From Sulfurimonas sp. HSL-1716 (GTDB lineage: Bacteria; Campylobacterota; Campylobacteria; Campylobacterales; Sulfurimonadaceae): 64,000 nucleotides of DNA. Under the pieces are notes generated by a model that was not told the DNA's origin, did no database searches, and saw only the letters and a list, made by a program, of their open reading frames with translations. Numbering within the stretch: the first letter of the stretch is position 1; the number at the start of each line of letters is the position of its first letter. The translations under genes and the position numbers were made by a program. Shown piece by piece: positions 1-64,000 of the stretch. The stretch is taken from the NCBI RefSeq assembly GCF_039645975.1, contig NZ_CP147918.1, positions 1,054,001 through 1,118,000 on the forward strand, given 5' to 3'.

Positions 1-1030
1 CTATTTTCTGTGCGATCTGCAACAGTTTGTTATCGACTCCGAGTTCATCTTTTAATTCATCTAAAAGCATCTTTAGAATTTTTGCGCGGGGATCGAAATT
101 TTTGTAGACTCTGTGTCCGAATCCCATCAGTTTAAATTTGTCGTTAGGATCTTTTGCCTTTTTTATGAACTCGTCCACATTTTCTATATCGCCGATATAC
201 TCCAGTTGCGCTATGACCGATTCGTTCGCGCCTCCATGTGCTCTTCCCCACAGCGCATTGACGCCGGCGGATATCGCCGCATAGGGATGAGCACCCGTAG
301 AAGCGACTCCTCTGACGATCGAAGTGGAAGCGTTTTGCTCATGATCTGCATGAAGGGTAAAGATGGTGTCCAGCGCCCGTACTTCGACTTCCGGAATCTC
401 AAGTTCGCCGGAGGGATAAGCCCTCATCATATATAGAAAGTTTTCCGTAAAAGAGCGGTTGAGATCGGGATATATAAATGGCAGTCCGTATGAGCGTCTG
501 TGACAAAAAGCGGCAAGAGTCGGAATCTTTGCCAGTATGCGTCTTGCCATCACCTGATATTCGTTTTCATCTTCTATGTTCAGGTGTTCGAAATAAAAAG
601 TAGAAAGAGCGGATATCGCCGAAGCCATCATCGCCATCGGATGCGCCTTATCGGGAAAAGCTTCAAAGAGGTTTTTGATCCCTTCATGTACGAACGATCT
701 TTTTCGAAGTTCCAGATCGAATGCAGTTTTTTCGTTTTGGGATGGAAGTTCGGAATTGAGCAGAAGATAACAGATGTCCAGATAGCTTTTTTTCGTGGCG
801 AGTTCGCTGATGTCGTATCCCCGATATGTCAGCTTGCCTTTTTCGCCGTCTATAAAGGTTATGCTTGAGCTGCAGTTTGCCGTTGAAGTAAATCCCGGAT
901 CATAAGTGAAGAGTCCTGTTTGTGTGAACAGCGTTCTTATATCGATGACATTATGTCCCGCAGTTGCTTGTAATACTTCAAATTCATAACTTTTTTTATT
1001 TTGATTGTCCGTAAGTGTAACTGTTTTCAC
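1..1030 (-). CDS. gltA: citrate synthase (3' end beyond window)
   Basis: Condenses oxaloacetate and acetyl-CoA to citrate in the cytoplasm. The reverse-strand translation carries the type II citrate synthase hallmarks in order: an N-terminal beta domain, then HADHEQNAST, GRAHGGANE and GFGHRVYKNFDPRAK; the catalytic Asp near the C-terminus lies outside the window. I chose the GTG at 1030-1028 because it has a perfect AGGAGG five bases upstream and the protein begins VKTVTLTDNQ, as expected for this family. The GTG overlaps the stop codon of the upstream Bax-like gene, so translation is probably coupled. Together with the pyruvate oxidoreductase downstream it belongs to central carbon metabolism. 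The identification is firm; only the C-terminal part is unseen. Confidence 0.96.
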   Translation of the reverse strand, partial: MKTVTLTDNQNKKSYEFEVLQATAGHNVIDIRTLFTQTGLFTYDPGFTSTANCSSSITFIDGEKGKLTYRGYDISELATKKSYLDICYLLLNSELPSQNEKTAFDLELRKRSFVHEGIKNLFEAFPDKAHPMAMMASAISALSTFYFEHLNIEDENEYQVMARRILAKIPTLAAFCHRRSYGLPFIYPDLNRSFTENFLYMMRAYPSGELEIPEVEVRALDTIFTLHADHEQNASTSIVRGVASTGAHPYAAISAGVNALWGRAHGGANESVIAQLEYIGDIENVDEFIKKAKDPNDKFKLMGFGHRVYKNFDPRAKILKMLLDELKDELGVDNKLLQIAQKI

Positions 1031-1815
1031 TGTATCCTCCTGCTGTTTTGTTGTTTGCTCCAGCTCGCTATAAAACTTTTTTTACCGATATACATATCTC
1101 TGCAAAGTTCCACCAAGCCCGCTTTTCTCATTATCTGCAACGCTTTTTTAGGCCAATTTTTTCTATAGTTGAAAGAATCGGGATGTCCTCCTATCATTTT
1201 TATAAACTGTTCGTTCGTCCTTTTTTCATACAGTATCTTTTCTCCGTTTTTTTTAACAAGTGCGTCCAGCCATATTCTGGCTTTTGCAAAGCTTTTTTTA
1301 TTGCTTGTTTTGCTTATCCATCTTGTTGCAAAATCCTCCATGCATCTGTATCTGGCTTTTGATCTTTCTTTGGGATGGTATTTGAAATATTCGAGATCTT
1401 TGCAGGTACCGGCAAAAGGGGCGGGGCGGTAATCTCTTTTTAGGCTGTTATCCCGTTTTTTGTAATGTAATACCTCTTTGGGATGTTTTTCGATCTCTTT
1501 GGGGTCTATGAGTATTTTTTCATGCGTGTCGCACCAGGGCAAAAATACAGAAGGCAGTTCATGGTCGGATTTAAAGGCTCCAAGACTCATGACGTTGCCC
1601 GTTATACGGCTTACGTAACCTCTGCCGTAACCTGATTCCAGTCCAGATATAGCTAAAACGGCTGCCGGTGGAAGATGGTACTCATGTGCTATTTTTATAG
1701 CTTGTGGAGCCAGCTCTTTGTAAAATTTTTTTACATGCGGATATTTTCTGTAGCTGAACTCGGCCGCTGAAGATAATGAAACAGATATTGTCAGGAGCAA
1801 GATGATCTTTTTCAT
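1027..1815 (-). CDS. Bax-like glucosaminidase-domain protein, exported
   Basis: A 262-residue protein with an N-terminal signal peptide (about residues 1-18, ending SSAAE) and a body resembling the Bax / FlgJ-C glucosaminidase family: KYPHVKKFYKELAPQA, an AISGLESGYGRG segment holding the likely catalytic Glu, and a C-terminal helix-rich part. Such proteins hydrolyse peptidoglycan glycan strands in the periplasm. Its last codons contain the AGGAGG ribosome site used by citrate synthase, and the stop overlaps the gltA GTG. Upstream, 31 bases away on the same strand, is a 2OG-Fe(II) oxygenase gene. The family call is by motif recognition; the exact bond cleaved is not known from sequence. Confidence 0.75.
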   Translation of the reverse strand: MKKIILLLTISVSLSSAAEFSYRKYPHVKKFYKELAPQAIKIAHEYHLPPAAVLAISGLESGYGRGYVSRITGNVMSLGAFKSDHELPSVFLPWCDTHEKILIDPKEIEKHPKEVLHYKKRDNSLKRDYRPAPFAGTCKDLEYFKYHPKERSKARYRCMEDFATRWISKTSNKKSFAKARIWLDALVKKNGEKILYEKRTNEQFIKMIGGHPDSFNYRKNWPKKALQIMRKAGLVELCRDMYIGKKSFIASWSKQQNSRRIQ

Positions 1816-1846
1816 ATATATACTATATAGTAATATGTGTTAAAAA

Positions 1847-2572
1847 TCAACTTATGCTATTGTGCCATTGGACCAATGTTGCTCTATATCCGGATTTTAC
1901 CGGCAGTACTTCGTGACTGAAGACGGGGTTGCTTAAAAATACGAGCATATCCCCCGCTTTGGGCTGCAGTTTTACCTGATGGCCTTTTGCATCGTAAAGA
2001 TAATTGAAAATCAGTTCTCCTCCTTCGAAGCTGTTTACGGTTTTTTCGTCTGCATTTGCTTTATGCGAGGAGATAAATAGAACCGTTGTCAGTTTTCTCT
2101 GCGGAGCCACACAGATAAAGCCCGTCGTATGGCCGTTCTTATCGAGAATCTCGTTTGAATCGTCGGCATGTTTGATGTAGAAATCTCCCGTCTTATATTC
2201 CAAAACCTGAATATCCGTTGCCGTGGTGAGAGCCATCGAAAAAAACTTTTCTATCTTTGGCTGATACAACTGAAAATTTTTGTAATAGAGAGATTTAAAG
2301 TGTTCGTCGAGATCGTAGATCGAAGTTTTTCTTATCTCCTCTACGACAGAGGGAGAAACTACGCTGTTTAAAAGAGTCGTTTTCACCATGGCTTTATCCG
2401 CCTGGGCGTCATTTTTTACATCGCTTACGATCAGATTGCACTCTTCTTGCGTAAAAAAATCTTCGATGATTAAAAACGGGTATTTATGATACGGGTTTGG
2501 AAGCAGCTTGCTTTCCATATAGCACTCTTGTATAGAGTCGTCACAAAAGATATGTTCGCTGATCTGTACCAA
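1847..2572 (-). CDS. 2OG-Fe(II) dioxygenase, prolyl-4-hydroxylase type
   Basis: A 241-residue double-stranded beta-helix dioxygenase. The iron triad is visible as H135-x-D137 (YIKHADD) and H220 (FSHEV), and R230 in SGYRATLVQW is placed to bind the carboxylate of 2-oxoglutarate. Such enzymes use O2 and 2-oxoglutarate to hydroxylate protein or small-molecule substrates; the substrate here cannot be told. The TTG start at 2572 is favoured by an AGGAGA eight bases upstream; the next Met is at residue 19. It reads in the same direction as the Bax-like and citrate synthase genes and may form the head of that transcription unit. Confidence 0.75.
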   Translation of the reverse strand: MVQISEHIFCDDSIQECYMESKLLPNPYHKYPFLIIEDFFTQEECNLIVSDVKNDAQADKAMVKTTLLNSVVSPSVVEEIRKTSIYDLDEHFKSLYYKNFQLYQPKIEKFFSMALTTATDIQVLEYKTGDFYIKHADDSNEILDKNGHTTGFICVAPQRKLTTVLFISSHKANADEKTVNSFEGGELIFNYLYDAKGHQVKLQPKAGDMLVFLSNPVFSHEVLPVKSGYRATLVQWHNSIS

Positions 2573-2645
2573 AGAGATTCTCCTAAAAAATAATCTGCAA
2601 TGATATACTATAATTATTTAAAAAAAGAGTCTTTTTTAATATATT

Positions 2646-2969
2646 TTATAAAGTTTCGATATTGACCAGCTCAACGCGTTCGCAATCTTTTTTTAGAAGT
2701 TTTTTGTTGTTTGCGTCCTCTTCGGCAAGTACAAGAAGATCTGCAAAGTCATTTTTAGATACTTCTACCGTGTGGAGCTCTTTTGAGGTTTCGATTTTCA
2801 CTGCAGCGTCTATATCTGAAGAGAGCGTTATATTTCTATACCCTTTGGCAAATTCCGATTTTATCGTTTTTGCTATCTTTTCGTTTTGTAGCAGCTCTTT
2901 GATCGTTATCTCTTTGTTTAGGTCCGTCTCACACAATATTTTGTATGTGACCACGATATTACCGTCCAT
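2646..2969 (-). CDS. small conserved hypothetical protein
   Basis: A 107-residue acidic and lysine-rich protein with no signal peptide or membrane segment and no family I can name. The middle (SEFAKGYRNITLSSDIDA) and C-terminal (DFADLLVLAEEDANNKKLLKKD) parts look like ordinary alpha/beta sequence. The ATG at 2969 is preferred over an upstream TTG because AAAGGA lies just before it; a TATAAT hexamer further upstream on this strand overlaps the longer reading frame, which also argues for the shorter protein. A near-perfect A/T dyad at its stop (around 2631-2647) may end transcription. Confidence 0.6.
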   Translation of the reverse strand: MDGNIVVTYKILCETDLNKEITIKELLQNEKIAKTIKSEFAKGYRNITLSSDIDAAVKIETSKELHTVEVSKNDFADLLVLAEEDANNKKLLKKDCERVELVNIETL

Positions 2970-3114
2970 CTTTTTTATCCTTTGGTATTTGAATCCTCCA
3001 ATTATAGGCAAATTTTAGAGATGTTGCAAAAATCGGTTTAGCAGACAGCCTTTTCTCTTTTGCTTCGGAGCGGATTCAAATACTAAATAACGGATGAGAG
3101 AACAGGGCGTTTTA

Positions 3115-3357
3115 CTAAGGCTTTTTGCTAAACGCCACACACCAGCCGTGAGGACTGATAGAACCTTCTACTATCCTGCATTCATTTGTTTTTGGAAAAA
3201 ATTGCAGACATTCGCTGCACTCTTTGCCGTCTTTTGGATGATCTTGATACAAAAACTGTTTTTTAGGGCTTTTCGCCAGCAAAGGAGTGGCACTAAAAGT
3301 TACCATTCCCAGTAGGGCCATATATTTGAAAAAACTTCTTCGGTTTGAATCTTGCAT
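3115..3357 (-). CDS. high-potential iron-sulfur protein (HiPIP), Tat-exported
   Basis: An 80-residue precursor with a twin-arginine signal (NRRSFFKYM, then a hydrophobic stretch ending near LLAKS) and the four-cysteine spacing of HiPIPs: C47-x2-C50-x9-C60-x12-C73, with the typical GWC at the last ligand. HiPIPs carry one [4Fe-4S] cluster cycling between 2+ and 3+ and shuttle electrons in the periplasm. The mature protein would be only about 50 residues, at the small end of the family. No partner reductase is adjacent. A perfect 9-bp stem inverted repeat lies about 40 bases upstream of the start. Confidence 0.85.
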   Translation of the reverse strand: MQDSNRRSFFKYMALLGMVTFSATPLLAKSPKKQFLYQDHPKDGKECSECLQFFPKTNECRIVEGSISPHGWCVAFSKKP

Positions 3358-3398
3358 GATTGTCTCCCTTGTCAGAGTCTATCTGTTTTGTTCTTTGA

Positions 3399-3420
3399 CA
3401 AATATCCTTGAGGATATTTG
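3399..3420. repeat. perfect inverted repeat upstream of the HiPIP gene
   Basis: CAAATATCC, a four-base TTGA loop, then GGATATTTG: a 9-bp perfect stem 42 bases 5' of the HiPIP start codon. There is no T-run on either side, so it is a better candidate for an operator or an mRNA leader hairpin than for a terminator. A second, smaller dyad (GCCG and CGGC around 3434-3446) follows on the plus strand. Function is unknown. Confidence 0.6.
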
Positions 3421-3509
3421 CACCGTATTTTGCCGAAGCACGGCGAAAAAGCGATCCGCTATGCTTTTCCTGTTTGTAGAGTTAAACGATTACGAATTTT
3501 TCCTTATGT

Positions 3510-3515
3510 TATAAT
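3510..3515 (+). promoter_or_regulatory. putative -10 element (TATAAT) before ybgC
   Basis: A consensus TATAAT in an AT-rich stretch 108 bases before the ybgC start. Campylobacterota sigma70 promoters often lack a recognisable -35 box, and none is evident here. The call rests on the hexamer alone. Confidence 0.35.
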
Positions 3516-3623
3516 TAACTATTATCAATAATATATTTGTTCCCTTTAGCCTTAATAAAAAAAAGCGGTGTTAAAGGGCTATCTTAATAAAATAGTGAAA
3601 TATTTATGATCGGAATTTAGTAA

Positions 3624-4001
3624 ATGAAAATTAGAGTCTATTATGAAGATACGGATGTCGGCGGTGTCGTTTACCACTCAAACTATCTGAATTTTTGCGA
3701 AAGAGCCAGAAGCGAAGCTTTTTTTGAGAAGGGGATGTCACCTGTGATGCAAAACGGACATTTTGTCGTCAAAGATATTCAGGCGTCGTATATCGCCTCG
3801 GCAAAATTGGGAGAGATTTTGTATGTAAAAACTGCTCTTATGGAATTGAAGCGAGTCTCTTTTAAACTCCGTCAGGAGGTATATAGAGACGAAGAAAAAC
3901 TTTTTGAGATGGATATAACACTTGCATTTGTCGATTTTGAGGGAAAAATCAAAAAACTGGAACCTCAAAATCTAGAGATACTGAACCTACTTTTCACCTG
4001 A
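3624..4001 (+). CDS. ybgC: YbgC/FadM-type acyl-CoA thioesterase
   Basis: A 125-residue hotdog-fold thioesterase. The N-terminus YYEDTDVGGVVYHSNYLNF is the diagnostic YbgC signature, including the catalytic Asp within DTD and the VYHSNY turn; the rest (ERARSEAFFE, RVSFKLRQEVYR, ALAFVD-type strand) follows the fold at usual length. YbgC hydrolyses acyl-CoA or acyl-ACP thioesters and is often linked to the Tol-Pal envelope system or phospholipid synthesis; no tol genes are in this window. It converges with the next gene, and the two 3' ends overlap by 15 bases. Confidence 0.9.
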   Translation: MKIRVYYEDTDVGGVVYHSNYLNFCERARSEAFFEKGMSPVMQNGHFVVKDIQASYIASAKLGEILYVKTALMELKRVSFKLRQEVYRDEEKLFEMDITLAFVDFEGKIKKLEPQNLEILNLLFT

Positions 4002-5234
4002 TTTATACGTCCTGAACCTTGCGTATGAGGGCTTGACAAGAGTTATAGGATAGATGATCTGGTGGTCTACCATCTGCAGCGGATACTCACGCGGTACGTT
4101 TGTTATCAGATTGAAAAAGTAATCTATACCGACTGTTGTGGCATAGTTTATCCAATCATATACTATGTCATTGCTCAAAAGAGAGTTTGTCTCTATGATA
4201 ATATTGTTGTTTTTGGAGATCGAGTTGGCGATGATCATATTTTCTCTGTCTTGAAACTGGGTCATCGAGAGTATCAGCGGATCATAGTTTATCTGCGTGG
4301 AGAGGACGTTCGTCTCGTTTACGTCGTAAAGTGTCAGCTGCGACATGATCATTCCTGTTTTGACGACGGGTGTATTTGTCAAGAAGGAACCGTATTGGAC
4401 GTCCTTGTTCTCAAACAGCTCGTCTTTGAGGTTCGTAGAACTTTTATCGATACTGAACGTAAAGACTTTTCTTGATTGAGGATCTGCTTGCTCAAAGCCC
4501 GTCGAATCGATGTCTTTATGCAGATATTTGTCTTCGGCGTATTTACTGAGCCTGTCCGCCAAGATCGATTTGTCTTTGAAGACCACAAGAGGGGAGACGG
4601 CTTCTTTTAGTAAAAGGTTTGTCTGTGCTTTGTAGTCTATCCCTCCGAAATACAGGTAGTTCGACGATGAGACTACATCATCTTTGTTTACGGTCGGGAA
4701 AAATATGTTTATCTGCGGATCTATACCGATAACCGTATCGACACCGTCTTTTGTCAGCGGTGCTATCGCGTAGTAAAAACCTTCATTTTCGATCTCATGA
4801 ATCGTCTTGCTTAAAACGTCTTTGTCCTGAGAGTCGATATTGAAGGTTTTGATGTCAAATGCACGATTTTTGGTGAGCAGATACGCAAAGACGGAGTTTG
4901 TCGTGGAAGCCGCATATCTGCCTATGATCTTATAGGGGATGATGATAGCTATCTTTAGTTTATCCGTGGATATCGGTGCACCGATATTAAAGAGAGAAAG
5001 ATTTAAAAGACGCTGTTCGTTAAGCTCTTTATTATCGAGTTTTGTCGGTGAATGTGCCAGAAATGAAAAGATATATCCCTTTTGCAGCTCCTCTTTGAGA
5101 CACTCTTCGTCGCATACGTAAGGATCAAGATCCTGCATATATGTTTTAGGAAGGGGAATCGGAGAAGCGAGATAGCTTTTTGCGGATACGAAAACGGGTA
5201 GCAGCAAAAGAAGTAAAAAAAGTTTCAATTTCAT
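3987..5234 (-). CDS. exported periplasmic protein, binding-protein-like, unknown role
   Basis: A 415-residue protein with a clear signal peptide (MKLKLFLLLLLLPVFVSAKS). The central part (KIAIIIPYKIIGRYAASTTN, FYYAIAPLTKDGVDTVIG, NIFFPTVNK, VVFKDKSILADRLS) has the alternating strands and helices of a type-I periplasmic binding fold, as in LppC or amino-acid receptors, but no specific family is certain. A CDEEC pair near residue 41 could form a disulfide. Its start overlaps the stop of the uracil-DNA-glycosylase-like gene by four bases (ATGA), so the two are co-transcribed. I cannot assign a ligand. Confidence 0.7.
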   Translation of the reverse strand: MKLKLFLLLLLLPVFVSAKSYLASPIPLPKTYMQDLDPYVCDEECLKEELQKGYIFSFLAHSPTKLDNKELNEQRLLNLSLFNIGAPISTDKLKIAIIIPYKIIGRYAASTTNSVFAYLLTKNRAFDIKTFNIDSQDKDVLSKTIHEIENEGFYYAIAPLTKDGVDTVIGIDPQINIFFPTVNKDDVVSSSNYLYFGGIDYKAQTNLLLKEAVSPLVVFKDKSILADRLSKYAEDKYLHKDIDSTGFEQADPQSRKVFTFSIDKSSTNLKDELFENKDVQYGSFLTNTPVVKTGMIMSQLTLYDVNETNVLSTQINYDPLILSMTQFQDRENMIIANSISKNNNIIIETNSLLSNDIVYDWINYATTVGIDYFFNLITNVPREYPLQMVDHQIIYPITLVKPSYARFRTYKSGEK

Positions 5235-5887
5235 AACAGGCTCTTTATTATTTTAAGGTCGTTAAGGGTCTCTTTTTTTAAAGAGGGATTGCGCAGCAGA
5301 AATTGAGGATGATATATAGGAACGAGCTTATAATCTTTCAGGTCGATGATATGTCCTCTCACGCTGTTAAACTCCTCTTTTGTTTGAGAAAAGATATTAT
5401 AGGCTTCATCTCCTAAAGTTACGATAACTTTCGGTTTGATGAGCTCAATCTGTTTAAAAAGGTAGGGTTTACAGCTATTGAATTCCGAATCGGAAGGCTT
5501 GTTTGAGCCAAGCGGTTTGCATTTTACCGCATGCGTAAAAAAGATATCGTCTATATCGAGTTCAAGTACGTTTTCGACCATTTTTCTAAGCGAAGTGCCG
5601 GCTCTTCCCGTATAATAGCTTGCCGAATCGTTCTCGTTGCTTGATACGATAGAGTCGATGATCATCAGCTTTGCCTTGCCGCTCCCGTATCCGCTCATAC
5701 TTTGTTTTCTGGATTTGCTCAGATCGCAAAGATGGCATGATGCGATACTTGCATGCAAAGAGCCGATATCGTCGGGCAGAACATCTAAGCTCTTTTGATT
5801 TACCGAAACAAGGTCAGTATACTCAAACCCTAATGATTTAAGCCGATATAGGTTTTGTAACATCGCAAGATTTTGATATGATTTCAA
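5231..5887 (-). CDS. divergent family-4-like uracil-DNA glycosylase
   Basis: A 218-residue protein of the iron-sulfur family-4 uracil-DNA glycosylase group. The four likely cluster ligands are C51, C54, C123 and C139; the GRAGTSLRKM segment, VKCKP and a C-terminal HPQFLLRNP follow in the right order. Normal members remove uracil from DNA to start base-excision repair. The first active-site motif, normally GEAPG followed by an acidic residue, is replaced by DSIVSSNEND around residues 79-87, so catalysis or base preference may differ. The N-terminal 45 residues form a short helical extension. It overlaps the following exported-protein gene by four bases. Confidence 0.75.
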   Translation of the reverse strand: MKSYQNLAMLQNLYRLKSLGFEYTDLVSVNQKSLDVLPDDIGSLHASIASCHLCDLSKSRKQSMSGYGSGKAKLMIIDSIVSSNENDSASYYTGRAGTSLRKMVENVLELDIDDIFFTHAVKCKPLGSNKPSDSEFNSCKPYLFKQIELIKPKVIVTLGDEAYNIFSQTKEEFNSVRGHIIDLKDYKLVPIYHPQFLLRNPSLKKETLNDLKIIKSLL

Positions 5888-5966
5888 TAATACGTTTCTC
5901 TAACCTTCTTTAAAATATTTTGTAGTATAGTTTAAGAGGTGTTAAATATAGATAAAATGGACGGAC

Positions 5967-7520
5967 ATGAAAAACGGCTTTATGATAAACGAATATACGA
6001 TATCCTCTTCGAGTGAAGTCGAAAATGTAGTACAGAGGATATATAAAGAGTCCAAGGAACATGTATATATCCAGATAGCGGCATATATCCACAATACCGT
6101 CCTTGTTCATAATCTTACCTCTTATCTTAAGAAAAACTCAAAAGACGGCATTGAAATAGCACTTCTGAAATCAAAAGACAAAAATGACGTAAACATAGTG
6201 GTCTACAGCTCGGATGAGAAGCTTACCAAAGACGAGATACTCTACAAACTGCAAAACAAAAATAAAATAGTAGAAACAGATGTACAAGATTGTAAAGTAC
6301 AGCTTTTAAAAAGATTTTTCACCGACCCTCTGACCGGCTTTCCCAATCTTTACCAGATGCGGCGCGACATGCAGGACATAGAAGACAGGACCTACATCTG
6401 TGTTGCTTTGGATAACTTTCAGGTGATAAACGATTTTTACGGTTTTGTCGTCGGTGATTATCTGCTTGAACAGATGGCGTTTAAATTGAAAAACAATGTG
6501 AAAAACTCCAAAGTCTACAGAATTTCCGGTGCCGAATTCGGAATACTGATTGATGAGATAATGGATTTTTATACGCTAAAAAGCTATTTGAAAGAGCTAA
6601 ACAGTATGCTTAAAAACTCATCGTTTGAGTATCAAAACAATGTGATCTATACCGATGTGACTTTGGCGTCTTCTGCGGGCAGAAACTTTGAAAATCTTTT
6701 CTCTAAAGTGAATATGGCTTTAAAATATGCAAAACAGATGAAACTGCCTTTTTGGATATATGAAGACAGAATGAACTTCGAAAACGAGTATGAGCAAAAT
6801 CTCATCACGTCGTTCAAGATCAGAAAATCCATAGAGAATTCGGGGGTCATTCCCTATTTTCAGCCGATAGTATCGAACAAAACAGGAAAGATAGTGAGAT
6901 TTGAATCTCTTGCGAGGCTCAAGGATGAAAACGGCAATATACTTTCTCCTCTACAATTCATACCTATAGCTAAAACCATAAAAGTCTATACTGTGGTCAC
7001 AAAAAGCGTAATAGAAAAAACGTTCGATATCTTTAAGGACAACGAGTTCGAGTTCAGCATCAATCTTTCGATCGAAGATATTATGAGCGAAGAGATATAC
7101 ACTTTTATCATAGAACGCTTGAAGCAATCTGATCTTGGAAACCGCGTAACGTTCGAGCTTTTGGAATCAGAAGCGATCATCGATTATAATAAAGTGACGA
7201 GATTCGTAACGGAAGTAAAACGTTTTGGAGCAAAGATCGCCATAGACGACTTTGGAAGCGGATATTCGAACTTTTCATATCTTACCAAGATACAGGTAGA
7301 TTACATCAAAATAGACGGGATGCTCATAAAAGATATCGATATCTGCAAAAATTCGAGGCTTATAGCGCAGACCATCGTAGAGTTTGCCAAAAAGATGGGT
7401 ATCGAGACCATAGCGGAGTATGTACACTCAAGTACCGTCGAATCGGTGGTTAAAGAGCTCGGAATAGATTATTCGCAGGGCTATTACATAGACGAACCTA
7501 CACCGAAACTTCCTAGTTAA
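5967..7520 (+). CDS. c-di-GMP phosphodiesterase with degenerate GGDEF and EAL domain
   Basis: A 517-residue cytoplasmic protein without membrane segments. Residues 1-110 form an unassigned input region. The GGDEF-like domain (about 115-260) has SGAEF at 187-191 instead of GGDEF, so it should not make c-di-GMP but may bind nucleotide. The EAL domain (about 275-515) keeps ESLARL (313 on), INLS, ELLESE, DDFGSGYSNF, IKIDG and a final QGYYIDEP, i.e. the metal- and substrate-binding residues, so phosphodiesterase activity is likely. It stands alone and converges with arsC, whose stop is four bases away. Confidence 0.88.
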   Translation: MKNGFMINEYTISSSSEVENVVQRIYKESKEHVYIQIAAYIHNTVLVHNLTSYLKKNSKDGIEIALLKSKDKNDVNIVVYSSDEKLTKDEILYKLQNKNKIVETDVQDCKVQLLKRFFTDPLTGFPNLYQMRRDMQDIEDRTYICVALDNFQVINDFYGFVVGDYLLEQMAFKLKNNVKNSKVYRISGAEFGILIDEIMDFYTLKSYLKELNSMLKNSSFEYQNNVIYTDVTLASSAGRNFENLFSKVNMALKYAKQMKLPFWIYEDRMNFENEYEQNLITSFKIRKSIENSGVIPYFQPIVSNKTGKIVRFESLARLKDENGNILSPLQFIPIAKTIKVYTVVTKSVIEKTFDIFKDNEFEFSINLSIEDIMSEEIYTFIIERLKQSDLGNRVTFELLESEAIIDYNKVTRFVTEVKRFGAKIAIDDFGSGYSNFSYLTKIQVDYIKIDGMLIKDIDICKNSRLIAQTIVEFAKKMGIETIAEYVHSSTVESVVKELGIDYSQGYYIDEPTPKLPS

Positions 7521-7524
7521 GCAC

Positions 7525-7935
7525 TTAGCAAAGCTCTTTTTTTATGACGGGGAGCAGCTGCTGCTCTATAAGTTTTAAAGTCTTTTCATACTCTGCATAC
7601 TCTTTTCCGCTCGGATCCTCAAAACCGACGTGTATGGTTTTGACCGCTTTTGGAAACATAGGGCAGGTCTCTTTGGCATTGTCGCAAACGGTCACTACAA
7701 GATCAAATGGAGTGTCTAAAACAGTTTCGATGAGCTTTGAATGGTATTCATCTCTCCAAAGCCCGTTGTCCGTTAAAAGCTTTTGCGCATTCGGATTAAC
7801 GGTTCCGCTCGCCTTTACTCCCGAGCTTTGTGCTTCTGCACAATCACTGAGTTTTGCATTGATAAGTGCTTCAGCCATGATAGAGCGGCAACTGTTGCCC
7901 GTACAAAGAATAAGAATCTGTTTTTTTTGAGTCAT
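7525..7935 (-). CDS. arsC: arsenate reductase, thioredoxin-coupled LMW-PTP type
   Basis: A 136-residue low-molecular-weight phosphatase fold enzyme reducing arsenate to arsenite. The phosphate loop C11-TGNSC-R17, the redox pair C84 and C91 (VCDNAKETC) and the general acid D107 (FEDPSG) are all present, matching the thioredoxin-dependent Staphylococcus-type ArsC in size and spacing. The arsenite is then normally exported, but no arsB, acr3 or arsR gene lies next to it here. A 26-bp palindrome with the ArsR operator pattern sits 39 bases upstream of the start, so arsenic control is likely exerted by an ArsR encoded elsewhere. Confidence 0.93.
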   Translation of the reverse strand: MTQKKQILILCTGNSCRSIMAEALINAKLSDCAEAQSSGVKASGTVNPNAQKLLTDNGLWRDEYHSKLIETVLDTPFDLVVTVCDNAKETCPMFPKAVKTIHVGFEDPSGKEYAEYEKTLKLIEQQLLPVIKKELC

Positions 7936-7973
7936 TTTTAAATCCGGATTTTAGATTATGAAAGTATAACATA

Positions 7974-7999
7974 AATAAATCAACATATGTTGATTTATT
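7974..7999. promoter_or_regulatory. 26-bp perfect palindrome, ArsR-type operator
   Basis: AATAAATCAACAT followed by its exact reverse complement. The core ATCAA-N6-TTGAT is the usual ArsR-family operator pattern. It lies between the 3' end of the Crp/Fnr gene and the arsC start, in the arsC promoter region. It also resembles an Fnr-like half-site arrangement (TTGAT), but the N6 spacing favours ArsR. Confidence 0.7.
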
Positions 8000-8012
8000 G
8001 ATTCAATATGCT

Positions 8013-8648
8013 TTATGCGATCAGTTCTTTAAGCTTTCCATGATCGATGATCTTGATGTAGCCGCCGTCTTTATCTATGATCTTCTCTTTTTTCAGCTTC
8101 GTTACGTTTCTCGACAATGTTTCGGGCGCAATGTTTAAAATGGAGGCGATCTTTATCTGTTTGAGGCTTTTGAGTATGCTTTCGTTCTCATATAAAAACT
8201 TTGCGATCTTGGTGTAACTATCAGCGGTGATAGAGTAGTTTATGAAGCTTTCAAGAGCTTTGATCTTTTTCGTCAGCGATTTTATAAAAACCATAGATAT
8301 CTCCGTTTTGCTTAAGAACTTCTCTTTAAACTTCTTGTAGTCGATGAGATAGATCTCAGCATCGCTTTCAAATGAGCAGTTGGCGGGGTAGGGAGATTCT
8401 TCGAAATTTGCTATTTCGGCTATGAGATTGGGTGCGCAGAGATTATGTAAAACCACCTCGTTATCTTTGAAATCGTAAATATACAGCTTTGCTACGCCGC
8501 TGGCAAGCAGATGAAGATATTTCGGCTCATCTTTTGCATAAAAAAGGATATCTCCTTTTTTATATTTTCTATTAACGGTTATGCTTTTTAACTCTGTTAT
8601 TTCCTGCTCGTCAAGCGATTCAAAAAACCAAAATTTCTCTAATTCCAT
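8013..8648 (-). CDS. Crp/Fnr-family transcription regulator
   Basis: A 211-residue regulator: a cyclic-nucleotide-binding-like beta barrel (about residues 5-115), a long dimer helix (120-145) and a winged helix-turn-helix (about 150-205, IKIASILNIAPETLSRNVTKLKKEKI). There is no N-terminal cysteine set, so it is not an Fe-S Fnr; it resembles the Dnr/NssR group that senses nitric oxide or oxygen through haem or other means. It is divergent from the hemerythrin gene, with a TTGAC-N4-GTCAA palindrome between them that is probably its own site. Neighbouring genes suggest control of a nitrosative-stress response. Confidence 0.88.
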   Translation of the reverse strand: MELEKFWFFESLDEQEITELKSITVNRKYKKGDILFYAKDEPKYLHLLASGVAKLYIYDFKDNEVVLHNLCAPNLIAEIANFEESPYPANCSFESDAEIYLIDYKKFKEKFLSKTEISMVFIKSLTKKIKALESFINYSITADSYTKIAKFLYENESILKSLKQIKIASILNIAPETLSRNVTKLKKEKIIDKDGGYIKIIDHGKLKELIA

Positions 8649-8662
8649 TTTTGTCCCATTTC

Positions 8663-8676
8663 TTGACGTTCGTCAA
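8663..8676. promoter_or_regulatory. Crp/Fnr-type box TTGACGTTCGTCAA
   Basis: A palindrome with 6-bp arms (TTGACG and CGTCAA) and a 2-base centre, fitting the Fnr/Dnr/NssR site class TTGAC-N4-GTCAA. It is 15 bases from the Crp/Fnr start and 51 bases before the hemerythrin start, so it could serve both divergent promoters. Confidence 0.7.
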
Positions 8677-8726
8677 TCTTTTTATTAACATTGTATGCAA
8701 AAATACAAAAAAAATAAAGGGATATA

Positions 8727-9167
8727 ATGACTATTAAAGATTTTATGACACACCATCATAGAGATTGCGATCAGCTTTTGGCTGCAGCGGAGGAAGCTGT
8801 CGATAAAAAAGATTTTGAAGATGCGCAAGAGAAGTATAATAAGTTTAAAGACGAGACACTGAAACATTTTGATATGGAAGAGGGATATCTGTTCCCTACA
8901 TTTGAAGAAAAAAGCGGTATGGGCGGACATGGGCCGACACAAGTGATGAGAATGGAGCATGAACAGGTCAGAATGCTTTTCTCCAAACTTGACGAGACGA
9001 TCGCGCAAAAAGATGGTGACAGATTTTTCGGGCTTACGGAGTCGTTGATGATCCTTTTGCAGCAGCATAATGCAAAAGAGGAGCAAATGCTTTATACGAT
9101 GATGCAAAGCGTCTTGTCCGAGCAAAATGACGAGATCGTCGATAAACTTATGAATTACGGCAAATAA
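8727..9167 (+). CDS. hemerythrin-domain protein
   Basis: A 146-residue four-helix HHE/hemerythrin protein that binds a di-iron site. Metal ligands appear in the expected places: MTHHHRDC in helix 1, HFDMEEGYLFP in helix 2, RMEHEQVRML in helix 3 and QQHNAKEEQMLY in helix 4. Cytoplasmic relatives sense or scavenge O2 or nitric oxide, or help repair Fe-S clusters (the YtfE group). There is no cysteine-rich ScdA domain. It is the first gene of an apparent three-gene operon with the membrane protein and the nitrous-oxide-stimulated-promoter protein, behind a Crp/Fnr box. Confidence 0.9.
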   Translation: MTIKDFMTHHHRDCDQLLAAAEEAVDKKDFEDAQEKYNKFKDETLKHFDMEEGYLFPTFEEKSGMGGHGPTQVMRMEHEQVRMLFSKLDETIAQKDGDRFFGLTESLMILLQQHNAKEEQMLYTMMQSVLSEQNDEIVDKLMNYGK

Positions 9168-9180
9168 AGACATATAAATT

Positions 9181-10443
9181 ATGAATATGCAGGGACTCTC
9201 GCTAGAGCAAGCACCGCCTTATAGGATTCCGCTTCTTTTTTATATAGTCGGAGCGGTTTATCTGTTGGGGTTTTCCATAGCGGTGTTATTGTATGCCCCG
9301 CATATAGATAACAGATACTACCTTCAAGCCATCGCCGTCACGCATATTATGACGCTTGGCTTTTTTACGCATATAATTTTCGGGACATTGTTTCAGATGA
9401 TGCCCGTAATAATCAGCGAAGCTTATAAAAATGTCAATCTTAATGCTCAGATCCTGCTTATCGTTTTGAATATCGGTATATTGGGATTTCTTGGCTATTT
9501 CCTTTTCAATATCGAATCATCCGCCTATGTGAGTATTGTGTTGTTATCGGGCAGTTTTATCTATTTTGCGCTGTATTCCCTCGGTACCGTCTTAAGGACG
9601 GAAGATAAGAACGAGGTCGTAAAAAGCTTTATAGCCGTGTTTCTTTTTTTGATCATAGGTGCGCTCTTTGGAGCTTTGGCATTTTTGCAGCATATGGGAA
9701 TGTTGGGTGCTTTGAAGTTTGGCGACATCCACTTCACTGTCATGATATTCGGTGTCGTATTTATGCTGTTTGCGGCCGTAGTGTACAAAATCATTCCTAT
9801 GTTTTATGTTACGCAGGAGTACCCTTCAAGCGTAAAGAACGGTTTGTTTCTCGTCTTGTCTCTCATCCTTTTATCCATCGTTTTTGCTACACTTTTTGAA
9901 TATGTCACGGCATTGAAGATTTTTAAAACGCTGCTTGGCATTTTGATCATCGGCTTTTCCGTTTTGACCGTCAATCTTTTAAGAAAGAGAAAAAGAGCAA
10001 GAAGCGACATAACGGTAAACCTGTTTTATTTTTCGAGTGTAAACCTTGCCATTGGCGGGCTGCTGTGGATAATCACCGTACTTTTTGATCTGCAAGCCGA
10101 TCTTATCTTCGGCGTAGTGTTGGGACTGGGATTTGTCTTTGCTCTTATAAACGGGATGATATATAAGATAGTGCCGTTTTTGACATGGTTTCATCTGAGT
10201 TCAAAATATATTTACGAAGCAGAAATGGGAGAGGTCATCAAAGCCAAGATGATCCGTATTCAGTACTATGTGTTCATGGCAAGTTACGGTTTTTTTATGG
10301 CCGCGTTGTTGTTTAAACCTCTGATCGTAGCAGCAGCAGGACTATTTTTTGTATCCTCGTCACTGCTTTTATACAATATCGTGCATGGATATAATTATTA
10401 TTCAAGAATAATAAAGAAGGCACCCGATTATGGAACAAAATAA
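9181..10443 (+). CDS. 12-TM heme-copper oxidase subunit I-like membrane protein
   Basis: A 420-residue inner-membrane protein with about 12 hydrophobic helices. The segment around H55 and H64 (VTHIMTLGFFTHIIFG) and the GDIHFTVMIFG segment resemble haem-ligand helices of the heme-copper oxidase / NnrS-like group, but the full copper-centre His set is not apparent, so it is probably not an oxidase. Small relatives are often found with nitric-oxide response genes. It begins 14 bases after the hemerythrin stop and its end overlaps the next gene by 14 bases, so all three are co-transcribed. A haem-binding NO-related role is inferred. Confidence 0.7.
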   Translation: MNMQGLSLEQAPPYRIPLLFYIVGAVYLLGFSIAVLLYAPHIDNRYYLQAIAVTHIMTLGFFTHIIFGTLFQMMPVIISEAYKNVNLNAQILLIVLNIGILGFLGYFLFNIESSAYVSIVLLSGSFIYFALYSLGTVLRTEDKNEVVKSFIAVFLFLIIGALFGALAFLQHMGMLGALKFGDIHFTVMIFGVVFMLFAAVVYKIIPMFYVTQEYPSSVKNGLFLVLSLILLSIVFATLFEYVTALKIFKTLLGILIIGFSVLTVNLLRKRKRARSDITVNLFYFSSVNLAIGGLLWIITVLFDLQADLIFGVVLGLGFVFALINGMIYKIVPFLTWFHLSSKYIYEAEMGEVIKAKMIRIQYYVFMASYGFFMAALLFKPLIVAAAGLFFVSSSLLLYNIVHGYNYYSRIIKKAPDYGTK

Positions 10444-10789
10444 ATTTGAAACCGAAGTCAAAACCTTAAAAAGCTTCTTTGAAACCTACTGTCACTCAAA
10501 CGAACATGAAAACAGAGTTATAAACTCCTCTGTATGTACCCATAAAGATTTTTCCTATACGGTGGAACTCGACCTTTGCGGGAAGTGCCGAACGCTTATA
10601 GATTATTCCATTAAAAGGCTAGAAGAGTGTCCTCATGAGATCAAGCCAAGATGCAGAACATGCCCGAACCCATGTTATGAAAAGAACGAATGGAAGAAGC
10701 TGGCTAAAGTTATGCGCTACAGCGGCGTAAGACTCGGAGTCGTAAAAGTAAAAGAAAAGATGAAGAGTATTTTGAAATTTAAGCCCTAA
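10430..10789 (+). CDS. nitrous-oxide-stimulated promoter family protein
   Basis: A 119-residue protein matching the small family named after a nitrous-oxide-stimulated promoter: CGKCRTLIDYSIKRLEECP, then CRTCPNPCYEKNEWKKLAKVMRYSG-type sequence. Six or more conserved cysteines in CxxC and CxxCxxxC arrangements suggest zinc or iron-sulfur binding. The biochemical role of the family is unknown. It overlaps the upstream membrane-protein gene by 14 bases and is the last gene of the hemerythrin operon, which supports a role in nitrogen-oxide stress. A short hairpin overlaps its stop codon. Confidence 0.82.
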   Translation: MEQNKFETEVKTLKSFFETYCHSNEHENRVINSSVCTHKDFSYTVELDLCGKCRTLIDYSIKRLEECPHEIKPRCRTCPNPCYEKNEWKKLAKVMRYSGVRLGVVKVKEKMKSILKFKP

Positions 10790-10800
10790 AAAGAGGGCTT
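10781..10800. terminator. hairpin between convergent genes
   Basis: AAGCCCT, a six-base A-rich loop, AGGGCTT: a 7-bp stem that includes the stop codon of the nitrous-oxide-stimulated-promoter gene and lies six bases from the convergent superoxide reductase stop. It is placed as a bidirectional terminator, though the flanking T-runs are weak. Confidence 0.5.
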
Positions 10801-10805
10801 AAGAG

Positions 10806-11192
10806 TTAGTCGACGACGGTTACTTCAACCGGCGTTGATTCCCACACACCGTGTTTTGTACAGTAGGCATGAGCTACAAGATCAAGTTTTTTCCCCATAG
10901 GGCGGATATTGAAAGTTACTTCCGTATGAGATTTCTCATTTCCCAAAGTACCCGCTACAAAATCTGCTCTTGCTAAAAGGACTTCACCGTTATAAAGAGC
11001 CATGTTTGCTATATAGTGGTCAAAATCATCTGGATGAGGATATTCGTTACCCATTTTTACGGTTACTGCGAACATCTCTCCTTTTTTGGCTTCTTTAGCA
11101 CAATGGATAAACGGTGAATGGCGGTCGATATAGTCTTTTTTCGCTTCGCGTTCTACCGTGTCTATGTCGACGTATTTGTTGATCTTTGGCAT
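10806..11192 (-). CDS. superoxide reductase, class II (neelaredoxin type)
   Basis: A 128-residue enzyme reducing superoxide to hydrogen peroxide with a mononuclear Fe(His)4(Cys) centre. The ligands read H25, H53 and H59 (HPDDFDH), C111 and H114 (CTKHGVW). The N-terminal desulforedoxin domain is absent, making it class II. The motif that usually reads E-K-H before the first ligand is D-R-H here (23-25), so the lysine thought to guide superoxide is an arginine. A TATACT -10-like element lies on this strand around 11230. It sits tail-to-tail with the nitrosative-stress operon. Confidence 0.9.
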   Translation of the reverse strand: MPKINKYVDIDTVEREAKKDYIDRHSPFIHCAKEAKKGEMFAVTVKMGNEYPHPDDFDHYIANMALYNGEVLLARADFVAGTLGNEKSHTEVTFNIRPMGKKLDLVAHAYCTKHGVWESTPVEVTVVD

Positions 11193-11298
11193 TTTCTATT
11201 CCTTTTCGAATTGGTTTTTATAGCGGCAGTATATCCTTATTCGCTTTTAAAAAATTAAATTTCATATTGAAATGATACTTATTAACCAAAATCTAAAC

Positions 11299-12642
11299 TC
11301 ATACCGGGATTTTCTTTTTGATATGACTTCTGCGTCTTTTGTACCAACGGATAACGCCCGTGGCGCCAAGAACGAAAAAAGCCAGAACGGAAATATCGTT
11401 TATCCAAATCCACCAAGAGGCAAAAAAAGTTCCGTCATGCAGAGTAAAAAACAAAGAGTACAGCGTTGCATCTTTAAAAACAGGCAGGGTAAATTTGTCG
11501 TTTGTAGCCGCAAAATAGCTAATTTTGCCGTTATTGTTCACGACATCTCTGAACATATGGGGCGTGTTGTTTAAACGTTCCCATCTGCCGTCATATTTAC
11601 GGTTGGATGAACCCATTCCGCTTACATACAGCACATTGTCCTTTCTGATCATGCGAAACGCAAAGCCTTTGCTCTCCATTTCCCAATCGCGCAGATCTTC
11701 GCTTTTATATACACCGTATCTGTTGCCTATGCGATATATCTTACCGTCAAAGTCCACCGACCAGATATCATGCTGCAGGGTAGAATATACGGGAGGCAGT
11801 ATTGCATGCGGTATCTTCACCGATGCCATAAATCTTGCCAGCGTATTTGCATGGTCTAAGAATACTCCTGTCACCGCCAGTATGACAAGCGGTATAAGAG
11901 CCGCCAGCGAAAAAACATTTGAATGCAGACGTATAAGCTTTCTGGTGACTTTGGGAGCTTTCTTCTTATGTATCAGCCACCAGATGAGATAGCCTCCAAA
12001 TGCCAGTGCAGTAAGAAAAAGAGCTCCGTAGTCATTGATGTACAGCGACCAGTCACCCTCAAGCAAACCTCTGCCGTAATGCAGGTCTCTGACAAGCCTT
12101 GAGAGGGTAATAGCCTCTTGCAGTTTCGAGGATGATATTTTAACGCTGCTTCGGCCGAGTATCTGTGCATCGGTCTTTGTAAGCCTTACTATCTCGCGCT
12201 TATCGACAACGGCGACAATGTCGTTTGGTGACAGGCAAAGAGCGTTTACATATTCGCCGGACAATGCGTAGTTGCTCCATATAGAGTCTTTTAGTACATA
12301 GATACCATCGGAGGTAGCTGCAAACATCTTATTTTTGTCGTCTTTGATCGCCTGGCATTGAATATTTGACATTTTACGGTAGGTTGCTCCTCCGTCAAAT
12401 GTCTCGAATATACCCCGTTTTCCGCCAATGATATTATGTTTTGGAGATACCGGGTCCTGCCAATAGGCTTCAAATAATCGTTTATCCTCCTCTAGTGCCG
12501 CTTTTGGAAGATGTTTGAATGTAGTCGTATATAAAAAATCCCATTGTTTATGGTCGAGGAAAAAGCCCGTGATACCCAAAAGGAGTAAAACGAGCCCTGT
12601 GCCGATCCCGGCAATTTTATGTAAGGTAACGGCTTTTACCAT
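11299..12642 (-). CDS. PepSY-associated TM protein, iron-regulated-membrane-protein type
   Basis: A 447-residue inner-membrane protein with helices near residues 8-28, 205-225, 243-262 and 405-428. Conserved histidines in or near the helices (LHKIAG, LHYGRG, RLHSNV, LHDG) could bind two haems, as in PepSY-TM proteins proposed to reduce ferric siderophores. Between helices are two large periplasmic loops with repeats of the sort GGKRGIFETFDGGATYRKM and IWSVDFDGKIYRIGNRYGVYKS, resembling BNR/beta-propeller blades. Its start overlaps the end of the upstream TonB receptor gene by seven bases, so receptor and membrane protein are one operon and probably one uptake route. Confidence 0.75.
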   Translation of the reverse strand: MVKAVTLHKIAGIGTGLVLLLLGITGFFLDHKQWDFLYTTTFKHLPKAALEEDKRLFEAYWQDPVSPKHNIIGGKRGIFETFDGGATYRKMSNIQCQAIKDDKNKMFAATSDGIYVLKDSIWSNYALSGEYVNALCLSPNDIVAVVDKREIVRLTKTDAQILGRSSVKISSSKLQEAITLSRLVRDLHYGRGLLEGDWSLYINDYGALFLTALAFGGYLIWWLIHKKKAPKVTRKLIRLHSNVFSLAALIPLVILAVTGVFLDHANTLARFMASVKIPHAILPPVYSTLQHDIWSVDFDGKIYRIGNRYGVYKSEDLRDWEMESKGFAFRMIRKDNVLYVSGMGSSNRKYDGRWERLNNTPHMFRDVVNNNGKISYFAATNDKFTLPVFKDATLYSLFFTLHDGTFFASWWIWINDISVLAFFVLGATGVIRWYKRRRSHIKKKIPV

Positions 12643-14693
12643 AGATATGAAAGTCCTGCATAGAACTGACGCGGATCACCCGGCGTATAATCGCTTTTGC
12701 CGTAAGCATAGCTTGCGCTGACGGCATATCTCTCATCCGTTATGTTTGTGATCTTTGCAAACAGGCTGAGATGTTTTGAATAGACATAATCGGCTTTTAA
12801 GTTGCCAATACCGTAGCCTTTGTATTTATCGACGGTATGTGCATCATCCATCCAGTATGAGCCGACATAGATATATTCACCCATTACCGATAAACCTTTG
12901 ATGTTTTTTGGAGTGTATACCAAGCGGGCATTTCCCGTATTGTTCGGCGCCTGAGATATCTCATTGTCGCCATAATTGGAATCGTTCACATAGTTGTGCA
13001 TAGAGTAAGAGTAAGCGATGCGGGCGGCCCACTCGTCCGTCGCCTGAATCTGTGTTGTCAGTTCTACGCCTTTATGCGTAGTGCTTCCGCCGTTATCATA
13101 ATAGTAATAACCTGAAGGGATGTCCCTATATTTCGTAATGGTATCGTTTATAGTCATATAGTAAGCGGCCAGTTCGGTATAGCTTTTTTTACCCATTTCC
13201 GATTTGATGCCGATCTCGTATGTGTTAGAGGTCTCCGGATCGAGTTTTACGTTCTCGTATCCGGCTTTCATCGAATACAGCAAAGTAGATTGCGGGATCC
13301 TAAAACCGTTCGCATAGCGCGCATATATGTTTGTGTCTTTGTTTATTTTATAGTTGAGTGAAAGTTTCGGGCTTAGATGCGAGAAGTGATCATTTCTGTC
13401 TCCGGGACGATAATATACTCCAGAAGCGTCCGTACTGTCTGCAGTAAGATTGTTCTTGTATTCGTATTGATTGTAATCGTATCTTAATCCCGCGCTCAGC
13501 ATGAGATCGCTGGTGATATCGTATTCGCCGTGTATGTAAGGAGCTATGGCCATGTAGTTTACATCATAGTCGTAAATGGCGCCTTGCAGATATGTCTTGC
13601 CTCCGGTCGTGATATCGAAATCCTGATTATACAAAAGCGTGGACTTTGTGAACTCTGCATCGACTCCTCCTATCAGACGGCCCCAAGAGGTTGTATATTT
13701 GTTCTTTTGTAAAAAACCGGCGGTAAACATTTTGTTGTCGTTGCTTGGAAGGTTCTTCTCCCATGTAGCGACATATCTGTTTCTGTTATAGCGGAGATAC
13801 GGCGTGAACGATATATCCAGATCGTTAAACGAATAGTTGGTAAATTCCGCACTGAGACGGGCATAGTCAAATTTTCTTCTCACATCCGTCTGCTGAAGAG
13901 CGCTAAAATAGGTAGCGTCATCGCTCGCGGCGGTCGAACCGTTCTTTATGTTGTCATAATCATTGAAGGTATCTGCCTGTTCTGCGTCGGTGTAACTTGT
14001 ATTGAAGATGACTTTGACATCGTTGTCGCTATTTATTTTATGATCATAACGGACATTTGCTTCGAATCTGTCTGTATTCGTATGGTCGCGCCAGCCGTCG
14101 CTGTGCATATAGTTCACGTTCGCGCGGTATGAGCTGTTCTCATCGACGGTATCGCTTACTTCCAAGAAAGTGGAACCGTATCCGTTGCTGCCTCCCATCC
14201 CTTTAAAGGTGATCTCTTTTTGTTTTGAGGGTTTTTTTACCGATTGTACATTTATGACCGCTGCCACCGCATCGGAACCGTATAGCGCCGTACCCGGGCC
14301 TTTGAGCACATCCACAGACGTCGCGGATTCAAAAGTAGTATATGCCAGACCGTTGTGGTTGAAAAAGCCCGATGACTGTACCGGTATGCCGTCTTGCATG
14401 AACAGATAGTAAGAATCCGTATTGTTAGGCATACGTATGGAGGTTGTATTACCGATAACCGAACCGGTCTGCACTATGCGCACACCCGCAAGAGAGTTAA
14501 GAAGGTCTTTTTGGAATATTACCTGATCGAGCTTGATCTCGCTTTCGCTTTTTTTGGATATGCTCAGCGGTTGAGCAAGGACTTTTTCTTCACTTCCCGT
14601 CGCCGTTACGCTTACCGGCGACAACTCGATGACGGAAGAATCGGCTAGTACCGCCATAGCTGCAAAACTAAGGGTGATTATTGTTTTTTTCAT
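12636..14693 (-). CDS. TonB-dependent outer-membrane receptor
   Basis: A 685-residue receptor: signal peptide (ending VLADSS), plug domain (about 30-150, with SVTATGSEEKV, SIRMPNNTDSYYLFMQDG and VDVLKGPGTALYGSDAVAAVINV) and a 22-strand barrel whose C-terminus ends in aromatic YLW as required for BAM. It imports a chelate or other scarce solute using TonB energy; the substrate cannot be read from sequence, and iron or copper complexes are the usual choices. The 3' end overlaps the PepSY-TM gene by seven bases. A good AGGAGC ribosome site precedes the ATG; the promoter lies in the structured intergenic region shared with the next receptor. Confidence 0.9.
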   Translation of the reverse strand: MKKTIITLSFAAMAVLADSSVIELSPVSVTATGSEEKVLAQPLSISKKSESEIKLDQVIFQKDLLNSLAGVRIVQTGSVIGNTTSIRMPNNTDSYYLFMQDGIPVQSSGFFNHNGLAYTTFESATSVDVLKGPGTALYGSDAVAAVINVQSVKKPSKQKEITFKGMGGSNGYGSTFLEVSDTVDENSSYRANVNYMHSDGWRDHTNTDRFEANVRYDHKINSDNDVKVIFNTSYTDAEQADTFNDYDNIKNGSTAASDDATYFSALQQTDVRRKFDYARLSAEFTNYSFNDLDISFTPYLRYNRNRYVATWEKNLPSNDNKMFTAGFLQKNKYTTSWGRLIGGVDAEFTKSTLLYNQDFDITTGGKTYLQGAIYDYDVNYMAIAPYIHGEYDITSDLMLSAGLRYDYNQYEYKNNLTADSTDASGVYYRPGDRNDHFSHLSPKLSLNYKINKDTNIYARYANGFRIPQSTLLYSMKAGYENVKLDPETSNTYEIGIKSEMGKKSYTELAAYYMTINDTITKYRDIPSGYYYYDNGGSTTHKGVELTTQIQATDEWAARIAYSYSMHNYVNDSNYGDNEISQAPNNTGNARLVYTPKNIKGLSVMGEYIYVGSYWMDDAHTVDKYKGYGIGNLKADYVYSKHLSLFAKITNITDERYAVSASYAYGKSDYTPGDPRQFYAGLSYLW

Positions 14694-14854
14694 AATTGAC
14701 GAGCTCCTAAAAAATTTGCCCTATATTATGAAAAAAGTGTTACATTAATGTTAAATTATATATAAAAAGTAATATTTATTATTCAGAAAACTGATTGTTT
14801 TTTTTGATTTTTATGGCAGAAGGTTGTCTTCAAAATGCTCGAAAACAGCCGTAT

Positions 14855-14875
14855 ACAGGACAATATTGGTCCTGT
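14855..14875 (+). repeat. inverted repeat ACAGGAC / GTCCTGT
   Basis: A 7-bp perfect stem with a seven-base loop AATATTG, followed by TTTC. It contains the palindromic octamer CAATATTG that recurs at 14993. It lies upstream of the likely -10 of the rightward receptor, so it may be an operator rather than an RNA hairpin. Confidence 0.5.
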
Positions 14876-14935
14876 TTCGGTCAAAGAAACTTAACACTTT
14901 CGTAACATTTCTTAACTAGAATTTTAGTTCAAAAG

Positions 14936-14976
14936 TTTCCTGTCTTCATTTAGTTTGGCGACTACAAGACAGGAAA
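14936..14976 (+). ncRNA. leader hairpin 1 before TonB receptor
   Basis: TTTCCTGTCTT and AAGACAGGAAA form an 11-bp perfect stem enclosing a 19-base loop that includes TTTAGT and GGCGACT. It lies downstream of the possible -10 at 14917 and so would be in the 5' leader of the receptor mRNA. No T-run follows, so it is not a simple terminator. Confidence 0.5.
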
Positions 14977-14984
14977 TGGCGACT

Positions 14985-15039
14985 GGCACCGGCAATATTG
15001 TATCATCGTTTAGTAAACATAATATGTAATGTCGGTGCC
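14985..15039 (+). ncRNA. leader hairpin 2 before TonB receptor
   Basis: GGCACCGGCA pairs with TGTCGGTGCC (10 bp, one G-U), with an inner ATATT/AATAT helix and a GTTTA-G-TAAAC dyad in the loop. It ends 17 bases before the GGAG ribosome site of the receptor gene. With hairpin 1 it makes a two-domain leader; ligand or protein partner is unknown. Confidence 0.5.
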
Positions 15040-15065
15040 GTTATATTATATATTATGGAGTGAAA

Positions 15066-17171
15066 ATGAAAAACGTACACAAAATTGCTTTGTCTTTAGC
15101 GGTTGTTTCTGCTTTAAACTTGGCTTATGCCGAAGATCTGTCCCTGGATTCGATAAGTGTAACGGCAACAAAGTTCGAACGTGAGACAAAAGAGGTTCCT
15201 CAAAGTGTATCGGTTGTAAATACAGAACAGATCGAAGACAAAAACGTTCTAAACGTAAAAGATGCGATCAGCACTATTCCCGGTGTCATAGCAGCAGATA
15301 AAAGCGGAGGGTATGACAGCCGTCTGATAATCCGCGGAGCGGGATTAAAAGCGAACTACGGCATACGCGAGGTCATGGTCATGCGCGACGGTGTTCCGAT
15401 GACAGATCCCGACAGCTTCACGCGTATGGATTTCGTGGATATCGACGATATGCAAAGTGTCGAAGTATTTAAGGGGCCCGGTTCCATATATGCGGCAAAT
15501 GCGAGCGGAGGGGTCGTATTTATAAAATCAAAATCCGTATTTAATACGGACAACAACCGCATAAAACTCGGCTACGGTTCATTTAAGAGCGTAAATGCAA
15601 ATATAAAAGCATCTTTTGAGATAGACAAATCCAACTACATGGGTGTAAGCATCTCCCGCCGTCAATCCGACAATGACTGGAGGGAGTGGAACAAATTCGA
15701 TACAACGCAGGTGAGTCTGAAGTACGGACATTTTTTTGAAGACGATTCGTCGCTGGAGATGGAACTCTCCTACACAGACGCAAACCTGCAGCTTCCTCAA
15801 ACCTTGAAACAGACGGGATTTGACTACTATAAAGACAATGGAAAAACAAATGATGGGGATGATGAGGGAGCTTGGCAAAAAAGCGGGCGCTACTCAAAAA
15901 CCTACTTTTTAAATCTCAAATATGAAAAAGATTTCGGAGATATCACATTCAGACCACAGGCTTATTTGACGAAATGGAGCCATTACCATCCCGTAACGGG
16001 AATTATCAACGATGCTGATGGCAACTATGTGACAGGAGCAGATCTGGCATTTGACTACAAACACAATATGTTCAACCGTAAAGCGAATCTGGTCTTCGGA
16101 TTGACGGCGAGGGCGGATATACAGGATAATGCAAAAAAATATCAATACCGCGATTATACGACCGGTTTTGGAGGACGTATAACGAAAGTTCTCTCCGATA
16201 AAGAGGGGACTCTTGCAAGTACCGAAGACGCTCTTAGCAAGCTTTACGGCTTTTATGCGCAAGAAACCGTTTCTCCCGTCGATAAACTTTTGATCGATAT
16301 CGGTCTGAGATACGATGCTCTTTCGTTCAGTGCAGACGGAAACGAGATAACAAAATATGATTACTCATCGGGTAAATATGTAGCGGGTGTAGGTACATAC
16401 AGCATATCTGAAAACTATAACCTCTTTTCGCCGAAGATAGGTATCACCTACGGTCTTACTGATACGTTGAACGTTTACGGGCTTATTGCTTCTGCAAACC
16501 AAGCACCGACGGACAACGAGATCAAAGCAAACCGTGCCTACGATCCTACGCTTGCCTCTTTAAAAGCTTCTACTTCGACGAACTATGAGGTCGGTTTAAA
16601 AGAAAGAAGCAAAGACTTGAGCATGGACTTCTCTGTTTACTATAACGCAGTCAGAGACGAGATAGTGGCGGTCAAAGATATATTTAACAACACTTATTAT
16701 AAAAATGCCGGGAAAACAAGACGCATTGGAGCCGAACTCAGTTTGGACTACGTAGTAGCAGACGGTCTGCATGTCGGAGGAACAGGCTCGTATTTTGATT
16801 ATACCTATGTCGATTATGTGAGTTCCGATGGAGATTTTTCCGGTAACAAACAGAGATTTATCCCGGATTATCAATATTCTCTTTTCAGCGGCTTTACGAC
16901 AGGCGGTTTCTCCGGACGTGTAGAGGGCGTCACTTACGGTCCTTACTATATGGATGATGCAAATACGGAAAAATACAACGGATACACGCTGGTCACGAAC
17001 ATGATGCTCGCATATAAATACAAACAAAACAAGATACAGCTCAACATCAACAATCTTTTTGATCAAAGATATGCGACCGAGGCTGAAAAAGTAGCAGGAT
17101 TCACTACAACCTATTACTACACTCCGGCGTCGCCTCGTTTTGCGATGCTGACGTATACTTACGAGTTCTAA
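15066..17171 (+). CDS. TonB-dependent outer-membrane receptor
   Basis: A receptor of about 701 residues: signal peptide (ending NLAYAED), plug domain (LDSISVTATKFERETKEVPQ, then IIRGAGLKANYG, VMVMRDGVPM, VEVFKGPGSIYAANASGGVV) and barrel ending TYTYEF with terminal Phe. The ATG at 15066 is preferred to the in-frame GTG six bases earlier because GGAG is then well spaced. It is preceded by two strong leader hairpins and followed 14 bases later by a polyferredoxin-like membrane protein, so the two are likely an operon for a redox-active metal or its chelate. The two receptors in this window are clearly different and not a recent duplication. Confidence 0.9.
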   Translation: MKNVHKIALSLAVVSALNLAYAEDLSLDSISVTATKFERETKEVPQSVSVVNTEQIEDKNVLNVKDAISTIPGVIAADKSGGYDSRLIIRGAGLKANYGIREVMVMRDGVPMTDPDSFTRMDFVDIDDMQSVEVFKGPGSIYAANASGGVVFIKSKSVFNTDNNRIKLGYGSFKSVNANIKASFEIDKSNYMGVSISRRQSDNDWREWNKFDTTQVSLKYGHFFEDDSSLEMELSYTDANLQLPQTLKQTGFDYYKDNGKTNDGDDEGAWQKSGRYSKTYFLNLKYEKDFGDITFRPQAYLTKWSHYHPVTGIINDADGNYVTGADLAFDYKHNMFNRKANLVFGLTARADIQDNAKKYQYRDYTTGFGGRITKVLSDKEGTLASTEDALSKLYGFYAQETVSPVDKLLIDIGLRYDALSFSADGNEITKYDYSSGKYVAGVGTYSISENYNLFSPKIGITYGLTDTLNVYGLIASANQAPTDNEIKANRAYDPTLASLKASTSTNYEVGLKERSKDLSMDFSVYYNAVRDEIVAVKDIFNNTYYKNAGKTRRIGAELSLDYVVADGLHVGGTGSYFDYTYVDYVSSDGDFSGNKQRFIPDYQYSLFSGFTTGGFSGRVEGVTYGPYYMDDANTEKYNGYTLVTNMMLAYKYKQNKIQLNINNLFDQRYATEAEKVAGFTTTYYYTPASPRFAMLTYTYEF

Positions 17172-17185
17172 GCAAAGGCTGAAAA

Positions 17186-18556
17186 ATGGTTGATTACGTA
17201 AAAAGAGCCAAGAGCGATATCTTCGGCTGGCCTCTCTTGGGAGTTCTGTTTAAAAACAAAACGGCGCTGTTTTTGGTAAGAACATTCGTGATGTTTTTGT
17301 TTGTGTCTGCTTTGTATTTCGGGTTCACATATCCCTCATTGCAGCAAAATCCATATACGACGGCTGTTTTTTGGTCTTTATTCTGGCCTTTTTTCATGAT
17401 CGTTTCCCTCGCACTGATAGGTCCTGCATTTTGCGGGATCTGCCCTCATGGCGTTATGGGGAGATTCATAAGCCGTTTTTCTCTGAACAAAGAGATGCCC
17501 AAATGGCTGCGTCACCGCGGCATAGGACTTGGAATACTGCTTTTTGCCTACTGGACGCCCGCATATCTTTTTCCCGATCTTTTAAAATCGCCTTTTACAT
17601 CTTCCTTGCTGTTTTTGGTATTGACGATATTTGCGGCGGGGAACTATTATCTTTTTAAAGAGATGAGCTACTGCAAATACCTCTGTCCCATCGGTTCGGT
17701 TACAAAGGGATACGGAAAAATGGGTATGACGCAGCTGCAAACATACAAAGATGAGTGCTCGGAGTGTAAGACCTTTGATTGTGCTTCTGCCTGTACATAC
17801 GGTCTGCAACCCTATCTGTTTGAAAAAAGGAACTCCATGCGCGATTGTACTTTATGTATGGATTGTGCACAGGCTTGTGAAGCGGTATCTTTTTCTTTTG
17901 TCAGACCGGCATCGACCTTAAGCAAAAATATCAATGACAGATCGACTTCGCATACATGGGTGTTTGTTTTACTGTTGGCGGTCATTCTCATAACCATGCG
18001 CTTTCACCATGGGCTGGGGCACTCCTCCATCAAGACGACGCTTCCATGGTACAAAACAGGCAAATGGATGGAGAGTTTTATGCCTGCAGGCGTAGACTGG
18101 GTCGGATTTAGTGCTTTATCCATGGCGCTTGTCTCTACTTTTGTTTTGGTATTTGGAGGTTTTTATATAGCTTCGAAGATAGTAAAAGCGGATTATAAAG
18201 AGTTTTTGCACTCTATGAGCTACGCTCTTATACCGCTTATGCTCATAAGTTCTCTGTCTCATATCGGGACTTTCTTCTTTGTAAGCTACAGCGGTGAACT
18301 TGCAAAAGCGTACCTATGGCTGATGGGCAGCGAGCATATTGTAAAGCCTTTGGCATCGTTTAAAGACGGCTGGGTGCATAGTTTCGGTATTTTAGGGTAT
18401 GTGGCTGCGATCTGGAGCATGATCTTGATGTATACGCGTACGGGGCTTTTTACGTCCTCGTTAAAAGTCAGGTTGACGGCGGCTTTTTTTAGTTCGCTTA
18501 TAATATTTTTTGATCTGTTTTTATTGATAGTGCAGTCTAAAGTCGTACATCATTGA
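17186..18556 (+). CDS. NapH/NosR-like 4Fe-4S membrane protein
   Basis: A 456-residue inner-membrane polyferredoxin. Helices near residues 28-48, 60-82, 112-130 and 138-155 are followed by cysteine motifs: CGICPHG (about 83), CKYLCPIGS (about 163), CSECKTFDCASAC (about 190) and CTLCMDCAQAC (about 218), enough for two [4Fe-4S] clusters plus the CxxxCP motifs of the NapH/NosR/CcoG group. The C-terminal half adds four or more helices. It lacks the FMN-binding periplasmic domain of NosR. Next to a TonB receptor it may pass electrons from the quinone pool for reductive metal release, which is inference; a role in copper or haem handling is possible. Confidence 0.75.
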   Translation: MVDYVKRAKSDIFGWPLLGVLFKNKTALFLVRTFVMFLFVSALYFGFTYPSLQQNPYTTAVFWSLFWPFFMIVSLALIGPAFCGICPHGVMGRFISRFSLNKEMPKWLRHRGIGLGILLFAYWTPAYLFPDLLKSPFTSSLLFLVLTIFAAGNYYLFKEMSYCKYLCPIGSVTKGYGKMGMTQLQTYKDECSECKTFDCASACTYGLQPYLFEKRNSMRDCTLCMDCAQACEAVSFSFVRPASTLSKNINDRSTSHTWVFVLLLAVILITMRFHHGLGHSSIKTTLPWYKTGKWMESFMPAGVDWVGFSALSMALVSTFVLVFGGFYIASKIVKADYKEFLHSMSYALIPLMLISSLSHIGTFFFVSYSGELAKAYLWLMGSEHIVKPLASFKDGWVHSFGILGYVAAIWSMILMYTRTGLFTSSLKVRLTAAFFSSLIIFFDLFLLIVQSKVVHH

Positions 18557-18636
18557 CAGCTTGATCGGCTTTGCCATAATTGGAGTTAAAGCAAAAAAAG
18601 GTTAAAATCGCGATAAATAATATATGCGAGACGAGA

Positions 18637-20664
18637 ATGTTAAAACCTTTACTAATCGAAATAGGAGTGGAAGAGCTGCCGGCGGTTCCGCTTTTAAAAG
18701 AGCTGAAAAATATTGAAAAAAAATGGTTAAAGATACTGGAGGAGAACTCTCTTATCAGCGAGTTCGAGTTTTATTACACTCCCCGCCGTCTGGTTCTTTG
18801 GCATAGAGAGTTCAAGACATCTCAAGAAGACAGTGAATTGGAGTTTTTCGGAGCTCCGATGGCTATGGCATATAAAGACGGCGAGCCTACGCCCGCGGCA
18901 CTCGGTTTTGCTAAAAAATGCGGTGTGGATATCAGCGAGATAGGCAAGGGTGAAAAGGGCGGAAAAGAGGTTCTCTACTACAAAAAAGAGATCAAGGGAA
19001 GAGCTTCTGCAGAGCTTCTGCCTGTGATGATAGAGGAGTGGGTAAAATCTCTGGATTTCGGTAAAGCGATGCGCTGGGGAAGTCTTAGCGAGAGTTTTAT
19101 CCGTCCGATCAGATGGGTAAACGTCATGTTTGACGATGATCTTGTCGATATGAAGCTTTTTGATGTCGTATCGTCAAAACAGACCTATGTGCACAGAATC
19201 AGCTCGTTTGAGGTAAAAGATATATCTACGATAGCCGAGTATTTCGAGACACTGAAAAACGGTGCGGTAACGCTGTATCCGGACGAAAGAAAGAAAAATA
19301 TCCTTGCACAGTTTGAAAAACTGCAAAACGAACAAGATATAGAGATCGAGATAGATGAAGATCTGCTTGAAGAGGTCGTGGCTATTACAGAACATCCGAC
19401 AGCTCTTGTCGGTAATTTCGACGAGGCGTTCTTGCGTCTTCCTCCAGAAGTTATCATTACATCTATGAAAGAGCATCAACGCTATTTTCCCGTCTTTAAA
19501 AGCGGCAAACTTGTAAACAGTTTCGTTGTGGTTTCAAACGCTTTAACGGATGATTTTTCCAAAGTGGTCGAGGGAAATGAAAAAGTACTGCGTCCGCGTC
19601 TTGCAGACGGTCTTTTCTTCTATGACAACGATCTCAAACGCGGACTTACGCTTGATGGTTTGGAAAAAGTCGTGTTCATGGATGGTCTTGGAACGTTAAA
19701 AGAGAAAATAAAACGTGAAACTCTTATAGCCAAAGAGCTGTTTCATCTTTACAAAGATGATATCAAAGGAGACGAAGATATCGTAGAACGTGCCATCACG
19801 CTGGCAAAAGCCGATCTTATGAGCGAGATGGTCTATGAGTTTACCGAACTCCAGGGAATCATGGGGTACTACTATGCGCTTGCTCTGGGTGAAAAGAGCG
19901 AAGTGGCGCTTGCCATAAAAGAACAGTACCTGCCGGAGGGTGAAGAGAGTGACGTTCCTTCGACTCCATTGAGCGCTATCATCTCCATGTCCATTAAGCT
20001 CGATACGCTTATAGGGCTTTTCAGTATCGAACAGATCCCGACAGGATCGCGTGATCCGTTCGCACTCCGCCGTGCGGTCAACGGGATAGTGCGAATAGTC
20101 AATGAACACAAACTGAAGTTTGATATCGTCAAAACGTTCACGCAGCTTGCGTCCAACTATAAAGCGTTTGATCTTTCTAAACTTGAAGAGTTCTTCTTGG
20201 AGCGTTTAAGACAGTACTACAAGGTAAATCCGTCGATCATCGAAGCTGTTCTGGCTTCTGGAGAACGTGAACTTTTAGCGATAGGCAAGAAGATAGCCGC
20301 GGTCGAGACAATGGTGCAAAGCGAGAGTTTCGCGCAGACATTCTCAACTTTCAAACGTCTTGCCAACATCACAAAAGATATGGACATGAGTCAGGAGCTT
20401 TCGGTAAACCCGGCTCTTTTTGAAGATGATGCGGAAAACGAGCTCTTTAATGCTTATATCGCCGTATTGGCGGGAGATTATGCAAGCTACATCGAAGAGC
20501 TCGATATGCTTTTGGAATTAAAACCGCAGCTGGATGCATTTTTTGACAACGTCATGGTAAATGCCGATGACGAAGAGGTCAGAAACAATAGAAAATCCCT
20601 TGTAGCACTGATATATAAAAGCTTCCTGCATATAGCGGATATTAAAGAGATATCCGTTTCCTAA
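18637..20664 (+). CDS. glyS: glycyl-tRNA synthetase beta subunit
   Basis: The 675-residue beta chain of the bacterial alpha2beta2 glycyl-tRNA synthetase. It opens with MLKPLLIEIGVEELPAVPLL, the family signature, followed by EFYYTPRRLVLW, FIRPIRWV, the HD-like region FFYDNDLKRGL and the SRDPFALRRAVNGIVRI block, at normal length. The beta subunit binds tRNA and is needed for charging; glyQ is not in this window. An in-frame TTG upstream at 18580 was rejected in favour of the ATG at 18637 with GAG spacing and family N-terminus. It leads a run of same-strand genes to hemH and beyond. Confidence 0.97.
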   Translation: MLKPLLIEIGVEELPAVPLLKELKNIEKKWLKILEENSLISEFEFYYTPRRLVLWHREFKTSQEDSELEFFGAPMAMAYKDGEPTPAALGFAKKCGVDISEIGKGEKGGKEVLYYKKEIKGRASAELLPVMIEEWVKSLDFGKAMRWGSLSESFIRPIRWVNVMFDDDLVDMKLFDVVSSKQTYVHRISSFEVKDISTIAEYFETLKNGAVTLYPDERKKNILAQFEKLQNEQDIEIEIDEDLLEEVVAITEHPTALVGNFDEAFLRLPPEVIITSMKEHQRYFPVFKSGKLVNSFVVVSNALTDDFSKVVEGNEKVLRPRLADGLFFYDNDLKRGLTLDGLEKVVFMDGLGTLKEKIKRETLIAKELFHLYKDDIKGDEDIVERAITLAKADLMSEMVYEFTELQGIMGYYYALALGEKSEVALAIKEQYLPEGEESDVPSTPLSAIISMSIKLDTLIGLFSIEQIPTGSRDPFALRRAVNGIVRIVNEHKLKFDIVKTFTQLASNYKAFDLSKLEEFFLERLRQYYKVNPSIIEAVLASGERELLAIGKKIAAVETMVQSESFAQTFSTFKRLANITKDMDMSQELSVNPALFEDDAENELFNAYIAVLAGDYASYIEELDMLLELKPQLDAFFDNVMVNADDEEVRNNRKSLVALIYKSFLHIADIKEISVS

Positions 20665-20701
20665 GCGCCCTTAAGATTTTGCGGACGCCAGGCAGAAAAA
20701 G

Positions 20702-21457
20702 ATGATATATTTACTTTTTTTTATCGCAACGATCTTGATACTGGCGGTCTTTTTATATCAGGTGCAGTACTTCATAGTGTTTGATCCGAAAAAACACCGA
20801 AAAGAGGAGCTTGACGAAAAGTTTTCTCTTTTGGAGATAAAAGCAGAAGACGGCACTTTGCTCGAAGGAGCGGAGTATTGTCCTTTGAACTTTAAACATA
20901 CGCTTTTTTATGTCGGCGGCCGATCTCAAGATACGGTCGGACTTATCCACAAGCTTTCCCGTAGTTTTGAAGATTGCAGGATACTGACTTTCAATTACCG
21001 CGGATACGGCGATTCAAAAGGCATGCCTAGCGAACAGAACATTTACGGCGACGTTTTACACGTCGCAAAAAGATTTTTGGCACATTACGGAGATTTCAGT
21101 ATAATCGGGTTTTCCATAGGAAGCAGCGCCGCCGCGTATGCGGCTTCGAAGCTCAAAGTACAGCGGTTGTTCTTGCTGGGCGGATTTGACAGTGTCAGGA
21201 ATATTTTTTTAAAAAGGGGATTTCCCTCTTTTTTGATAAAGTACGATTTTAACACAGCCTTATATGTTAAGGATGTCGATGCAGATACCTATCTGATATC
21301 AAGCCAAGACGACGATGTCGTGCCGATAGAAAACGCGCGCAACCTCAAGAGCAGAATAAAAAAACTGACGGAATACAAAGAGCTTTCAGGCTGCAGCCAC
21401 GATGAAATCTTGTTTTCGGATGAGACGATAAATCTAGTAAAAAGGGTACTAAGTTGA
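20702..21457 (+). CDS. alpha/beta hydrolase, membrane-anchored
   Basis: A 251-residue protein with one N-terminal hydrophobic anchor (residues 2-22) and an alpha/beta-hydrolase domain: FNYRGYGDSKG, the nucleophile elbow GFSIGSSAA with Ser, an acidic residue in SSQDDDVVP, and a final His in SGCSHDEIL, so the catalytic triad is complete. It resembles the BEM46/YfhR group of unknown substrate. It is 37 bases after glyS, and its stop overlaps the TTG start of hemH (TTGA), so hemH expression depends on it. Confidence 0.82.
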   Translation: MIYLLFFIATILILAVFLYQVQYFIVFDPKKHRKEELDEKFSLLEIKAEDGTLLEGAEYCPLNFKHTLFYVGGRSQDTVGLIHKLSRSFEDCRILTFNYRGYGDSKGMPSEQNIYGDVLHVAKRFLAHYGDFSIIGFSIGSSAAAYAASKLKVQRLFLLGGFDSVRNIFLKRGFPSFLIKYDFNTALYVKDVDADTYLISSQDDDVVPIENARNLKSRIKKLTEYKELSGCSHDEILFSDETINLVKRVLS

Positions 21458-22410
21458 AAAAAGATGTTATCATATTACTTAATATGGGTGGACCGAATAA
21501 TCTGGACGAGGTCGAACTTTTTTTAAAAAACATGTTCAACGATCCAAACATCCTCACTATGAAAAGTGCTTTGCTGCGCAGGTTTGTGGCGAGTATGATA
21601 ACGTTTTTTAGAACAGAATCTTCTAAAGAGATATACAAAACTCTAGGCGGAAAATCTCCGATTGTCGATCTGACAAAGAATATAGTGAAAAAACTTCAGG
21701 ATATGCTGAAAGAGGGCGTGATCGTCGATTTTGTCATGCGTTACACACCGCCCTTTGCAGACGAAGTCATTCAAACGCTCAAAGAGCATGAGATATCAAA
21801 AGTGTATCTCATCCCTATGTACCCGCAATACTCCACGACGACTACAAAATCATCCGTCGAAGACTTTTTAGATGCTTTTGCAAAAAGCGGGATAAAAGCC
21901 GAAACGGTCTACGTAAAAGAATACTATGACAACAAAAGTTACAACGAAGCTGTTTTAAGCCGCATCAAAGAAAGTGTCGGCGATAAAAGGTATGAGGATT
22001 ACGATATCGTATTCTCGGCTCACGGACTCCCGCAAAAGATAATCGATGCGGGCGATGTCTACCAAGAGCATGTCATAAAAAACGTAGATATACTCAAAGA
22101 GATGATGACAAAAAGCGGTATGGATTTTAAAGGGGTGCATCTGGCGTATCAGTCCAAAGTAGGGCCGATGAAGTGGCTTGAACCTTCGCTTGGAGAGATG
22201 CTAAAAACGCTAAAGGAAAGAAACGTCGTCATCTATCCCATAGCGTTTACGGTCGACAACTCCGAAACCGATTACGAGCTGGCAATGGAGTACAAAGAGA
22301 TCGCTCATGATCTCGGCATAAAAGATTACAGGGTCTGCAGATGCGTAAACGATCATGAACTCTTTGTCAAAGCGCTCGCAGAGATATACGGCAAGATGAA
22401 AAAAGAGTAG
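21454..22410 (+). CDS. hemH: ferrochelatase
   Basis: A 318-residue ferrochelatase, inserting Fe2+ into protoporphyrin IX (or coproporphyrin III) as the last step of haem synthesis. Recognisable blocks are LLNMGGPNNLDEVELFLKNM at the start, YTPPFADEV, the VYLIPMYPQYSTTTTKS strand, the metal-site His in VFSAHGLPQKII, YQSKVGPMKWLEPS and the C-terminal Glu in FTVDNSETDYELAMEY. Length is typical. The TTG start overlaps the stop of the upstream hydrolase by four bases; the downstream HAD phosphatase starts one base after its stop, so translation is tightly coupled. Confidence 0.97.
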   Translation: MKKDVIILLNMGGPNNLDEVELFLKNMFNDPNILTMKSALLRRFVASMITFFRTESSKEIYKTLGGKSPIVDLTKNIVKKLQDMLKEGVIVDFVMRYTPPFADEVIQTLKEHEISKVYLIPMYPQYSTTTTKSSVEDFLDAFAKSGIKAETVYVKEYYDNKSYNEAVLSRIKESVGDKRYEDYDIVFSAHGLPQKIIDAGDVYQEHVIKNVDILKEMMTKSGMDFKGVHLAYQSKVGPMKWLEPSLGEMLKTLKERNVVIYPIAFTVDNSETDYELAMEYKEIAHDLGIKDYRVCRCVNDHELFVKALAEIYGKMKKE

Positions 22411-22411
22411 T

Positions 22412-23041
22412 ATGAAGATCGTAATATTTGACATGGACGGTACGCTTATCGATACGAAAAAAGATATAACGACCTCCATAAACTATGTCAGAAAAACCCA
22501 TCATGGCCTGCCTCCTGTAGATGAGCAGTTCGTGGTAGACGCCATCAATATGCCCGTGAGGAACCTTCCCGAACTTTTTTACAGCACACCCGTTTATCTG
22601 CAAAGCGACAGAGATCTTTTTGAAGAACATTATTTCGAGGAGTGTATACGCTCTCCCTATCTTTACGACGGGATCGCAGAGACCCTGCAGGCATTAAAAT
22701 CCTCTCAGATAAATATCAACGTCGCGACAAATGCTCCTACGATATTTGCAAAGAGGATGTTAAAGCACCTTCAAGTCAGCGATATGTTCGATACGATCAT
22801 AGGCGCGGATGAGGCAGGCGCTTCCAAACCTGATCCCAAGATGCTGGAGATCATTCTTTCAAATTACGGTTCAAAGCATCGTCCCCAAACGACATGGATG
22901 GTAGGAGACAATTCAAAAGATGTAGAAGCCGCAAAAAGTATATCCATCTCATCAATCTTTGCCACTTGGGGATTTAGCAGCCACGGAGAAGGCGATTATG
23001 TGGCCTCACATCCTTTAAAGGTACTTGAAATCGTAAAATAG
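22412..23041 (+). CDS. HAD-IA family phosphatase, phosphoglycolate phosphatase-like
   Basis: A 209-residue HAD hydrolase with all four motifs: the Asp nucleophile in FDMDGTLIDT (motif I), the VATNAP strand (motif II), Lys in GASKPDPKM (motif III) and MVGDNSKDVEAA (motif IV), plus a helical cap of subclass IA. It most resembles Gph-type phosphoglycolate phosphatases, but the exact phosphoester cannot be fixed by sequence. It follows hemH with one base between stop and start. Confidence 0.85.
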   Translation: MKIVIFDMDGTLIDTKKDITTSINYVRKTHHGLPPVDEQFVVDAINMPVRNLPELFYSTPVYLQSDRDLFEEHYFEECIRSPYLYDGIAETLQALKSSQININVATNAPTIFAKRMLKHLQVSDMFDTIIGADEAGASKPDPKMLEIILSNYGSKHRPQTTWMVGDNSKDVEAAKSISISSIFATWGFSSHGEGDYVASHPLKVLEIVK

Positions 23042-23081
23042 AATTTTTATGATAAAATAGGGCAAAAAGAGAGGTGTGGCT

Positions 23082-24323
23082 ATGCTCGAGCTTGATTTGA
23101 TGGTCTCATATACCTTTATGGCGCTTTTGTTCTTAAGACAGGTCAGTATCTTAAAACGTCCCAATAAGATAAACTATGCCCCTTTGATGCTTTCTATCGG
23201 TGCGCTGTTTGCGACTGTACATTTTATGCTCTTCATACAATCGGGCAACATAGTCTTCATTTTAAAAGAATCTCTATCCGTCATCGTTATAGCCCTGTCT
23301 CTTTTTATAATCATGAACATACTGCATCAGGCGCAAAAGACCGAAGATGATAAAACTCAAAAAGAGTTTGCGCTCTCTTTATCCTCTAAAGTTGCTCAGA
23401 TGAAAGAATATATTGCGGTACTCGAAGACAAAGCGACTTCTATGCATGATGAAGAGCAGCGGTCGCTTTTTGAAATAAGAGAACAGATAAAAAAGGATAT
23501 TGCGTCGTTAAAATCGATTCAGGCAAATCAGGAAAAATTTATCGGAGAGTTTGAAACCATGACCCAGCAGCAGTCAAAGGTCATGCACAGCGTAGAACAG
23601 TTTAGGACGGTTCAACTTCCCGAGCTTGATGAGATAATGCACTCGCATATCGATATGCTGCGTGTGTCCGAACAGGATCATTATAACCGCATTAAAAAAG
23701 CGTTTGACGGAGCAGATGCTCTTAGAAACGATATAAAAGAGGAGATGGACGAAGTAAGAGAAGATATAAAGTCGATAAAAAACGTTTCACAGGAGATATC
23801 GAGCTCCATCGTGGAAAAAACCCTTTTAGAACTTTCTGCCGTCACCCTGGAGTTCGAAAAACAGCTCAACCATCTTCGTGCACAGACAGAGGGTGTTTCC
23901 ACTTCGCTCTTTGAGGGAGAAAACATACTTGATTCTATCCGAAAGCAAAGTGAAATGGTCATGAAACAGATAGTTCTTTCATCCAACAATATGAAGATAC
24001 TAGAAGAACACAGCCGCAATCTGACCAATATTTATAACCCTTTAAAAGATCTTATCGGCGAGATAGAATCCGTAAAGCTTGAGTATAAAACCGCATATAA
24101 AGAACTAAGCGGGCTTGCAAATACATTAAACAGTACGGAAAAAGAGCAGCTGGAAATTATGAAAAACAGAGTGGACGAGCTGAGTGAAAAACTTATAGAA
24201 AAGATAGACATCTCGCTTGAAAAGCTTCAGTCGCATTATCATATCGCATCCCGTGAGGTTACAAGTACGGTCTCCGAACTTGCGAAAAAAGCGAAAGTTC
24301 AAAGCGGATATGAGCTAAAATAG
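23082..24323 (+). CDS. membrane protein with long coiled coil, unknown
   Basis: About 413 residues: three N-terminal hydrophobic helices (about 6-22, 36-54, 62-84) followed by about 320 residues of heptad-like sequence rich in Glu, Lys, Gln and Ser (for example LEDKATSMHDEEQRSLFEI, VSTSLFEGENILDSIRKQ). The architecture recalls a membrane-anchored signalling or scaffolding protein but has neither a methyl-accepting signalling tip nor a kinase domain that I recognise. The ATG at 23082, not the GTG six bases before it, is well spaced from AGAGAGG. It lies 19 bases before the five-PAS GGDEF-EAL gene and may be its partner (inference). Confidence 0.75.
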   Translation: MLELDLMVSYTFMALLFLRQVSILKRPNKINYAPLMLSIGALFATVHFMLFIQSGNIVFILKESLSVIVIALSLFIIMNILHQAQKTEDDKTQKEFALSLSSKVAQMKEYIAVLEDKATSMHDEEQRSLFEIREQIKKDIASLKSIQANQEKFIGEFETMTQQQSKVMHSVEQFRTVQLPELDEIMHSHIDMLRVSEQDHYNRIKKAFDGADALRNDIKEEMDEVREDIKSIKNVSQEISSSIVEKTLLELSAVTLEFEKQLNHLRAQTEGVSTSLFEGENILDSIRKQSEMVMKQIVLSSNNMKILEEHSRNLTNIYNPLKDLIGEIESVKLEYKTAYKELSGLANTLNSTEKEQLEIMKNRVDELSEKLIEKIDISLEKLQSHYHIASREVTSTVSELAKKAKVQSGYELK

Positions 24324-24342
24324 TAAGAGTTGGTGAATTAGT

Positions 24343-27300
24343 ATGATAAAAAGAGATAAAAAAGTTGACATCGTTCTTTGTGAAAAAGATCGGAAACTGG
24401 AACTGTTTATAGAGTTTGCTCCTTTTGCGATGGCAATGTTAAATAAAGAGATGAAATATATCGCGGTAAGTAAGCGGTGGATAACGGATTATGACCTTGC
24501 CGGAAAAGATATTATAGGAAAATCGCATTACGATATATTTTCGGATATACCAAAACATTGGAAAGAAGCGTATGAAAAGGCTCTCAAAGGAGAGTCGACC
24601 AAGAGTGACGGAGAAATTTTTACACGTAAAGACGGGAGCGAAAAATGGCTCCGTTGGGAGACACATCCTTGGTTCATAGAAAGCGGTGAGATCGGCGGTA
24701 TCATAATCTTCTCAGAAGATATTACGAAGCATAAAGAGGCTGAAGAGAGATATCATACCCTTTTTAGTCGTACGGGTACATGTATGGCGATCATCGAATC
24801 TGACGGAACGTTTTCTCTGGTAAACAAAACTTTTGCCGATCTTGCGCATTGCAGGGTCGAGGAACTGATCGGAAGCAGCTTCATCGATCTGATAGACGAT
24901 ACCGATAAAAAGCGGGTATACGAATACCACAAAAAAAGACTGAGCGGAGAAAAGATTCCCGAACATTATGAACTGGCTTTTGTAACAAAAGATAAAAAAA
25001 AGGGTGTGGGTCTGCTCAATGCGGTGTTTTTGCCGGAGACTTCACAGACGCTGGTCTCGCTGATTGACATCACGGACCGCAAGCGTGCCGAAAACGATTT
25101 GAGAGAAAAGGAACAGGAACTTAACGACATTATCGACAATATCCCGATGATGATCTTTATTAAAAGGTCCGACGATCTGCGTTATGTTCGTTTCAATAAA
25201 GCGGGAGAGAAGCTTACCGGGATATCAAAAGATGTTCTGCTGGGAAAAAACGATTATGACTTTTTTTTAAAAGAGGAAGCCGATTTCTTTACGTCTCGTG
25301 ACAGGGAAGTGTTAGAGAAAAAAACCGTTTTGGACATCAAAGAGGAACCGATACATACCCAAAGCGGCGAACGTGTTTTGCATACGAAAAAGGTTGCGAT
25401 CGTAGATGACAGCGGAGAGGCAAAATATCTTCTTGGAATATCTGAAGATATCACGGAAAAAAAGCGAATCGAAGATACTCTGAAACAGGAATACAAACGC
25501 TCGAGCCTGATCTTGGAAAGTACTCTTGACGGCTATATAATGATAGATCTCTCAGGCACAATACTGGATGTGAATACGGCTTACTGCAATCTTGTAGGGT
25601 ACACGAAAAAAGAGCTTGTCTCTAAGAAAATAGATCAGCTGGTACTATCCAAAACGAAAAAAGAGATAAAAAGCGATATAAAAAGCATAGTGCAAAACGG
25701 ACATGGGCGTTTTGAAATAGTTCATGCCCACAAAGACGGACATGTGATAGATATGGATGTGAAGGTCGGTATCTTGCATGAAGAAGATAAAACATATATG
25801 ATAGCTTTTGTGAGAGATATCAGTGAACAAAAAGAGAAAGAGAGGCAGCTTCTTCAATCATCGACGGCATTTGAGAATTTAGCCGAAGGTATCATCATAA
25901 CCGATGCCGCATCGAGAATCATAACCGTAAATCCCGCTTTCACCGAAATAACCGGATATGAAAAGGAAGAAGTGATTGGCAAAGATACGAAGATATTGCG
26001 ATCGGGAAAACATGATTACAAGTTTTACAAAAATATCTGGGATACGCTTATAAAGACGGGAAAATGGCAGGGTGAAATCTGGAACAAACGTAAAAACGGT
26101 CAAAACTATCCCGAATGGCTCTCCATCAGCTGTATAAAAAACGAAAAAGGCGAGACCATAAACTATATCGCCGTGTTCGCCGATATCTCCAAGATAAAGA
26201 AAACGGAAGACGAACTACGATTCTTAGCCCATTACGACGCTCTTACGCATCTGCCTAACCGTCTGCTTTTAAACGAGCGTCTGGAGCATTCTTTAGAGCG
26301 CTCTCATAGAAAAAATGAAAGTATTGCTGTCTTGTACCTTGATATCGACAGGTTTAAGGAGATAAACGACTCTCTGGGGCATCCTTACGGTGACTTGCTG
26401 TTGAAAAAAGTCTCTAAAAAGATATCGGAACTTCTTCGCGACGAGGATACCGTCGCGCGTGTAAGCGGTGATGAGTTTGTTATGGTCATCGAAGATCTAA
26501 ATTCGCCAAACGATGCGGCTATAGTTGCCCAAAAGATCTTAGTATTGTTAAACAGTCCCGTTTTCTTAAAAGAGCATGAAGTCACGATAACAGCAAGTAT
26601 AGGGATTGCTATCAGTCCGATGGACGGCGAAGATGCCGTGACGCTGTTAAAAAATGCCGATACGGCGCTGTATCGTGCAAAAGAGCTTGGCAGAAACAGT
26701 TTTGAATTTTTCTCTGCCGACATGGCTTCTTCGAGTTTTGATCTTTTGTATCTACACAGCGCTTTACATAATGCACTGAACAAAGAGGAGTTTTTGGTTT
26801 ACTACCAGCCTCAATATGAAATGAAAACGGGCAAGATCCTTGGAGCCGAAGCACTGGTGAGATGGAACAGCCCGGAGATGGGTCTGGTTTCACCTATCCG
26901 CTTCATACCGCTGGCTGAAGATACTGGACTGATCGTTCCTCTTGGCGAATGGATACTTCGTCAAGCTTGTTTTCAGATGAAAAAATGGCTGGATGAGGGG
27001 AGGCCTTTACAGTATATAGCAGTCAATGTCTCGGGCCGTCAGCTTGCACACAACAATATCATAGAGACTATAAAAAAGGCGCTGCAAGACGCAGACCTCG
27101 ATCCCAAATATATCGAGATCGAGATAACGGAGAGCGTCATTATGAAAGACGAGCTTTATATCGATCTGCTTAACAGTTTAAAAGAGATAGGCATCCGTCT
27201 TTCCATCGATGATTTCGGTACCGGATATTCATCTTTGTCGAGGCTGAAACATCTTCCTATCGACAAACTGAAGATCGATCAGTCTTTTGTAAGCGGAATT

Positions 27301-27522
27301 CCTTTTGACAAAGACGATATGAATATAACGCAAGCCATTATAGGCCTCGCGAAAAGCCTGAATCTCGACGTGATTGCCGAGGGCGTCGAAACGAAAGAGC
27401 AGGCAGACTTTCTTATAAAAGAGGGTTGTAAAAAAGTCCAGGGATATCTGTACAGTCTGCCGCTTACGGCATCAGAGCTGGAAAAATGGATGAACGAGAA
27501 CACCCGTAAGATCATCAAGTGA
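24343..27522 (+). CDS. five-PAS GGDEF-EAL c-di-GMP signalling protein
   Basis: A 1059-residue cytoplasmic sensor. Five PAS modules are visible, each ending in a D-I-(T/S)-x-x-K type exit (about residues 20-128, 133-250, 258-375, 385-495, 505-625). The GGDEF domain (about 630-790) has SGDEF at about 708, a variant that often keeps diguanylate cyclase activity. The EAL domain (about 800-1050) has GAEALVRW at about 836, NVSGRQL, EITES, DDFGTGYSS, KIDQSFV and GYLYSLPL, so phosphodiesterase residues are complete. It has no transmembrane segment. Its stop codon abuts the stop of the convergent PFOR gene: the two TGA codons form TGATCA. Confidence 0.93.
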   Translation: MIKRDKKVDIVLCEKDRKLELFIEFAPFAMAMLNKEMKYIAVSKRWITDYDLAGKDIIGKSHYDIFSDIPKHWKEAYEKALKGESTKSDGEIFTRKDGSEKWLRWETHPWFIESGEIGGIIIFSEDITKHKEAEERYHTLFSRTGTCMAIIESDGTFSLVNKTFADLAHCRVEELIGSSFIDLIDDTDKKRVYEYHKKRLSGEKIPEHYELAFVTKDKKKGVGLLNAVFLPETSQTLVSLIDITDRKRAENDLREKEQELNDIIDNIPMMIFIKRSDDLRYVRFNKAGEKLTGISKDVLLGKNDYDFFLKEEADFFTSRDREVLEKKTVLDIKEEPIHTQSGERVLHTKKVAIVDDSGEAKYLLGISEDITEKKRIEDTLKQEYKRSSLILESTLDGYIMIDLSGTILDVNTAYCNLVGYTKKELVSKKIDQLVLSKTKKEIKSDIKSIVQNGHGRFEIVHAHKDGHVIDMDVKVGILHEEDKTYMIAFVRDISEQKEKERQLLQSSTAFENLAEGIIITDAASRIITVNPAFTEITGYEKEEVIGKDTKILRSGKHDYKFYKNIWDTLIKTGKWQGEIWNKRKNGQNYPEWLSISCIKNEKGETINYIAVFADISKIKKTEDELRFLAHYDALTHLPNRLLLNERLEHSLERSHRKNESIAVLYLDIDRFKEINDSLGHPYGDLLLKKVSKKISELLRDEDTVARVSGDEFVMVIEDLNSPNDAAIVAQKILVLLNSPVFLKEHEVTITASIGIAISPMDGEDAVTLLKNADTALYRAKELGRNSFEFFSADMASSSFDLLYLHSALHNALNKEEFLVYYQPQYEMKTGKILGAEALVRWNSPEMGLVSPIRFIPLAEDTGLIVPLGEWILRQACFQMKKWLDEGRPLQYIAVNVSGRQLAHNNIIETIKKALQDADLDPKYIEIEITESVIMKDELYIDLLNSLKEIGIRLSIDDFGTGYSSLSRLKHLPIDKLKIDQSFVSGIPFDKDDMNITQAIIGLAKSLNLDVIAEGVETKEQADFLIKEGCKKVQGYLYSLPLTASELEKWMNENTRKIIK

Positions 27523-30500
27523 TCACCTGTCGTAATCTTCCTGCAGATCGCTGTATTTTTTAAACATCGCGTCCGCATGGGCGCTGGCTGTCTTTAAGAA
27601 TATCTCCGCGCTTATGCTGTCTGCTTTTTCGACCATATTGAACCTTGTCTCGTTATACATATAGTTTTGAACAGGGATTTGAGGACCTTTATAATCAAGT
27701 TTCATAGGATTGCGCCCCTGCTCTTTTAGCGCAGGATTGTACCTGAAAATAGGCCATAATCCGCACTCTACCGCAAGTTTTTGCTGTTTCATTCCGTTTT
27801 TGAGATCATATCCGTGAGCGATACAGTGGGAGTAGGCGATGATGATCGAGGGTCCTTCATGTCTTTCTGCTTCCATAAATGCTTTTACACTCTGGGCATA
27901 GTTCGCACCCATCGCTACCCGTGAGACATAAACGTTTTCATATGCCATGGCCATCATCGCCAGATCTTTGGCAAGAGAGGGTTTTCCTCCCGCTGCAAAT
28001 TTGGCGACAGCTCCGGTAGGTGTGGCTTTTGACTGTTGTCCGCCCGTATTGGAATAGACCTGTGTGTCTAAGACAAGGATATTTACGTTCCTGCCGCTTG
28101 CAAGGACATGATCGAGCCCGCCGTATCCTATATCGTATGCCCAGCCGTCGCCGCCTATGATCCAAACGGATTTTTTTACGAGATAATCTGCCAGCGAGAG
28201 AAGATTCTGTGCATCTTCGCTTTTTAGGCTTTTTATTTTTTTCTTTAAGCTCCTTGACCCGTTTTCTTTGTGCGAAGATATCCTCTTCTTCAATCTGAGG
28301 TGCATACAGTATCGTATCGCAGAACTCTTTTGTGAGTTTATCGGAAAGTTTTTCCAGCAACTCTTTTGCCTGGGTTTCATGTTTGTCTATCGTTAGCCTG
28401 AACCCCACACCGAATTCGGCGTTGTCCTCAAAAAGGGAATTTGACCAGGCAGGTCCCAGACCGTCTTTGTTCTTCGCCCATGGTGTGGTAGGAAGGTTGC
28501 CTCCGTAGATAGAGGAGCATCCCGTTGCATTGGCAACTATCATTCTATCGCCGAAAAGCTGAGTCGCGAGTTTGATGTAAGGCGTCTCTCCGCATCCGGG
28601 ACAGGCTCCGGAGAATTCGAAAAGAGGCTGGAGGAACTGGCTCTCTTTTACTTTTGAATGATCGAGTTTTGCTCTGTCATATTCGGGAATGCTCAAAAAA
28701 TAGTCCCAGGTCTTTATACCCTCGTCGAGTACCTGTTCTATGGGTGTCATATTGATGGCTTTGCGTTTTGGGTCTTGTTTGTTTATTCCTATGCAGACTT
28801 CGGTGCAAAGAGAACATCCCGTACAGTCTTCGACCGCGACTTGTATAGTAAACATCTCATTTTCCCCGAAATTTCTTCCTTTTGCTTTTATGCTCTTAAA
28901 AGAGGAGGGTGCATCATTTAAAAAAGCTTTATCGACTATTTTCGAGCGTATGACCGCGTGAGGACAGACAAGAACACATTCATTGCACTGTACGCAGATA
29001 TCCGGCTCCCATACGGGTACGTCAAGTGCGATATTTCTTTTTTCATACTGCGTGGTACAGCTTGGCCATGTCCCGTCTGCGGGTATCAAACTTACCGGTA
29101 CTTCATCGCCTTTTCCTTCAATGAGATTTGCCGTTACGTCGGCTATAAACTTGCTGACATGCCCTTTTACCGGAGGACGGAGGGTTCTTGTCCCGGTCGA
29201 TTCTTTTGGCAGCTTCACTTGATAAAGATATTTTAGTGCGTTGTCTACGGCATCGAAGTTGAGTTTGACGATCTCATCGCTTTTTTTGCCGTAACTTTTT
29301 TGTATATATTTTTTTATCTGTTTGATAGCTTCATCACGTTTTAATATTCCGGATATCGCAAAAAAACAGGTCTGCATAACGGTATTGATTCGTCTTCCCA
29401 TTCCGCTGTCTTTTGCTACCTTGTAGGCATCTACCACGTAAAACTCTATCTCTTTTTCTATCATCTCTTCTTGTATCGATCTTGGAAGATGATCCCAGAT
29501 CTCCTTCTTGTCAAAAGGGGAGTTGAGCAGAAAAACGGCTTTATGCTTTGCATGCTGCAAAATATCGAACTTCTCCATAAAAACACTCTGATGGCACGCT
29601 ACGAAATCGGCTTTGTCTATAAGGTAGGTCGAGTGTATCGGCGAGGGCCCGAAACGAAGGTGCGAGGTTGTCATGGAACCCGATTTTTTCGAATCATAGA
29701 CAAAATATCCTTGAGCGTAGTTTTGGGTCTGCGTTCCTATGATCTTGATGGAGTTTTTGTTCGCACCTACGGTACCGTCCGAGCCTAAGCCAAAAAATAT
29801 GGCTTCAAAAGTATCTTTTTTTGGCAGTGCGAAACTGCGGTCGTATGAGAGCGAGGTATGTGTTACGTCATCGTTTATACCGATCGTAAAGTGTATCTTC
29901 GGTGCATCTTTTTTCAGTTCATCAAATACGGCCTTTATCATGGACGGCGTAAACTCTTTTGATGAAAGACCGTATCTGCCGCCTATGATGAAAGGCGTCT
30001 TGAAATCCAGAATTCCTTCCTCTTTTGCTTCGTTAAAAGCACTCACGACATCAAGATACAGAGGTTCTCCTACAGAACCCGCCTCCTTTGTTCTGTCCAA
30101 AACGGCGACGGCTTTTGTGGTCTTTGGCAGGGCCGATATGAAGTCTTTGATGGAAAAAGGGCGGTACAGTCTTACTTTGAGCACACCGACTTTTTCTCCC
30201 GTACTGTTTAGGTATTCAACCGTTTCATGTACGGCTTCCGCACCGGACCCCATGATGATTATGATCCTCTGTGCATCGCTTCGTCCGACATAATCAAACA
30301 GATGATAAGCCCTTCCCGTCAGTGAAGCAAATTTGTCCATATACTCCTGAAGTATGCGGGGCGTATCGAGATAGTAGCTGTTTACGCTCTCTCTTCCCTG
30401 AAAATAAACGTCCGGGTTTTGAGAAGTTCCCCGTATGAATGGATTATCCGGTGTCAATGCACGTTTTCTGTGCTCTTGTACCAGCTTTTTGCTTATCATC

Positions 30501-31078
30501 TTTTTCATCACAGCGTCGTCGAGAAGCTCTATCTTGTCAACTTCATGCGAAGTTCTGAACCCGTCGAAAAAATGTAAAAAAGGGATGCGTGAGTGCAAAG
30601 TGGCTGCCTGCGAGAGAAGCGCCATGTCATGCGCTTCTTGGACGGAGTTGGAACAAAGCATTGCAAAACCTGTCTGGCGTACGCTCATAACGTCGCTGTG
30701 ATCGCCGAAGATCGAAAGTGCCTGTGCGGCAATGGAACGTGCTGCTATATGAAACACGGTCGGGGTCAGCTCTCCTGCGATCTTATACATATTTGGCATC
30801 ATCAGCAAGAGTCCCTGCGAAGCCGTAAAGGTCGTCGTCAGCGCACCGCTTTGAAGCGCCCCGTGAATGGCGCCGCTCGCTCCTCCCTCGCTTTGCATCT
30901 CCGTTATATCGGGAATTGTTCCGAAGATGTTTTTTTGAGACTGCGTGGCATAGATATCGCACAGCTCTCCCATCACCGAAGCCGGAGTGATCGGATAGAT
31001 GGCTATTATCTCGTTTATTTTATAGGCAACTCGTGCCACCGCTTCATTCGCATCTATAGTATCTGTTTGATGTTTCAT
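27523..31078 (-). pseudogene. nifJ: pyruvate:ferredoxin (flavodoxin) oxidoreductase, frame broken
   Basis: One-chain PFOR, which interconverts pyruvate and acetyl-CoA with ferredoxin, here in two frames. The first (from the ATG at 31078, about 945 residues) holds domains I-V, with EAVARVAYKINEIIAIYPIT at the start, ferredoxin clusters CVQCNECVLVCP (about 694) and CTGCSLCTEVC (about 751), and GACPGCGETP. At a run of seven A (28236-28242, minus strand) the homology leaves this frame and continues in the +1 frame with GGDGWAYDIGYGG and YSNTGGQQSKAT (thiamine diphosphate site) to 27523. The restored protein would have about 1183 residues, the family norm. Removing one A restores it: sequencing error, true mutation or slippage cannot be separated here. 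Confidence 0.9.
28236..28242 (-). other. A7 homopolymer at the PFOR frameshift
   Basis: On the coding strand the run reads GAAAAAAAT. With seven A the upstream frame continues into unrelated sequence (KNKKPKKRRCTESSL); with six A it would read on into the conserved thiamine-diphosphate domain (KIKSLKSEDAQ). No other frame interruption was seen in this gene. Confidence 0.85.
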
Positions 31079-31226
31079 AGCAAGCCTTTTAAATAAGCGT
31101 CTTCGAATATTCTACCTAAAATTAGAAAATATTATATACCTCTGTAGAAGAATTTGAAAAAACGAATGTTGTTTTCTTTATAAATCTGTGTTAGAATAAA
31201 CGAACTAGAACTTATGAAGGTGATTT

Positions 31227-34200
31227 TTGAAGTATTTTATATATCTTTTTTTATCGCTTCTTCTCGGGCTCGATCTATATGCTTCGACCTTAGATAAAAA
31301 ACAGGTCATAAATATCGGCGTCCTTTCATTTCGTCCCATATCGGAAAATCAAAAGATCTGGCTTCCGCTGAGAGAAGAGCTTCACAAATATGCACCGCAG
31401 TTTGATTTTAATATAACCTCTTACCCGCAAAATCAACTTGTCAAAAAGATCGCGCAGGGAAAATTTGATTTTGCCGTTGTTCATCCGGGCGCTTATGTTG
31501 AACTCGAAACTGAGTACGGCGTTTCAAACATCGCATCTCTTGTGCGTCAGACAAAAGACGGAAAATATCATCTTAAAAATTACGGCGGGGTTATAGCGGT
31601 GCTCTCCTCAAATAAAGATATCCATTCTTTAAAAGATGTTATAGGCAAGACCATAGCAACGACGCATAAAGAGGGGTTTGCCGTTATGCTCGTGCAAAGA
31701 GAACTTTTTCATAATGCAGGTGTAGATATAACAAAAGAGTGCAATATTCTCTATACGGGTCAGCCGATGGACAAAGTGGTAGAAAGCCTCAGGGAGCATA
31801 AAGCGGATGTCGGATTTTTTAGAACGGGTTATATCGAGGAGCTGATTGCAAGAGGCAAAATTAAACCCGGCGAGCTAAGGATTATACACAAGATAGTAAA
31901 TGACAATTATCCCTATGCCCACTCCACGCCGCTTTATCCTGAGTGGGCGGTCTTGGCGACATCAAAGCCAAAAGCCAAAACGGTAAAAGCCGTCACCGCT
32001 GCACTCTATCAGATACATTCGGGTACAAGTCTGGCATATCATGAGTTCAGCATGCCGCTCTCTTACAAATCAACCAGAGAACTGATGCAAAAATATCATG
32101 TTTTTCCTTTTGAACAGACGCGGATGAGTATAAAAGAGGTGATCCAAACTTATTTTTACGAGATCATCGGATTGCTGCTCTTTTTGGCGTTTGGCGGAGT
32201 CGTTATGGCAGTTATCTACCGTTATCAGATGCTGCATATAGAAAAGCAGTCCGAACAGATAAAGCTGATTCTTTCAAATGCGAGCGACGGGATACATGTG
32301 CATGATCCTGACGGAAACCTGCTTATGTTCAGCGATTCGTTTGCAAATATGCTCGGCTATACCAGAGAAGAACTTTCAAAACTGTCCCTTTACGATTGGG
32401 ATCACTATTTTGATCACAACGAGATAAAGACGATGATAAAAAAGGTCATGGACGCGCCTAGAATATTTGAGACGAAACATACCAGAAAAGACGGAACCAT
32501 TTTTGATGTAGAAATATTTTCAAAAGGCATAGTGATCGATGATCAAAACTACATCTATGCTTCTGCCAGAGATATCAGCGAACGTAAAAACAACGAGATC
32601 AGGCTTTTGCAGCATAAGATCATCTTTGACAATATCGCCGAGGGCGTATATGCGGTCGATAGATTCAACATGTGTACCTTTATCAACGATGTCGCATTGG
32701 ACCTTTTAGGACTAAAAGAGGAGGATATTTTGGGTAAAAACCCGCATAACGTCTTTCACAGCAAGTATAGCGACGGAAACGTATATGAAAACGAAAAATG
32801 TCCGGTTCAAACGGCTGTCATTTCCGGTATTCCTAAAAACATCGAAGAGGAGTTTGTTCGCAAAGACGGCAGTCTGCTGCCGGTTTTCATAACAGTTGCC
32901 CCGATCATAAAAGACGACGTATTCATCGGCTCGGTCGTGACATTTGCCGATATATCCAAACAAAAGGCAGATCAGAAAAAACTGATGATGGAAAGAGAAA
33001 AATTCGGATATCTCGCACATCATGACTCTTTGACGAACCTCCCTAACAGACTAAGTCTTATAGAACACCTGGAGTCGCAGTGTTCCAGACAAAACAGATT
33101 TGCTTTCATGTTTTTTGACATGGACGGCTTTAAAGAGATAAACGACTCATACGGGCATCAGTTCGGAGATAAACTGCTCATAGAGATAGCAGGCGTGCTC
33201 AAAAAGGTCTTTCCTCCCGAAGCGTTTATCGTCAGGACTGGAGGAGATGAGTTCGTCGTGGTAATAGAGTGTCAAAATGACGACGATATAATCAACATAT
33301 ATATGAACGACCTGATCGATATCTTGAATCATTCGTTCAAGATAGATGCCATCGAAGTATATATAACCGCCAGTGTCGGGATAGCTATCTATCCGGACGA
33401 TGCCAAAACAACCAAAGAACTGATGCAAAATGCGGATGCTGCGATGTACAATGCAAAAAAGATGGGTAAAAATACATTTAGCTTTTATAATGTCTCTTTG
33501 ACTCAGAATGCTCTGCACAAAACCACCGTTGCCACAAATTTAAAAAAAGCTCTTTTCAACAGAGACTTGATGCTTTTCTTTCAGCCGCAGATCGATCCGT
33601 ATAGCCAAAAGATAATCGGCGTCGAAGCTCTTCTTCGCTGGTTTTTAGAGGATGAAGCGGTATCTCCTGCGATATTTATTCCCATCGCCGAAGAGATGGG
33701 GCTTATCCTCGAGATCGGCGAGTTTGTTTTAAAAGAGAGTTTTACTGCCGCAAAAGAGCTGTCTGATAAAAAACTATTAAGCGGAAGACTGTCTGTTAAT
33801 GTATCCGTTCGCCAGCTCGTACATCCGAATTTTCTGTCGTCGTTGGAAGAGATACTCAAAGAGACAAGATGTGATCCGTCTTCTATAGAGCTGGAGATAA
33901 CGGAAAGCTCCATACTTGAAAATCCAAGCGGGATGGTCGTTCTTTTGAATAAGCTTAAAAAGATAGGCTTTCATATATCTATCGATGATTTCGGGACGGG
34001 ATATTCCTCTATGGCGTATCTCAAAAATCTGCCGATCGACAAGCTGAAAATAGACCAGTCTTTCATAAGGGATATCAAAAAAGAGCCAAAGAACCAGACC
34101 ATAGTAAAAACGATGATCGCCTTGGCTAAAGGGCTGGACATGAAAGTTCTTGCAGAAGGCGTCGAAACGCAAGAAGAGCTGGAGTTTTTGAAAGACAACG

Positions 34201-34274
34201 GTATAGATTCCATTCAAGGATATTACTATCACAAGCCTATGCCTTTAGGTGATTTTGAAAAGGCATTGCAATAA
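31227..34274 (+). CDS. PhnD-like sensor fused to PAS-PAS-GGDEF-EAL
   Basis: A 1015-residue membrane receptor. After a signal peptide, residues about 25-300 form a phosphate/phosphonate binding-protein domain of the PhnD type (NIGVLSFRPISENQKIWLPL, FDFAVVHPGAYVELE, KADVGFFRTGYIEEL). One transmembrane helix follows (about 312-335), then two PAS modules (about 345-460, 465-585), GGDEF (672-676, intact GGDEF) and EAL (800-802, intact, with DDFGTGYSS and QGYYYHKP). It can thus make and break c-di-GMP in response to a periplasmic ligand. The TTG start at 31227 is supported by AAGG upstream and a signal peptide. It is divergent from PFOR. Confidence 0.9.
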   Translation: MKYFIYLFLSLLLGLDLYASTLDKKQVINIGVLSFRPISENQKIWLPLREELHKYAPQFDFNITSYPQNQLVKKIAQGKFDFAVVHPGAYVELETEYGVSNIASLVRQTKDGKYHLKNYGGVIAVLSSNKDIHSLKDVIGKTIATTHKEGFAVMLVQRELFHNAGVDITKECNILYTGQPMDKVVESLREHKADVGFFRTGYIEELIARGKIKPGELRIIHKIVNDNYPYAHSTPLYPEWAVLATSKPKAKTVKAVTAALYQIHSGTSLAYHEFSMPLSYKSTRELMQKYHVFPFEQTRMSIKEVIQTYFYEIIGLLLFLAFGGVVMAVIYRYQMLHIEKQSEQIKLILSNASDGIHVHDPDGNLLMFSDSFANMLGYTREELSKLSLYDWDHYFDHNEIKTMIKKVMDAPRIFETKHTRKDGTIFDVEIFSKGIVIDDQNYIYASARDISERKNNEIRLLQHKIIFDNIAEGVYAVDRFNMCTFINDVALDLLGLKEEDILGKNPHNVFHSKYSDGNVYENEKCPVQTAVISGIPKNIEEEFVRKDGSLLPVFITVAPIIKDDVFIGSVVTFADISKQKADQKKLMMEREKFGYLAHHDSLTNLPNRLSLIEHLESQCSRQNRFAFMFFDMDGFKEINDSYGHQFGDKLLIEIAGVLKKVFPPEAFIVRTGGDEFVVVIECQNDDDIINIYMNDLIDILNHSFKIDAIEVYITASVGIAIYPDDAKTTKELMQNADAAMYNAKKMGKNTFSFYNVSLTQNALHKTTVATNLKKALFNRDLMLFFQPQIDPYSQKIIGVEALLRWFLEDEAVSPAIFIPIAEEMGLILEIGEFVLKESFTAAKELSDKKLLSGRLSVNVSVRQLVHPNFLSSLEEILKETRCDPSSIELEITESSILENPSGMVVLLNKLKKIGFHISIDDFGTGYSSMAYLKNLPIDKLKIDQSFIRDIKKEPKNQTIVKTMIALAKGLDMKVLAEGVETQEELEFLKDNGIDSIQGYYYHKPMPLGDFEKALQ

Positions 34275-34278
34275 CCTT

Positions 34279-34809
34279 ATGAAAATCAGACACAGGTTTT
34301 TAAAAGACAAGCCTCTCTTATGCAAGAATATCCTCATCATCGGAACGTTTAATCCCGAAGTAGAGTGTAACGATGCCGCTTTTTTCTACGGAAGAGCAAA
34401 AAACTTCTTTTGGAGGCTTTTGCCTGCAATGTTCGATGAGCCGAGTCTTAAAGGCGATACTGCAGGGCAAAAAGAGTTTTTGCAAAGACGCGGCATAGAA
34501 CTCACGGATCTCATACTTACGGTCGAGATGGATGAAAAGGAGCTCTGCAGCTACGGCGATGACAAGCTTCAAAACGTCATCAAGTACAACACGGACAATA
34601 TCTTGGAATCTCTAAAAAAAGGAAAAACGAAAGAGGTCTATTTTACCAGAAAATCGTTTGACAAAAGCGTTGCGGGCATAAGAGACGAGATACATAAGAT
34701 AAAAGAGTATTGCGACGCGCACGGCATAAAGTTTCGTTTTCTTTCGACGCCTTCACGGTTTTACAGCGAAAAGAAAGTGCAGGAGTGGAGAAAGTGTTTT
34801 TATAATTAA
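34279..34809 (+). CDS. uracil-DNA glycosylase superfamily-like protein
   Basis: A 176-residue protein whose start (NILIIGTFNPEVE, then FFYGRAKNFFWRLLP) matches the G:T/U mismatch-specific glycosylase-like branch of the uracil-DNA glycosylase superfamily, in which the GxxP segment forms the water-activating loop. The C-terminal STPSRF resembles the second motif (SPS) of that fold. Substrate is unknown. The start is the ATG at 34279, five bases after the stop of the GGDEF-EAL gene; an upstream in-frame TTG lies inside that gene. A TATAAT element follows its stop and serves the next gene. Confidence 0.6.
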   Translation: MKIRHRFLKDKPLLCKNILIIGTFNPEVECNDAAFFYGRAKNFFWRLLPAMFDEPSLKGDTAGQKEFLQRRGIELTDLILTVEMDEKELCSYGDDKLQNVIKYNTDNILESLKKGKTKEVYFTRKSFDKSVAGIRDEIHKIKEYCDAHGIKFRFLSTPSRFYSEKKVQEWRKCFYN

Positions 34810-34820
34810 TGAAATAAAGT

Positions 34821-34826
34821 TATAAT
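34821..34826 (+). promoter_or_regulatory. putative -10 element (TATAAT) before GNAT gene
   Basis: Consensus TATAAT 36 bases before the acetyltransferase ATG in a very AT-rich 50-base gap; a second TATAAT is at 34801 inside the preceding gene. No -35 box is obvious. Confidence 0.4.
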
Positions 34827-34862
34827 TGAATTTTGAACATTTTAAATATATAAAGATTGAAA

Positions 34863-35339
34863 ATGAAAGAAACGATCACCATTCACCGTGCAAAAGAAAA
34901 TGATGCACACGTTGTTGCCAAGTTTGTGGAAAAACTACTTGAAGAGATAATGCAGAAAATAAATACAAATGCTTTTAACTTTGACTTGGAGCAAACAACA
35001 AAACGCTTGGAAGAGTTTATAAAGAGTGAGAAAAACTTTGTTTTTATAGCTAAAGAAGAGGAAAAGATCAGGGGTTTTATATCGGTTTATGAAAGTTTTG
35101 CTCTTTATGCCGAAGGAGCGTTTGGAACTATAGCAGAGTTGTATGTTTGTCCAAAGTATCGTTCGCAGGGGATCGGTAAGATGTTGATTGAAAAGGTTAA
35201 AATATTTGGAAGTGAACGCGGATGGAAACGTTTGGAAGTCACTACTCCGCCGTTGCCGCAGTTTGATGAAACTCTGTCTTTTTATGAAAAAGAATCATTT
35301 GAAATTACCGGCGGACGGAAGATGAAAACGATGCTATGA
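34863..35339 (+). CDS. GNAT family N-acetyltransferase
   Basis: A 158-residue GNAT enzyme that should transfer acetyl from acetyl-CoA to an amine. Motif A, which binds the pyrophosphate of CoA, is visible as YVCPKYRSQGIGKMLIEKV (R-S-Q-G-I-G), and the final strand and helix FYEKESFEITGGRKMKT are typical. The substrate is unknown. The ATG at 34863 is used in preference to an in-frame TTG six bases earlier. Its stop overlaps the start of the next gene (ATGA), forming a two-gene unit with a small P-loop kinase. Confidence 0.85.
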   Translation: MKETITIHRAKENDAHVVAKFVEKLLEEIMQKINTNAFNFDLEQTTKRLEEFIKSEKNFVFIAKEEEKIRGFISVYESFALYAEGAFGTIAELYVCPKYRSQGIGKMLIEKVKIFGSERGWKRLEVTTPPLPQFDETLSFYEKESFEITGGRKMKTML

Positions 35340-35824
35340 AAAGTATGAATAAATTACATTTTCTATGCGGAAAGATGGCGGCCGGAAAATCGACCTTATC
35401 AAAAAAACTGGCCGAAAAACATGATGCGCTTCTTTTGTGTGAAGATACGATGCTGGAAAAACTCTATCCTGCCGAGATCACGACTATTCACGACTATTTG
35501 AAATACTCTCAGAGATTAAAAGAACTGCTCAAAGAGCATATAGTAGAACTGCTGAAAAAAGGAAACGATATAGTCTTGGATTTTCCTGCAAATACAAAAA
35601 ATCAAAGAGCTTGGTTTAGAGAGATATTTGAGAGTGCAAATGTAGAACATGTGCTTCATTTTGTAGATAAATCAGATGATGTCTGCAAAGCCCAATTAAG
35701 AAAAAGAAACGAAAATCTGCCAAAAGATGCGCCTTTGACGAGCGAAGAAACTTTTGACGCGATCACCGGATATTTTGAAGCACCCGGCAACGCAGAGGGT
35801 TTTTGTATACAGATATATTCGTAA
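35336..35824 (+). CDS. P-loop kinase-like ATPase (AAA_33 type)
   Basis: A 162-residue nucleotide-binding protein of the zeta-toxin/AAA_33-like kinase type. The Walker A loop is GKMAAGKST near the start; a Walker-B-like strand is DIVLDFPANT and a lid region KAQLRKRNENLPKDAP carries arginines for phosphate binding. Such proteins phosphorylate small molecules or sugars, or act on antibiotics. It overlaps the GNAT gene by four bases, suggesting a small resistance or modification pair, which is inference. An internal ATG nine bases on is an alternative start. Confidence 0.78.
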   Translation: MKSMNKLHFLCGKMAAGKSTLSKKLAEKHDALLLCEDTMLEKLYPAEITTIHDYLKYSQRLKELLKEHIVELLKKGNDIVLDFPANTKNQRAWFREIFESANVEHVLHFVDKSDDVCKAQLRKRNENLPKDAPLTSEETFDAITGYFEAPGNAEGFCIQIYS

Positions 35825-35834
35825 GGAGCAAAAA

Positions 35835-36614
35835 GTGAATCTAAAGTTCTACCAAATAGACGCGTTCGCAAAAGAAGTTTTCAAAGGAAATCCTGCGGCG
35901 GTTTGTCCGTTGGACGAGTGGCTTAGCGATACTTTGATGCAAAAGATCGCTTTAGAGAACAATCTGAGCGATACGGCTTTTTTTGTCAAAGAGGGCGAGA
36001 AGTTTCATATACGATGGTTTACTCCGACGAGCGAAGTCGATATGTGCGGGCATGCCACTTTAGCGAGCGCCTTTGTACTGTTTGAGATCTTGAAATATGA
36101 ACACGAGACGATAGTATTCAGTTCCAAAAGCGGTGACCTGCGTATAAAGAGAGAGGGGCAGCTGTTCGTGATGGACTTTCCCGCTCAAAAGATCTTGACA
36201 TGTAACCTTCCCGATGCCGTGCGCGAAGCGTTTGAAGCAAAGCCAAAAGAGTGCTACAAAGCTATGGATTATCTCTTGATCTTTGAGAATGAAAAAGAGG
36301 TTTTAAATGCGAAGCCCAACTTTGAGAAACTCAAAAATATCGACGCCAGAGGAGTTATCATCACTTCCAAAAGTGAGGAGTATGATTTTATCTGCCGTTT
36401 TTTTGCTCCGAAATACGGCATCGACGAAGATCCGGTGACGGGTTCTGCTTTCACTCAGCTTGTACCGTACTGGAGTAATGTTTTAGCAAAAAACGGGTTA
36501 AAAGCTAAACAAACTTCGCAAAGGGGCGGTGAGGTGTTTTGTAGAATTGAAGGACAAAGAGTCGAGATAGCAGGGTATGGAGTAAAATATCTTGAAGGGG
36601 TTATAGATGTATGA
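35835..36614 (+). CDS. PhzF family isomerase/epimerase-like protein
   Basis: A 259-residue PhzF/diaminopimelate-epimerase-fold protein. It begins with FYQIDAFAKEVFKGNPAAVC, has the catalytic Glu region IALENNLSDTAFF, the FTPTSEVDMCGHATLAS block and a second half with FAPKYGIDEDPVTGSAFTQL, all characteristic. The family includes PhzF of phenazine synthesis, but most members are of unknown function. The start is the GTG at 35835 with GGAG seven bases upstream; longer in-frame starts run into the previous gene. Three Met codons further in lack family support. Confidence 0.88.
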   Translation: MNLKFYQIDAFAKEVFKGNPAAVCPLDEWLSDTLMQKIALENNLSDTAFFVKEGEKFHIRWFTPTSEVDMCGHATLASAFVLFEILKYEHETIVFSSKSGDLRIKREGQLFVMDFPAQKILTCNLPDAVREAFEAKPKECYKAMDYLLIFENEKEVLNAKPNFEKLKNIDARGVIITSKSEEYDFICRFFAPKYGIDEDPVTGSAFTQLVPYWSNVLAKNGLKAKQTSQRGGEVFCRIEGQRVEIAGYGVKYLEGVIDV

Positions 36615-36644
36615 AAAAGTGAAAAACTTCCATGGAAAGATACA

Positions 36645-37355
36645 GTGACGTTAGAAAATGTAGTCCCCTGGGGAAGAAATCTTGAAGAGTACAGGGAAAT
36701 GTTTCGACTTTCGGACAAAGATCTGCAATCTAATATACTAGGATGCGGCGATGGTCCATCCAGCTTCAATGCAGAAGTTACGAAACTCCGATGCAATGTG
36801 ATTTCAATAGATCCGATATATCAATTTACAAAAGATGAGATAGGGCAGAGGATTGATGAAACATCATCAGTCGTTATAAAACAGCTTCAAGAACATGAAG
36901 ATGATTATGTCTGGAAAAAGATAAAGTCTGTCGATGCACTTGTGAGTATCAGGTTAAATGCCATGCGTGATTTTCTAGAGGATTATGAAGACGGTAAAAA
37001 AGAAAACAGATATATCCATCAAGAGCTGCCTCGGCTCTCTTTTGATGATGAGAGTTTTGATTTGGTTCTAAGTTCACATTTTTTGTTTTTATATAGCGAG
37101 CATCTTGATCTGCAGTTTCATATTGATGCCATACTTGAAATGTGTAGAGTCGCAAGACAAGAGGTGAGAATATTTCCTATTTACGACCTTTACAATCAAA
37201 AGTCGCAACATATAGAAGCAGTGATGGAAAGATTATTAAAGCAAGGCTTTCAAGCAAAGATCGTTAAGACGGATTACGAGTTTCAAAAAGGGGCCAATGA
37301 GATGCTGAAGATCAAAAAAAGGCTTTGCGATATATCAAAGCCATCTAAGTTGTAA
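36645..37355 (+). CDS. SAM-dependent methyltransferase-like protein
   Basis: A 236-residue protein resembling class I methyltransferases: motif I-like ILGCGDGPSSFNAEV (about 31-45), an acidic strand end VISIDP (about 53-58), and LSFDDESFDLVLSSHFLFLY, a motif IV/V pattern. The remaining lengths and the RVARQEVRIFP strand fit the fold. Substrate is unknown. Its start is unusual: a GTG at 36645 with no strong ribosome site and no good ATG in frame. It is 31 bases after the PhzF gene and 18 before a transglutaminase-like gene. Confidence 0.72.
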   Translation: MTLENVVPWGRNLEEYREMFRLSDKDLQSNILGCGDGPSSFNAEVTKLRCNVISIDPIYQFTKDEIGQRIDETSSVVIKQLQEHEDDYVWKKIKSVDALVSIRLNAMRDFLEDYEDGKKENRYIHQELPRLSFDDESFDLVLSSHFLFLYSEHLDLQFHIDAILEMCRVARQEVRIFPIYDLYNQKSQHIEAVMERLLKQGFQAKIVKTDYEFQKGANEMLKIKKRLCDISKPSKL

Positions 37356-37372
37356 AATAAGGAGTGCAGGGA

Positions 37373-37939
37373 ATGAAAGAGTTTTTAAAAGAGAGCGAAC
37401 TTGTAGATCTTTCTCATCCCGATATCCAAACCTTGGCATATACTTTGGCAGAAGGTTTGACCTCGGATGAAGAGATCGCCAAAATATGCTTTTTGTATGT
37501 AAGAGACGAGATACGTCACAGCGGAGATGCAAAAGACGATATCACCACATATAAAGCAAGTGATGTCTTAAAGTACAAGACGGGGTGGTGCTATGCAAAA
37601 AGCATTTTGCTTGCAGCACTTTTACGGGCAAACGGCATACCTGCCGGATTTTGTTATCAAAGGCTTTCATGTTCTGAGTATGTAAAAGACGTTTATTGTC
37701 TGCATGGGCTAAACGCCGTGTATCTCAAAAAATACGGCTGGTACCGAATAGACGCCAGAGGCAACAAAGAGGGAATGGATGCGCAGTTCACACCTCCAGA
37801 GGAGAAGCTGGCCTTTGAACTGCAAAAAGGCGAGACGGATATTCCTGATATCTACGACGAGCCTTTGGCTGTAGTCATGGATGCTCTTAAAAAGTATAAG
37901 AGCTACGATGAGATGATCTGTAATTTTCCGGATTTATAA
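37373..37939 (+). CDS. transglutaminase-like protein
   Basis: A 188-residue cysteine-protease-fold protein of the transglutaminase-like superfamily. The triad is visible: Cys in GWCYAKSILLAALLRANGIP, His in CLHGLNAVYL and Asp in WYRIDARGNK, in the correct order. Bacterial members are usually peptidases or amidases of unknown substrate. The ATG at 37373 is preferred over a GTG nine bases earlier. It continues the same-strand run from PhzF and the methyltransferase and converges with the flavodoxin-like gene 24 bases away. Confidence 0.85.
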   Translation: MKEFLKESELVDLSHPDIQTLAYTLAEGLTSDEEIAKICFLYVRDEIRHSGDAKDDITTYKASDVLKYKTGWCYAKSILLAALLRANGIPAGFCYQRLSCSEYVKDVYCLHGLNAVYLKKYGWYRIDARGNKEGMDAQFTPPEEKLAFELQKGETDIPDIYDEPLAVVMDALKKYKSYDEMICNFPDL

Positions 37940-37962
37940 TAATATGACAAAAGAGCATCCGT

Positions 37963-38604
37963 TTAATGTAGTACCTTTTGAATAAAATTTTTAACATTTT
38001 CAATCTCTTTTGGAAAGTTCTCTTTGTGGTTTTTGAGTCTTTCTTTAGGGTCGAAGTAAGTGTATTCAATTCCGGTATAGTCTTTTAATTGATTTGTACT
38101 GAAACTATGATACGTATTTATATCCTTGTAGATGAACCTTATATATCTTTCCAAGCCCTCTAAATGTCCTTTTAACGGACTTTTTTCAAATACCGCAGAG
38201 GCTATGTTCATCGTATATATAAATCCGACCCTTTTTTCCTCTTCGACCAATGTTCTCGGCGGATTCGAATAGATAAATTTTCTAAAGAGCAATCTCTCAA
38301 GAAATGATCGCATCTCGCCGGATACATCTTGAAAATAGATTGGTGAAGCCAGTATAAGGCCCTCTGCTTTATCTACTTCTTGTAGTATATTTTGCAAGTC
38401 ATCTTTAACAACACATTCGCCATACGATTTTTTATGCTCTTTTTTACATGAAAAACAGCTGTGACATCCCTTGAAATTTAGATCATAAAGATTATAGATT
38501 TTTACTTCTTTGCCATTTTTCTTTAACTCGGCTGCTGCCGCATCAAGAAGTTTGGCACTGTTCATATTTTTTCTCGGACTGCCGTTTATGCAGAGATAGT
38601 TCAT
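37963..38604 (-). CDS. NAD(P)H-dependent flavodoxin-fold oxidoreductase
   Basis: A 213-residue flavodoxin-like FMN reductase. INGSPRKNMNSAKLLDAA is the FMN phosphate loop; CHSCFSCKKEH supplies a cysteine cluster found in iron-sulfur-flavoprotein-like relatives; and GLILASPIYFQDVSGEMRSF is the typical flavin-ring segment. It should reduce quinones or other acceptors, or FMN itself. It is divergent from an HxlR-type regulator whose operator-like palindromes lie in the 104-base gap, so it is probably that regulator's target, as in other HxlR/YodB systems for electrophile stress. Confidence 0.82.
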   Translation of the reverse strand: MNYLCINGSPRKNMNSAKLLDAAAAELKKNGKEVKIYNLYDLNFKGCHSCFSCKKEHKKSYGECVVKDDLQNILQEVDKAEGLILASPIYFQDVSGEMRSFLERLLFRKFIYSNPPRTLVEEEKRVGFIYTMNIASAVFEKSPLKGHLEGLERYIRFIYKDINTYHSFSTNQLKDYTGIEYTYFDPKERLKNHKENFPKEIENVKNFIQKVLH

Positions 38605-38669
38605 AGATAAGCTCCTTTATTGTTTTACAAGGAGGCATTTTATATTATACTTGTTATTAAATCAAGAAC

Positions 38670-38701
38670 GTACTAAAAAGTACTGTACATACTAAAAGGT
38701 A
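38670..38701. promoter_or_regulatory. two HxlR-type operator boxes
   Basis: GTACTAAAAAGTAC (38670-38683) is a palindrome with an AAAA centre, the pattern known for HxlR/YodB/HypR regulators. A second, imperfect copy TACTAAAAGGTA follows at 38690-38701, about two helical turns on. Both lie just before the HxlR start. Confidence 0.65.
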
Positions 38702-38708
38702 ACTATAA

Positions 38709-39056
38709 ATGACAAACAATATGCTAAATTGTCCGTTTGAACTGGCCATTGAGGTCATAGGAGGTAAATGGAAAGGGCTTATTTTGTGGCATTTGCACGA
38801 TAAGAAAGTATTGCGTAACGGTGAAATGCTGCGCCTTATGCCGAAAATAACCCAAAAAATGCTGACGCAGCAGCTCCGTGAGATGGAAAAAAACGGCCTG
38901 GTAGAGAGGGTCATTTACGAACAGATACCGCCAAAAGTCGAATATAGTCTGACAGAACACGGCAAAGCTCTTCGTCCTATTTTAGCGATGATGAGTGCTT
39001 GGGGCGTGGAGTATGCACGGGATAAAAAGATTGTAATTGCCTGTGACAGCCATTGA
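38709..39056 (+). CDS. HxlR-family transcription regulator
   Basis: A 115-residue winged-helix regulator. CPFELAIEVIGGKWKGLILWHL is the HxlR signature, with the redox-capable N-terminal Cys at residue 8; the recognition helix region TQKMLTQQLREMEKNGLVER and the wing YEQIPPKVEYSLTEHG follow. Family members repress oxidoreductase genes and respond to quinones, aldehydes or thiol oxidation. It is divergent from a flavodoxin-like oxidoreductase, with two TACT-AAAA-AGTA-type boxes in between that also cover its own promoter. Confidence 0.92.
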   Translation: MTNNMLNCPFELAIEVIGGKWKGLILWHLHDKKVLRNGEMLRLMPKITQKMLTQQLREMEKNGLVERVIYEQIPPKVEYSLTEHGKALRPILAMMSAWGVEYARDKKIVIACDSH

Positions 39057-39076
39057 AAACAAGTTTTATGTAATCA

Positions 39077-39628
39077 TCAGACCTTTAGCTTATCCGACCA
39101 CTCTTTTGTGCTCACAACATCGCTGAACCGAAACTGCTGTTCGACGAGCACGGCACGATGAAGCTCTTCTGCAATGACTTTCCCGGCTTTGTTCTCAAAA
39201 TCCAGTGTTCCCGTAGCATCGGACAAAAATTCGACGTTAAAGCCAAGATGATGAGCATATCTTGCCGTTGTATCGCAGCAATGCTGTGTCATATATCCGC
39301 TGATGACAACCGTATCGATATTGTTTTTGCGTAGCCATTCTTCAAGATCTGTGCCTACAAAAGAACTCGGAAGTTCTTTTTCTACATAATGATCGACATC
39401 GATATCCTTTATAGAATCGTGCAGCTCCCAGCCGTATGTTCCCTTCACGAAAGCTTTAGCGTCTTTTGCCGTCGCGGTATGCTGGACCATGACAAGAGGA
39501 ACATTTGCTTGTTTTGCTGCTTTTAGGGCGCTTTGTATGTTTTGCATACTGTTTTGCGGATAGGTCACGGGAAGAGCTCCCGTAAAGTATTCGTTTTGTA
39601 CGTCTATGATGATCAGAGCGCGTTTCAT
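39077..39628 (-). CDS. cysteine hydrolase, isochorismatase family
   Basis: A 183-residue isochorismatase-fold amidohydrolase. The catalytic Asp is in ALIIIDVQNEYFTG (D9), the Lys lies in the EKELPSSFVGTDL region, and the Cys is in ISGYMTQHCCDTTARYA with the usual cis-peptide before it. Relatives hydrolyse nicotinamide, N-carbamoyl compounds or isochorismate; the substrate here is not determined. It starts one base before the end of the upstream carboxymuconolactone-decarboxylase-like gene region, forming a two-gene operon under the divergent TetR regulator. Confidence 0.87.
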   Translation of the reverse strand: MKRALIIIDVQNEYFTGALPVTYPQNSMQNIQSALKAAKQANVPLVMVQHTATAKDAKAFVKGTYGWELHDSIKDIDVDHYVEKELPSSFVGTDLEEWLRKNNIDTVVISGYMTQHCCDTTARYAHHLGFNVEFLSDATGTLDFENKAGKVIAEELHRAVLVEQQFRFSDVVSTKEWSDKLKV

Positions 39629-39629
39629 T

Positions 39630-40163
39630 TTAGAAATCTTTTTCTATTTTAAATGCATTGAAAAGGATGTCTGTGGCAAGCATTTTCGCTCCGTGTGCAA
39701 CTGCATCGAAGATATCTTTGTCGCTCCACTGCATCTCTCTGAGTTCGTCCAGATCGTTCGCATTGACACCGTGTGCATTTTGCACCGCTTTTACGACAAA
39801 CTTCAAAAGCGCTTTTTCTTTTTCTTGCAGGTTGGCGTTGTCAATGTCTTTACGCATTGCATGAACATCTTCTATGCTCCATCCCATCATGTTCACAAGC
39901 AGTCCGGTATTGTAATCCACGCAAAACTCACAGTTTTCACCGCTTGAGACAAGTATGCGAATGGCTGCTAAAAGCGGCATGGAGAGCGTAGGGTGGTTTA
40001 TATAGTATTTTATAAAGTCCAATTGCTGGCGCAGTGCTTCGGGGCTGACGCTAAAGAGCTTGGCATTGTTCCCAACTCTTCCTCTAAGAGCTGTTATCTC
40101 GTCGTAAAGAGCTTTTAGCTCACCTGTTGCTTCATTCGTTTCATATGTCTTGATAAGCGGCAT
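39630..40163 (-). CDS. carboxymuconolactone decarboxylase/AhpD-like protein
   Basis: A 177-residue helical protein of the AhpD/CMD superfamily. The catalytic-type motif SSGENCEFCVDYNTG carries a C-x2-C pair and a downstream basic/His-type relay typical of AhpD-like alkylhydroperoxidases; LSPEALRQQLDFIKYYINHP-type N-terminal helices precede it. A redox or peroxidase-linked role is likely. It leads an operon with the isochorismatase-family gene (one base between) and is divergent from a TetR regulator, with two 16-bp TTGAC-N6-GTCAA operators in the intergenic gap. Confidence 0.85.
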   Translation of the reverse strand: MPLIKTYETNEATGELKALYDEITALRGRVGNNAKLFSVSPEALRQQLDFIKYYINHPTLSMPLLAAIRILVSSGENCEFCVDYNTGLLVNMMGWSIEDVHAMRKDIDNANLQEKEKALLKFVVKAVQNAHGVNANDLDELREMQWSDKDIFDAVAHGAKMLATDILFNAFKIEKDF

Positions 40164-40184
40164 TTTTTCTCCTTTGGAAGTTTG

Positions 40185-40235
40185 TTGACTGTTTGGTCAA
40201 GTGTCATTATAGTAAAAAATTGACCGATTAGTCAA
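40185..40235. promoter_or_regulatory. pair of TetR operators TTGAC-N6-GTCAA
   Basis: Two copies, at 40185-40200 (spacer TGTTTG) and 40220-40235 (spacer CGATTA), centres 35 bases apart, lying between the divergent CMD-like and TetR genes. The pattern suits a TetR-family dimer binding each box, covering both promoters. Confidence 0.75.
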
Positions 40236-40258
40236 GAGGATGTGCTATAATACTTCTT

Positions 40259-40831
40259 ATGAAAGAAACAACCAGACAAAAACTCATAGACGCTACGTTT
40301 GAAGAGGTGTATTCGCACGGTTATCAAGGTGCCGCACTCACGGAGATATTAAAAAACGCAGGTGTGCATAAAGGTTCCATGTATCACTTCTTCGGCAGTA
40401 AAAAAGAGATGGCACTTGCTGCCATAGAGGAAAAAGTGGCTGAAAGAAATCTTGCCAAATATGTAAGAATACTAGAACTTGAAAACGGATATTTGCAAGC
40501 ACTTGCAGATACCCTTTCAAATACGAAAGCAAGGGATTTTCGCAGAGGCTGTCCTATTGCGAACATCGTGCAGGAGATGAGTAATCTGGATGAAGATTTC
40601 GATCGTGCCATGAAAGCCATATACAAGAAGTTTCGGGATTATCTGAAACGCATTTTAGACAAGGCTTTTGAAGCAAAAGAGATGAAAGAGTGCGACACCG
40701 ATAAGATGGCACTTTTTATAACATCGACGGTAGAAGGCGCTATCCTCTCCGCAAAAGCCAGCGGTGATGTCAAAGATTACGAGGATACGGTGGATATGCT
40801 TATATCCGTGTTGTGGCAATACAAAATATGA
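40259..40831 (+). CDS. TetR/AcrR-family transcription regulator
   Basis: A 190-residue repressor: N-terminal helix-turn-helix (YSHGYQGAALTEILKNAGVH KGSMYHFFGSK region, residues 16-44) with TTR-type start and an alpha-helical ligand domain containing RRGCPIANIVQEMSN, which is typical of the YxaF/LmrA subgroup. It should sense a small hydrophobic or electrophilic compound and repress the divergent AhpD-like and isochorismatase-family pair, and itself, through the two TTGAC-N6-GTCAA boxes. A PPOX-like flavoprotein gene follows 15 bases later and may be in the same transcript. Confidence 0.92.
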   Translation: MKETTRQKLIDATFEEVYSHGYQGAALTEILKNAGVHKGSMYHFFGSKKEMALAAIEEKVAERNLAKYVRILELENGYLQALADTLSNTKARDFRRGCPIANIVQEMSNLDEDFDRAMKAIYKKFRDYLKRILDKAFEAKEMKECDTDKMALFITSTVEGAILSAKASGDVKDYEDTVDMLISVLWQYKI

Positions 40832-40846
40832 TAAAAAGGTAAAAAT

Positions 40847-41389
40847 ATGGGAAAACGATATGAAGGGTTGAGCCAGGAATACAAAGAGTTCATCAAAAAG
40901 CAGCATATGTTCTTTATAGCAAGTGCAAGTAACGCAGGTGAAGTCAATCTCAGTCCAAGAGGATATGACGTATTTCGCGTCACTGGCGATAACGAAGCCG
41001 TGTTTTTAGACTATGTTGGAAGCGGCAACAGAACGGCAAGAGATATCGAAGCCGACGGCGAAGTTACGGTGATGTTTTGCTCGTTTGAAGGAAAACCCCG
41101 TATCTTAAGGCTTTTTTGTAAAGGAGAGCTCATCGATAAGTCTGATGAAAAGATGCGTATGCTTTATGATGAAAAAGATCTGGAGGGGATGCGCCGTTTT
41201 GTCAAACTGCATATCTATTGTGTCGAACACAGCTGCGGAATGAGCGTGCCTTATATGGAGTATCAAGGCGAACGCGAACAGAACAGGGAGTTTTGCGTAC
41301 AACAGGAACGCGAAGGCAAACTCCGTGCGTATGAAGTGAAAAATGCCACGCCTCCCGATCTGAGCGCATTTAGAGCAACAAATCTTTAA
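40847..41389 (+). CDS. pyridoxamine 5'-phosphate oxidase-family flavoprotein
   Basis: A 180-residue split-barrel flavin-binding protein. FIKKQHMFFIASASNAGEVNLSPRG and VFLDYVGSGNRTARDIEADG are characteristic of the PPOX family branch that binds FMN or F420-like flavins and is often mislabelled pyridoxamine oxidase. HIYCVEHSCGMSVPYMEY is a conserved C-terminal region. The electron acceptor is unknown. It lies 15 bases downstream of the TetR gene and ten upstream of tag, so these may be co-expressed. Confidence 0.85.
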   Translation: MGKRYEGLSQEYKEFIKKQHMFFIASASNAGEVNLSPRGYDVFRVTGDNEAVFLDYVGSGNRTARDIEADGEVTVMFCSFEGKPRILRLFCKGELIDKSDEKMRMLYDEKDLEGMRRFVKLHIYCVEHSCGMSVPYMEYQGEREQNREFCVQQEREGKLRAYEVKNATPPDLSAFRATNL

Positions 41390-41399
41390 AAGAGACGAG

Positions 41400-41963
41400 A
41401 TGGACAGATATCGCTGCGGCTGGGTCAAACTAAGCGATCCCCTATATGTGCAATACCACGATAAAGAGTGGGGCAGAGCTCTTCATGACGATCGGGCGCT
41501 GTTTGAACTTTTCTCTTTGGAAACACAATCCGCAGGGCTCAGCTGGCTGACGGTGCTGAAAAAAAGAGAAGGGTACCGCAAGGCTTTTGAAGAGTTTGAT
41601 ATCGCTAAAATCGTAAAATACGATGACAAAGATATTGACCGTATCATTGAGAGCGGACTGGTTATCAAAAGCAGGCCAAAGATAACCTCCATCATAGAAA
41701 ACGCAAAAAGGTTTTTAAAGATCATAGAGGAGTTCGGTTCCATAGATAACTATTTTTGGAGCAGAGTGGACGGGAAAACCATTATAAACGACGTACCCGA
41801 TTATAAAACAGCGGCTTGCCGTACGAACATCTCCGATGAGATAACAAAAGATCTGAAAAAAAGAGGTTTCAAGTTTGTGGGTTCGACGACGCTGTACGCT
41901 TTTATGCAGGCTTGCGGTATGGTAAATGATCATGAAAACAGCTGTTTTTGCAAAAATAGCTGA
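41400..41963 (+). CDS. tag: DNA-3-methyladenine glycosylase I
   Basis: A 187-residue Tag enzyme, exactly the family length, excising 3-methyladenine from alkylated DNA. RCGWVKLSDPLYVQYHDKEWG, ETQSAGLSWLTVLKKREGYRKAF and the C-terminal NDHENSCFC are signatures; the first Cys, the His of YHDKEW and the terminal His and Cys bind the structural zinc, and the Glu of LETQSAG binds the base. It precedes a Nudix hydrolase by 17 bases. Other alkylation-repair genes (Ada/Ogt-like at 49.8 kb, MagIII-like at 54.5 kb) are in the same window. Confidence 0.96.
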   Translation: MDRYRCGWVKLSDPLYVQYHDKEWGRALHDDRALFELFSLETQSAGLSWLTVLKKREGYRKAFEEFDIAKIVKYDDKDIDRIIESGLVIKSRPKITSIIENAKRFLKIIEEFGSIDNYFWSRVDGKTIINDVPDYKTAACRTNISDEITKDLKKRGFKFVGSTTLYAFMQACGMVNDHENSCFCKNS

Positions 41964-41980
41964 TATAAGAAGGAGAAGTT

Positions 41981-42733
41981 TTGAAAAAACGTCCAGACAT
42001 TACGTCTTTTGCGCTTAAAGAGGATCGATATGACGGTGTGACCATCGAAAGCGGAGATATCGCTCATACGATTTTGGAATTTGAACAAGAGATAACCGAG
42101 ATACTTGCAGCTATTGAAGATAAAAAACTTCTCTGGATAAAGCTCTCTATCGAGCGCTCGGATTTGATCCCCGTTCTTACAAAATGCGATTTTGTTTTTC
42201 ACCATTGCAACGAGAGAGATATTACTCTGGTAAAAAGGCTTGTCGAAGATCCCGTCATACCGACTGCGGTAAATCATACGTTGGGAGTAGGAGTCGTTGT
42301 TTTTAATAAAAAAAATATCTTGGTCGTTAAAGACAAGATCTGGCAGACCTATAAACTTCCGGGAGGTTTCATAGACGACAGTGAAAATATCTCGCAGGCA
42401 GTCGTAAGAGAAGTTTTTGAAGAAACGGGAGTGGAAGTCGAGTTTGAATCTGTGGTCAGTCTCGGACATTTCTCTCCCGCGCAATTTGGCGAATCGAATC
42501 TTTACGTCGTCTCTTTGGCTAAACCTTTGACGACGCATATAGAGATCAAAGACAAGCATGAGATCATAGAAGCAAGATGGATGGATGTCGATGAATATCT
42601 GAGCCGCGAAGATGTTTTGCCTTATAACAAAGCCATAGTAAAAAATGCGTTTTTAAATGAGAAAGGTCTTAAAGTTCATAACGGTGTCAAGCTGATTTTG
42701 AAGCAGGATATTGAGTACGAGCTCTTCTTTTAA
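41981..42733 (+). CDS. Nudix hydrolase, NUDT6-like
   Basis: A 250-residue two-domain protein. The N-terminal 95 residues (IERSDLIPVLTKCDFVFHHCNE) resemble the pre-Nudix domain of NUDT6/GFG proteins, and the Nudix domain begins at about 98 (HTLGVGVVVFNKKNILVVKD) with the box LPGGFIDDSENISQAVVREV followed by EETG, so the metal-binding Glu residues are complete. It should hydrolyse a nucleoside diphosphate linked to another moiety. The start is a TTG at 41981 with AAGGAG eight bases upstream. The reading frame follows tag closely. Confidence 0.87.
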   Translation: MKKRPDITSFALKEDRYDGVTIESGDIAHTILEFEQEITEILAAIEDKKLLWIKLSIERSDLIPVLTKCDFVFHHCNERDITLVKRLVEDPVIPTAVNHTLGVGVVVFNKKNILVVKDKIWQTYKLPGGFIDDSENISQAVVREVFEETGVEVEFESVVSLGHFSPAQFGESNLYVVSLAKPLTTHIEIKDKHEIIEARWMDVDEYLSREDVLPYNKAIVKNAFLNEKGLKVHNGVKLILKQDIEYELFF

Positions 42734-42749
42734 AGCGGGTTGGTACGAT

Positions 42750-42803
42750 TTTGGCTTCTGTTTAGACGATGGGTATCGAGCATAACGGGATGCGAGAGCC
42801 AAA
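42750..42803 (+). ncRNA. possible three-way-junction RNA element
   Basis: The 152-base gap after the Nudix gene can fold as an outer helix TTTGGCT/AGCCAAA (42750-42756 with 42797-42803) enclosing two short hairpins, CGAT-GGGT-ATCG (42767-42778) and GCAT-AACGGG-ATGC (42780-42793). A further GGG...CCC hairpin follows (42815-42828). The four-base helices are weak, and no known riboswitch class was recognised, so this is a suggestion only. Confidence 0.3.
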
Positions 42804-42885
42804 GGGGCTAAAATAGGGGAAAACTCCCAATAGTATATTTTAGTAAACTAAGTATATTTTTATAAATGAAAGTGTGAAATCCGCT

Positions 42886-43245
42886 ATGATAGAACTTAAT
42901 AATAAAACGTATGACTCTACCTCGGAACTCTTCTTTGAGATATTTAACGACAGGCTAAAGCTCTATATCGTCTGGCATCTGCAAAAAAATTCGATGCGTT
43001 TTAAAGAGCTGAGCGATGTTCTCAGTCCGATCACCAACAAGACTCTTACTGTCAAATTAAAAGAGCTCGAAGCATTGCACCTTGTAACGCGAAAAATGTA
43101 TGCAGAGGTACCGCCCCGAGTAGAATACTCATTAAGTGTTCAGGGAAAATATCTCAGACCTGTGATAGAAGAGATACTTTTCTGGTCGCAGAAATATGCA
43201 AGTTTTATCGGTGAAAAAGATAACCAAAAAAATAATATTGCCTAA
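42886..43245 (+). CDS. HxlR-family transcription regulator
   Basis: A 119-residue winged-helix protein of the HxlR type: LFFEIFNDRLKLYIVWHLQ replaces the usual GGKWKLLIL block, and the recognition region SPITNKTLTVKLKELEALHLVTRKMYAEVPPRVEYSLS is clear. It has no cysteine, so unlike the other HxlR gene here it cannot sense by thiol chemistry. Start is uncertain: the ATG at 42886 or an in-frame GTG at 42874; neither has a strong ribosome site. The AT-rich upstream region contains a TTAGT-AA-ACTAA dyad (about 42838-42849), a candidate site for autoregulation. No divergent target is next to it. Confidence 0.8.
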   Translation: MIELNNKTYDSTSELFFEIFNDRLKLYIVWHLQKNSMRFKELSDVLSPITNKTLTVKLKELEALHLVTRKMYAEVPPRVEYSLSVQGKYLRPVIEEILFWSQKYASFIGEKDNQKNNIA

Positions 43246-43294
43246 AAACATTTTATCTGTTACAATTTCATAATCATAAAAAAAAGGAGAGACC

Positions 43295-43378
43295 ATGAAA
43301 AGTCATCATATACCTATTGCAACATTCACGACGGAAAACCGTTCTTTACTCCTCTCTCTCCTCCTGCACCTGCTGTAA
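43295..43378 (+). CDS. leucine-rich leader peptide of leuA
   Basis: A 27-codon open frame with AAAGGAGAGA just before its ATG. The first 17 residues are ordinary (MKSHHIPIATFTTENRS) and the last ten contain eight leucines in the order LLL, S, LLL, H, LL, then TAA. Codons are TTA, CTC, CTC, CTC, CTC, CTG, CTG, CTG. It is followed by a terminator hairpin and then leuA, the classic arrangement of leucine-controlled transcription attenuation: ribosomes stalled at Leu codons when leucine is scarce should prevent the terminator. The ribosome site AGGAGAGA (43285-43292) is complementary to TCTCTCCT in the Leu-codon run (43355-43362). Confidence 0.85.
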   Translation: MKSHHIPIATFTTENRSLLLSLLLHLL

Positions 43379-43420
43379 TTTTTCACATTTTATTTCATAG
43401 TTTTTAGTTTTTGCCTTTTA

Positions 43421-43442
43421 GGGCGCAATGCGTCCATTTTTT
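43421..43442 (+). terminator. leuA attenuator terminator
   Basis: GGGCGC-AAT-GCGTCC (one G-U pair) followed by ATTTTTT, 42 bases after the leader-peptide stop and 42 before leuA. An outer TGCC/GGCA helix ending in a second TTTTT may extend it to about 43450. An antiterminator partner was not resolved by eye. Confidence 0.75.
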
Positions 43443-43483
43443 GGCATTTTTACTGTTTTTATTGTTATTTGTAAGGATACCCT

Positions 43484-44818
43484 ATGCATACGTATGCAAA
43501 ATATAAACCGTATCCGACGGTTAAATTGGATAAAAGAGAATGGGCGGATAAAACTGCCGCGAAAGCTCCTGTGTGGGTCAGTACCGATTTGCGTGACGGC
43601 AATCAGGCGCTTGCCAACCCGATGGGCATAGAGCAAAAAACTGCGTATTTCAAAGCGCTTGTGGAGTTTGGTTTTAAAGAGATAGAGATTGCTTACCCCA
43701 GCGCATCGCAGACGGAGTTTGATTTTTGCCGCAAATTGATAGAGGAGGGTTTGATACCCGACGATGTGACGATAGGTGTTTTGACACCATCGATCGAGCG
43801 TCACATAGTACGCAGTTTTGAAGCATTGAAGGGTGCAAAGCACATAAATATGCATCTGTACAATCCGACCGCTTCAAACCAGCGCGAAGTGGTTTTTAAA
43901 CGCAGCGAAGAAGCGATCATAGCATTGGCGTTAGAGGGAGTGGAGTGCATCAAAAAAGAGGCGGTGAAGTTTGATGGAAAAGTAGTTTTTGAGTATTCGC
44001 CCGAGAGTTTTTCTCAGACGGAACTTTCATTTGCTTTGGAGGTTTCAAATGCCGTCATAGAAGCATATGACCCGACGGATGAGAACCCTATGATACTTAA
44101 TTTGCCAAATACATTGGAAGCATGCTCTGCAAATATCTATGCCGATCGTATCGAATGGATGTGCAAGCATATAAAAAACAGAGAAAACGTCGTCATCAGC
44201 GTGCATCCGCATAACGACAGAGGATGTGCGGTCGCAAGTGCGGAGTTGGCAGTATTGGCAGGAGCGCAGAGGGTCGAGGGCACCATACTCGGAAACGGTG
44301 AACGCGCCGGCAATGTGGATTTGGTCACGTTGGCGTTTAACTATTACTCAGGAGGGATAGATCCGTGCTTGCATATAGAGAAGGTGGATAACATTTTGAA
44401 GCGTATCACAAGTATTACGGGTATGCAGGTCGGTGATCGTCACCCATATGTGGGTTCTATGATCTATACGGCATTTTCGGGTACGCATCAAGATGCCATA
44501 AAAAAAGGGATGGATCATCATCGTAAAGAAAAAAACAGCATCTGGGAGGTGCCGTATTTGGCGATAGACCCGTGCGACATAGGCAGGGAATACAAAGACT
44601 CAATCCGCATCAACTCCCAGTCGGGCAAAGGCGGAGTGGCATATGTGTTAAAAGAGGTATACGGCATAGATATTCCGCAAAACATACAAGCAAGGCTTGC
44701 CGAAGAGGTCAAAAGCATCTCTCAAAAAAGAGGCTCCGAAATAAGCAGCGACGAGGTACTTGGTATCTATGAAGGTATGATACGGCGTAATTGTAATATA
44801 AAAAATATTGAAATATAG
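43484..44818 (+). CDS. leuA: 2-isopropylmalate synthase, short form without regulatory domain
   Basis: Condenses 2-oxoisovalerate and acetyl-CoA, the first step of leucine synthesis. The 444-residue sequence is of the LeuA type II group (KYKPYPTVKLDKREWADKTA opening, APVWVSTDLRDGNQAL, HPHNDRG metal site, NGERAGNVDLVT), with a complete TIM barrel and the following helical subdomains. The usual length is about 550 residues: the C-terminal leucine-binding domain is missing, and the next gene starts 29 bases after the stop, so the loss is not a nearby frameshift. It therefore probably escapes leucine feedback, and control may rest on the leader attenuator. AAGGA lies nine bases before the ATG. 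Confidence 0.93.
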   Translation: MHTYAKYKPYPTVKLDKREWADKTAAKAPVWVSTDLRDGNQALANPMGIEQKTAYFKALVEFGFKEIEIAYPSASQTEFDFCRKLIEEGLIPDDVTIGVLTPSIERHIVRSFEALKGAKHINMHLYNPTASNQREVVFKRSEEAIIALALEGVECIKKEAVKFDGKVVFEYSPESFSQTELSFALEVSNAVIEAYDPTDENPMILNLPNTLEACSANIYADRIEWMCKHIKNRENVVISVHPHNDRGCAVASAELAVLAGAQRVEGTILGNGERAGNVDLVTLAFNYYSGGIDPCLHIEKVDNILKRITSITGMQVGDRHPYVGSMIYTAFSGTHQDAIKKGMDHHRKEKNSIWEVPYLAIDPCDIGREYKDSIRINSQSGKGGVAYVLKEVYGIDIPQNIQARLAEEVKSISQKRGSEISSDEVLGIYEGMIRRNCNIKNIEI

Positions 44819-44847
44819 TATGATACATGCTAAAAAAAGGAGAAGCC

Positions 44848-45138
44848 ATGAACCCTCAAAAAGTCGTTCGAAACAAGGTGAAAAAGCTCACGGATCTGCC
44901 AAATATCGGCAGCTCTTTGGCAGCAGATCTGCACTCTATCGGTATTGATAATCCTCAGGAACTTCGTGGCAAAGATCCGTTTGAACTCTATGGCATGTTA
45001 TGCGCCAAAAGCGGTCAGCGTCAGGATCCCTGCGTGCTTGATGTCTTTATGTCCATCACGGACTTTATGAACGGTGCAGAGCCTCGTGTGTGGTGGAATT
45101 ATACCGCCGAGCGTAAAAAGCGTTACAAAGATATTTGA
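44848..45138 (+). CDS. Cdd1/mitomycin-resistance-like helix-hairpin-helix protein
   Basis: A 96-residue protein of the pathogenicity-locus Cdd1 family. LTDLPNIGSSLAADLHSIGI is a helix-hairpin-helix DNA-binding motif; the C-terminal CVLDVFMSITDFMNGAEPRVWWNYTAERKKRY is conserved in the family. The family is often called mitomycin resistance protein, but its function is not settled. The ATG at 44848 follows AAGGAGAAGCC closely; the earlier ATG at 44827 is less well placed. A short repeat AGCAATTTTCGGATTG lies just after the stop. Confidence 0.85.
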   Translation: MNPQKVVRNKVKKLTDLPNIGSSLAADLHSIGIDNPQELRGKDPFELYGMLCAKSGQRQDPCVLDVFMSITDFMNGAEPRVWWNYTAERKKRYKDI

Positions 45139-45139
45139 A

Positions 45140-45155
45140 AGCAATTTTCGGATTG
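45140..45155 (+). repeat. AGCAATTTTCGGATTG element, copy 1
   Basis: A 16-base sequence after the Cdd1-like stop, repeated exactly at 49683. It can fold as GCAAT-TTTCGG-ATTG and is followed by T-rich sequence (TTTTGT), so it may be a weak terminator common to this genome. Confidence 0.5.
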
Positions 45156-45205
45156 TTTTGTATCTATATTTGGAATATAATTACTAAATTTTTTTAAGGC
45201 CTTAG

Positions 45206-46111
45206 ATGGAAGAAACTAAAAATTCCACTCGTTATTTTATCGGCATGATCATAGCGATGCTTCTTTGGGGAGTGGCTTGGACGGCGGGAAAAGCTGCTGC
45301 GGAGCACTCAAATGCCCAAGTGGCAGCTTTTTGGCGTTATGCCGTTTCGTTCATCACTATCATTCCCGTTATCCGGTATTTAAAAATACCTCTTAAAACC
45401 GACAGGATGGGATTTGTCTATATGCTTGGAGCAGGGCTTCTTACATCGCTTTTCAACTATCTTTTCTTTGCAGGGCTCTCCCACGGACAAGCGGGATACG
45501 GCGGTACGATGGTCACGGCACTTGCTCCCATCTTTACCTATCTGATGTCCATAGCTGTCTTGGGTATAAAAGTCTCGACAAGACAGGTCATAGCACTCTC
45601 TATCGGAGTGTTCGGAGCACTCATACTGCTTCGCGTGCCGTTTGAAGGATTTGCTTTTTTAAATATAGAGAGCTCATACTTTTTGGAGTGTGCCGTAGTT
45701 TGGGCGTTTGTCACCATCCTTTCGCAAAAAGCCTCAAAAAGAGCAAATCCGATGTTTTACACGGTCGTAGTCTTTGGGATAACAGGTTTTACGAACATGA
45801 TCTTTGCACTGCCGCACCATCCGTTTGATCTTCATGCGTATGACGCAGTATTTTGGTCGACCATCATCTTTATCGGAGTATTTCCCGGAACATTCAGCAC
45901 GGCACTGTTTTTTCTTTCGGCGGGAAAGATCGGCGCACACAAAACGGGAGTCTTTATGTTCATCGTCCCCGTGGGTGCTATCGTTTCAAGCAGGGTGGTA
46001 TATGGAGAAAATATAGCGCTTTCTACCGTTATCGGTTGTCTGCTTGCTTTTTTTGCCGTTATACTGTTTAATATGAAAAGAGATTCCAAAACAGCGGAAC
46101 AAAAGGTTTGA
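45206..46111 (+). CDS. EamA/DMT-superfamily transporter
   Basis: A 301-residue inner-membrane protein with ten hydrophobic helices in two five-helix EamA repeats (about 10-150 and 155-290). MIIAMLLWGVAWTAGKAAAE and GLLTSLFNYLFFAGLSHGQA are typical of drug/metabolite exporters. The transported compound is unknown; amino acids, nucleosides or dyes are usual for the family. Its stop is one base from the start of the DUF815 ATPase gene, so the two are co-translated, though no functional link is known. Confidence 0.9.
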   Translation: MEETKNSTRYFIGMIIAMLLWGVAWTAGKAAAEHSNAQVAAFWRYAVSFITIIPVIRYLKIPLKTDRMGFVYMLGAGLLTSLFNYLFFAGLSHGQAGYGGTMVTALAPIFTYLMSIAVLGIKVSTRQVIALSIGVFGALILLRVPFEGFAFLNIESSYFLECAVVWAFVTILSQKASKRANPMFYTVVVFGITGFTNMIFALPHHPFDLHAYDAVFWSTIIFIGVFPGTFSTALFFLSAGKIGAHKTGVFMFIVPVGAIVSSRVVYGENIALSTVIGCLLAFFAVILFNMKRDSKTAEQKV

Positions 46112-46112
46112 C

Positions 46113-46883
46113 ATGCAGCATAATATTGATTGGAAAAACTGTTACGGAGCTATTTGGCGGGCGAAAAAAGAGTATCTAAAGCCCGTTAAAAACATAGACG
46201 GGATCACTTTTGACGATCTTGTAGGTATAGAAAGACAAAAAAAAGAGATTATAAGAAATACCGAGCGTTTTTTAGATGATCTTCCCTCCAACAACGTTTT
46301 ACTCTGGGGTGCAAGAGGCACGGGAAAATCTTCTCTTATCAAAGCGGTTTTAAATGAGTACGGTACAAGAGGCCTTCGTATCATCGAGATAGACAGAGAC
46401 GATCTTGACGACCTCATAGAGATCGCAGATCTGATCCGCAATCTGCCATACAAGTTCATCGTCTTTTGTGATGATTTGTCGTTTGAAGAGGGTGAAAAAG
46501 GGTATAAAGGTCTCAAACGCATTTTAGAAGGCTCCATCGAAGCACCGCCTGAAAATGTCAAGATATACGCCACTTCAAACAGACGCCATCTCATCACCGA
46601 GTATCAAAGAGACAATGAAGGTACGGTGATCGGAAACAATGGTGAACTTCATTACTCGGACAGCGTAGAGGAGAAGATATCACTCAGCGACAGGTTCGGC
46701 CTGTGGCTCTCTTTTTACCACGGTACCCAAGCCGAATACTTAAAAGTCGTAGACAGTTACTTTAAGGAGTATGAAGGCGACAGAGAAATCCTGCATGCAG
46801 AGGCTTTACGCTTTGCACAGGTAAGAGCAAGCAAGAGCGCAAGAACGGCGAAGCAGTTTTATAACAGTTATTTTCAAAAGTAA
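46113..46883 (+). CDS. DUF815-family P-loop ATPase
   Basis: A 256-residue AAA-like ATPase. DDLVGIERQKKEIIRNTERFL precedes Walker A WGARGTGKSSLIKAVL and Walker B FVFCDDLSFE; ATSNRRHLI resembles sensor I with an Arg finger-like RR, and SLSDRFGLWLSFY is typical of DUF815, a group related to RavA/MoxR and chaperone-like AAA proteins. Function is unknown. It begins one base after the DMT transporter and is followed by a cupin gene. Confidence 0.87.
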   Translation: MQHNIDWKNCYGAIWRAKKEYLKPVKNIDGITFDDLVGIERQKKEIIRNTERFLDDLPSNNVLLWGARGTGKSSLIKAVLNEYGTRGLRIIEIDRDDLDDLIEIADLIRNLPYKFIVFCDDLSFEEGEKGYKGLKRILEGSIEAPPENVKIYATSNRRHLITEYQRDNEGTVIGNNGELHYSDSVEEKISLSDRFGLWLSFYHGTQAEYLKVVDSYFKEYEGDREILHAEALRFAQVRASKSARTAKQFYNSYFQK

Positions 46884-46894
46884 AAGATGAGACT

Positions 46895-47239
46895 ATGCAT
46901 AAAATATCTAAAACGAATGCAGAACATTATATCTGGGGCAAGGAGTGTGAGGGCTGGCATCTGCTAAAAAGCGATGGGCTCAGTGTCATAGAAGAGAGGA
47001 TGCCGCCGCATACAAGTGAAGCGATGCATTACCATGAACATTCCCAGCAGGTCTTTTACATTCTTTTTGGAGTGGCTACGATGAAGTTTTCGGATAAAAC
47101 TATTCAAATACAGGCCGGGGAATCTTTACATATAAACGCAAAGATAGCACATCAGATGTGTAATGAGAGTGATGAAGAGCTTTGTTTTCTTGTCGTTTCT
47201 CAGCCAAAAAGCCACGGAGACAAAATAGTTATAAACTGA
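46895..47239 (+). CDS. cupin-domain protein
   Basis: A 114-residue single cupin. Motif 1 is HTSEAMHYHEHSQQVFYILFG, supplying the His and Glu/Gln metal ligands, and motif 2 is GESLHINAKIAHQMCNES with the second His. Such small cupins bind a metal or small ligand and are often isomerases, dioxygenases or sensors. It converges with the MocR-type regulator, whose 3' end overlaps it by 11 bases. It may be co-transcribed with the DUF815 gene 11 bases upstream. Confidence 0.85.
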   Translation: MHKISKTNAEHYIWGKECEGWHLLKSDGLSVIEERMPPHTSEAMHYHEHSQQVFYILFGVATMKFSDKTIQIQAGESLHINAKIAHQMCNESDEELCFLVVSQPKSHGDKIVIN

Positions 47240-48599
47240 GATCTCTCCATATCTTTGCCAGCTCTTTTACGGCGGATTCGATCTCGTTTTCTTTCAATCC
47301 TCCAAATCCCATTCTAATAGCATCCCATTTTTCGTTGAAATGATCTTTTGTAAAGTAAAGTTTGATACCTTTTTTTTGTGCTTCATCGTTTAGTACCGTA
47401 GTATCTATCTCGTATTTTGAACGGATGTTGATAGAAAGTCCTCCGCCTTCACTTACTATTTTGGCAAATTTCCCGAGGTGTTTGTTGATCGCCTGCTGCA
47501 TGATGTCGTGTTTTTTACGGTTAAGATTTCGAACTTTGCGCAGGTGGCGCTCCCAGTGTCCATCTTTTAAAAAAAGCTCCAGAGTCTTTTGTGTGGCGAG
47601 GCAAACTCGTGAAAAATAACCGTGAAAGTTTTTATATTCTTTTATCAGGCGATGAGGTAAAACTATATAACCGACTCGAAGTGCGGGTGAAAACGCTTTG
47701 GAAAAAGTTCCGACATAGATGACCCTATCGTTTGTATCAAGTCCTTGAAGCGAAGGAATAGGGCGAGATCGATAGGTGAGTTCACTGTCGTAGTCGTCTT
47801 CTATGATAAAACCGTTCTTCTCTTTCGCCCAAGCCAGAAGCTTCAAACGCTGTGAGACAGGCATGGAGACTCCCGTAGGGTATTGATGTGATGGAGTGAT
47901 GTAAACTATTTTTGCATCGCTCTTTTTTAACGTCTCGACTCGTAAGCCGTTTTCATCGACAGGTACGGGTGTTATATCGTATCCATGCTGCATAAAGACT
48001 CTGCGTGTTACGTAATACCCGGGATCTTCTATAGCAAAACCGTATTGCAGCGGTTGTAAAAGATCGGCTATCATGCTCATAGCATCGGCAAAAGCCCCGG
48101 TAACGACTATTTGCGACGGATCACACTTTACGCCTCTTGATGTACTTAAATAGCGGCAGAGTTCAACACGAAGAGAGTATTCTCCCTGTCCGTCGGTATA
48201 TGCTCCAAAATCAATAGTCTCGTTGATCGCTTTGGAAAAAAGGCGTTTATAAAGTTTCAGCGGAAAGAGATCTTTGTCTAAACGGGCAGGGTGAAAGTCG
48301 TAACGGTATACGGGCGGTGTTGTAGACTCTTTTAGCATGGATGAATGGTTTGAAAGAGGCAAAAAGTCGGCATCGGCTACAAAATATCCGCTTTTCGGCC
48401 GGCTTTCGATATAGCCTTCGGCATAGAGCTGATTATATGCCGATTCGACGGTATTTTTGCTGATCTTATACTCTTGAGAAACTTTGCGGATAGAAGGCAG
48501 TTTGCTGCCTACGGCAAGGTTTGTCGTAATATCGTACTTAATCGCTTCGTACAGCTGAATATGTAAAGGAGTTTTTGCCGAAGTGTCGAGATTGTACAT
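47229..48599 (-). CDS. MocR-type GntR/aminotransferase regulator (PdxR-like)
   Basis: A 456-residue fusion of a GntR winged helix (about residues 1-75, LYEAIKYDITTNLAVGSKLP, SKNTVESAYNQLYAEGYIES) and a fold-type I aminotransferase domain that binds pyridoxal phosphate; the PLP Lys lies in YVGTFSKAFSPALRVGY, with VTGAFADAM and IEDDYDSEL typical of the family. MocR proteins control vitamin B6 or amino-compound genes. It is divergent from two PPOX-type flavoprotein genes, with a CACTTGT-A-ACAAGTG palindrome in the shared 94-base promoter region, so it likely controls them and itself. It overlaps the cupin by 11 bases. Confidence 0.92.
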   Translation of the reverse strand: MYNLDTSAKTPLHIQLYEAIKYDITTNLAVGSKLPSIRKVSQEYKISKNTVESAYNQLYAEGYIESRPKSGYFVADADFLPLSNHSSMLKESTTPPVYRYDFHPARLDKDLFPLKLYKRLFSKAINETIDFGAYTDGQGEYSLRVELCRYLSTSRGVKCDPSQIVVTGAFADAMSMIADLLQPLQYGFAIEDPGYYVTRRVFMQHGYDITPVPVDENGLRVETLKKSDAKIVYITPSHQYPTGVSMPVSQRLKLLAWAKEKNGFIIEDDYDSELTYRSRPIPSLQGLDTNDRVIYVGTFSKAFSPALRVGYIVLPHRLIKEYKNFHGYFSRVCLATQKTLELFLKDGHWERHLRKVRNLNRKKHDIMQQAINKHLGKFAKIVSEGGGLSINIRSKYEIDTTVLNDEAQKKGIKLYFTKDHFNEKWDAIRMGFGGLKENEIESAVKELAKIWRDLSL

Positions 48600-48630
48600 A
48601 AACTGACCTCATAAAAATATTATATTTTGT

Positions 48631-48645
48631 CACTTGTAACAAGTG
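48631..48645. promoter_or_regulatory. palindromic operator CACTTGT-A-ACAAGTG
   Basis: A perfect inverted repeat with 7-bp arms and one central base, 32 bases upstream of the MocR start and 49 before the divergent PPOX gene. It is the only strong dyad in the gap and is a good candidate for the MocR site. Confidence 0.65.
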
Positions 48646-48693
48646 CAGATAGTCGGTATAGTAACACAAAAAGAATGAAAAGGAGATTCAAAT

Positions 48694-49062
48694 ATGTTGT
48701 CGGAAAAATTAAAAGAAGTATTTGAACATGAAGGAGTCGTCACTATCATTGCACAGGGAAAGGATTTTCCGCATGCGGTCAACACATGGAACTCTTATGT
48801 ATCGCTTTGCAATAATTGTTTGATCGTGCCTGTAGGCGGTATGAATACAATGGAAAAAATATTGGAAAACGACAATAGAGTTCTGGTAACCGCCGGTGCC
48901 AAAGAAGTGAATGGCTTGCATGGGCAGGGGACGGGGTTTCTCATTAAAGGCAATGCGGCAATTTTATTTCAGGGTAAAGAGTACGAAGAGATTGCCAAAA
49001 GGTTCGTTTGGGCAAGAGCTGCGATGAAAATCGATATTAGTGATCTCAACCAAACGACATAG
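48694..49062 (+). CDS. pyridoxamine 5'-phosphate oxidase-like FMN protein
   Basis: A 122-residue split-barrel protein: EHEGVVTIIAQGKDFPHAVN and NCLIVPVGGMNTMEKILEND, VLVTAGAKEVNGLHGQGTGF are typical of the small FMN-binding PPOX branch (FMN-binding protein of Desulfovibrio type). It probably binds FMN and acts as an oxidoreductase or carrier. It heads a two-gene unit with the NimA-like gene 11 bases downstream and is divergent from the MocR regulator. AAAGGAG is well placed before the ATG. Confidence 0.82.
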   Translation: MLSEKLKEVFEHEGVVTIIAQGKDFPHAVNTWNSYVSLCNNCLIVPVGGMNTMEKILENDNRVLVTAGAKEVNGLHGQGTGFLIKGNAAILFQGKEYEEIAKRFVWARAAMKIDISDLNQTT

Positions 49063-49073
49063 AGGAGAAGGAT

Positions 49074-49673
49074 ATGCGACGAGACGAGTTCGAGGTTAAC
49101 GACCCCGCTGTTGTAAGGAAGCTGTTAAAAGAGTGTGATTACGGTGTTTTATCGCTTATGAGCGATAACGAACCCTACGGTGTAGCCGTGAATTTTGTCG
49201 CTTATGAAGATATGATCTGTTTTCATGGAGCATATGAGGGCAGAAAAGCCGATGCTATTAAAACGCATCCTTTTGCTTCTTTTTTGGCAGTATCGCCTCA
49301 AGCTTTGATCCCCTCGTACTTTAGCGATACAAAATCAGCCTGTGCAGCAACGCAGTTTTATATCTCGGTCATGATCGAAGGTGAAATATCTTTTACAGAA
49401 GATAGTTCTTTTAAAGCCGGCGCGTTAGAAGCGATGATGCAAAAATTTCAGCCGGAAGGCGGGTACATACCTCTGCATACCGAAGATCCCGCCTATACAA
49501 AAATGCTTGAACGTACCGCCATATATGTATTAAAACCGAGAAAGACGAGCCTTAAAGTAAAAATAGGGCAAAACAGGTCTAAAGAGATGCAACAGCGCAT
49601 CTTGAAAAATCTTCGTGAAAGAGGAGAAGCCGCCGATCTTGAGACGATCGCGTTGATGGAAAAATATTTATGA
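49074..49673 (+). CDS. NimA-like PPOX-family flavoprotein
   Basis: A 199-residue protein of the split-barrel group that includes NimA 5-nitroimidazole reductases. RRDEFEVNDPAVVRKLLKEC, YGVLSLMSDNEPYGVAVNFV, CFHGAYEGRKADAIKTHPFA and the Tyr/His flavin-binding pattern are typical. The C-terminal 45 residues (VKIGQNRSKEMQQRILKNLRERG) form a helical tail. Substrate is not known; flavin-dependent nitro or pyridoxal chemistry is possible. It follows the small PPOX gene and shares its MocR control region. The repeat AGCAATTTTCGGATTG follows its stop. Confidence 0.82.
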   Translation: MRRDEFEVNDPAVVRKLLKECDYGVLSLMSDNEPYGVAVNFVAYEDMICFHGAYEGRKADAIKTHPFASFLAVSPQALIPSYFSDTKSACAATQFYISVMIEGEISFTEDSSFKAGALEAMMQKFQPEGGYIPLHTEDPAYTKMLERTAIYVLKPRKTSLKVKIGQNRSKEMQQRILKNLRERGEAADLETIALMEKYL

Positions 49674-49682
49674 TCTAAATAT

Positions 49683-49698
49683 AGCAATTTTCGGATTG
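49683..49698 (+). repeat. AGCAATTTTCGGATTG element, copy 2
   Basis: Exact copy of the 16 bases at 45140, again just after a gene end. Here the hairpin is perfect: GCAAT-TTTCGG-ATTGC, followed by AATCTTTATAT. Confidence 0.5.
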
Positions 49699-49749
49699 CA
49701 ATCTTTATATGTAAGAGTTATACTTTTAAAAAATTTGTGAGGTCTGTGT

Positions 49750-50592
49750 ATGCAAAACACGTTAGATAACTTACATAACAACTACAACCAGATCGAAAAA
49801 GCGATCCGTTATATCGATGAAAACTTCAAAGAACAGCCCTCCGTAGAGCAGATAGCCCACAGCATCGGGATGAGCAAGTTTCACTTTATCCGCGTGTTTA
49901 AAGAATACGTGGGCGTGACACCTATGCAGTTTCTTCACAGCGTTACCCTCAACTATGCAAAAGAGCACATTAAAGAATCTAAGTCGGTTTTAGACAGCGC
50001 TTTGGATATCGGGCTTTCCAGCTCCAGCAGACTGCACGAACTGTTTGTGAACCTCATCGGTGTAACACCGAAAGAGTATAGGGAAAAAGGCAAAGACGTT
50101 CTCATAACCTACGGGTACGGCAGTACACCGTTTGGCGAGGCGCTAATAGCTTTTACCGATAAGGGAATATGCTATATGGGATTTATAGACGAGAATAAAG
50201 GTGCCGTATATGAACGCTTTATGAGTCTCTGGGAAAATGCAACACATTTACAAGACGATAATAAGGCAAAAGAGTACTTGCAAAACATCTTCATCAAAAA
50301 GAAAAAGTACGACCTTGTGGTCAAGGGTACGAACTTTCAGGTAAACGTGTGGAAAGCGCTTTTAAACCTGCCAAACGGCACGGTGGCAACATACAACGAC
50401 ATTGCGACCTACCTTGACAAACCAAAGGCGGTGCGTGCGGTTGCCAGTGCCATAGGCAAGAACCATATAGGCTACCTCATCCCATGTCATAGGGTCATTG
50501 CCAAAAGCGGTGCCATGAGTGGATACAGATGGGGCATAGAACGCAAAAAGATACTCATAGCATACGAGTCGATAAATAAGGAAGAACAATGA
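49750..50592 (+). CDS. AraC HTH fused to O6-methylguanine-DNA methyltransferase
   Basis: A 280-residue protein joining an AraC-type DNA-binding domain (residues 15-115: PSVEQIAHSIGMSKFHFIRVF, VLDSALDIGLSSSSRLHELF) to a complete Ogt/Ada methyltransferase domain (about 120-275) with the active Cys246 in PCHRV. It should remove methyl from O6-methylguanine. It lacks the N-terminal zinc-cysteine domain of E. coli Ada that senses methylphosphotriesters, so self-induction by that route is unlikely; it may regulate by methylation of its own C-terminal Cys, or not at all. It overlaps the following acetyltransferase gene by four bases. Confidence 0.93.
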   Translation: MQNTLDNLHNNYNQIEKAIRYIDENFKEQPSVEQIAHSIGMSKFHFIRVFKEYVGVTPMQFLHSVTLNYAKEHIKESKSVLDSALDIGLSSSSRLHELFVNLIGVTPKEYREKGKDVLITYGYGSTPFGEALIAFTDKGICYMGFIDENKGAVYERFMSLWENATHLQDDNKAKEYLQNIFIKKKKYDLVVKGTNFQVNVWKALLNLPNGTVATYNDIATYLDKPKAVRAVASAIGKNHIGYLIPCHRVIAKSGAMSGYRWGIERKKILIAYESINKEEQ

Positions 50593-51149
50593 CACTGAAG
50601 GTCGCTGACATACAAGATATAGACAAAGTACTGCAACTGCATTACAGATATCAAATAGATTCCATAAACGAAGAGGATAAAAAAGACGGCTTTGTAACTA
50701 CGCCTTTTACTGCCGAACAGTTAAAAGAGCTGATTGAAAAGGAACAGGGGCTTTTTATTGCCGTGAAAGAAGATGAGGTCGTAGCTTATGTCATGGCGGC
50801 ATCGTGGCAGTTTTGGTCTGTATGGCCGATGTTTGCATATATGATAGAGGGTCTTGGCGAGTTGGAATACAAAAGGCAAAAGCTCAGTGTGAACAACTCC
50901 TATCAGTACGGACCTATTTGTATAGATAAAAGTGTACGGGGAAGCGGTGTATTGGAGACTATATTCGATTTTGCAAGAGAGCATATGGCAAAGCGTTATC
51001 CGATCCTTGTGACTTTCATCAACAAGATCAACCCGCGCTCATACGAAGCTCATACAAGAAAGCTGGGGTTAGAGGTCATAAAGGAGTTCTCGTATAACGG
51101 AAATAATTACTATGAATTGGCCTATGATACCTCAAAAAGGATTTCTTAA
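50589..51149 (+). CDS. GNAT family N-acetyltransferase
   Basis: A 186-residue acetyltransferase-like protein, starting within the Ada/Ogt stop (ATGA). VADIQDIDKVLQLHYRYQ at the N-terminus and the CoA-binding region YGPICIDKSVRGSGVLETIF (with R-G-S-G-V) match GNAT; ITFINKINPRSYEAHTRKLGLEVI-type C-terminal strands follow. Substrate is unknown. The overlap with the repair gene shows co-expression, but a functional link to alkylation damage is only a guess. Confidence 0.8.
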   Translation: MTLKVADIQDIDKVLQLHYRYQIDSINEEDKKDGFVTTPFTAEQLKELIEKEQGLFIAVKEDEVVAYVMAASWQFWSVWPMFAYMIEGLGELEYKRQKLSVNNSYQYGPICIDKSVRGSGVLETIFDFAREHMAKRYPILVTFINKINPRSYEAHTRKLGLEVIKEFSYNGNNYYELAYDTSKRIS

Positions 51150-51235
51150 GCTTAGCGATTAGATTTTAAACCCCTGTCACTCTTAATGTGATGAGTGTTA
51201 TAAAGTACACGGAAGATCCGCTTAAAGGAGTTTTC

Positions 51236-52096
51236 ATGAAACGTATAATTAGTATATATACCGAAAACAAGAACAGTGTACAGTTTTACGTGCGGGGGAC
51301 GATGGAGAGTTTTCATCCTGCATCTAACGAAGAAAGAGACCTGCGCCGTTTTTTTGATTTTGAAAAAGCGGCCGAGGTCATCTACGGCGTCGATGCGAAT
51401 TTTATTCAGTCTACTTCTAGTTACGGCAGAAAATATATGGATGAGAATCGTGAAGGGACAGATAAGTCTTTTTATTTTAAATGGGTAAGTTTTAAAGACG
51501 AACCTATCCATATAAGCAATCCCTATCTTCATCACATAACCGGTCTACCGACGCTTACGGCGGTAAAACGTCTGGATGACGAGTATATCGTCGTAGATTT
51601 CGATATGCTCAAACTTTTGGAAGAGCTTCGTCTCATCGAACATAACAGTGCTTTTCAAAAGATAAACACATATATCATGGCAGGAGGAGGGATCCTGCTT
51701 GGAATCGTTTCCATATTTTTGATCCTTTACGGCGGATATATATTTTTTCATATGCTTTTTTTCCCAAAAACGGGAGAAGGCGTCATGCATGAGATATTTA
51801 CTTCCATCATCTCTATAACCATCGGGCTTGCGATCTATGATCTGGCAAAGACCATCGTAGAAAACGACGTACTGTTTAAAACATTCAATTACGGCAACGA
51901 TTTGCAGAATAAAACGCTTAGCAAATTCCTGACCTCTATTATCATAGCTTTGTCTATCGAATCATTGATGGCCGTATTTAAAATCGTATTGGATGATTAC
52001 AGTAAATTGTTAAACGCCTTTTATCTTGTTTTGGGAGTAACGCTGCTGATCGTGGGTACGGGTGTATACAGCTGGCTTTCCCGCAGGGAAAAATAG
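51236..52096 (+). CDS. four-TM membrane protein of unknown family
   Basis: A 286-residue protein with no family I recognise. The first 140 residues are soluble (FYVRGTMESFHPASNEERDL, FIQSTSSYGRKYMDENREGT) and the rest carries four hydrophobic helices: about 147-175, 190-207, 222-240 and 252-273. An ISITIGLAIYDLAKTIVEND loop resembles DUF-type membrane proteins in Campylobacterota, but that is uncertain. AAAGGAG lies just before the ATG at 51236; an in-frame ATG 48 bases earlier is not preceded by a ribosome site. It stands alone. Confidence 0.65.
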   Translation: MKRIISIYTENKNSVQFYVRGTMESFHPASNEERDLRRFFDFEKAAEVIYGVDANFIQSTSSYGRKYMDENREGTDKSFYFKWVSFKDEPIHISNPYLHHITGLPTLTAVKRLDDEYIVVDFDMLKLLEELRLIEHNSAFQKINTYIMAGGGILLGIVSIFLILYGGYIFFHMLFFPKTGEGVMHEIFTSIISITIGLAIYDLAKTIVENDVLFKTFNYGNDLQNKTLSKFLTSIIIALSIESLMAVFKIVLDDYSKLLNAFYLVLGVTLLIVGTGVYSWLSRREK

Positions 52097-52259
52097 AGTA
52101 TGTTCGATAATAAAAGCGGTAAAAAAAGTGCAGAAAAGAATCATTATCATGAACAAAGTTCAAATTAATTGATTAATGTCGTGTACTTTCGCAAAGATTT
52201 ATTATATTATATATACGTTTTTTCTTTCAAACTCTAAGAAAGATACATAAAGGATTCCT

Positions 52260-52598
52260 ATGAAAAAAATGATAACACTAAGTCTTGTTTCTGTTTTTGG
52301 TACATTGGTACTGATCGGTTGTAGCGCGGGAAATACTCCTTCAGTAGGTAATGTTGAAAATGCAAATAAAACTTGCATCAGCAAAAACCTGACGCACGAA
52401 AAGGTCCATGATATTATCGTTAAAGCGGGTGAAGAAAACGGTTGGAAAATGACCGAGTTTAAAACCAATTCCGTGATCGCGGAGAAAACGGTCAACGAAA
52501 ATTCGACTGCCGTAACGGTAACTTTTGACGAATCTACTTTTGAGCTTAATCCGGCTAACAGCGAACTGCAGTCTATCCTTGAAAAAGCATTAGACTAA
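52260..52598 (+). CDS. small outer-membrane or periplasmic lipoprotein
   Basis: A 112-residue precursor with a lipoprotein signal: VFGTLVLIGCSAGNT, the lipobox L-I-G-C giving a modified Cys at residue 21. The mature part (KVHDIIVKAGEENGWKMTEF, STAVTVTFDESTFELNPANS) is about 90 residues and resembles small lipoproteins of unknown function seen in Campylobacterota and other Gram-negatives. AAAGGATTCCT precedes the ATG. It is a single gene, upstream of the FMN riboswitch. Confidence 0.82.
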   Translation: MKKMITLSLVSVFGTLVLIGCSAGNTPSVGNVENANKTCISKNLTHEKVHDIIVKAGEENGWKMTEFKTNSVIAEKTVNENSTAVTVTFDESTFELNPANSELQSILEKALD

Positions 52599-52671
52599 AA
52601 CAAGTCTTTTGTTTTTAAACGATATGAGCCGTTAACGCTTTTTTCGTTATGATTTTATAAATTTATTTCTC

Positions 52672-52815
52672 AGGGAAGGTGAAACTCCTTACTGGTGGTG
52701 ACTGCCGCAGCTGCAGAAGTCCACGAGCGCTTTGTAAAAGGATAACTTTTGCAAAGGTCGAGCAGACTTGGTGTAAATCCAAGACCAACGGTCAAAGTCC
52801 GGATGAAAGAGAATG
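52672..52815 (+). promoter_or_regulatory. FMN riboswitch (RFN element)
   Basis: The conserved RFN blocks are all present in order: AGGGAAGGTGAAACTCC, TACTGGTGGT, a variable stem, CCACGAGCGC, a second variable stem, GGTGTAAATCCAAGACC, AACGGTCAAAGTCCGGATG and AAGAGAATG. It lies 97 bases before ribB and binds FMN to switch riboflavin synthesis off. In the expression platform GAATGTA (52811-52817) can pair with TACATTC (52861-52867), a possible alternative helix; no clear terminator T-run was seen, so control may be at ribosome access. Confidence 0.95.
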
Positions 52816-52911
52816 TAAATAAGTCTTATTTTTGTTTTTATATAGGGATAGTACTGTCTATACATTCACCCTGATTCAATAAGTTTTACTTTCTAAAAAA
52901 GGTATTACTCA

Positions 52912-53532
52912 ATGAATCAATGCATGAAAAAAAGTGACTACGAACTAAAGGTCACAGCCGCATTAAAGTCTTTACAACAAGGTCAAGGAGTCATCGTCAC
53001 CGATGATGACAACAGAGAAAACGAAGCCGATATCATCTATTGCGCACAGTATCTTACAGAAGGGCAGATGGCACTGCTTATCCGAGAGTGCAGCGGTATA
53101 GTCTGCTTGTGTCTAACAGAAGAGAAAGTCGAAGAGCTTGGACTTTCTATGATGGTGCAAGACAACCGCTCTCAGTTTCAAACTGCATTTACCGTCTCCA
53201 TAGAAGCAAAAGAGGGTGTAACGACGGGAGTTTCTGCAAAAGACAGGCTCACAACCGTAAAAGCTGCTCTAAAGGGACGAGATAACATTGTTTCCCCCGG
53301 TCATGTCTTTCCGTTAAAGGCCAAAAAAGGCGGAGTATTGGAGCGTGCAGGGCATACCGAAGCAAGTATCGACCTTATGAAACTTGCTGGCTTAGAGCCT
53401 TATGCCGTCTTATGCGAACTTACAAATCCCGATGGAACAATGGCAAAGGGCGATGACATAACAAGGTTCGCTCTTTATCATGATATGCCTGTAGTGAGTG
53501 TTGCAGATATTAAGCGATTTAGAAAAAATTGA
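52912..53532 (+). CDS. ribB: 3,4-dihydroxy-2-butanone 4-phosphate synthase
   Basis: A 206-residue monofunctional RibB, converting ribulose 5-phosphate to formate and the four-carbon precursor of riboflavin. Signature residues are visible: [20 protein letters not shown] with the acidic metal site, [45 protein letters not shown] and [13 protein letters not shown]. The GTP cyclohydrolase II domain (RibA) seen in many fusions is absent. An FMN riboswitch 97 bases upstream gives feedback control. The ATG follows AAAAAGG at good distance. Confidence 0.96.
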
Positions 53533-53591
53533 AATTTTTTTCTTAAGCCTCAAAATGCTAAACTTGAAAAACTTTACAAAAAGGAGTTATT

Positions 53592-54116
53592 ATGCGTTTT
53601 TTAGTCTTCGTTCTCTTTTCTCTTGGTATTGCTTGTGCCGGAAATTTTACTCTTACTAGCGATCTTGGCGGACAGCTTACGAAAAAAGAGGAGTTTAACG
53701 GTTTTGGATGCAATGGACAGAACAAATCTCCCGCACTCAAATGGAGAGGTGCTCCTGCAGGTACGAAAAGCTTCGCCGTTACTATTTATGATCCTGATGC
53801 TCCTACGGGAAGCGGATGGTGGCACTGGATCGTGTATAACATTCCAAAGTCGGTGACAAGCGTTGTAGAGAATGCAAGCGCCCTTGGGCTTCTTCCAAAA
53901 CTTGCGGTAGAGAGTACTACGAGTTACGGTATAGGCGGTTTTGGCGGTGCCTGCCCTCCAAAAGGGGACAAACCTCACAGATACGTCATCACGGTCTATG
54001 CGCTTGATGTCGCAAAACTCGACTTGCCGACAAATGCAAGCCCCGCACTTGTAGGTTTTAACCTAAACGCCCACGCCATACAAAAAAGTTCGATCATCTC
54101 GTATTACGGCAGATAA
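53592..54116 (+). CDS. YbhB/YbcL-type phosphatidylethanolamine-binding-like protein, exported
   Basis: A 174-residue protein of the bacterial PEBP (RKIP) family with a signal peptide (ending IACAGN). NKSPALKWRGAPAGTKSFAV, the DPDAPTGSGWWHWIVYNIP block and GGACPPKGDKPHRYVITVYAL form the anion-binding pocket of the family. The ligand and role are unknown; periplasmic location is inferred from the signal peptide. It is followed six bases later by the deaminase gene on the same strand. AAGGAG is well spaced from the ATG. Confidence 0.9.
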   Translation: MRFLVFVLFSLGIACAGNFTLTSDLGGQLTKKEEFNGFGCNGQNKSPALKWRGAPAGTKSFAVTIYDPDAPTGSGWWHWIVYNIPKSVTSVVENASALGLLPKLAVESTTSYGIGGFGGACPPKGDKPHRYVITVYALDVAKLDLPTNASPALVGFNLNAHAIQKSSIISYYGR

Positions 54117-54121
54117 ACAAT

Positions 54122-54559
54122 ATGGACAAGTTCTTAGAAGCGGCGATAGAAGAGGCAAGATCAGGCCTGCGCGAAGGCGGAATCCCTATCGGTTCCGTGC
54201 TGGTCATAGACGGCAAGATAGTCGGACGGGGACATAACAGGCGTGTCCAAAACTCAAGCTCCATTTTGCATGCGGAGATGGACTGTCTTGAGAATGCGGG
54301 AAGACTTAAAGCGGAAGACTATAAAAGAGCCACTCTTTACTCGACTCTTTCTCCGTGCGATATGTGCAGCGGTGCCGTGCTTTTGTACGGTATCAAAAAA
54401 GTCGTCGTCGGAGAAAACAGGACGTTTAAGGGTCCTGAGGAGTATGTCCGTTCGCGAGGCGTAGAACTCACCGTAGCAGACAATAAAGAGTGCCGTGAAC
54501 TCATGGAATCTTTCATAAAGTCATCGCCAAAACTGTGGGATGAGGACATTGGCAAATAA
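54122..54559 (+). CDS. cytosine deaminase-like zinc deaminase
   Basis: A 145-residue cytidine-deaminase-fold enzyme. Zinc ligands and the catalytic Glu are in LHAEMDCLENAG and LSPCDMCSGAVLLYG. The sequence from HAEMDCLENAGRLK through YSTLSPCDMC, VVVGENRTFKG, SRGVELTVAD and the C-terminal WDEDIG closely follows fungal cytosine deaminase (Fcy1), rather than tRNA-specific TadA, which ends differently. It may thus deaminate cytosine to uracil for pyrimidine salvage, but activity is not proven by sequence. It overlaps the MagIII-like gene by 20 bases. Confidence 0.82.
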   Translation: MDKFLEAAIEEARSGLREGGIPIGSVLVIDGKIVGRGHNRRVQNSSSILHAEMDCLENAGRLKAEDYKRATLYSTLSPCDMCSGAVLLYGIKKVVVGENRTFKGPEEYVRSRGVELTVADNKECRELMESFIKSSPKLWDEDIGK

Positions 54560-55214
54560 GATTCTGCATATATATAAGCGTTTGTATGAAACTTACGGAG
54601 CGCAGGGCTGGTGGCCTTTTATGGACGGCGGCTACCATCCCGGCGAGTACGATTACCCCAAAAACGAGGCGCAGATATTTGAAATATGTCTGGGTGTCAT
54701 TCTCACGCAAAACACAACATTTACCTCTGTCGTAAAATCCCTACAAAACATAAAAGATATGGATTGTCTGGATCATGAAAGTATTCAAAACATCTCTTTG
54801 GAAGATCTGAAAAAGGCTCTCAGACCCTCGGGTTATTTCAACCAGAAAGCCGCATATATCCTGGGATTCATAGATTTTTTTAAAAACCTCAATGGCAGAA
54901 CTCCTTCACGTAAAGAGCTTTTGGCGGTAAAAGGGATAGGAGAGGAGAGTGCGGACTCTATACTGCTGTATGCCTATAACAGACCAGAATTTGTCGTGGA
55001 TGCTTATACCAAAAGACTGCTATCTCATCTTGGGCTCATAAACGAGCGTGCAAAATACGAAGAGATCAAGATGCTGATGCAAAACAAGATAGCAGAGGAA
55101 ATAAAAGAGGAAAAAGATATCGTTGCTTTTTATCAGGAGTATCATGCGCTTATAGTCGCGCATGCAAAAAGACATTACTCCAAAAAGCCTTATGGTGAAG
55201 GATGCTTTTTATAG
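54540..55214 (+). CDS. MagIII-like HhH-GPD DNA glycosylase
   Basis: A 224-residue endonuclease-III-fold glycosylase resembling Helicobacter MagIII. GWWPF, EICLGVILTQNTTFTSVVKSL, the helix-hairpin-helix LLAVKGIGEESADSILLYAY and the catalytic-type Asp in FVVDAYTKRLL are present; the four-cysteine iron-sulfur loop of EndoIII is absent, with only one Cys near the end. MagIII removes 3-methyladenine from DNA. The ATG at 54540 lies inside the deaminase gene (20-base overlap); a TTG nine bases further on is an alternative start. Tag and an Ada/Ogt-like protein in this window have related roles. Confidence 0.85.
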   Translation: MRTLANKILHIYKRLYETYGAQGWWPFMDGGYHPGEYDYPKNEAQIFEICLGVILTQNTTFTSVVKSLQNIKDMDCLDHESIQNISLEDLKKALRPSGYFNQKAAYILGFIDFFKNLNGRTPSRKELLAVKGIGEESADSILLYAYNRPEFVVDAYTKRLLSHLGLINERAKYEEIKMLMQNKIAEEIKEEKDIVAFYQEYHALIVAHAKRHYSKKPYGEGCFL

Positions 55215-55254
55215 CCTGTTTTAGATATAATTTCATCAAAAAAAGCAGAGATAG

Positions 55255-56001
55255 ATGAGAGAGTTTTATACACAGATAGAAGACGGCGGTTTAGTCAAGA
55301 TAGAAGTCGAACTGGAAGCACAGCAGATGATAGACGAAGTCGAATTCTATCCTTGGCTTTATACGGTGTTTATTAAACTCAAACATCCTCTGCCTGAGGG
55401 TCTTGCAGACGAGGAGGAGGAAGATTTCCTTTTTGAGTGCAGGGATAGGCTCGTATTAAAACTCGAAGAGAAAGAAAAAGCCGTTTACGTAGGCTCAAAA
55501 ACGACTGCAGGTTGGTATGAGCTCTATTTTTATCTGCAAGACCCAAAAGGTATGGAAAACAAGACGAAAGATGTTTTAAACGCATTTGGTTACAAGTTTG
55601 AAAGCAATGCCGTAAAAGACAAAAAATGGAATCTTTACGAAACAAGTCTTTACCCGGATCTTTTGCAGGCGCATCATATTCAAAGCCGTCAGATCATCGA
55701 AGAAATATTAGAAGAGGGTGATGATATAACAAAACCCAGAGAGGTCGAACACTATCTTCTTTTTCAAACCGTGTCATTACGCGAAAAGTTCGCGGCTTTT
55801 TTGCAAGAACATGATCTGACATGCAAAGAGGAGTTCGAACGTGATGCAAAGGAGTATGTCTACGGCATGATCGTACCCGTCATACAGGCTGTCGATATAC
55901 AGACGATGAACAAGACCACAGATATGTTTATGGAGCTTTGTTCGAAAAACCATGGTTATTATGAAGGCTGGAGTACATCGATGGCGGATGAGCAAAATTG
56001 A
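55255..56001 (+). CDS. DUF695 and RraB-domain fusion protein
   Basis: A 248-residue protein with two recognisable domains: DUF695-like sequence (about 1-135, with YPWLYTVFIKLKHPLPEGLA and WYELYFYL) and, from about 95 to 135, the RraB-like FGYKFESNAVKDKKWNLYETSLYPD stretch known from the ribonuclease E inhibitor RraB. The remaining C-terminal part (about 140-248) is helical. Campylobacterota have RNase J and RNase Y rather than RNase E, so an RNase E role is doubtful. Its stop overlaps the TTG start of the MFS-acyltransferase gene by four bases, making it the head of the lipid operon. Confidence 0.8.
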   Translation: MREFYTQIEDGGLVKIEVELEAQQMIDEVEFYPWLYTVFIKLKHPLPEGLADEEEEDFLFECRDRLVLKLEEKEKAVYVGSKTTAGWYELYFYLQDPKGMENKTKDVLNAFGYKFESNAVKDKKWNLYETSLYPDLLQAHHIQSRQIIEEILEEGDDITKPREVEHYLLFQTVSLREKFAAFLQEHDLTCKEEFERDAKEYVYGMIVPVIQAVDIQTMNKTTDMFMELCSKNHGYYEGWSTSMADEQN

Positions 56002-57833
56002 AGCAACTCTTTAAAGTAAAGGGTATCATCTACTACACTCTTGCCCTGTTTTTAAATGCTTTTACCGATCTTGGACATAAGATCATCATTCAAAACACTA
56101 TCTTTAAGGTATATGACGGAAGTGAGCAGATAGTTCTTACCGCCGTCGTGAACGCAATGATCCTTCTTCCTTTTATCCTTCTTTTTACGCCTTCAGGATA
56201 CTTGAGCGACAGGTTCCCTAAAAACGTCATTATGAAATACTCGGCGCTTTTTGCCGTTTTCATCACGCTGGGTATAACTTTTTCGTACTATAAGGGATGG
56301 TTCTTGAGCGCTTTTTTTCTTACTTTTTTACTTGCTCTGCAAAGTGCTTTGTATTCTCCGGCTAAATACGGCTATATCAAAGAGCTTGTAGGCGTGAAGC
56401 TTCTGACAGGAGGAAATGCGATTGTGCAGGCGACCACCACTGTCGCGATACTCGGCGGAATCATCTTTTATACTGTCCTTTTTGAGATGAATATTACGAC
56501 TGCATTTACCGATGAGGCGTCTATTTTAAAGATGGTAGCACCTCTAGGATGGCTTTTGGTCGTAGGCTCGATCATAGAGTATATCTTTACGAGCAAGCTT
56601 CAAGACAAGACGATGAAGCAAAGCCGAAATACGTTTGATATTAAAAAATATGTACAAGGATATTATCTTAGGAAAAATATAAAGATACTCACAAGAAAGC
56701 GCGATATCATCGAGTCTGTCGTGGCATTGTCCGTTTTTTGGTCCATCTCTCAGGTAGTGCTTGCCATTTTCGGCGCGTATGCAAAAGATACTTTGAAAAT
56801 CGATAATACCATCTATGTTCAAGGAGCTATGGCATTAGCCGGGATAGGCATTATCTTGGGTTCGATTCTGGCGTCAAGATTTTCAAGATATTATGTTCAT
56901 ATCGGAATGGTTCCATTTGCGGCGTTCGGGTTGAGCCTGATGGTCTTGCTGCTGCCTTTTAGTTCATCATTCTCGGCGGTCGTAGTGCTTTTTATGCTTT
57001 TTGGTATTTTTGCGGGACTTTTCATCGTTCCGCTCAACGCTTATATCCAAGAACTTGCTCCGCGCGTGCATCTTGGGACCATACTCGCGGGCAATAACTT
57101 CGTGCAAAATATCTTTATGTTCTTCTTTTTATCGGTCACGACCGTTTTTGCATATTTCGGGATGGATGTGCAGATGCTGTTTTTTATCATGTTTTTTGTC
57201 GGTTTTGGCATGGCCCTTTATATGCTCCGCCGTCATATCGTTATGTTCTTGTGGTTTTTGTTCGAATCCGTCTTGGGACTTAGATACAAGTTCAAGTTTG
57301 TCGGTGTGGAACATATTCCGCATGACGGGGCTATACTCTTTATGGGCAACCATATAAGCTGGATAGACTGGATCATCATGCAGTTTCCCATTAAAAGGCG
57401 CGTGTCGTTTATGATGGAGAGGGATATCTACCATTGGAGATTCTTTCATAAGCTCTGGAAGCTCGGAAATGCCATCCCTCTCTCGGCAAAAGCGAGTAAA
57501 GATGCTTTTTTAGAAGCAAAGCACCGCATAGCCGAAGGAGGGTGCGTAGTTATCTTTCCAGAAGGCCGTATTAGCTATACGGGAGAGATGGGAGAGTTCT
57601 ACCGCGGATACGAATTAATCGCAGGTAAAAGTGAAGGTGTTATAATTCCATATTACATCGGCGGAATGTGGGGAAGCGTGCTTTCAAGAAGTAAAAAACG
57701 CCATAACGAGACAGGCGGCTTTTTTAAACGCCGCATCACCGTTATTTACGGCAAACCGATACCGCTTAATACAAAAGCAGAAAAGATCAAAACAGAGCTG
57801 TACAGACTAAAGGAAAAGTATGAAACCAAATAA
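55998..57833 (+). CDS. MFS transporter fused to PlsC-type acyltransferase (LplT-Aas like)
   Basis: A 611-residue fusion: about 12 hydrophobic helices of a major facilitator transporter (residues 1-415, LplT-like: RFPKNVIMKYSALFA, ALQSALYSPAKYGYIKELVG), then a 1-acyl-glycerol-3-phosphate acyltransferase domain (about 420-605) with the HX4D motif GNHISWIDW and FPEGRIS. In Aas/LplT systems lysophospholipids are flipped across the inner membrane and re-acylated; the ATP-dependent acyl-ACP synthetase part of Aas is absent here. TTG start at 55998 overlaps the upstream stop; the 3' end overlaps dgkA by 14 bases. A phospholipid-repair role is inferred. Confidence 0.9.
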   Translation: MKQLFKVKGIIYYTLALFLNAFTDLGHKIIIQNTIFKVYDGSEQIVLTAVVNAMILLPFILLFTPSGYLSDRFPKNVIMKYSALFAVFITLGITFSYYKGWFLSAFFLTFLLALQSALYSPAKYGYIKELVGVKLLTGGNAIVQATTTVAILGGIIFYTVLFEMNITTAFTDEASILKMVAPLGWLLVVGSIIEYIFTSKLQDKTMKQSRNTFDIKKYVQGYYLRKNIKILTRKRDIIESVVALSVFWSISQVVLAIFGAYAKDTLKIDNTIYVQGAMALAGIGIILGSILASRFSRYYVHIGMVPFAAFGLSLMVLLLPFSSSFSAVVVLFMLFGIFAGLFIVPLNAYIQELAPRVHLGTILAGNNFVQNIFMFFFLSVTTVFAYFGMDVQMLFFIMFFVGFGMALYMLRRHIVMFLWFLFESVLGLRYKFKFVGVEHIPHDGAILFMGNHISWIDWIIMQFPIKRRVSFMMERDIYHWRFFHKLWKLGNAIPLSAKASKDAFLEAKHRIAEGGCVVIFPEGRISYTGEMGEFYRGYELIAGKSEGVIIPYYIGGMWGSVLSRSKKRHNETGGFFKRRITVIYGKPIPLNTKAEKIKTELYRLKEKYETK

Positions 57834-58191
57834 ACCCAAATATACACTATTTAAAAACGCGACTTATGCGCTGGAAGGTTTTATCGAGATAACAAAACAT
57901 GAGAGCTCTTTTAAACTGCAGCTGCTTCTTTTTGTCGTGATGAATATCGTGGCATGGGTTTTGAATATCGGTTTTATGAACAGTGCGATGCTTTCGCTCT
58001 CTTTGTTCATCCCTATCATCGCCGAAGTTACTAACAGCGCCATAGAACGTGTTGTCGATCTGGTCACGGTCGAGCATCATATCATGGCAAAACGTGCCAA
58101 AGACGCTGGAGCCACTCTTGTTCTTTTGAGCCTTGTACTTACGGCATGTATCTGGATTGTCATACTGCTCGACGCTTTTAAATTAGTTTGA
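57820..58191 (+). CDS. dgkA: diacylglycerol kinase
   Basis: A 123-residue integral-membrane kinase phosphorylating diacylglycerol to phosphatidic acid. Three helices (about 30-48, 50-68, 97-118) and the active-site signature EVTNSAIERVVDLVT with E-N-S-A-I-E are characteristic. The start lies 14 bases inside the MFS-PlsC gene, so translation is coupled. In Gram-negatives it recycles diacylglycerol produced by membrane-derived oligosaccharide or lipid A modification, which suits its place among envelope-lipid genes. Confidence 0.95.
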   Translation: MKPNKPKYTLFKNATYALEGFIEITKHESSFKLQLLLFVVMNIVAWVLNIGFMNSAMLSLSLFIPIIAEVTNSAIERVVDLVTVEHHIMAKRAKDAGATLVLLSLVLTACIWIVILLDAFKLV

Positions 58192-58215
58192 TCTTGTTAT
58201 TTATATGTAATAATT

Positions 58216-58230
58216 GAGATGTAAAATCTC
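58216..58230 (+). repeat. small dyad before the LpxH-like gene
   Basis: GAGAT-GTAAA-ATCTC, a 5-bp stem ending four bases before the ATG at 58235. It could shield translation start; no other role is evident. Confidence 0.35.
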
Positions 58231-58234
58231 GATT

Positions 58235-58972
58235 ATGAATTATAAGTCAATCTTCGTATCGGATATCCACCTAGGAACGCGTTTCTCTCAAGCTGAAGTT
58301 TTTTTGGATTTTTTAAAAGACACGGAATCTGAAAATTTAATCTTTGTCGGCGACATCATAGACGGCTGGGCCATTAAAAGAAAGTTCAAGTGGGCGCAGT
58401 CGCACTCTGACGTTATCCAAAAGATCCTCCGAAAAGCCAGAAAAGGCACAAAAGTTCACTATATCACGGGCAATCATGACGAATTCTTAAGAGATTTCAT
58501 TCCTCTTTTTTTGGGCGATAATCTGGAGATATCAAACGCAATGGATTACCACGCCATAAACGGAAAGAGATATCTGGTCACACATGGGGATTTCTTCGAC
58601 AGTATCACGATGACAAAAAGATGGCTGGCGGTGCTGGGCGATATCGGTTACGATCTCACGCTTTATCTCAACCATCATCTAAACATCATTAGAAAATTGT
58701 TTCGTATAAAAAAACACTGGTCTCTTTCAAAATATGTAAAAGACAATGTGAAGAGCTCGGTAAGCTTCATTACCAACTATGAGGATATTCTGGCTGAACA
58801 TGCGAAAAGGAACGATTACGACGGCGTTATCTGCGGGCATATCCATAAAGCGGAGATAAAAAGCATAGACATGGTAGAATACTTAAATTGCGGTGACTGG
58901 GTAGAATCATGCACGGCGGTCGTCGAACATTATGACGGCAGATTCGAGATCATACATTGGCTGGAGAGATGA
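58235..58972 (+). CDS. LpxH-like metallophosphoesterase (UDP-2,3-diacylglucosamine hydrolase family)
   Basis: A 245-residue calcineurin-fold phosphoesterase. The metal-binding motifs are complete: SDIHLG, FVGDIIDGW, TGNHDE, VTHGD and CGHIHKAEI. The region around the TMTKRWLAVLGDIGYDLTL insert matches LpxH-type proteins that hydrolyse the pyrophosphate of UDP-diacylglucosamine in lipid A synthesis, though membership of the LpxH-like side branch seems likelier than true LpxH. The ATG at 58235 is chosen over an in-frame start 21 bases earlier by homology. It overlaps the patatin-like gene by four bases (ATGA). Confidence 0.85.
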   Translation: MNYKSIFVSDIHLGTRFSQAEVFLDFLKDTESENLIFVGDIIDGWAIKRKFKWAQSHSDVIQKILRKARKGTKVHYITGNHDEFLRDFIPLFLGDNLEISNAMDYHAINGKRYLVTHGDFFDSITMTKRWLAVLGDIGYDLTLYLNHHLNIIRKLFRIKKHWSLSKYVKDNVKSSVSFITNYEDILAEHAKRNDYDGVICGHIHKAEIKSIDMVEYLNCGDWVESCTAVVEHYDGRFEIIHWLER

Positions 58973-59718
58973 AAGAGATAACATTGGCCCTTTCAGGCGG
59001 TGCCGCACGCGGTGCTTATCATCTGGGAGTCTTACAATTCATTGAAGAAAGCGATATAGAGGTCAAAGCGATAAGCGCGACCTCCATCGGGGCTATCATA
59101 GGCGCCAGCTGGCTGAGCGGGGTCAGTGCAAAAGAACAGCTCGCCATCTTTAAATCAAAAGAGTTCAAGAAGATATTCCGCTTCAATTTTTTCAGAAACT
59201 CCATATACAGACTCGACAGCACGGCAAAGATAGTGCAAAAACTCGTACCGAAAAAGAACATACAGGATTTCGATATACCTTTTTACGTCACGGCAGTCGA
59301 TCTTAACAGCGGGCAAAATCTCTATTTCGACAGCGGAGACATCAAGACTCTGTGTTTTGGATCATCGGCGCTCGTACCGATCTTCGCTCCCGTAAGATAC
59401 AACGGATACAAACTTGCAGACGGCGGGTTCATAGACCATATCCCCACACAGCCTTTAAAAGCCTTTCCTTTTGAGATCGTTGCGGTCAATCTGCATCCGA
59501 TCTGCAAAAGAGAGGTAAACGACGGAATAATGAGCTACATTAAAAGAGTGCTTTATATCAGTATGTACAGGGATACTTTCGATGCCAAGATCAACAGCGA
59601 TATCTATATAACCTCAAAAAAACTGCTTGACTACAGTATTTTTTCCTTTTACCATTTTGACGAGCTCTTCGAACTGGGCTATCACGATGCAAAAGAGAAA
59701 TTTAATTCAAAATTATAG
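58969..59718 (+). CDS. patatin-like phospholipase
   Basis: A 249-residue patatin-family lipid acyl hydrolase (RssA-like). The oxyanion loop LALSGGAARGAYHLG, the nucleophile elbow SATSIGAIIG with Ser in G-x-S-x-G-like context, and the Asp of the dyad in LADGGFIDHIP are all present. It should cleave acyl chains from phospholipids, supplying lysolipid that the MFS-PlsC fusion of the same operon could re-acylate (inference). The start ATG at 58969 overlaps the LpxH-like stop; an in-frame TTG 12 bases earlier is less likely. No signal peptide. Confidence 0.92.
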   Translation: MKEITLALSGGAARGAYHLGVLQFIEESDIEVKAISATSIGAIIGASWLSGVSAKEQLAIFKSKEFKKIFRFNFFRNSIYRLDSTAKIVQKLVPKKNIQDFDIPFYVTAVDLNSGQNLYFDSGDIKTLCFGSSALVPIFAPVRYNGYKLADGGFIDHIPTQPLKAFPFEIVAVNLHPICKREVNDGIMSYIKRVLYISMYRDTFDAKINSDIYITSKKLLDYSIFSFYHFDELFELGYHDAKEKFNSKL

Positions 59719-59729
59719 TCTTTAAATGT

Positions 59730-59735
59730 TATAAT
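59730..59735 (+). promoter_or_regulatory. putative -10 element (TATAAT) before carboxynorspermidine dehydrogenase
   Basis: Consensus TATAAT, 28 bases before the ATG at 59764, in the 45-base gap after the patatin gene. The TTTAAA just before it is too close to serve as a -35 box. Confidence 0.45.
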
Positions 59736-59763
59736 TTTACAGATAATATTAATAGGGATGAAT

Positions 59764-60939
59764 ATGGCAACAACATTGATTATAGGCGCCGGTGGAGTAG
59801 GCCGTGTCGTAGCACACAAGTGCGTTATGAATAAAGACGTATTTGGTCGTATCGTACTCGCAAGCAGAACTCTGGGGCGATGCAAAACGATCCAAGAGGA
59901 GCTTGACGGAGCTATCGAGATAACGACGGTCGATGCCGATAAAACGGAAGAGGTAATAAAACTGATCAATGAAACGGGTGCGGATATCGTCATAAACGTC
60001 GCGCTTCCTTACCAGGATTTAGCGATTATGGACGCTTGTATCGCGACTAAGACTCCATATCTTGACACTGCCAACTATGAACATCCGGATGAAGCGAAGT
60101 TCGAATACAAGCTGCAATGGGAAAGAGACGCGAAGTTCAAAGAAGCGGGGATCATGGGGCTGCTCGGTTCAGGCTTCGACCCGGGTGCGACAAACGTGTT
60201 TTGTGCCTATGCCCAAAAGCATTATTTTGATGAGATCCACACTATCGATATCCTTGACTGTAATGCGGGCGACCACGGTTATGCGTTTGCTACGAACTTC
60301 AACCCTGAGATAAACCTAAGAGAAGTAAGCGCGAACGGCCGCTACTGGGAAAACGGCGAGTGGATAGAGACAAAACCTCTAGAGATCATGCAGGTTTGGG
60401 ATTATCCTGAAGTGGGGCCGAAAGACAGCTATCTTCTTTATCATGAAGAGATGGAGTCGTTGGTTCAAAACATCAAAGGGCTTAAACGTATCCGTTTCTT
60501 TATGACATTTGGACAAAGCTACATCAAACATATGGAAGTGCTGCAAAACGTCGGTATGCTCGGGATTGAGCCGGTAGAGCATCAAGGGATGAAGATCGTG
60601 CCTATCGAATTCCTAAAAACACTGCTTCCTGATCCGGCAAGCTTGGGTGCCCGTACAAAAGGAAAAACGAACATCGGTATCGTTGCAGAGGGTATCAAAG
60701 ACGGTAAAAAGCGCAAGATCTATATCTATCAGGTAAAAGACCATGAAGAGTGCTACGCAGAGACAAAAAGTCAAGGCGTGTCATATACTACCGGTGTTCC
60801 TGCGATGATCGGTGCAAAACTGATGCTCAAAGGTATCTGGAGCGGGACAGGCGTGTTCAATATGGAACAGATGGATCCTGATCCTTTTATGGATGAGTTG
60901 AACACTCAGGGTCTTCCATGGCAGGTTAAAGAGCTGTAA
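59764..60939 (+). CDS. carboxynorspermidine dehydrogenase (saccharopine dehydrogenase fold)
   Basis: A 391-residue NADPH-dependent enzyme that condenses aspartate semialdehyde with a diamine to give carboxyspermidine or carboxynorspermidine. TTLIIGAGGVGRVVAHKC is the Rossmann loop; DIVINVALPYQDLAIMDACI, GSGFDPGATNVFCAYAQKHY and TKGKTNIGIVAEGIKDGKKR are shared with this branch of the saccharopine-dehydrogenase family. The ATG at 59764 (or another ATG six bases earlier) follows AGGG. The decarboxylase nspC is two genes downstream, giving the route to spermidine used by Campylobacterota. A terminator-like hairpin overlaps its stop. Confidence 0.92.
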   Translation: MATTLIIGAGGVGRVVAHKCVMNKDVFGRIVLASRTLGRCKTIQEELDGAIEITTVDADKTEEVIKLINETGADIVINVALPYQDLAIMDACIATKTPYLDTANYEHPDEAKFEYKLQWERDAKFKEAGIMGLLGSGFDPGATNVFCAYAQKHYFDEIHTIDILDCNAGDHGYAFATNFNPEINLREVSANGRYWENGEWIETKPLEIMQVWDYPEVGPKDSYLLYHEEMESLVQNIKGLKRIRFFMTFGQSYIKHMEVLQNVGMLGIEPVEHQGMKIVPIEFLKTLLPDPASLGARTKGKTNIGIVAEGIKDGKKRKIYIYQVKDHEECYAETKSQGVSYTTGVPAMIGAKLMLKGIWSGTGVFNMEQMDPDPFMDELNTQGLPWQVKEL

Positions 60940-60949
60940 GGCTCTTTTT
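60928..60949 (+). terminator. rho-independent terminator
   Basis: AAAGAGC-TGTAAG-GCTCTTT followed by TT: a 7-bp stem with T-tail that includes the stop codon of carboxynorspermidine dehydrogenase. The next gene on the same strand starts nine bases later, so termination is probably partial or the downstream pair has its own promoter. Confidence 0.7.
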
Positions 60950-60957
60950 ATATCATT

Positions 60958-61695
60958 TTGTATTTTGCAATCATAAACTTTATATTTTCGGGTATCATCG
61001 GCATTGTGGGTATCAAGACACTGCGAAAAGTAAGTGCGCCCGAGGAGGTCATTTTCGCAAGCCTTCCGCTGCTTTTTGCGCTGCATGAGTTCACGCAGGG
61101 TTTTGTCTGGCTTGGAGTCTACGGGCATATCGAACCAAGGGCGTTAGAGATCGCCGAGAGCATCTTTGTGTTTTATGCACAGGGCTTGCTGCAGTTTCTC
61201 GTACCTTTGGCTATATGGCTCATCGAGCCAAAAGGTTTTCGCAGAGACCTTATCGCTATACTTATGATCGCAGGTGCGCTTCTTTCCGCATATACGTTAT
61301 GGGGACTCAGCGTGCAGCCTACGACGGTATATTTGAAAAACCATCTGCTCGTTTACGTCAATCCTACAACAGACCATCATTGGATCGGTGTTATTTATGC
61401 TTTGACGACCTGCGGTTCTCTTTTGCTCAGCAGGGATATCTCCATTCAGCTCTTTGGATGGCTGAACTTTTTTGGCATAAATCTGGTGTACTGGATCACT
61501 CCTTATGCTTTGACATCGCTTTGGTGCCTGTATGCCGCGATCGTGAGCACAGTGCTGTATCTGCATTTTGTCAAACGCCGTATAGCCTTTTTGGAGATGC
61601 TGAAAAAAAATGAAAGCAGGTGGGGGCAGCAGCTTCAAACCGAACTGTATAAGCTTGCAGATCGTTATCCCAATCTTATGAACAAGCTAAAATAA
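60958..61695 (+). CDS. DUF6629-like membrane protein
   Basis: A 245-residue inner-membrane protein with about seven hydrophobic helices. It resembles the DUF6629 group (LPLLFALHEFTQGFVWLGVYG, ESIFVFYAQGLLQFLVPLAIW, NPTTDHHWIGVIYALTTCGS) whose function is unknown. Its start is odd: TTG at 60958 with no Shine-Dalgarno sequence, nine bases after the terminator. It lies between the two genes of carboxynorspermidine synthesis and may be co-transcribed with nspC 33 bases downstream; a polyamine-related role is possible only by position. Confidence 0.7.
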   Translation: MYFAIINFIFSGIIGIVGIKTLRKVSAPEEVIFASLPLLFALHEFTQGFVWLGVYGHIEPRALEIAESIFVFYAQGLLQFLVPLAIWLIEPKGFRRDLIAILMIAGALLSAYTLWGLSVQPTTVYLKNHLLVYVNPTTDHHWIGVIYALTTCGSLLLSRDISIQLFGWLNFFGINLVYWITPYALTSLWCLYAAIVSTVLYLHFVKRRIAFLEMLKKNESRWGQQLQTELYKLADRYPNLMNKLK

Positions 61696-61728
61696 AATGA
61701 TACAATTTAATAAAAAAGCGGATAAGCG

Positions 61729-62877
61729 ATGAATATAGAAAATATCAAAACACCGTGTTACGTATGCGAGGAACAGCTTTTAGAGAACAATCTCAAGCTT
61801 CTTGACCGCGTTCAAAAGGAAAGCGGAGCGAAAGTGATTCTTGCGCTCAAAGGGTTTGCCATGTGGTCTACTTTTGATCTTGTAAGCAGATATCTTCAGG
61901 GATGCACGTCAAGCGGGCTTCATGAAGCAAAACTGGCTTACGAAGAGTTTAAAAAATTCGATGCGGGCAAAGAGGTGCATACGTATTCTCCCGCTTTTAA
62001 AGAGGAAGATATAGACGAGATAGCAGAAATATCCGACCATATAGTATTTAATTCGCCTTCCCAGCTTATGCGTTTTAAAGACAGAGTCTTAGAGATCAAT
62101 CCAAATATCTCTATCTCTATCCGCGTAAATCCAGAGTTCTCTTCGTCGCCTGCGGATCTTTATAACCCCTGCGGGCTTTACAGCCGTCTTGGAACGACGC
62201 TTGCAAACTTCGATGAAAGCGTCTTGGAACATATAGACGGGCTGAACTTCCATGCACTTTGCGAGCAGAATGTCGATGCGCTTGAAGGCGTGCTTGAGGC
62301 TTTTGAAGAGAGGTTCGGAAAATATATCAAGGGACTGAAATATATCAACTTCGGCGGCGGACATCATATAACCCGTAAGGATTATGACGTAGAACGCCTT
62401 ATAGAGGTGATAAAAGCGTTTAAAATAAGACATGGCGGCGTAGATGTCTACCTTGAACCAGGAGAGGCTGTAGGCTGGCAGACGGGATATCTTGTCGCAA
62501 CGGTGCTTGACATAGTCCGCAACGGCATGGATATCGCCATTTTGGATACTTCCGCCGAAGCGCATATGCCCGATACACTGGCGATGCCTTACCGCGCGGA
62601 TGTACGATACTCCGGTGAAGCAGGAGAGAAGCAATATACATACAAATTTGGCGGAAACACTTGTCTGGCAGGAGACATCATGGGAGATTATTCGTTTGAT
62701 GTGCCTTTGCAGATAGGAGACAAGGTCATCTTCGAAGATCAGATCCATTACACATTCGTAAAAAACACCACTTTCAACGGCATCAAACTCCCTTCTTTGG
62801 CGATCCTGCGAAAAGACGGCAAGCTCGATATTGTCAAAGAGTTCGGGTATGAAGACTACAGAGACAGGCTTTCATAG
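61729..62877 (+). CDS. nspC: carboxynorspermidine decarboxylase
   Basis: A 382-residue pyridoxal-phosphate decarboxylase with the alanine-racemase/ornithine-decarboxylase fold. The PLP Lys is K41 in VILALKGFAMWSTFD; the phosphate-binding EPGEAVGWQTGY and the C-terminal NTCLAGDIMGDYSFD with the catalytic Cys-Asp pair are typical. It makes norspermidine or spermidine from the carboxy precursor produced by the upstream dehydrogenase. A TACAAT -10-like element lies in the 33-base gap before its ATG, suggesting its own promoter. Identification is firm. Confidence 0.96.
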   Translation: MNIENIKTPCYVCEEQLLENNLKLLDRVQKESGAKVILALKGFAMWSTFDLVSRYLQGCTSSGLHEAKLAYEEFKKFDAGKEVHTYSPAFKEEDIDEIAEISDHIVFNSPSQLMRFKDRVLEINPNISISIRVNPEFSSSPADLYNPCGLYSRLGTTLANFDESVLEHIDGLNFHALCEQNVDALEGVLEAFEERFGKYIKGLKYINFGGGHHITRKDYDVERLIEVIKAFKIRHGGVDVYLEPGEAVGWQTGYLVATVLDIVRNGMDIAILDTSAEAHMPDTLAMPYRADVRYSGEAGEKQYTYKFGGNTCLAGDIMGDYSFDVPLQIGDKVIFEDQIHYTFVKNTTFNGIKLPSLAILRKDGKLDIVKEFGYEDYRDRLS

Positions 62878-62898
62878 GTCTTACACAAAAGGAGTGAC

Positions 62899-63453
62899 AT
62901 GTTAGAAGACAAAGAGAGATGGAATCTCCGGCATGTAGAAAAGCCGATGCCGGGATATGTGTCGCCGACGTTAACGAAGTATATAAAACATGCCAAAGTG
63001 GGCAGGGCTCTTGACATAGCATGCGGAACCGGAAGAAACACCCACTATCTGGCAGATCTCGGGTTCATTGTAGATGCCCTCGATCTTTCGGACTATGCGC
63101 TCAGCCGTATCCGAGAGGATGAAAAGATCGTAAAAAGCGAAGTCGACCTTGATACCTACGATCTAAAACATCAAAAATACGATCTTGTCTTAAACATAAA
63201 CTATCTCAACAGAAGACTGACGGCACAGATAAAAGATGCTCTCAAGCAGGATGGTCTAGTGATCTTCGAAACCTTCATCGTCGCTCACGACAGCCCTGAA
63301 AAAGGGAGTATGAACCCAGATTATCTCTTAAAACCAAATGAACTTTCAGAATTTTTCTCAGATTTCAATATTATTTACTATGAAGAAAAAGATATCGTAA
63401 ATTTAAGAGGAGAAGATGCAAGACTGGCTTCTTTGGTTGCAAGAAAGCAGTAG
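62899..63453 (+). CDS. class I SAM-dependent methyltransferase, TehB-like
   Basis: A 184-residue methyltransferase. Motif I GRALDIACGTGRNTHYLADLG, the acidic strand DALDLS, and NINYLNRRLTAQIKDALKQDGLVIFETF are typical of the small TehB/UbiE-like group. The product is unknown; relatives act on tellurite, thiols or quinone precursors. GGAG precedes the ATG at 62899 closely. It lies 22 bases after nspC on the same strand and is followed by a spaced DUF1566 gene. Confidence 0.87.
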   Translation: MLEDKERWNLRHVEKPMPGYVSPTLTKYIKHAKVGRALDIACGTGRNTHYLADLGFIVDALDLSDYALSRIREDEKIVKSEVDLDTYDLKHQKYDLVLNINYLNRRLTAQIKDALKQDGLVIFETFIVAHDSPEKGSMNPDYLLKPNELSEFFSDFNIIYYEEKDIVNLRGEDARLASLVARKQ

Positions 63454-63521
63454 ATCCTTTTTAACCTTTTTTTTGTTAGAATGTACGTGATGTAAAAACT
63501 CAATGAAATAAGGGAGTTTAT

Positions 63522-64000
63522 ATGAAACAAGTAGTTGCAGGCCTGTTTTTAACAAGTACTCTTTTTGCCCTTGTCAGCATCCCGGACACAGGTCAAGACC
63601 AATGCTTTGACAATGACGGCAAAATCTCATGCCCGAAAAAAGGTGTGCCGTTTTACGGACAAGACGCAAACTATGTAACGGCACAGCCGAGTTACAAAGA
63701 TAACGGAGACGGTACCGTAACAGACCTCGTCACGGGGCTGATGTGGACAAAAGAGGTCGATGATACGAAACTCTCTTTGCAAGAAGCGTATCTCAAAGCA
63801 AAAAGAACGCATACAGGCGGATATGACGACTGGAGAGTACCGACCATCAAGGAACTTTATTCTCTTATAGATTTTAGAGGATATACGGGATTTACAAACG
63901 ATAACGCCTCAAGAAGCAAAGTCCCCTCCAATTCCATCCCCTATATAAATACGGATTATTTCGATTTTAAATACGGCAGGCAGAACGAAAGGTTCATGGA
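63522..64000 (+). CDS. DUF1566-domain exported protein (cut by window end)
   Basis: A truncated exported protein of at least 159 codons, starting at ATG 63522 with AAGGGAG upstream. The signal peptide is MKQVVAGLFLTSTLFA. The mature part has the DUF1566 (Lcl C-terminal) signatures NGDGTVTDLVTGLMWTK, DDWRVPTIKELYSLIDFRG and GFTNDN, usually repeated in proteins that are secreted or surface-bound. Function is unknown. The rest is outside the window. Confidence 0.85.
   Translation, partial: MKQVVAGLFLTSTLFALVSIPDTGQDQCFDNDGKISCPKKGVPFYGQDANYVTAQPSYKDNGDGTVTDLVTGLMWTKEVDDTKLSLQEAYLKAKRTHTGGYDDWRVPTIKELYSLIDFRGYTGFTNDNASRSKVPSNSIPYINTDYFDFKYGRQNERFM

What the first reader, a model, noticed from the sequence alone, without database searches (positions are those of the whole stretch)
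43270..43483. Leucine-codon attenuator upstream of leuA
A 27-codon leader peptide with eight leucines in its last ten residues is followed by a GC-rich hairpin with a T-run and then leuA. This is the classic layout for transcription attenuation by leucine starvation, well known for enteric leu operons. I am not aware how widely it is described in Campylobacterota. Seen directly: peptide, hairpin, gene. Not resolved: the antiterminator partner helix.
Basis: partly seen in the sequence, partly recalled or inferred. Interest (0 to 1): 0.65.

Follow-up and report, generated by a model that had tools for sequence, protein, structure and literature searches.

The report
Leucine-sensing leader before spare leuA
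A tiny leucine-rich peptide gene sits in front of a second, feedback-proof copy of the first leucine-synthesis enzyme and very probably makes that copy respond to leucine shortage; the leader-peptide idea is already known in this phylum, but the gene it controls (often fused to a methyltransferase) and the missing antiterminator are not.

Summary
In detail: a 27-codon ORF (43295-43378) with a good Shine-Dalgarno (SD) site, 8 Leu in the last 10 residues, then a hairpin and T-runs before leuA. It is the only such ORF in the window, with none as Leu-rich in 60 shuffles. It is real: all 20 Sulfurimonadaceae orthologues and all 16 from a second family carry a leader ending in a Leu (or Val-Leu) run. 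(1) The gene is not the housekeeping leuA but an accessory copy lacking the leucine-feedback domain; the housekeeping copy elsewhere has that domain and no Leu leader. In 13 of 20 orthologous loci the accessory enzyme is fused to a SAM methyltransferase (lost in the window), once on a plasmid. (2) The hairpin is a conserved two-tier element; the T-run next to the inner stem is special to the window. (3) No antiterminator was found: the hairpin folds equally well wherever the ribosome is. Most likely this is leucine-responsive, ribosome-mediated attenuation, coupled to termination in another way (masking of a C-rich, G-poor Rho-loading stretch is my first choice, not shown). LeuL leaders are published for Campylobacterota (PMC3847290, PMC11955535). 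Verdict: new variant of a known kind.

The parts
43238..43266 (+). predicted sigma-70 promoter: TTGCCT - 17 nt - TACAAT (extended -10), expected start of transcript about 43272-43275
   Evidence: consensus scan (promoter-like sites in the region are no more frequent than in shuffles); the TTGC...TACAAT spacing is conserved in most orthologues. Start site inferred, not mapped.
43285..43292 (+). Shine-Dalgarno sequence of the leader, AGGAGAGA; perfectly complementary to 43355-43362
43295..43378 (+). leader peptide gene, 27 codons, MKSHHIPIATFTTENRSLLLSLLLHLL
   Evidence: leader with invariant S-LLLL-x-LL end in 16 orthologues, some leader in 20/20
43346..43375 (+). regulatory codon run TTA CTC CTC TCT CTC CTC CTG CAC CTG CTG
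   Evidence: sequence
43355..43362 (+). TCTCTCCT, the stretch of the Leu-codon run that can pair with the leader's own SD (8 bp)
   Evidence: 18 of 19 leaders have at least 8 consecutive pairs
43334..43411 (+). C-rich, G-poor (C 20, G 7), nearly unstructured stretch (candidate Rho-loading site): Leu run plus spacer
   Evidence: similar in all 19 orthologues; 0.9% of 78-nt stretches of the window meet comparable limits
43412..43446 (+). conserved two-tier hairpin: TGCC / GGGCGC-AAT-GCGTCC / GGCA
43447..43451 (+). T-run after the closing stem (TTTTT), the conserved termination-like tail
43484..44818 (+). accessory leuA, 444 aa, 2-isopropylmalate synthase of the TIGR00970/NF002991 kind without the LeuA_dimer feedback domain

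Best explanation
A leucine-responsive, ribosome-mediated attenuator that makes an accessory, feedback-domain-less 2-isopropylmalate synthase depend on the leucine supply. SHOWN by sequence and comparison: a leader ORF with SD ending in a run of Leu codons; conservation of the run while the rest of the peptide drifts (which suggests that codons are read, not a special peptide); a conserved two-tier hairpin with U-run 29-41 nt after the stop codon; an accessory LeuA that keeps the catalytic core but lacks the leucine-feedback domain. INFERRED: with leucine plentiful the ribosome finishes the leader and leaves, transcription mostly stops at the hairpin, and the enzyme is off; with charged Leu-tRNA scarce the ribosome waits on the Leu run and RNA polymerase reads through into leuA. 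Because no antiterminator can be found, the coupling is probably not by alternative hairpins. My first choice is that the waiting ribosome covers a C-rich, G-poor, unstructured Rho-loading stretch (Leu run plus spacer), with the hairpin as pause or end point (I give this coupling step about 0.4). The helix between the leader's own SD and the Leu run may stop re-initiation once the ribosome has left. Attenuation would replace the lost allosteric feedback.
For: Leader unique in the window against shuffles. Leader with Leu or Val-Leu run in 20/20 family-1 and 16/16 second-family orthologues. The S-LLLL-x-LL end is invariant in 16 leaders while residues 4-20 vary; CTC and CTG make up 107 of 133 Leu codons of the 20 leaders against 38% in window genes. 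Housekeeping leuA of the same family: none of 18 upstream regions has a convincing Leu leader. Hairpin: 97.6% of cells paired, 0/500 shuffles as high, 7 cells with both sides changed; a related hairpin in the second family. LeuA_dimer absent here, present in the housekeeping copy. Catalytic motifs shared with M. tuberculosis LeuA 1SR9. C-rich, G-poor spacer in all 19. Rho present in the genome. C. jejuni LeuL is translated (PMC11955535), and its RNA ends shortly after the stop codon (PMC3847290).
Against: No expression data from this organism. No antiterminator. The rut-like stretch is more U- than C-rich, and comparable stretches make up 0.9% of the window, so it is not proof of Rho. The hairpin has an internal loop of 5 and 7 nt and no A-tract, so its strength as an intrinsic terminator is unknown. 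The SD to Leu-run pairing is only modestly beyond synonymous-codon expectation per species (P 0.02-0.24), and the species are related.
Confidence: 0.68

Rival explanations
1. Classical enteric-type attenuator: a stalled ribosome frees a segment that pairs with the 5' arm of the terminator (antiterminator).
For: Leader, Leu run, hairpin and U-run are all present.
Against: No segment between the Leu run and the hairpin pairs stably with its 5' arm; predicted pairing of that arm with anything upstream is below 0.1 in 18 of 19 orthologues and 0.22 in one with the ribosome at the first Leu codon, and the inner hairpin stays at its unconstrained probability. The spacer is poor in G.
Confidence: 0.13
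2. Control of translation rather than transcription, as in the actinobacterial LEU element: the Leu run pairs with an SD (its own or that of leuA), and leader translation opens it.
For: 8-bp AGGAGAGA:UCUCUCCU helix with the leader's own SD in nearly all orthologues, changed in concert to AGGAGAAG:CUUCUCCU in one genus; similar 7-8 bp helices in unrelated canonical LeuL leaders of three other families. The minimum-energy fold of the window leader also pairs part of the leader end with the 3' end of the region, near the leuA SD.
Against: The strong partner is the leader's SD, not that of leuA; the pairing with the 3' end is absent from the centroid. A conserved hairpin with U-run has no role in this model.
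Confidence: 0.12
3. The ORF makes a small functional peptide and the hairpin is the end of its own transcript; leuA has another start.
For: A hairpin with U-run follows the ORF.
Against: The peptide body is poorly conserved while the Leu codons are invariant; the ORF is always directly before leuA; only 32 nt lie between the T-run and the leuA start in the window, and no promoter-like site was listed there.
Confidence: 0.05

Closest known systems
LeuL of Campylobacterota (C. jejuni leuABCD leader; Porcelli et al. 2013 PMC3847290; Ribo-seq 2025 PMC11955535)
   Same: 20-35 aa leader ending in Leu codons before a leuA gene in the same phylum; the authors propose ribosome-stalling antitermination and report LeuL in most Epsilonproteobacteria with leucine genes
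   Different: The one described in detail leads the housekeeping leuABCD; here an accessory leuA without feedback domain and without leuBCD behind it. Many canonical leaders of other families carry an LPKIEIKN core that is absent here. I could not read their supplementary list, so this very leader may be in it.
Enteric leu operon attenuator (E. coli/Salmonella leuL; Rfam holds a Leu leader family)
   Same: Leu-codon run, terminator-like hairpin, leucine biosynthetic gene
   Different: No antiterminator found; no Rfam match; Leu run at the very end of the peptide; different peptide
LEU element of Actinobacteria (Seliverstov et al. 2005, PMC1262725)
   Same: Leu-run ORF before a leuA; Leu run complementary to an SD
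   Different: There the partner is the SD of leuA at the base of a pseudoknot; here it is the leader's own SD, plus a hairpin with U-run
tnaC-type Rho attenuation (E. coli tna operon; from own knowledge, also named as a model in PMC1262725)
   Same: leader peptide, no antiterminator, C-rich spacer masked by a stalled ribosome (proposed here)
   Different: tnaC reads a conserved peptide plus free tryptophan; here codons appear to matter; Rho use not shown

Membership tests
Ribosome-mediated amino-acid attenuator (enteric leu/trp type) | short translated leader with a run of codons for the end product | tested here: met
   translation itself inferred from the SD and from C. jejuni LeuL
Ribosome-mediated amino-acid attenuator (enteric leu/trp type) | terminator hairpin with U-run between leader and gene | tested here: met
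   conserved two-tier hairpin plus U-run; terminator activity not tested
Ribosome-mediated amino-acid attenuator (enteric leu/trp type) | mutually exclusive antiterminator helix | tested here: not met
   19 sequences
Ribosome-mediated amino-acid attenuator (enteric leu/trp type) | readthrough rises when the cognate amino acid is scarce | not testable with these tools
   needs RNA measurements
Rfam leader or riboswitch families | covariance-model match above gathering score | tested here: not met
   only the FMN riboswitch elsewhere in the window
LeuL of Campylobacterota | 20-35 aa peptide with several C-terminal leucines upstream of a leucine biosynthetic gene | tested here: met
   27 aa, 8 Leu in the last 10
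LeuL of Campylobacterota | precedes the housekeeping leuA(BCD) | tested here: not met
   second leuA; followed by Cdd1, EamA and DUF815 genes
LEU element (Actinobacteria) | Leu run pairs with the SD of leuA at the base of a pseudoknot | tested here: inconclusive
   weak pairing in the minimum-energy fold only; pseudoknot not tested
2-isopropylmalate synthase, TIGR00970/NF002991 kind | catalytic HMGL-like domain plus IPMS_D2 | tested here: met
   NF002991 650 bits over a 455 cut-off; aligned to 1SR9
2-isopropylmalate synthase, TIGR00970/NF002991 kind | C-terminal LeuA_dimer allosteric domain | tested here: not met
   none; present in the housekeeping copy; TIGR00970 score below its cut-off

The most novel reading that the evidence does not exclude
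The module is a leucine-starvation-induced, mobile system that makes an isopropylmalate methyl ester for export. The accessory LeuA has lost feedback, and in 13 of 20 family loci it is fused to (and in 8 of 16 second-family loci directly followed by) a SAM methyltransferase whose named relatives include several carboxylate O-methyltransferases; exporter genes lie next to several copies. Yeast Tmt1 methylates 3-isopropylmalate, and the ester is reported as a secreted signal of amino acid starvation. In the window the methyltransferase has been lost, leaving a feedback-free synthase under attenuator control.
Probability: 0.2. Interest if true: 0.8.

Novelty: new variant of a known kind. Interest (0 to 1): 0.5.

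Why it matters
It suggests that these bacteria run leucine synthesis with two first enzymes under two different controls: one with protein-level feedback, the other apparently controlled only through a leader that reads leucine codons. It also points to Leu leaders without an antiterminator, so leader peptides in this phylum may work through Rho or an unknown coupling. The LeuA-methyltransferase fusion, one copy of it on a plasmid, makes a starvation-induced methyl ester testable with one enzyme assay.

Tried and rejected
Antiterminator search by folding with the ribosome at the first Leu, fourth Leu and stop codon in 19 orthologues: none. Base pairing of the conserved UUUUUAG-UUUUGC stretch with the A-rich 5' end or with other leader segments, by eye: not conserved. 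Alternative small hairpin GCC/GGGC (GGCU/AGCC in the second family): possible everywhere, but it uses columns already fixed by the main hairpin and no ribosome position would select it. Own-genome pattern search for other Leu runs: 11 hits against 15 for the reversed pattern, uninformative, and the pattern itself missed the window leader because of its Ser. Genome-contig scan with LeuA gave one locus, Sulfurimonas sp. BM502, a decayed copy. The first upstream scan is void for minus-strand loci, which are returned in contig orientation; redone. One regex-based pass over the second family failed and was redone by coordinates.

Full report
OBSERVATION. The window holds an ORF of 27 codons at 43295-43378 (MKSHHIPIATFTTENRSLLLSLLLHLL) with SD AGGAGAGA two bases ahead of the ATG, a hairpin GGGCGC-AAT-GCGTCC at 43421-43435, T-runs, and leuA from 43484. 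Among 966 ATG-started ORFs of 10-45 codons it is the most Leu-rich at its end, and in 60 order-2 Markov shuffles no ORF with an SD exceeded 5 Leu in the last 12 residues, against 8 here. A terminator-like pattern alone is not remarkable (3 found, 1.9 expected in 2.2 kb). Rfam has no match here.

CONSERVATION. The window lies in a 2.26-Mb single-contig genome. Orthologues of this LeuA (at least 73% identical) occur in 19 of 228 genomes of its family (the window's own included), in four genera, 20 loci in all; records with names place the family as Sulfurimonadaceae. All 20 have a leader (19; G033 is L010); 16 are 28 codons long and end S-LLLL-x-LL. A second family of the order has 62-66% identical orthologues; all 16 examined have a leader ending SLVVVLLLKLR or a close variant. 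Residues 4-20 of the family-1 peptide vary while the final Leu positions are invariant, which points to codon reading, not to a special nascent peptide. CTC and CTG make up 107 of 133 leader Leu codons against 38% in window genes.

THE GENE. The genome has two LeuA proteins of the same broad kind. The one at C1:1982488-1983765 is 555 aa, has the LeuA_dimer allosteric domain and no Leu leader; none of 18 housekeeping leuA upstream regions of the family shows a convincing one (one weak ORF with 4 Leu, L013). The window's copy is 444 aa and stops after IPMS_D2: no allosteric domain. Its catalytic motifs align with M. tuberculosis LeuA 1SR9 (DLRDGNQ, HPHNDRG, GNGER, the HQDAI and GREY region), so it should be active; which residues are catalytic is from my own knowledge of that enzyme. 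A third hit is NifV-like, in a nif context (read from the sequences).

THE METHYLTRANSFERASE. In 13 of the 20 loci the truncated LeuA is fused to a C-terminal SAM methyltransferase domain. In the second family a methyltransferase gene follows LeuA directly in 8 of 16 (some recognised only by their LDIGCGDGK motif). The domain scores best with BioC and trans-aconitate methyltransferase models, well below their cut-offs; its closest solved relative is 3CCF of unknown function (E 9e-50); a predicted structure (mean pLDDT 86) is nearest 3CCF, with JHAMT, trans-aconitate methyltransferase and BioC among many class I methyltransferase matches (TM 0.66-0.73). The last three methylate carboxylates, so a carboxylate substrate is a fair guess, not a finding. 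Yeast Tmt1, a trans-aconitate methyltransferase, methylates 3-isopropylmalate, and a cited paper title calls the ester a secreted starvation signal (PMC3197675). The tree of the LeuA domain needs four changes of fusion state; with the adjacent genes in the second family, one early association followed by losses is the simplest reading, and the window genome lacks any close homologue of the domain. One fusion sits on plasmid pSULKU02 of Sulfuricurvum kujiense, a related truncated LeuA, annotated as two pieces, on pACIB of Aliarcobacter cibarius, and one genome has two copies: the module appears to move. Exporter genes are close in several loci: EamA in the window, a TauE gene next to the G003 and G121 copies, a DMT transporter near the pACIB copy, and by inspection LysE-like genes in two second-family loci.

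THE HAIRPIN. In 17 of 19 alignable orthologues the element is exactly 35 nt: TGCY - 5 nt - GGGCGN - 3 nt - NCGYYY - 7 nt - RGCR, then a T-run (weaker in one), 29-41 nt after the leader stop. Over 17 distinct sequences 97.6% of cells pair (0 of 500 shuffles as high; slid versions 27-53%), with 7 cells changed on both sides in 2 pairs. The two left out of that count have a 37-nt and a 34-nt form. The second family has a related hairpin at the same place (consensus fold only). In the window the T-run also follows the inner stem directly; in most others it does not.

COUPLING. When the RNA downstream of a ribosome at the first Leu codon, fourth Leu codon or stop codon is folded, the inner hairpin keeps its probability in all 19, and its 5' arm finds no stable partner upstream. 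So the mutually exclusive antiterminator, a defining part of enteric attenuators, was tested and not met. The 78 nt before the hairpin are C-rich and G-poor (C 16-25, G 4-9) and almost unstructured in all 19; stretches like this are about 0.9% of the window, and Rho is present. This fits masking of a Rho-loading site by a waiting ribosome, but does not prove it. The leader SD is complementary over at least 8 bp to the Leu run in 18 of 19 orthologues (one has 6), and in one genus both sides are changed together. Synonymous-codon shuffles give P of 0.02-0.24 per species, so this is suggestive. Similar 7-8 bp matches occur in unrelated canonical LeuL leaders of three other families (combined P over family medians 0.02).

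WHAT IS KNOWN. Porcelli et al. 2013 (PMC3847290) reported LeuL in C. jejuni and in most Epsilonproteobacteria with leucine genes, with short RNAs ending just after the stop codon; Ribo-seq confirmed LeuL translation (PMC11955535). Their supplements were not readable here, so I cannot say whether this leader is listed. The actinobacterial LEU element (PMC1262725) shares a Leu run complementary to an SD, and its authors raised Rho for leaders without terminators. No paper in the library joins isopropylmalate synthase, methyltransferase and Sulfurimonas. The general idea is therefore known; the accessory feedback-free target, its fusion, and the tested absence of an antiterminator make it a new variant.

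IN PASSING. Canonical leuA genes (TIGR00973) of other families carry a different leader: 27 of 50 upstream regions in six families share a core LPKIEI(K/R)N directly before x-Leu-Leu, in 26 distinct DNA sequences with all kinds of synonymous codons; the string occurs 27 times in 827 kb of held sequence, every time just upstream of leuA on its strand. In the 14 leaders whose spacer I printed, no hairpin with U-run was evident by eye. Amino-acid-level conservation suggests a nascent-chain sensor; the string is absent from the paper library. The 50 regions were not a random sample (30 best-scoring plus 20 chosen for spread).

Noticed in passing
L119-L168 (upstream of canonical leuA in six other Campylobacterota families), e.g. 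core at about L150:324-347: Leader peptides with a near-invariant core K-x-x-K-x-LPKIEI(K/R)N-x-LL just before leuA, conserved at amino-acid level through synonymous changes, in the examples printed without an evident terminator hairpin: a candidate nascent-chain sensor of leucine metabolism.
   Followed up: partly
L006:1501-3546, L035-L040, L008-L010, L169:4001-6052: Fusion of feedback-free LeuA to a SAM methyltransferase; plasmid-borne in Sulfuricurvum kujiense pSULKU02 (WP_013449937.1).
   Followed up: partly
L064, L088-L097, L106, L107, L075-L077 (second family): Accessory leuA with a Val-Val-Val-Leu-Leu-Leu leader (METFITHQTIHQPQSIAQFSNASLVVVLLLKLR), in 8 of 16 followed by a separate methyltransferase gene.
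   Followed up: partly
L012, L017, L099, L101-L103 (family f9, Arcobacteraceae-like): A third kind of accessory truncated leuA with a short conserved leader MSVNI-K-FISFSxLFLF whose end is almost wholly pyrimidine; no Leu run.
   Followed up: no
L105 (G349, family f7): Full-length LeuA (545 aa) with a Leu-rich leader MKRYSPSIQSTTRFSVLLLLSSFLLSL.
   Followed up: no
window 52662-52818 +: FMN riboswitch, 94.5 bits.
   Followed up: no
window 39630-48599: The accessory leuA sits among small variable genes (HxlR, TetR and GntR/MocR-like regulators, Nudix, EamA, cupin) that recur in different order near its orthologues, as expected of a mobile neighbourhood (some named from sequence by eye).
   Followed up: partly
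L033 / L048 (Sulfurimonas sp. BM502): A decayed copy: leader present, accessory leuA interrupted by three stops.
   Followed up: no
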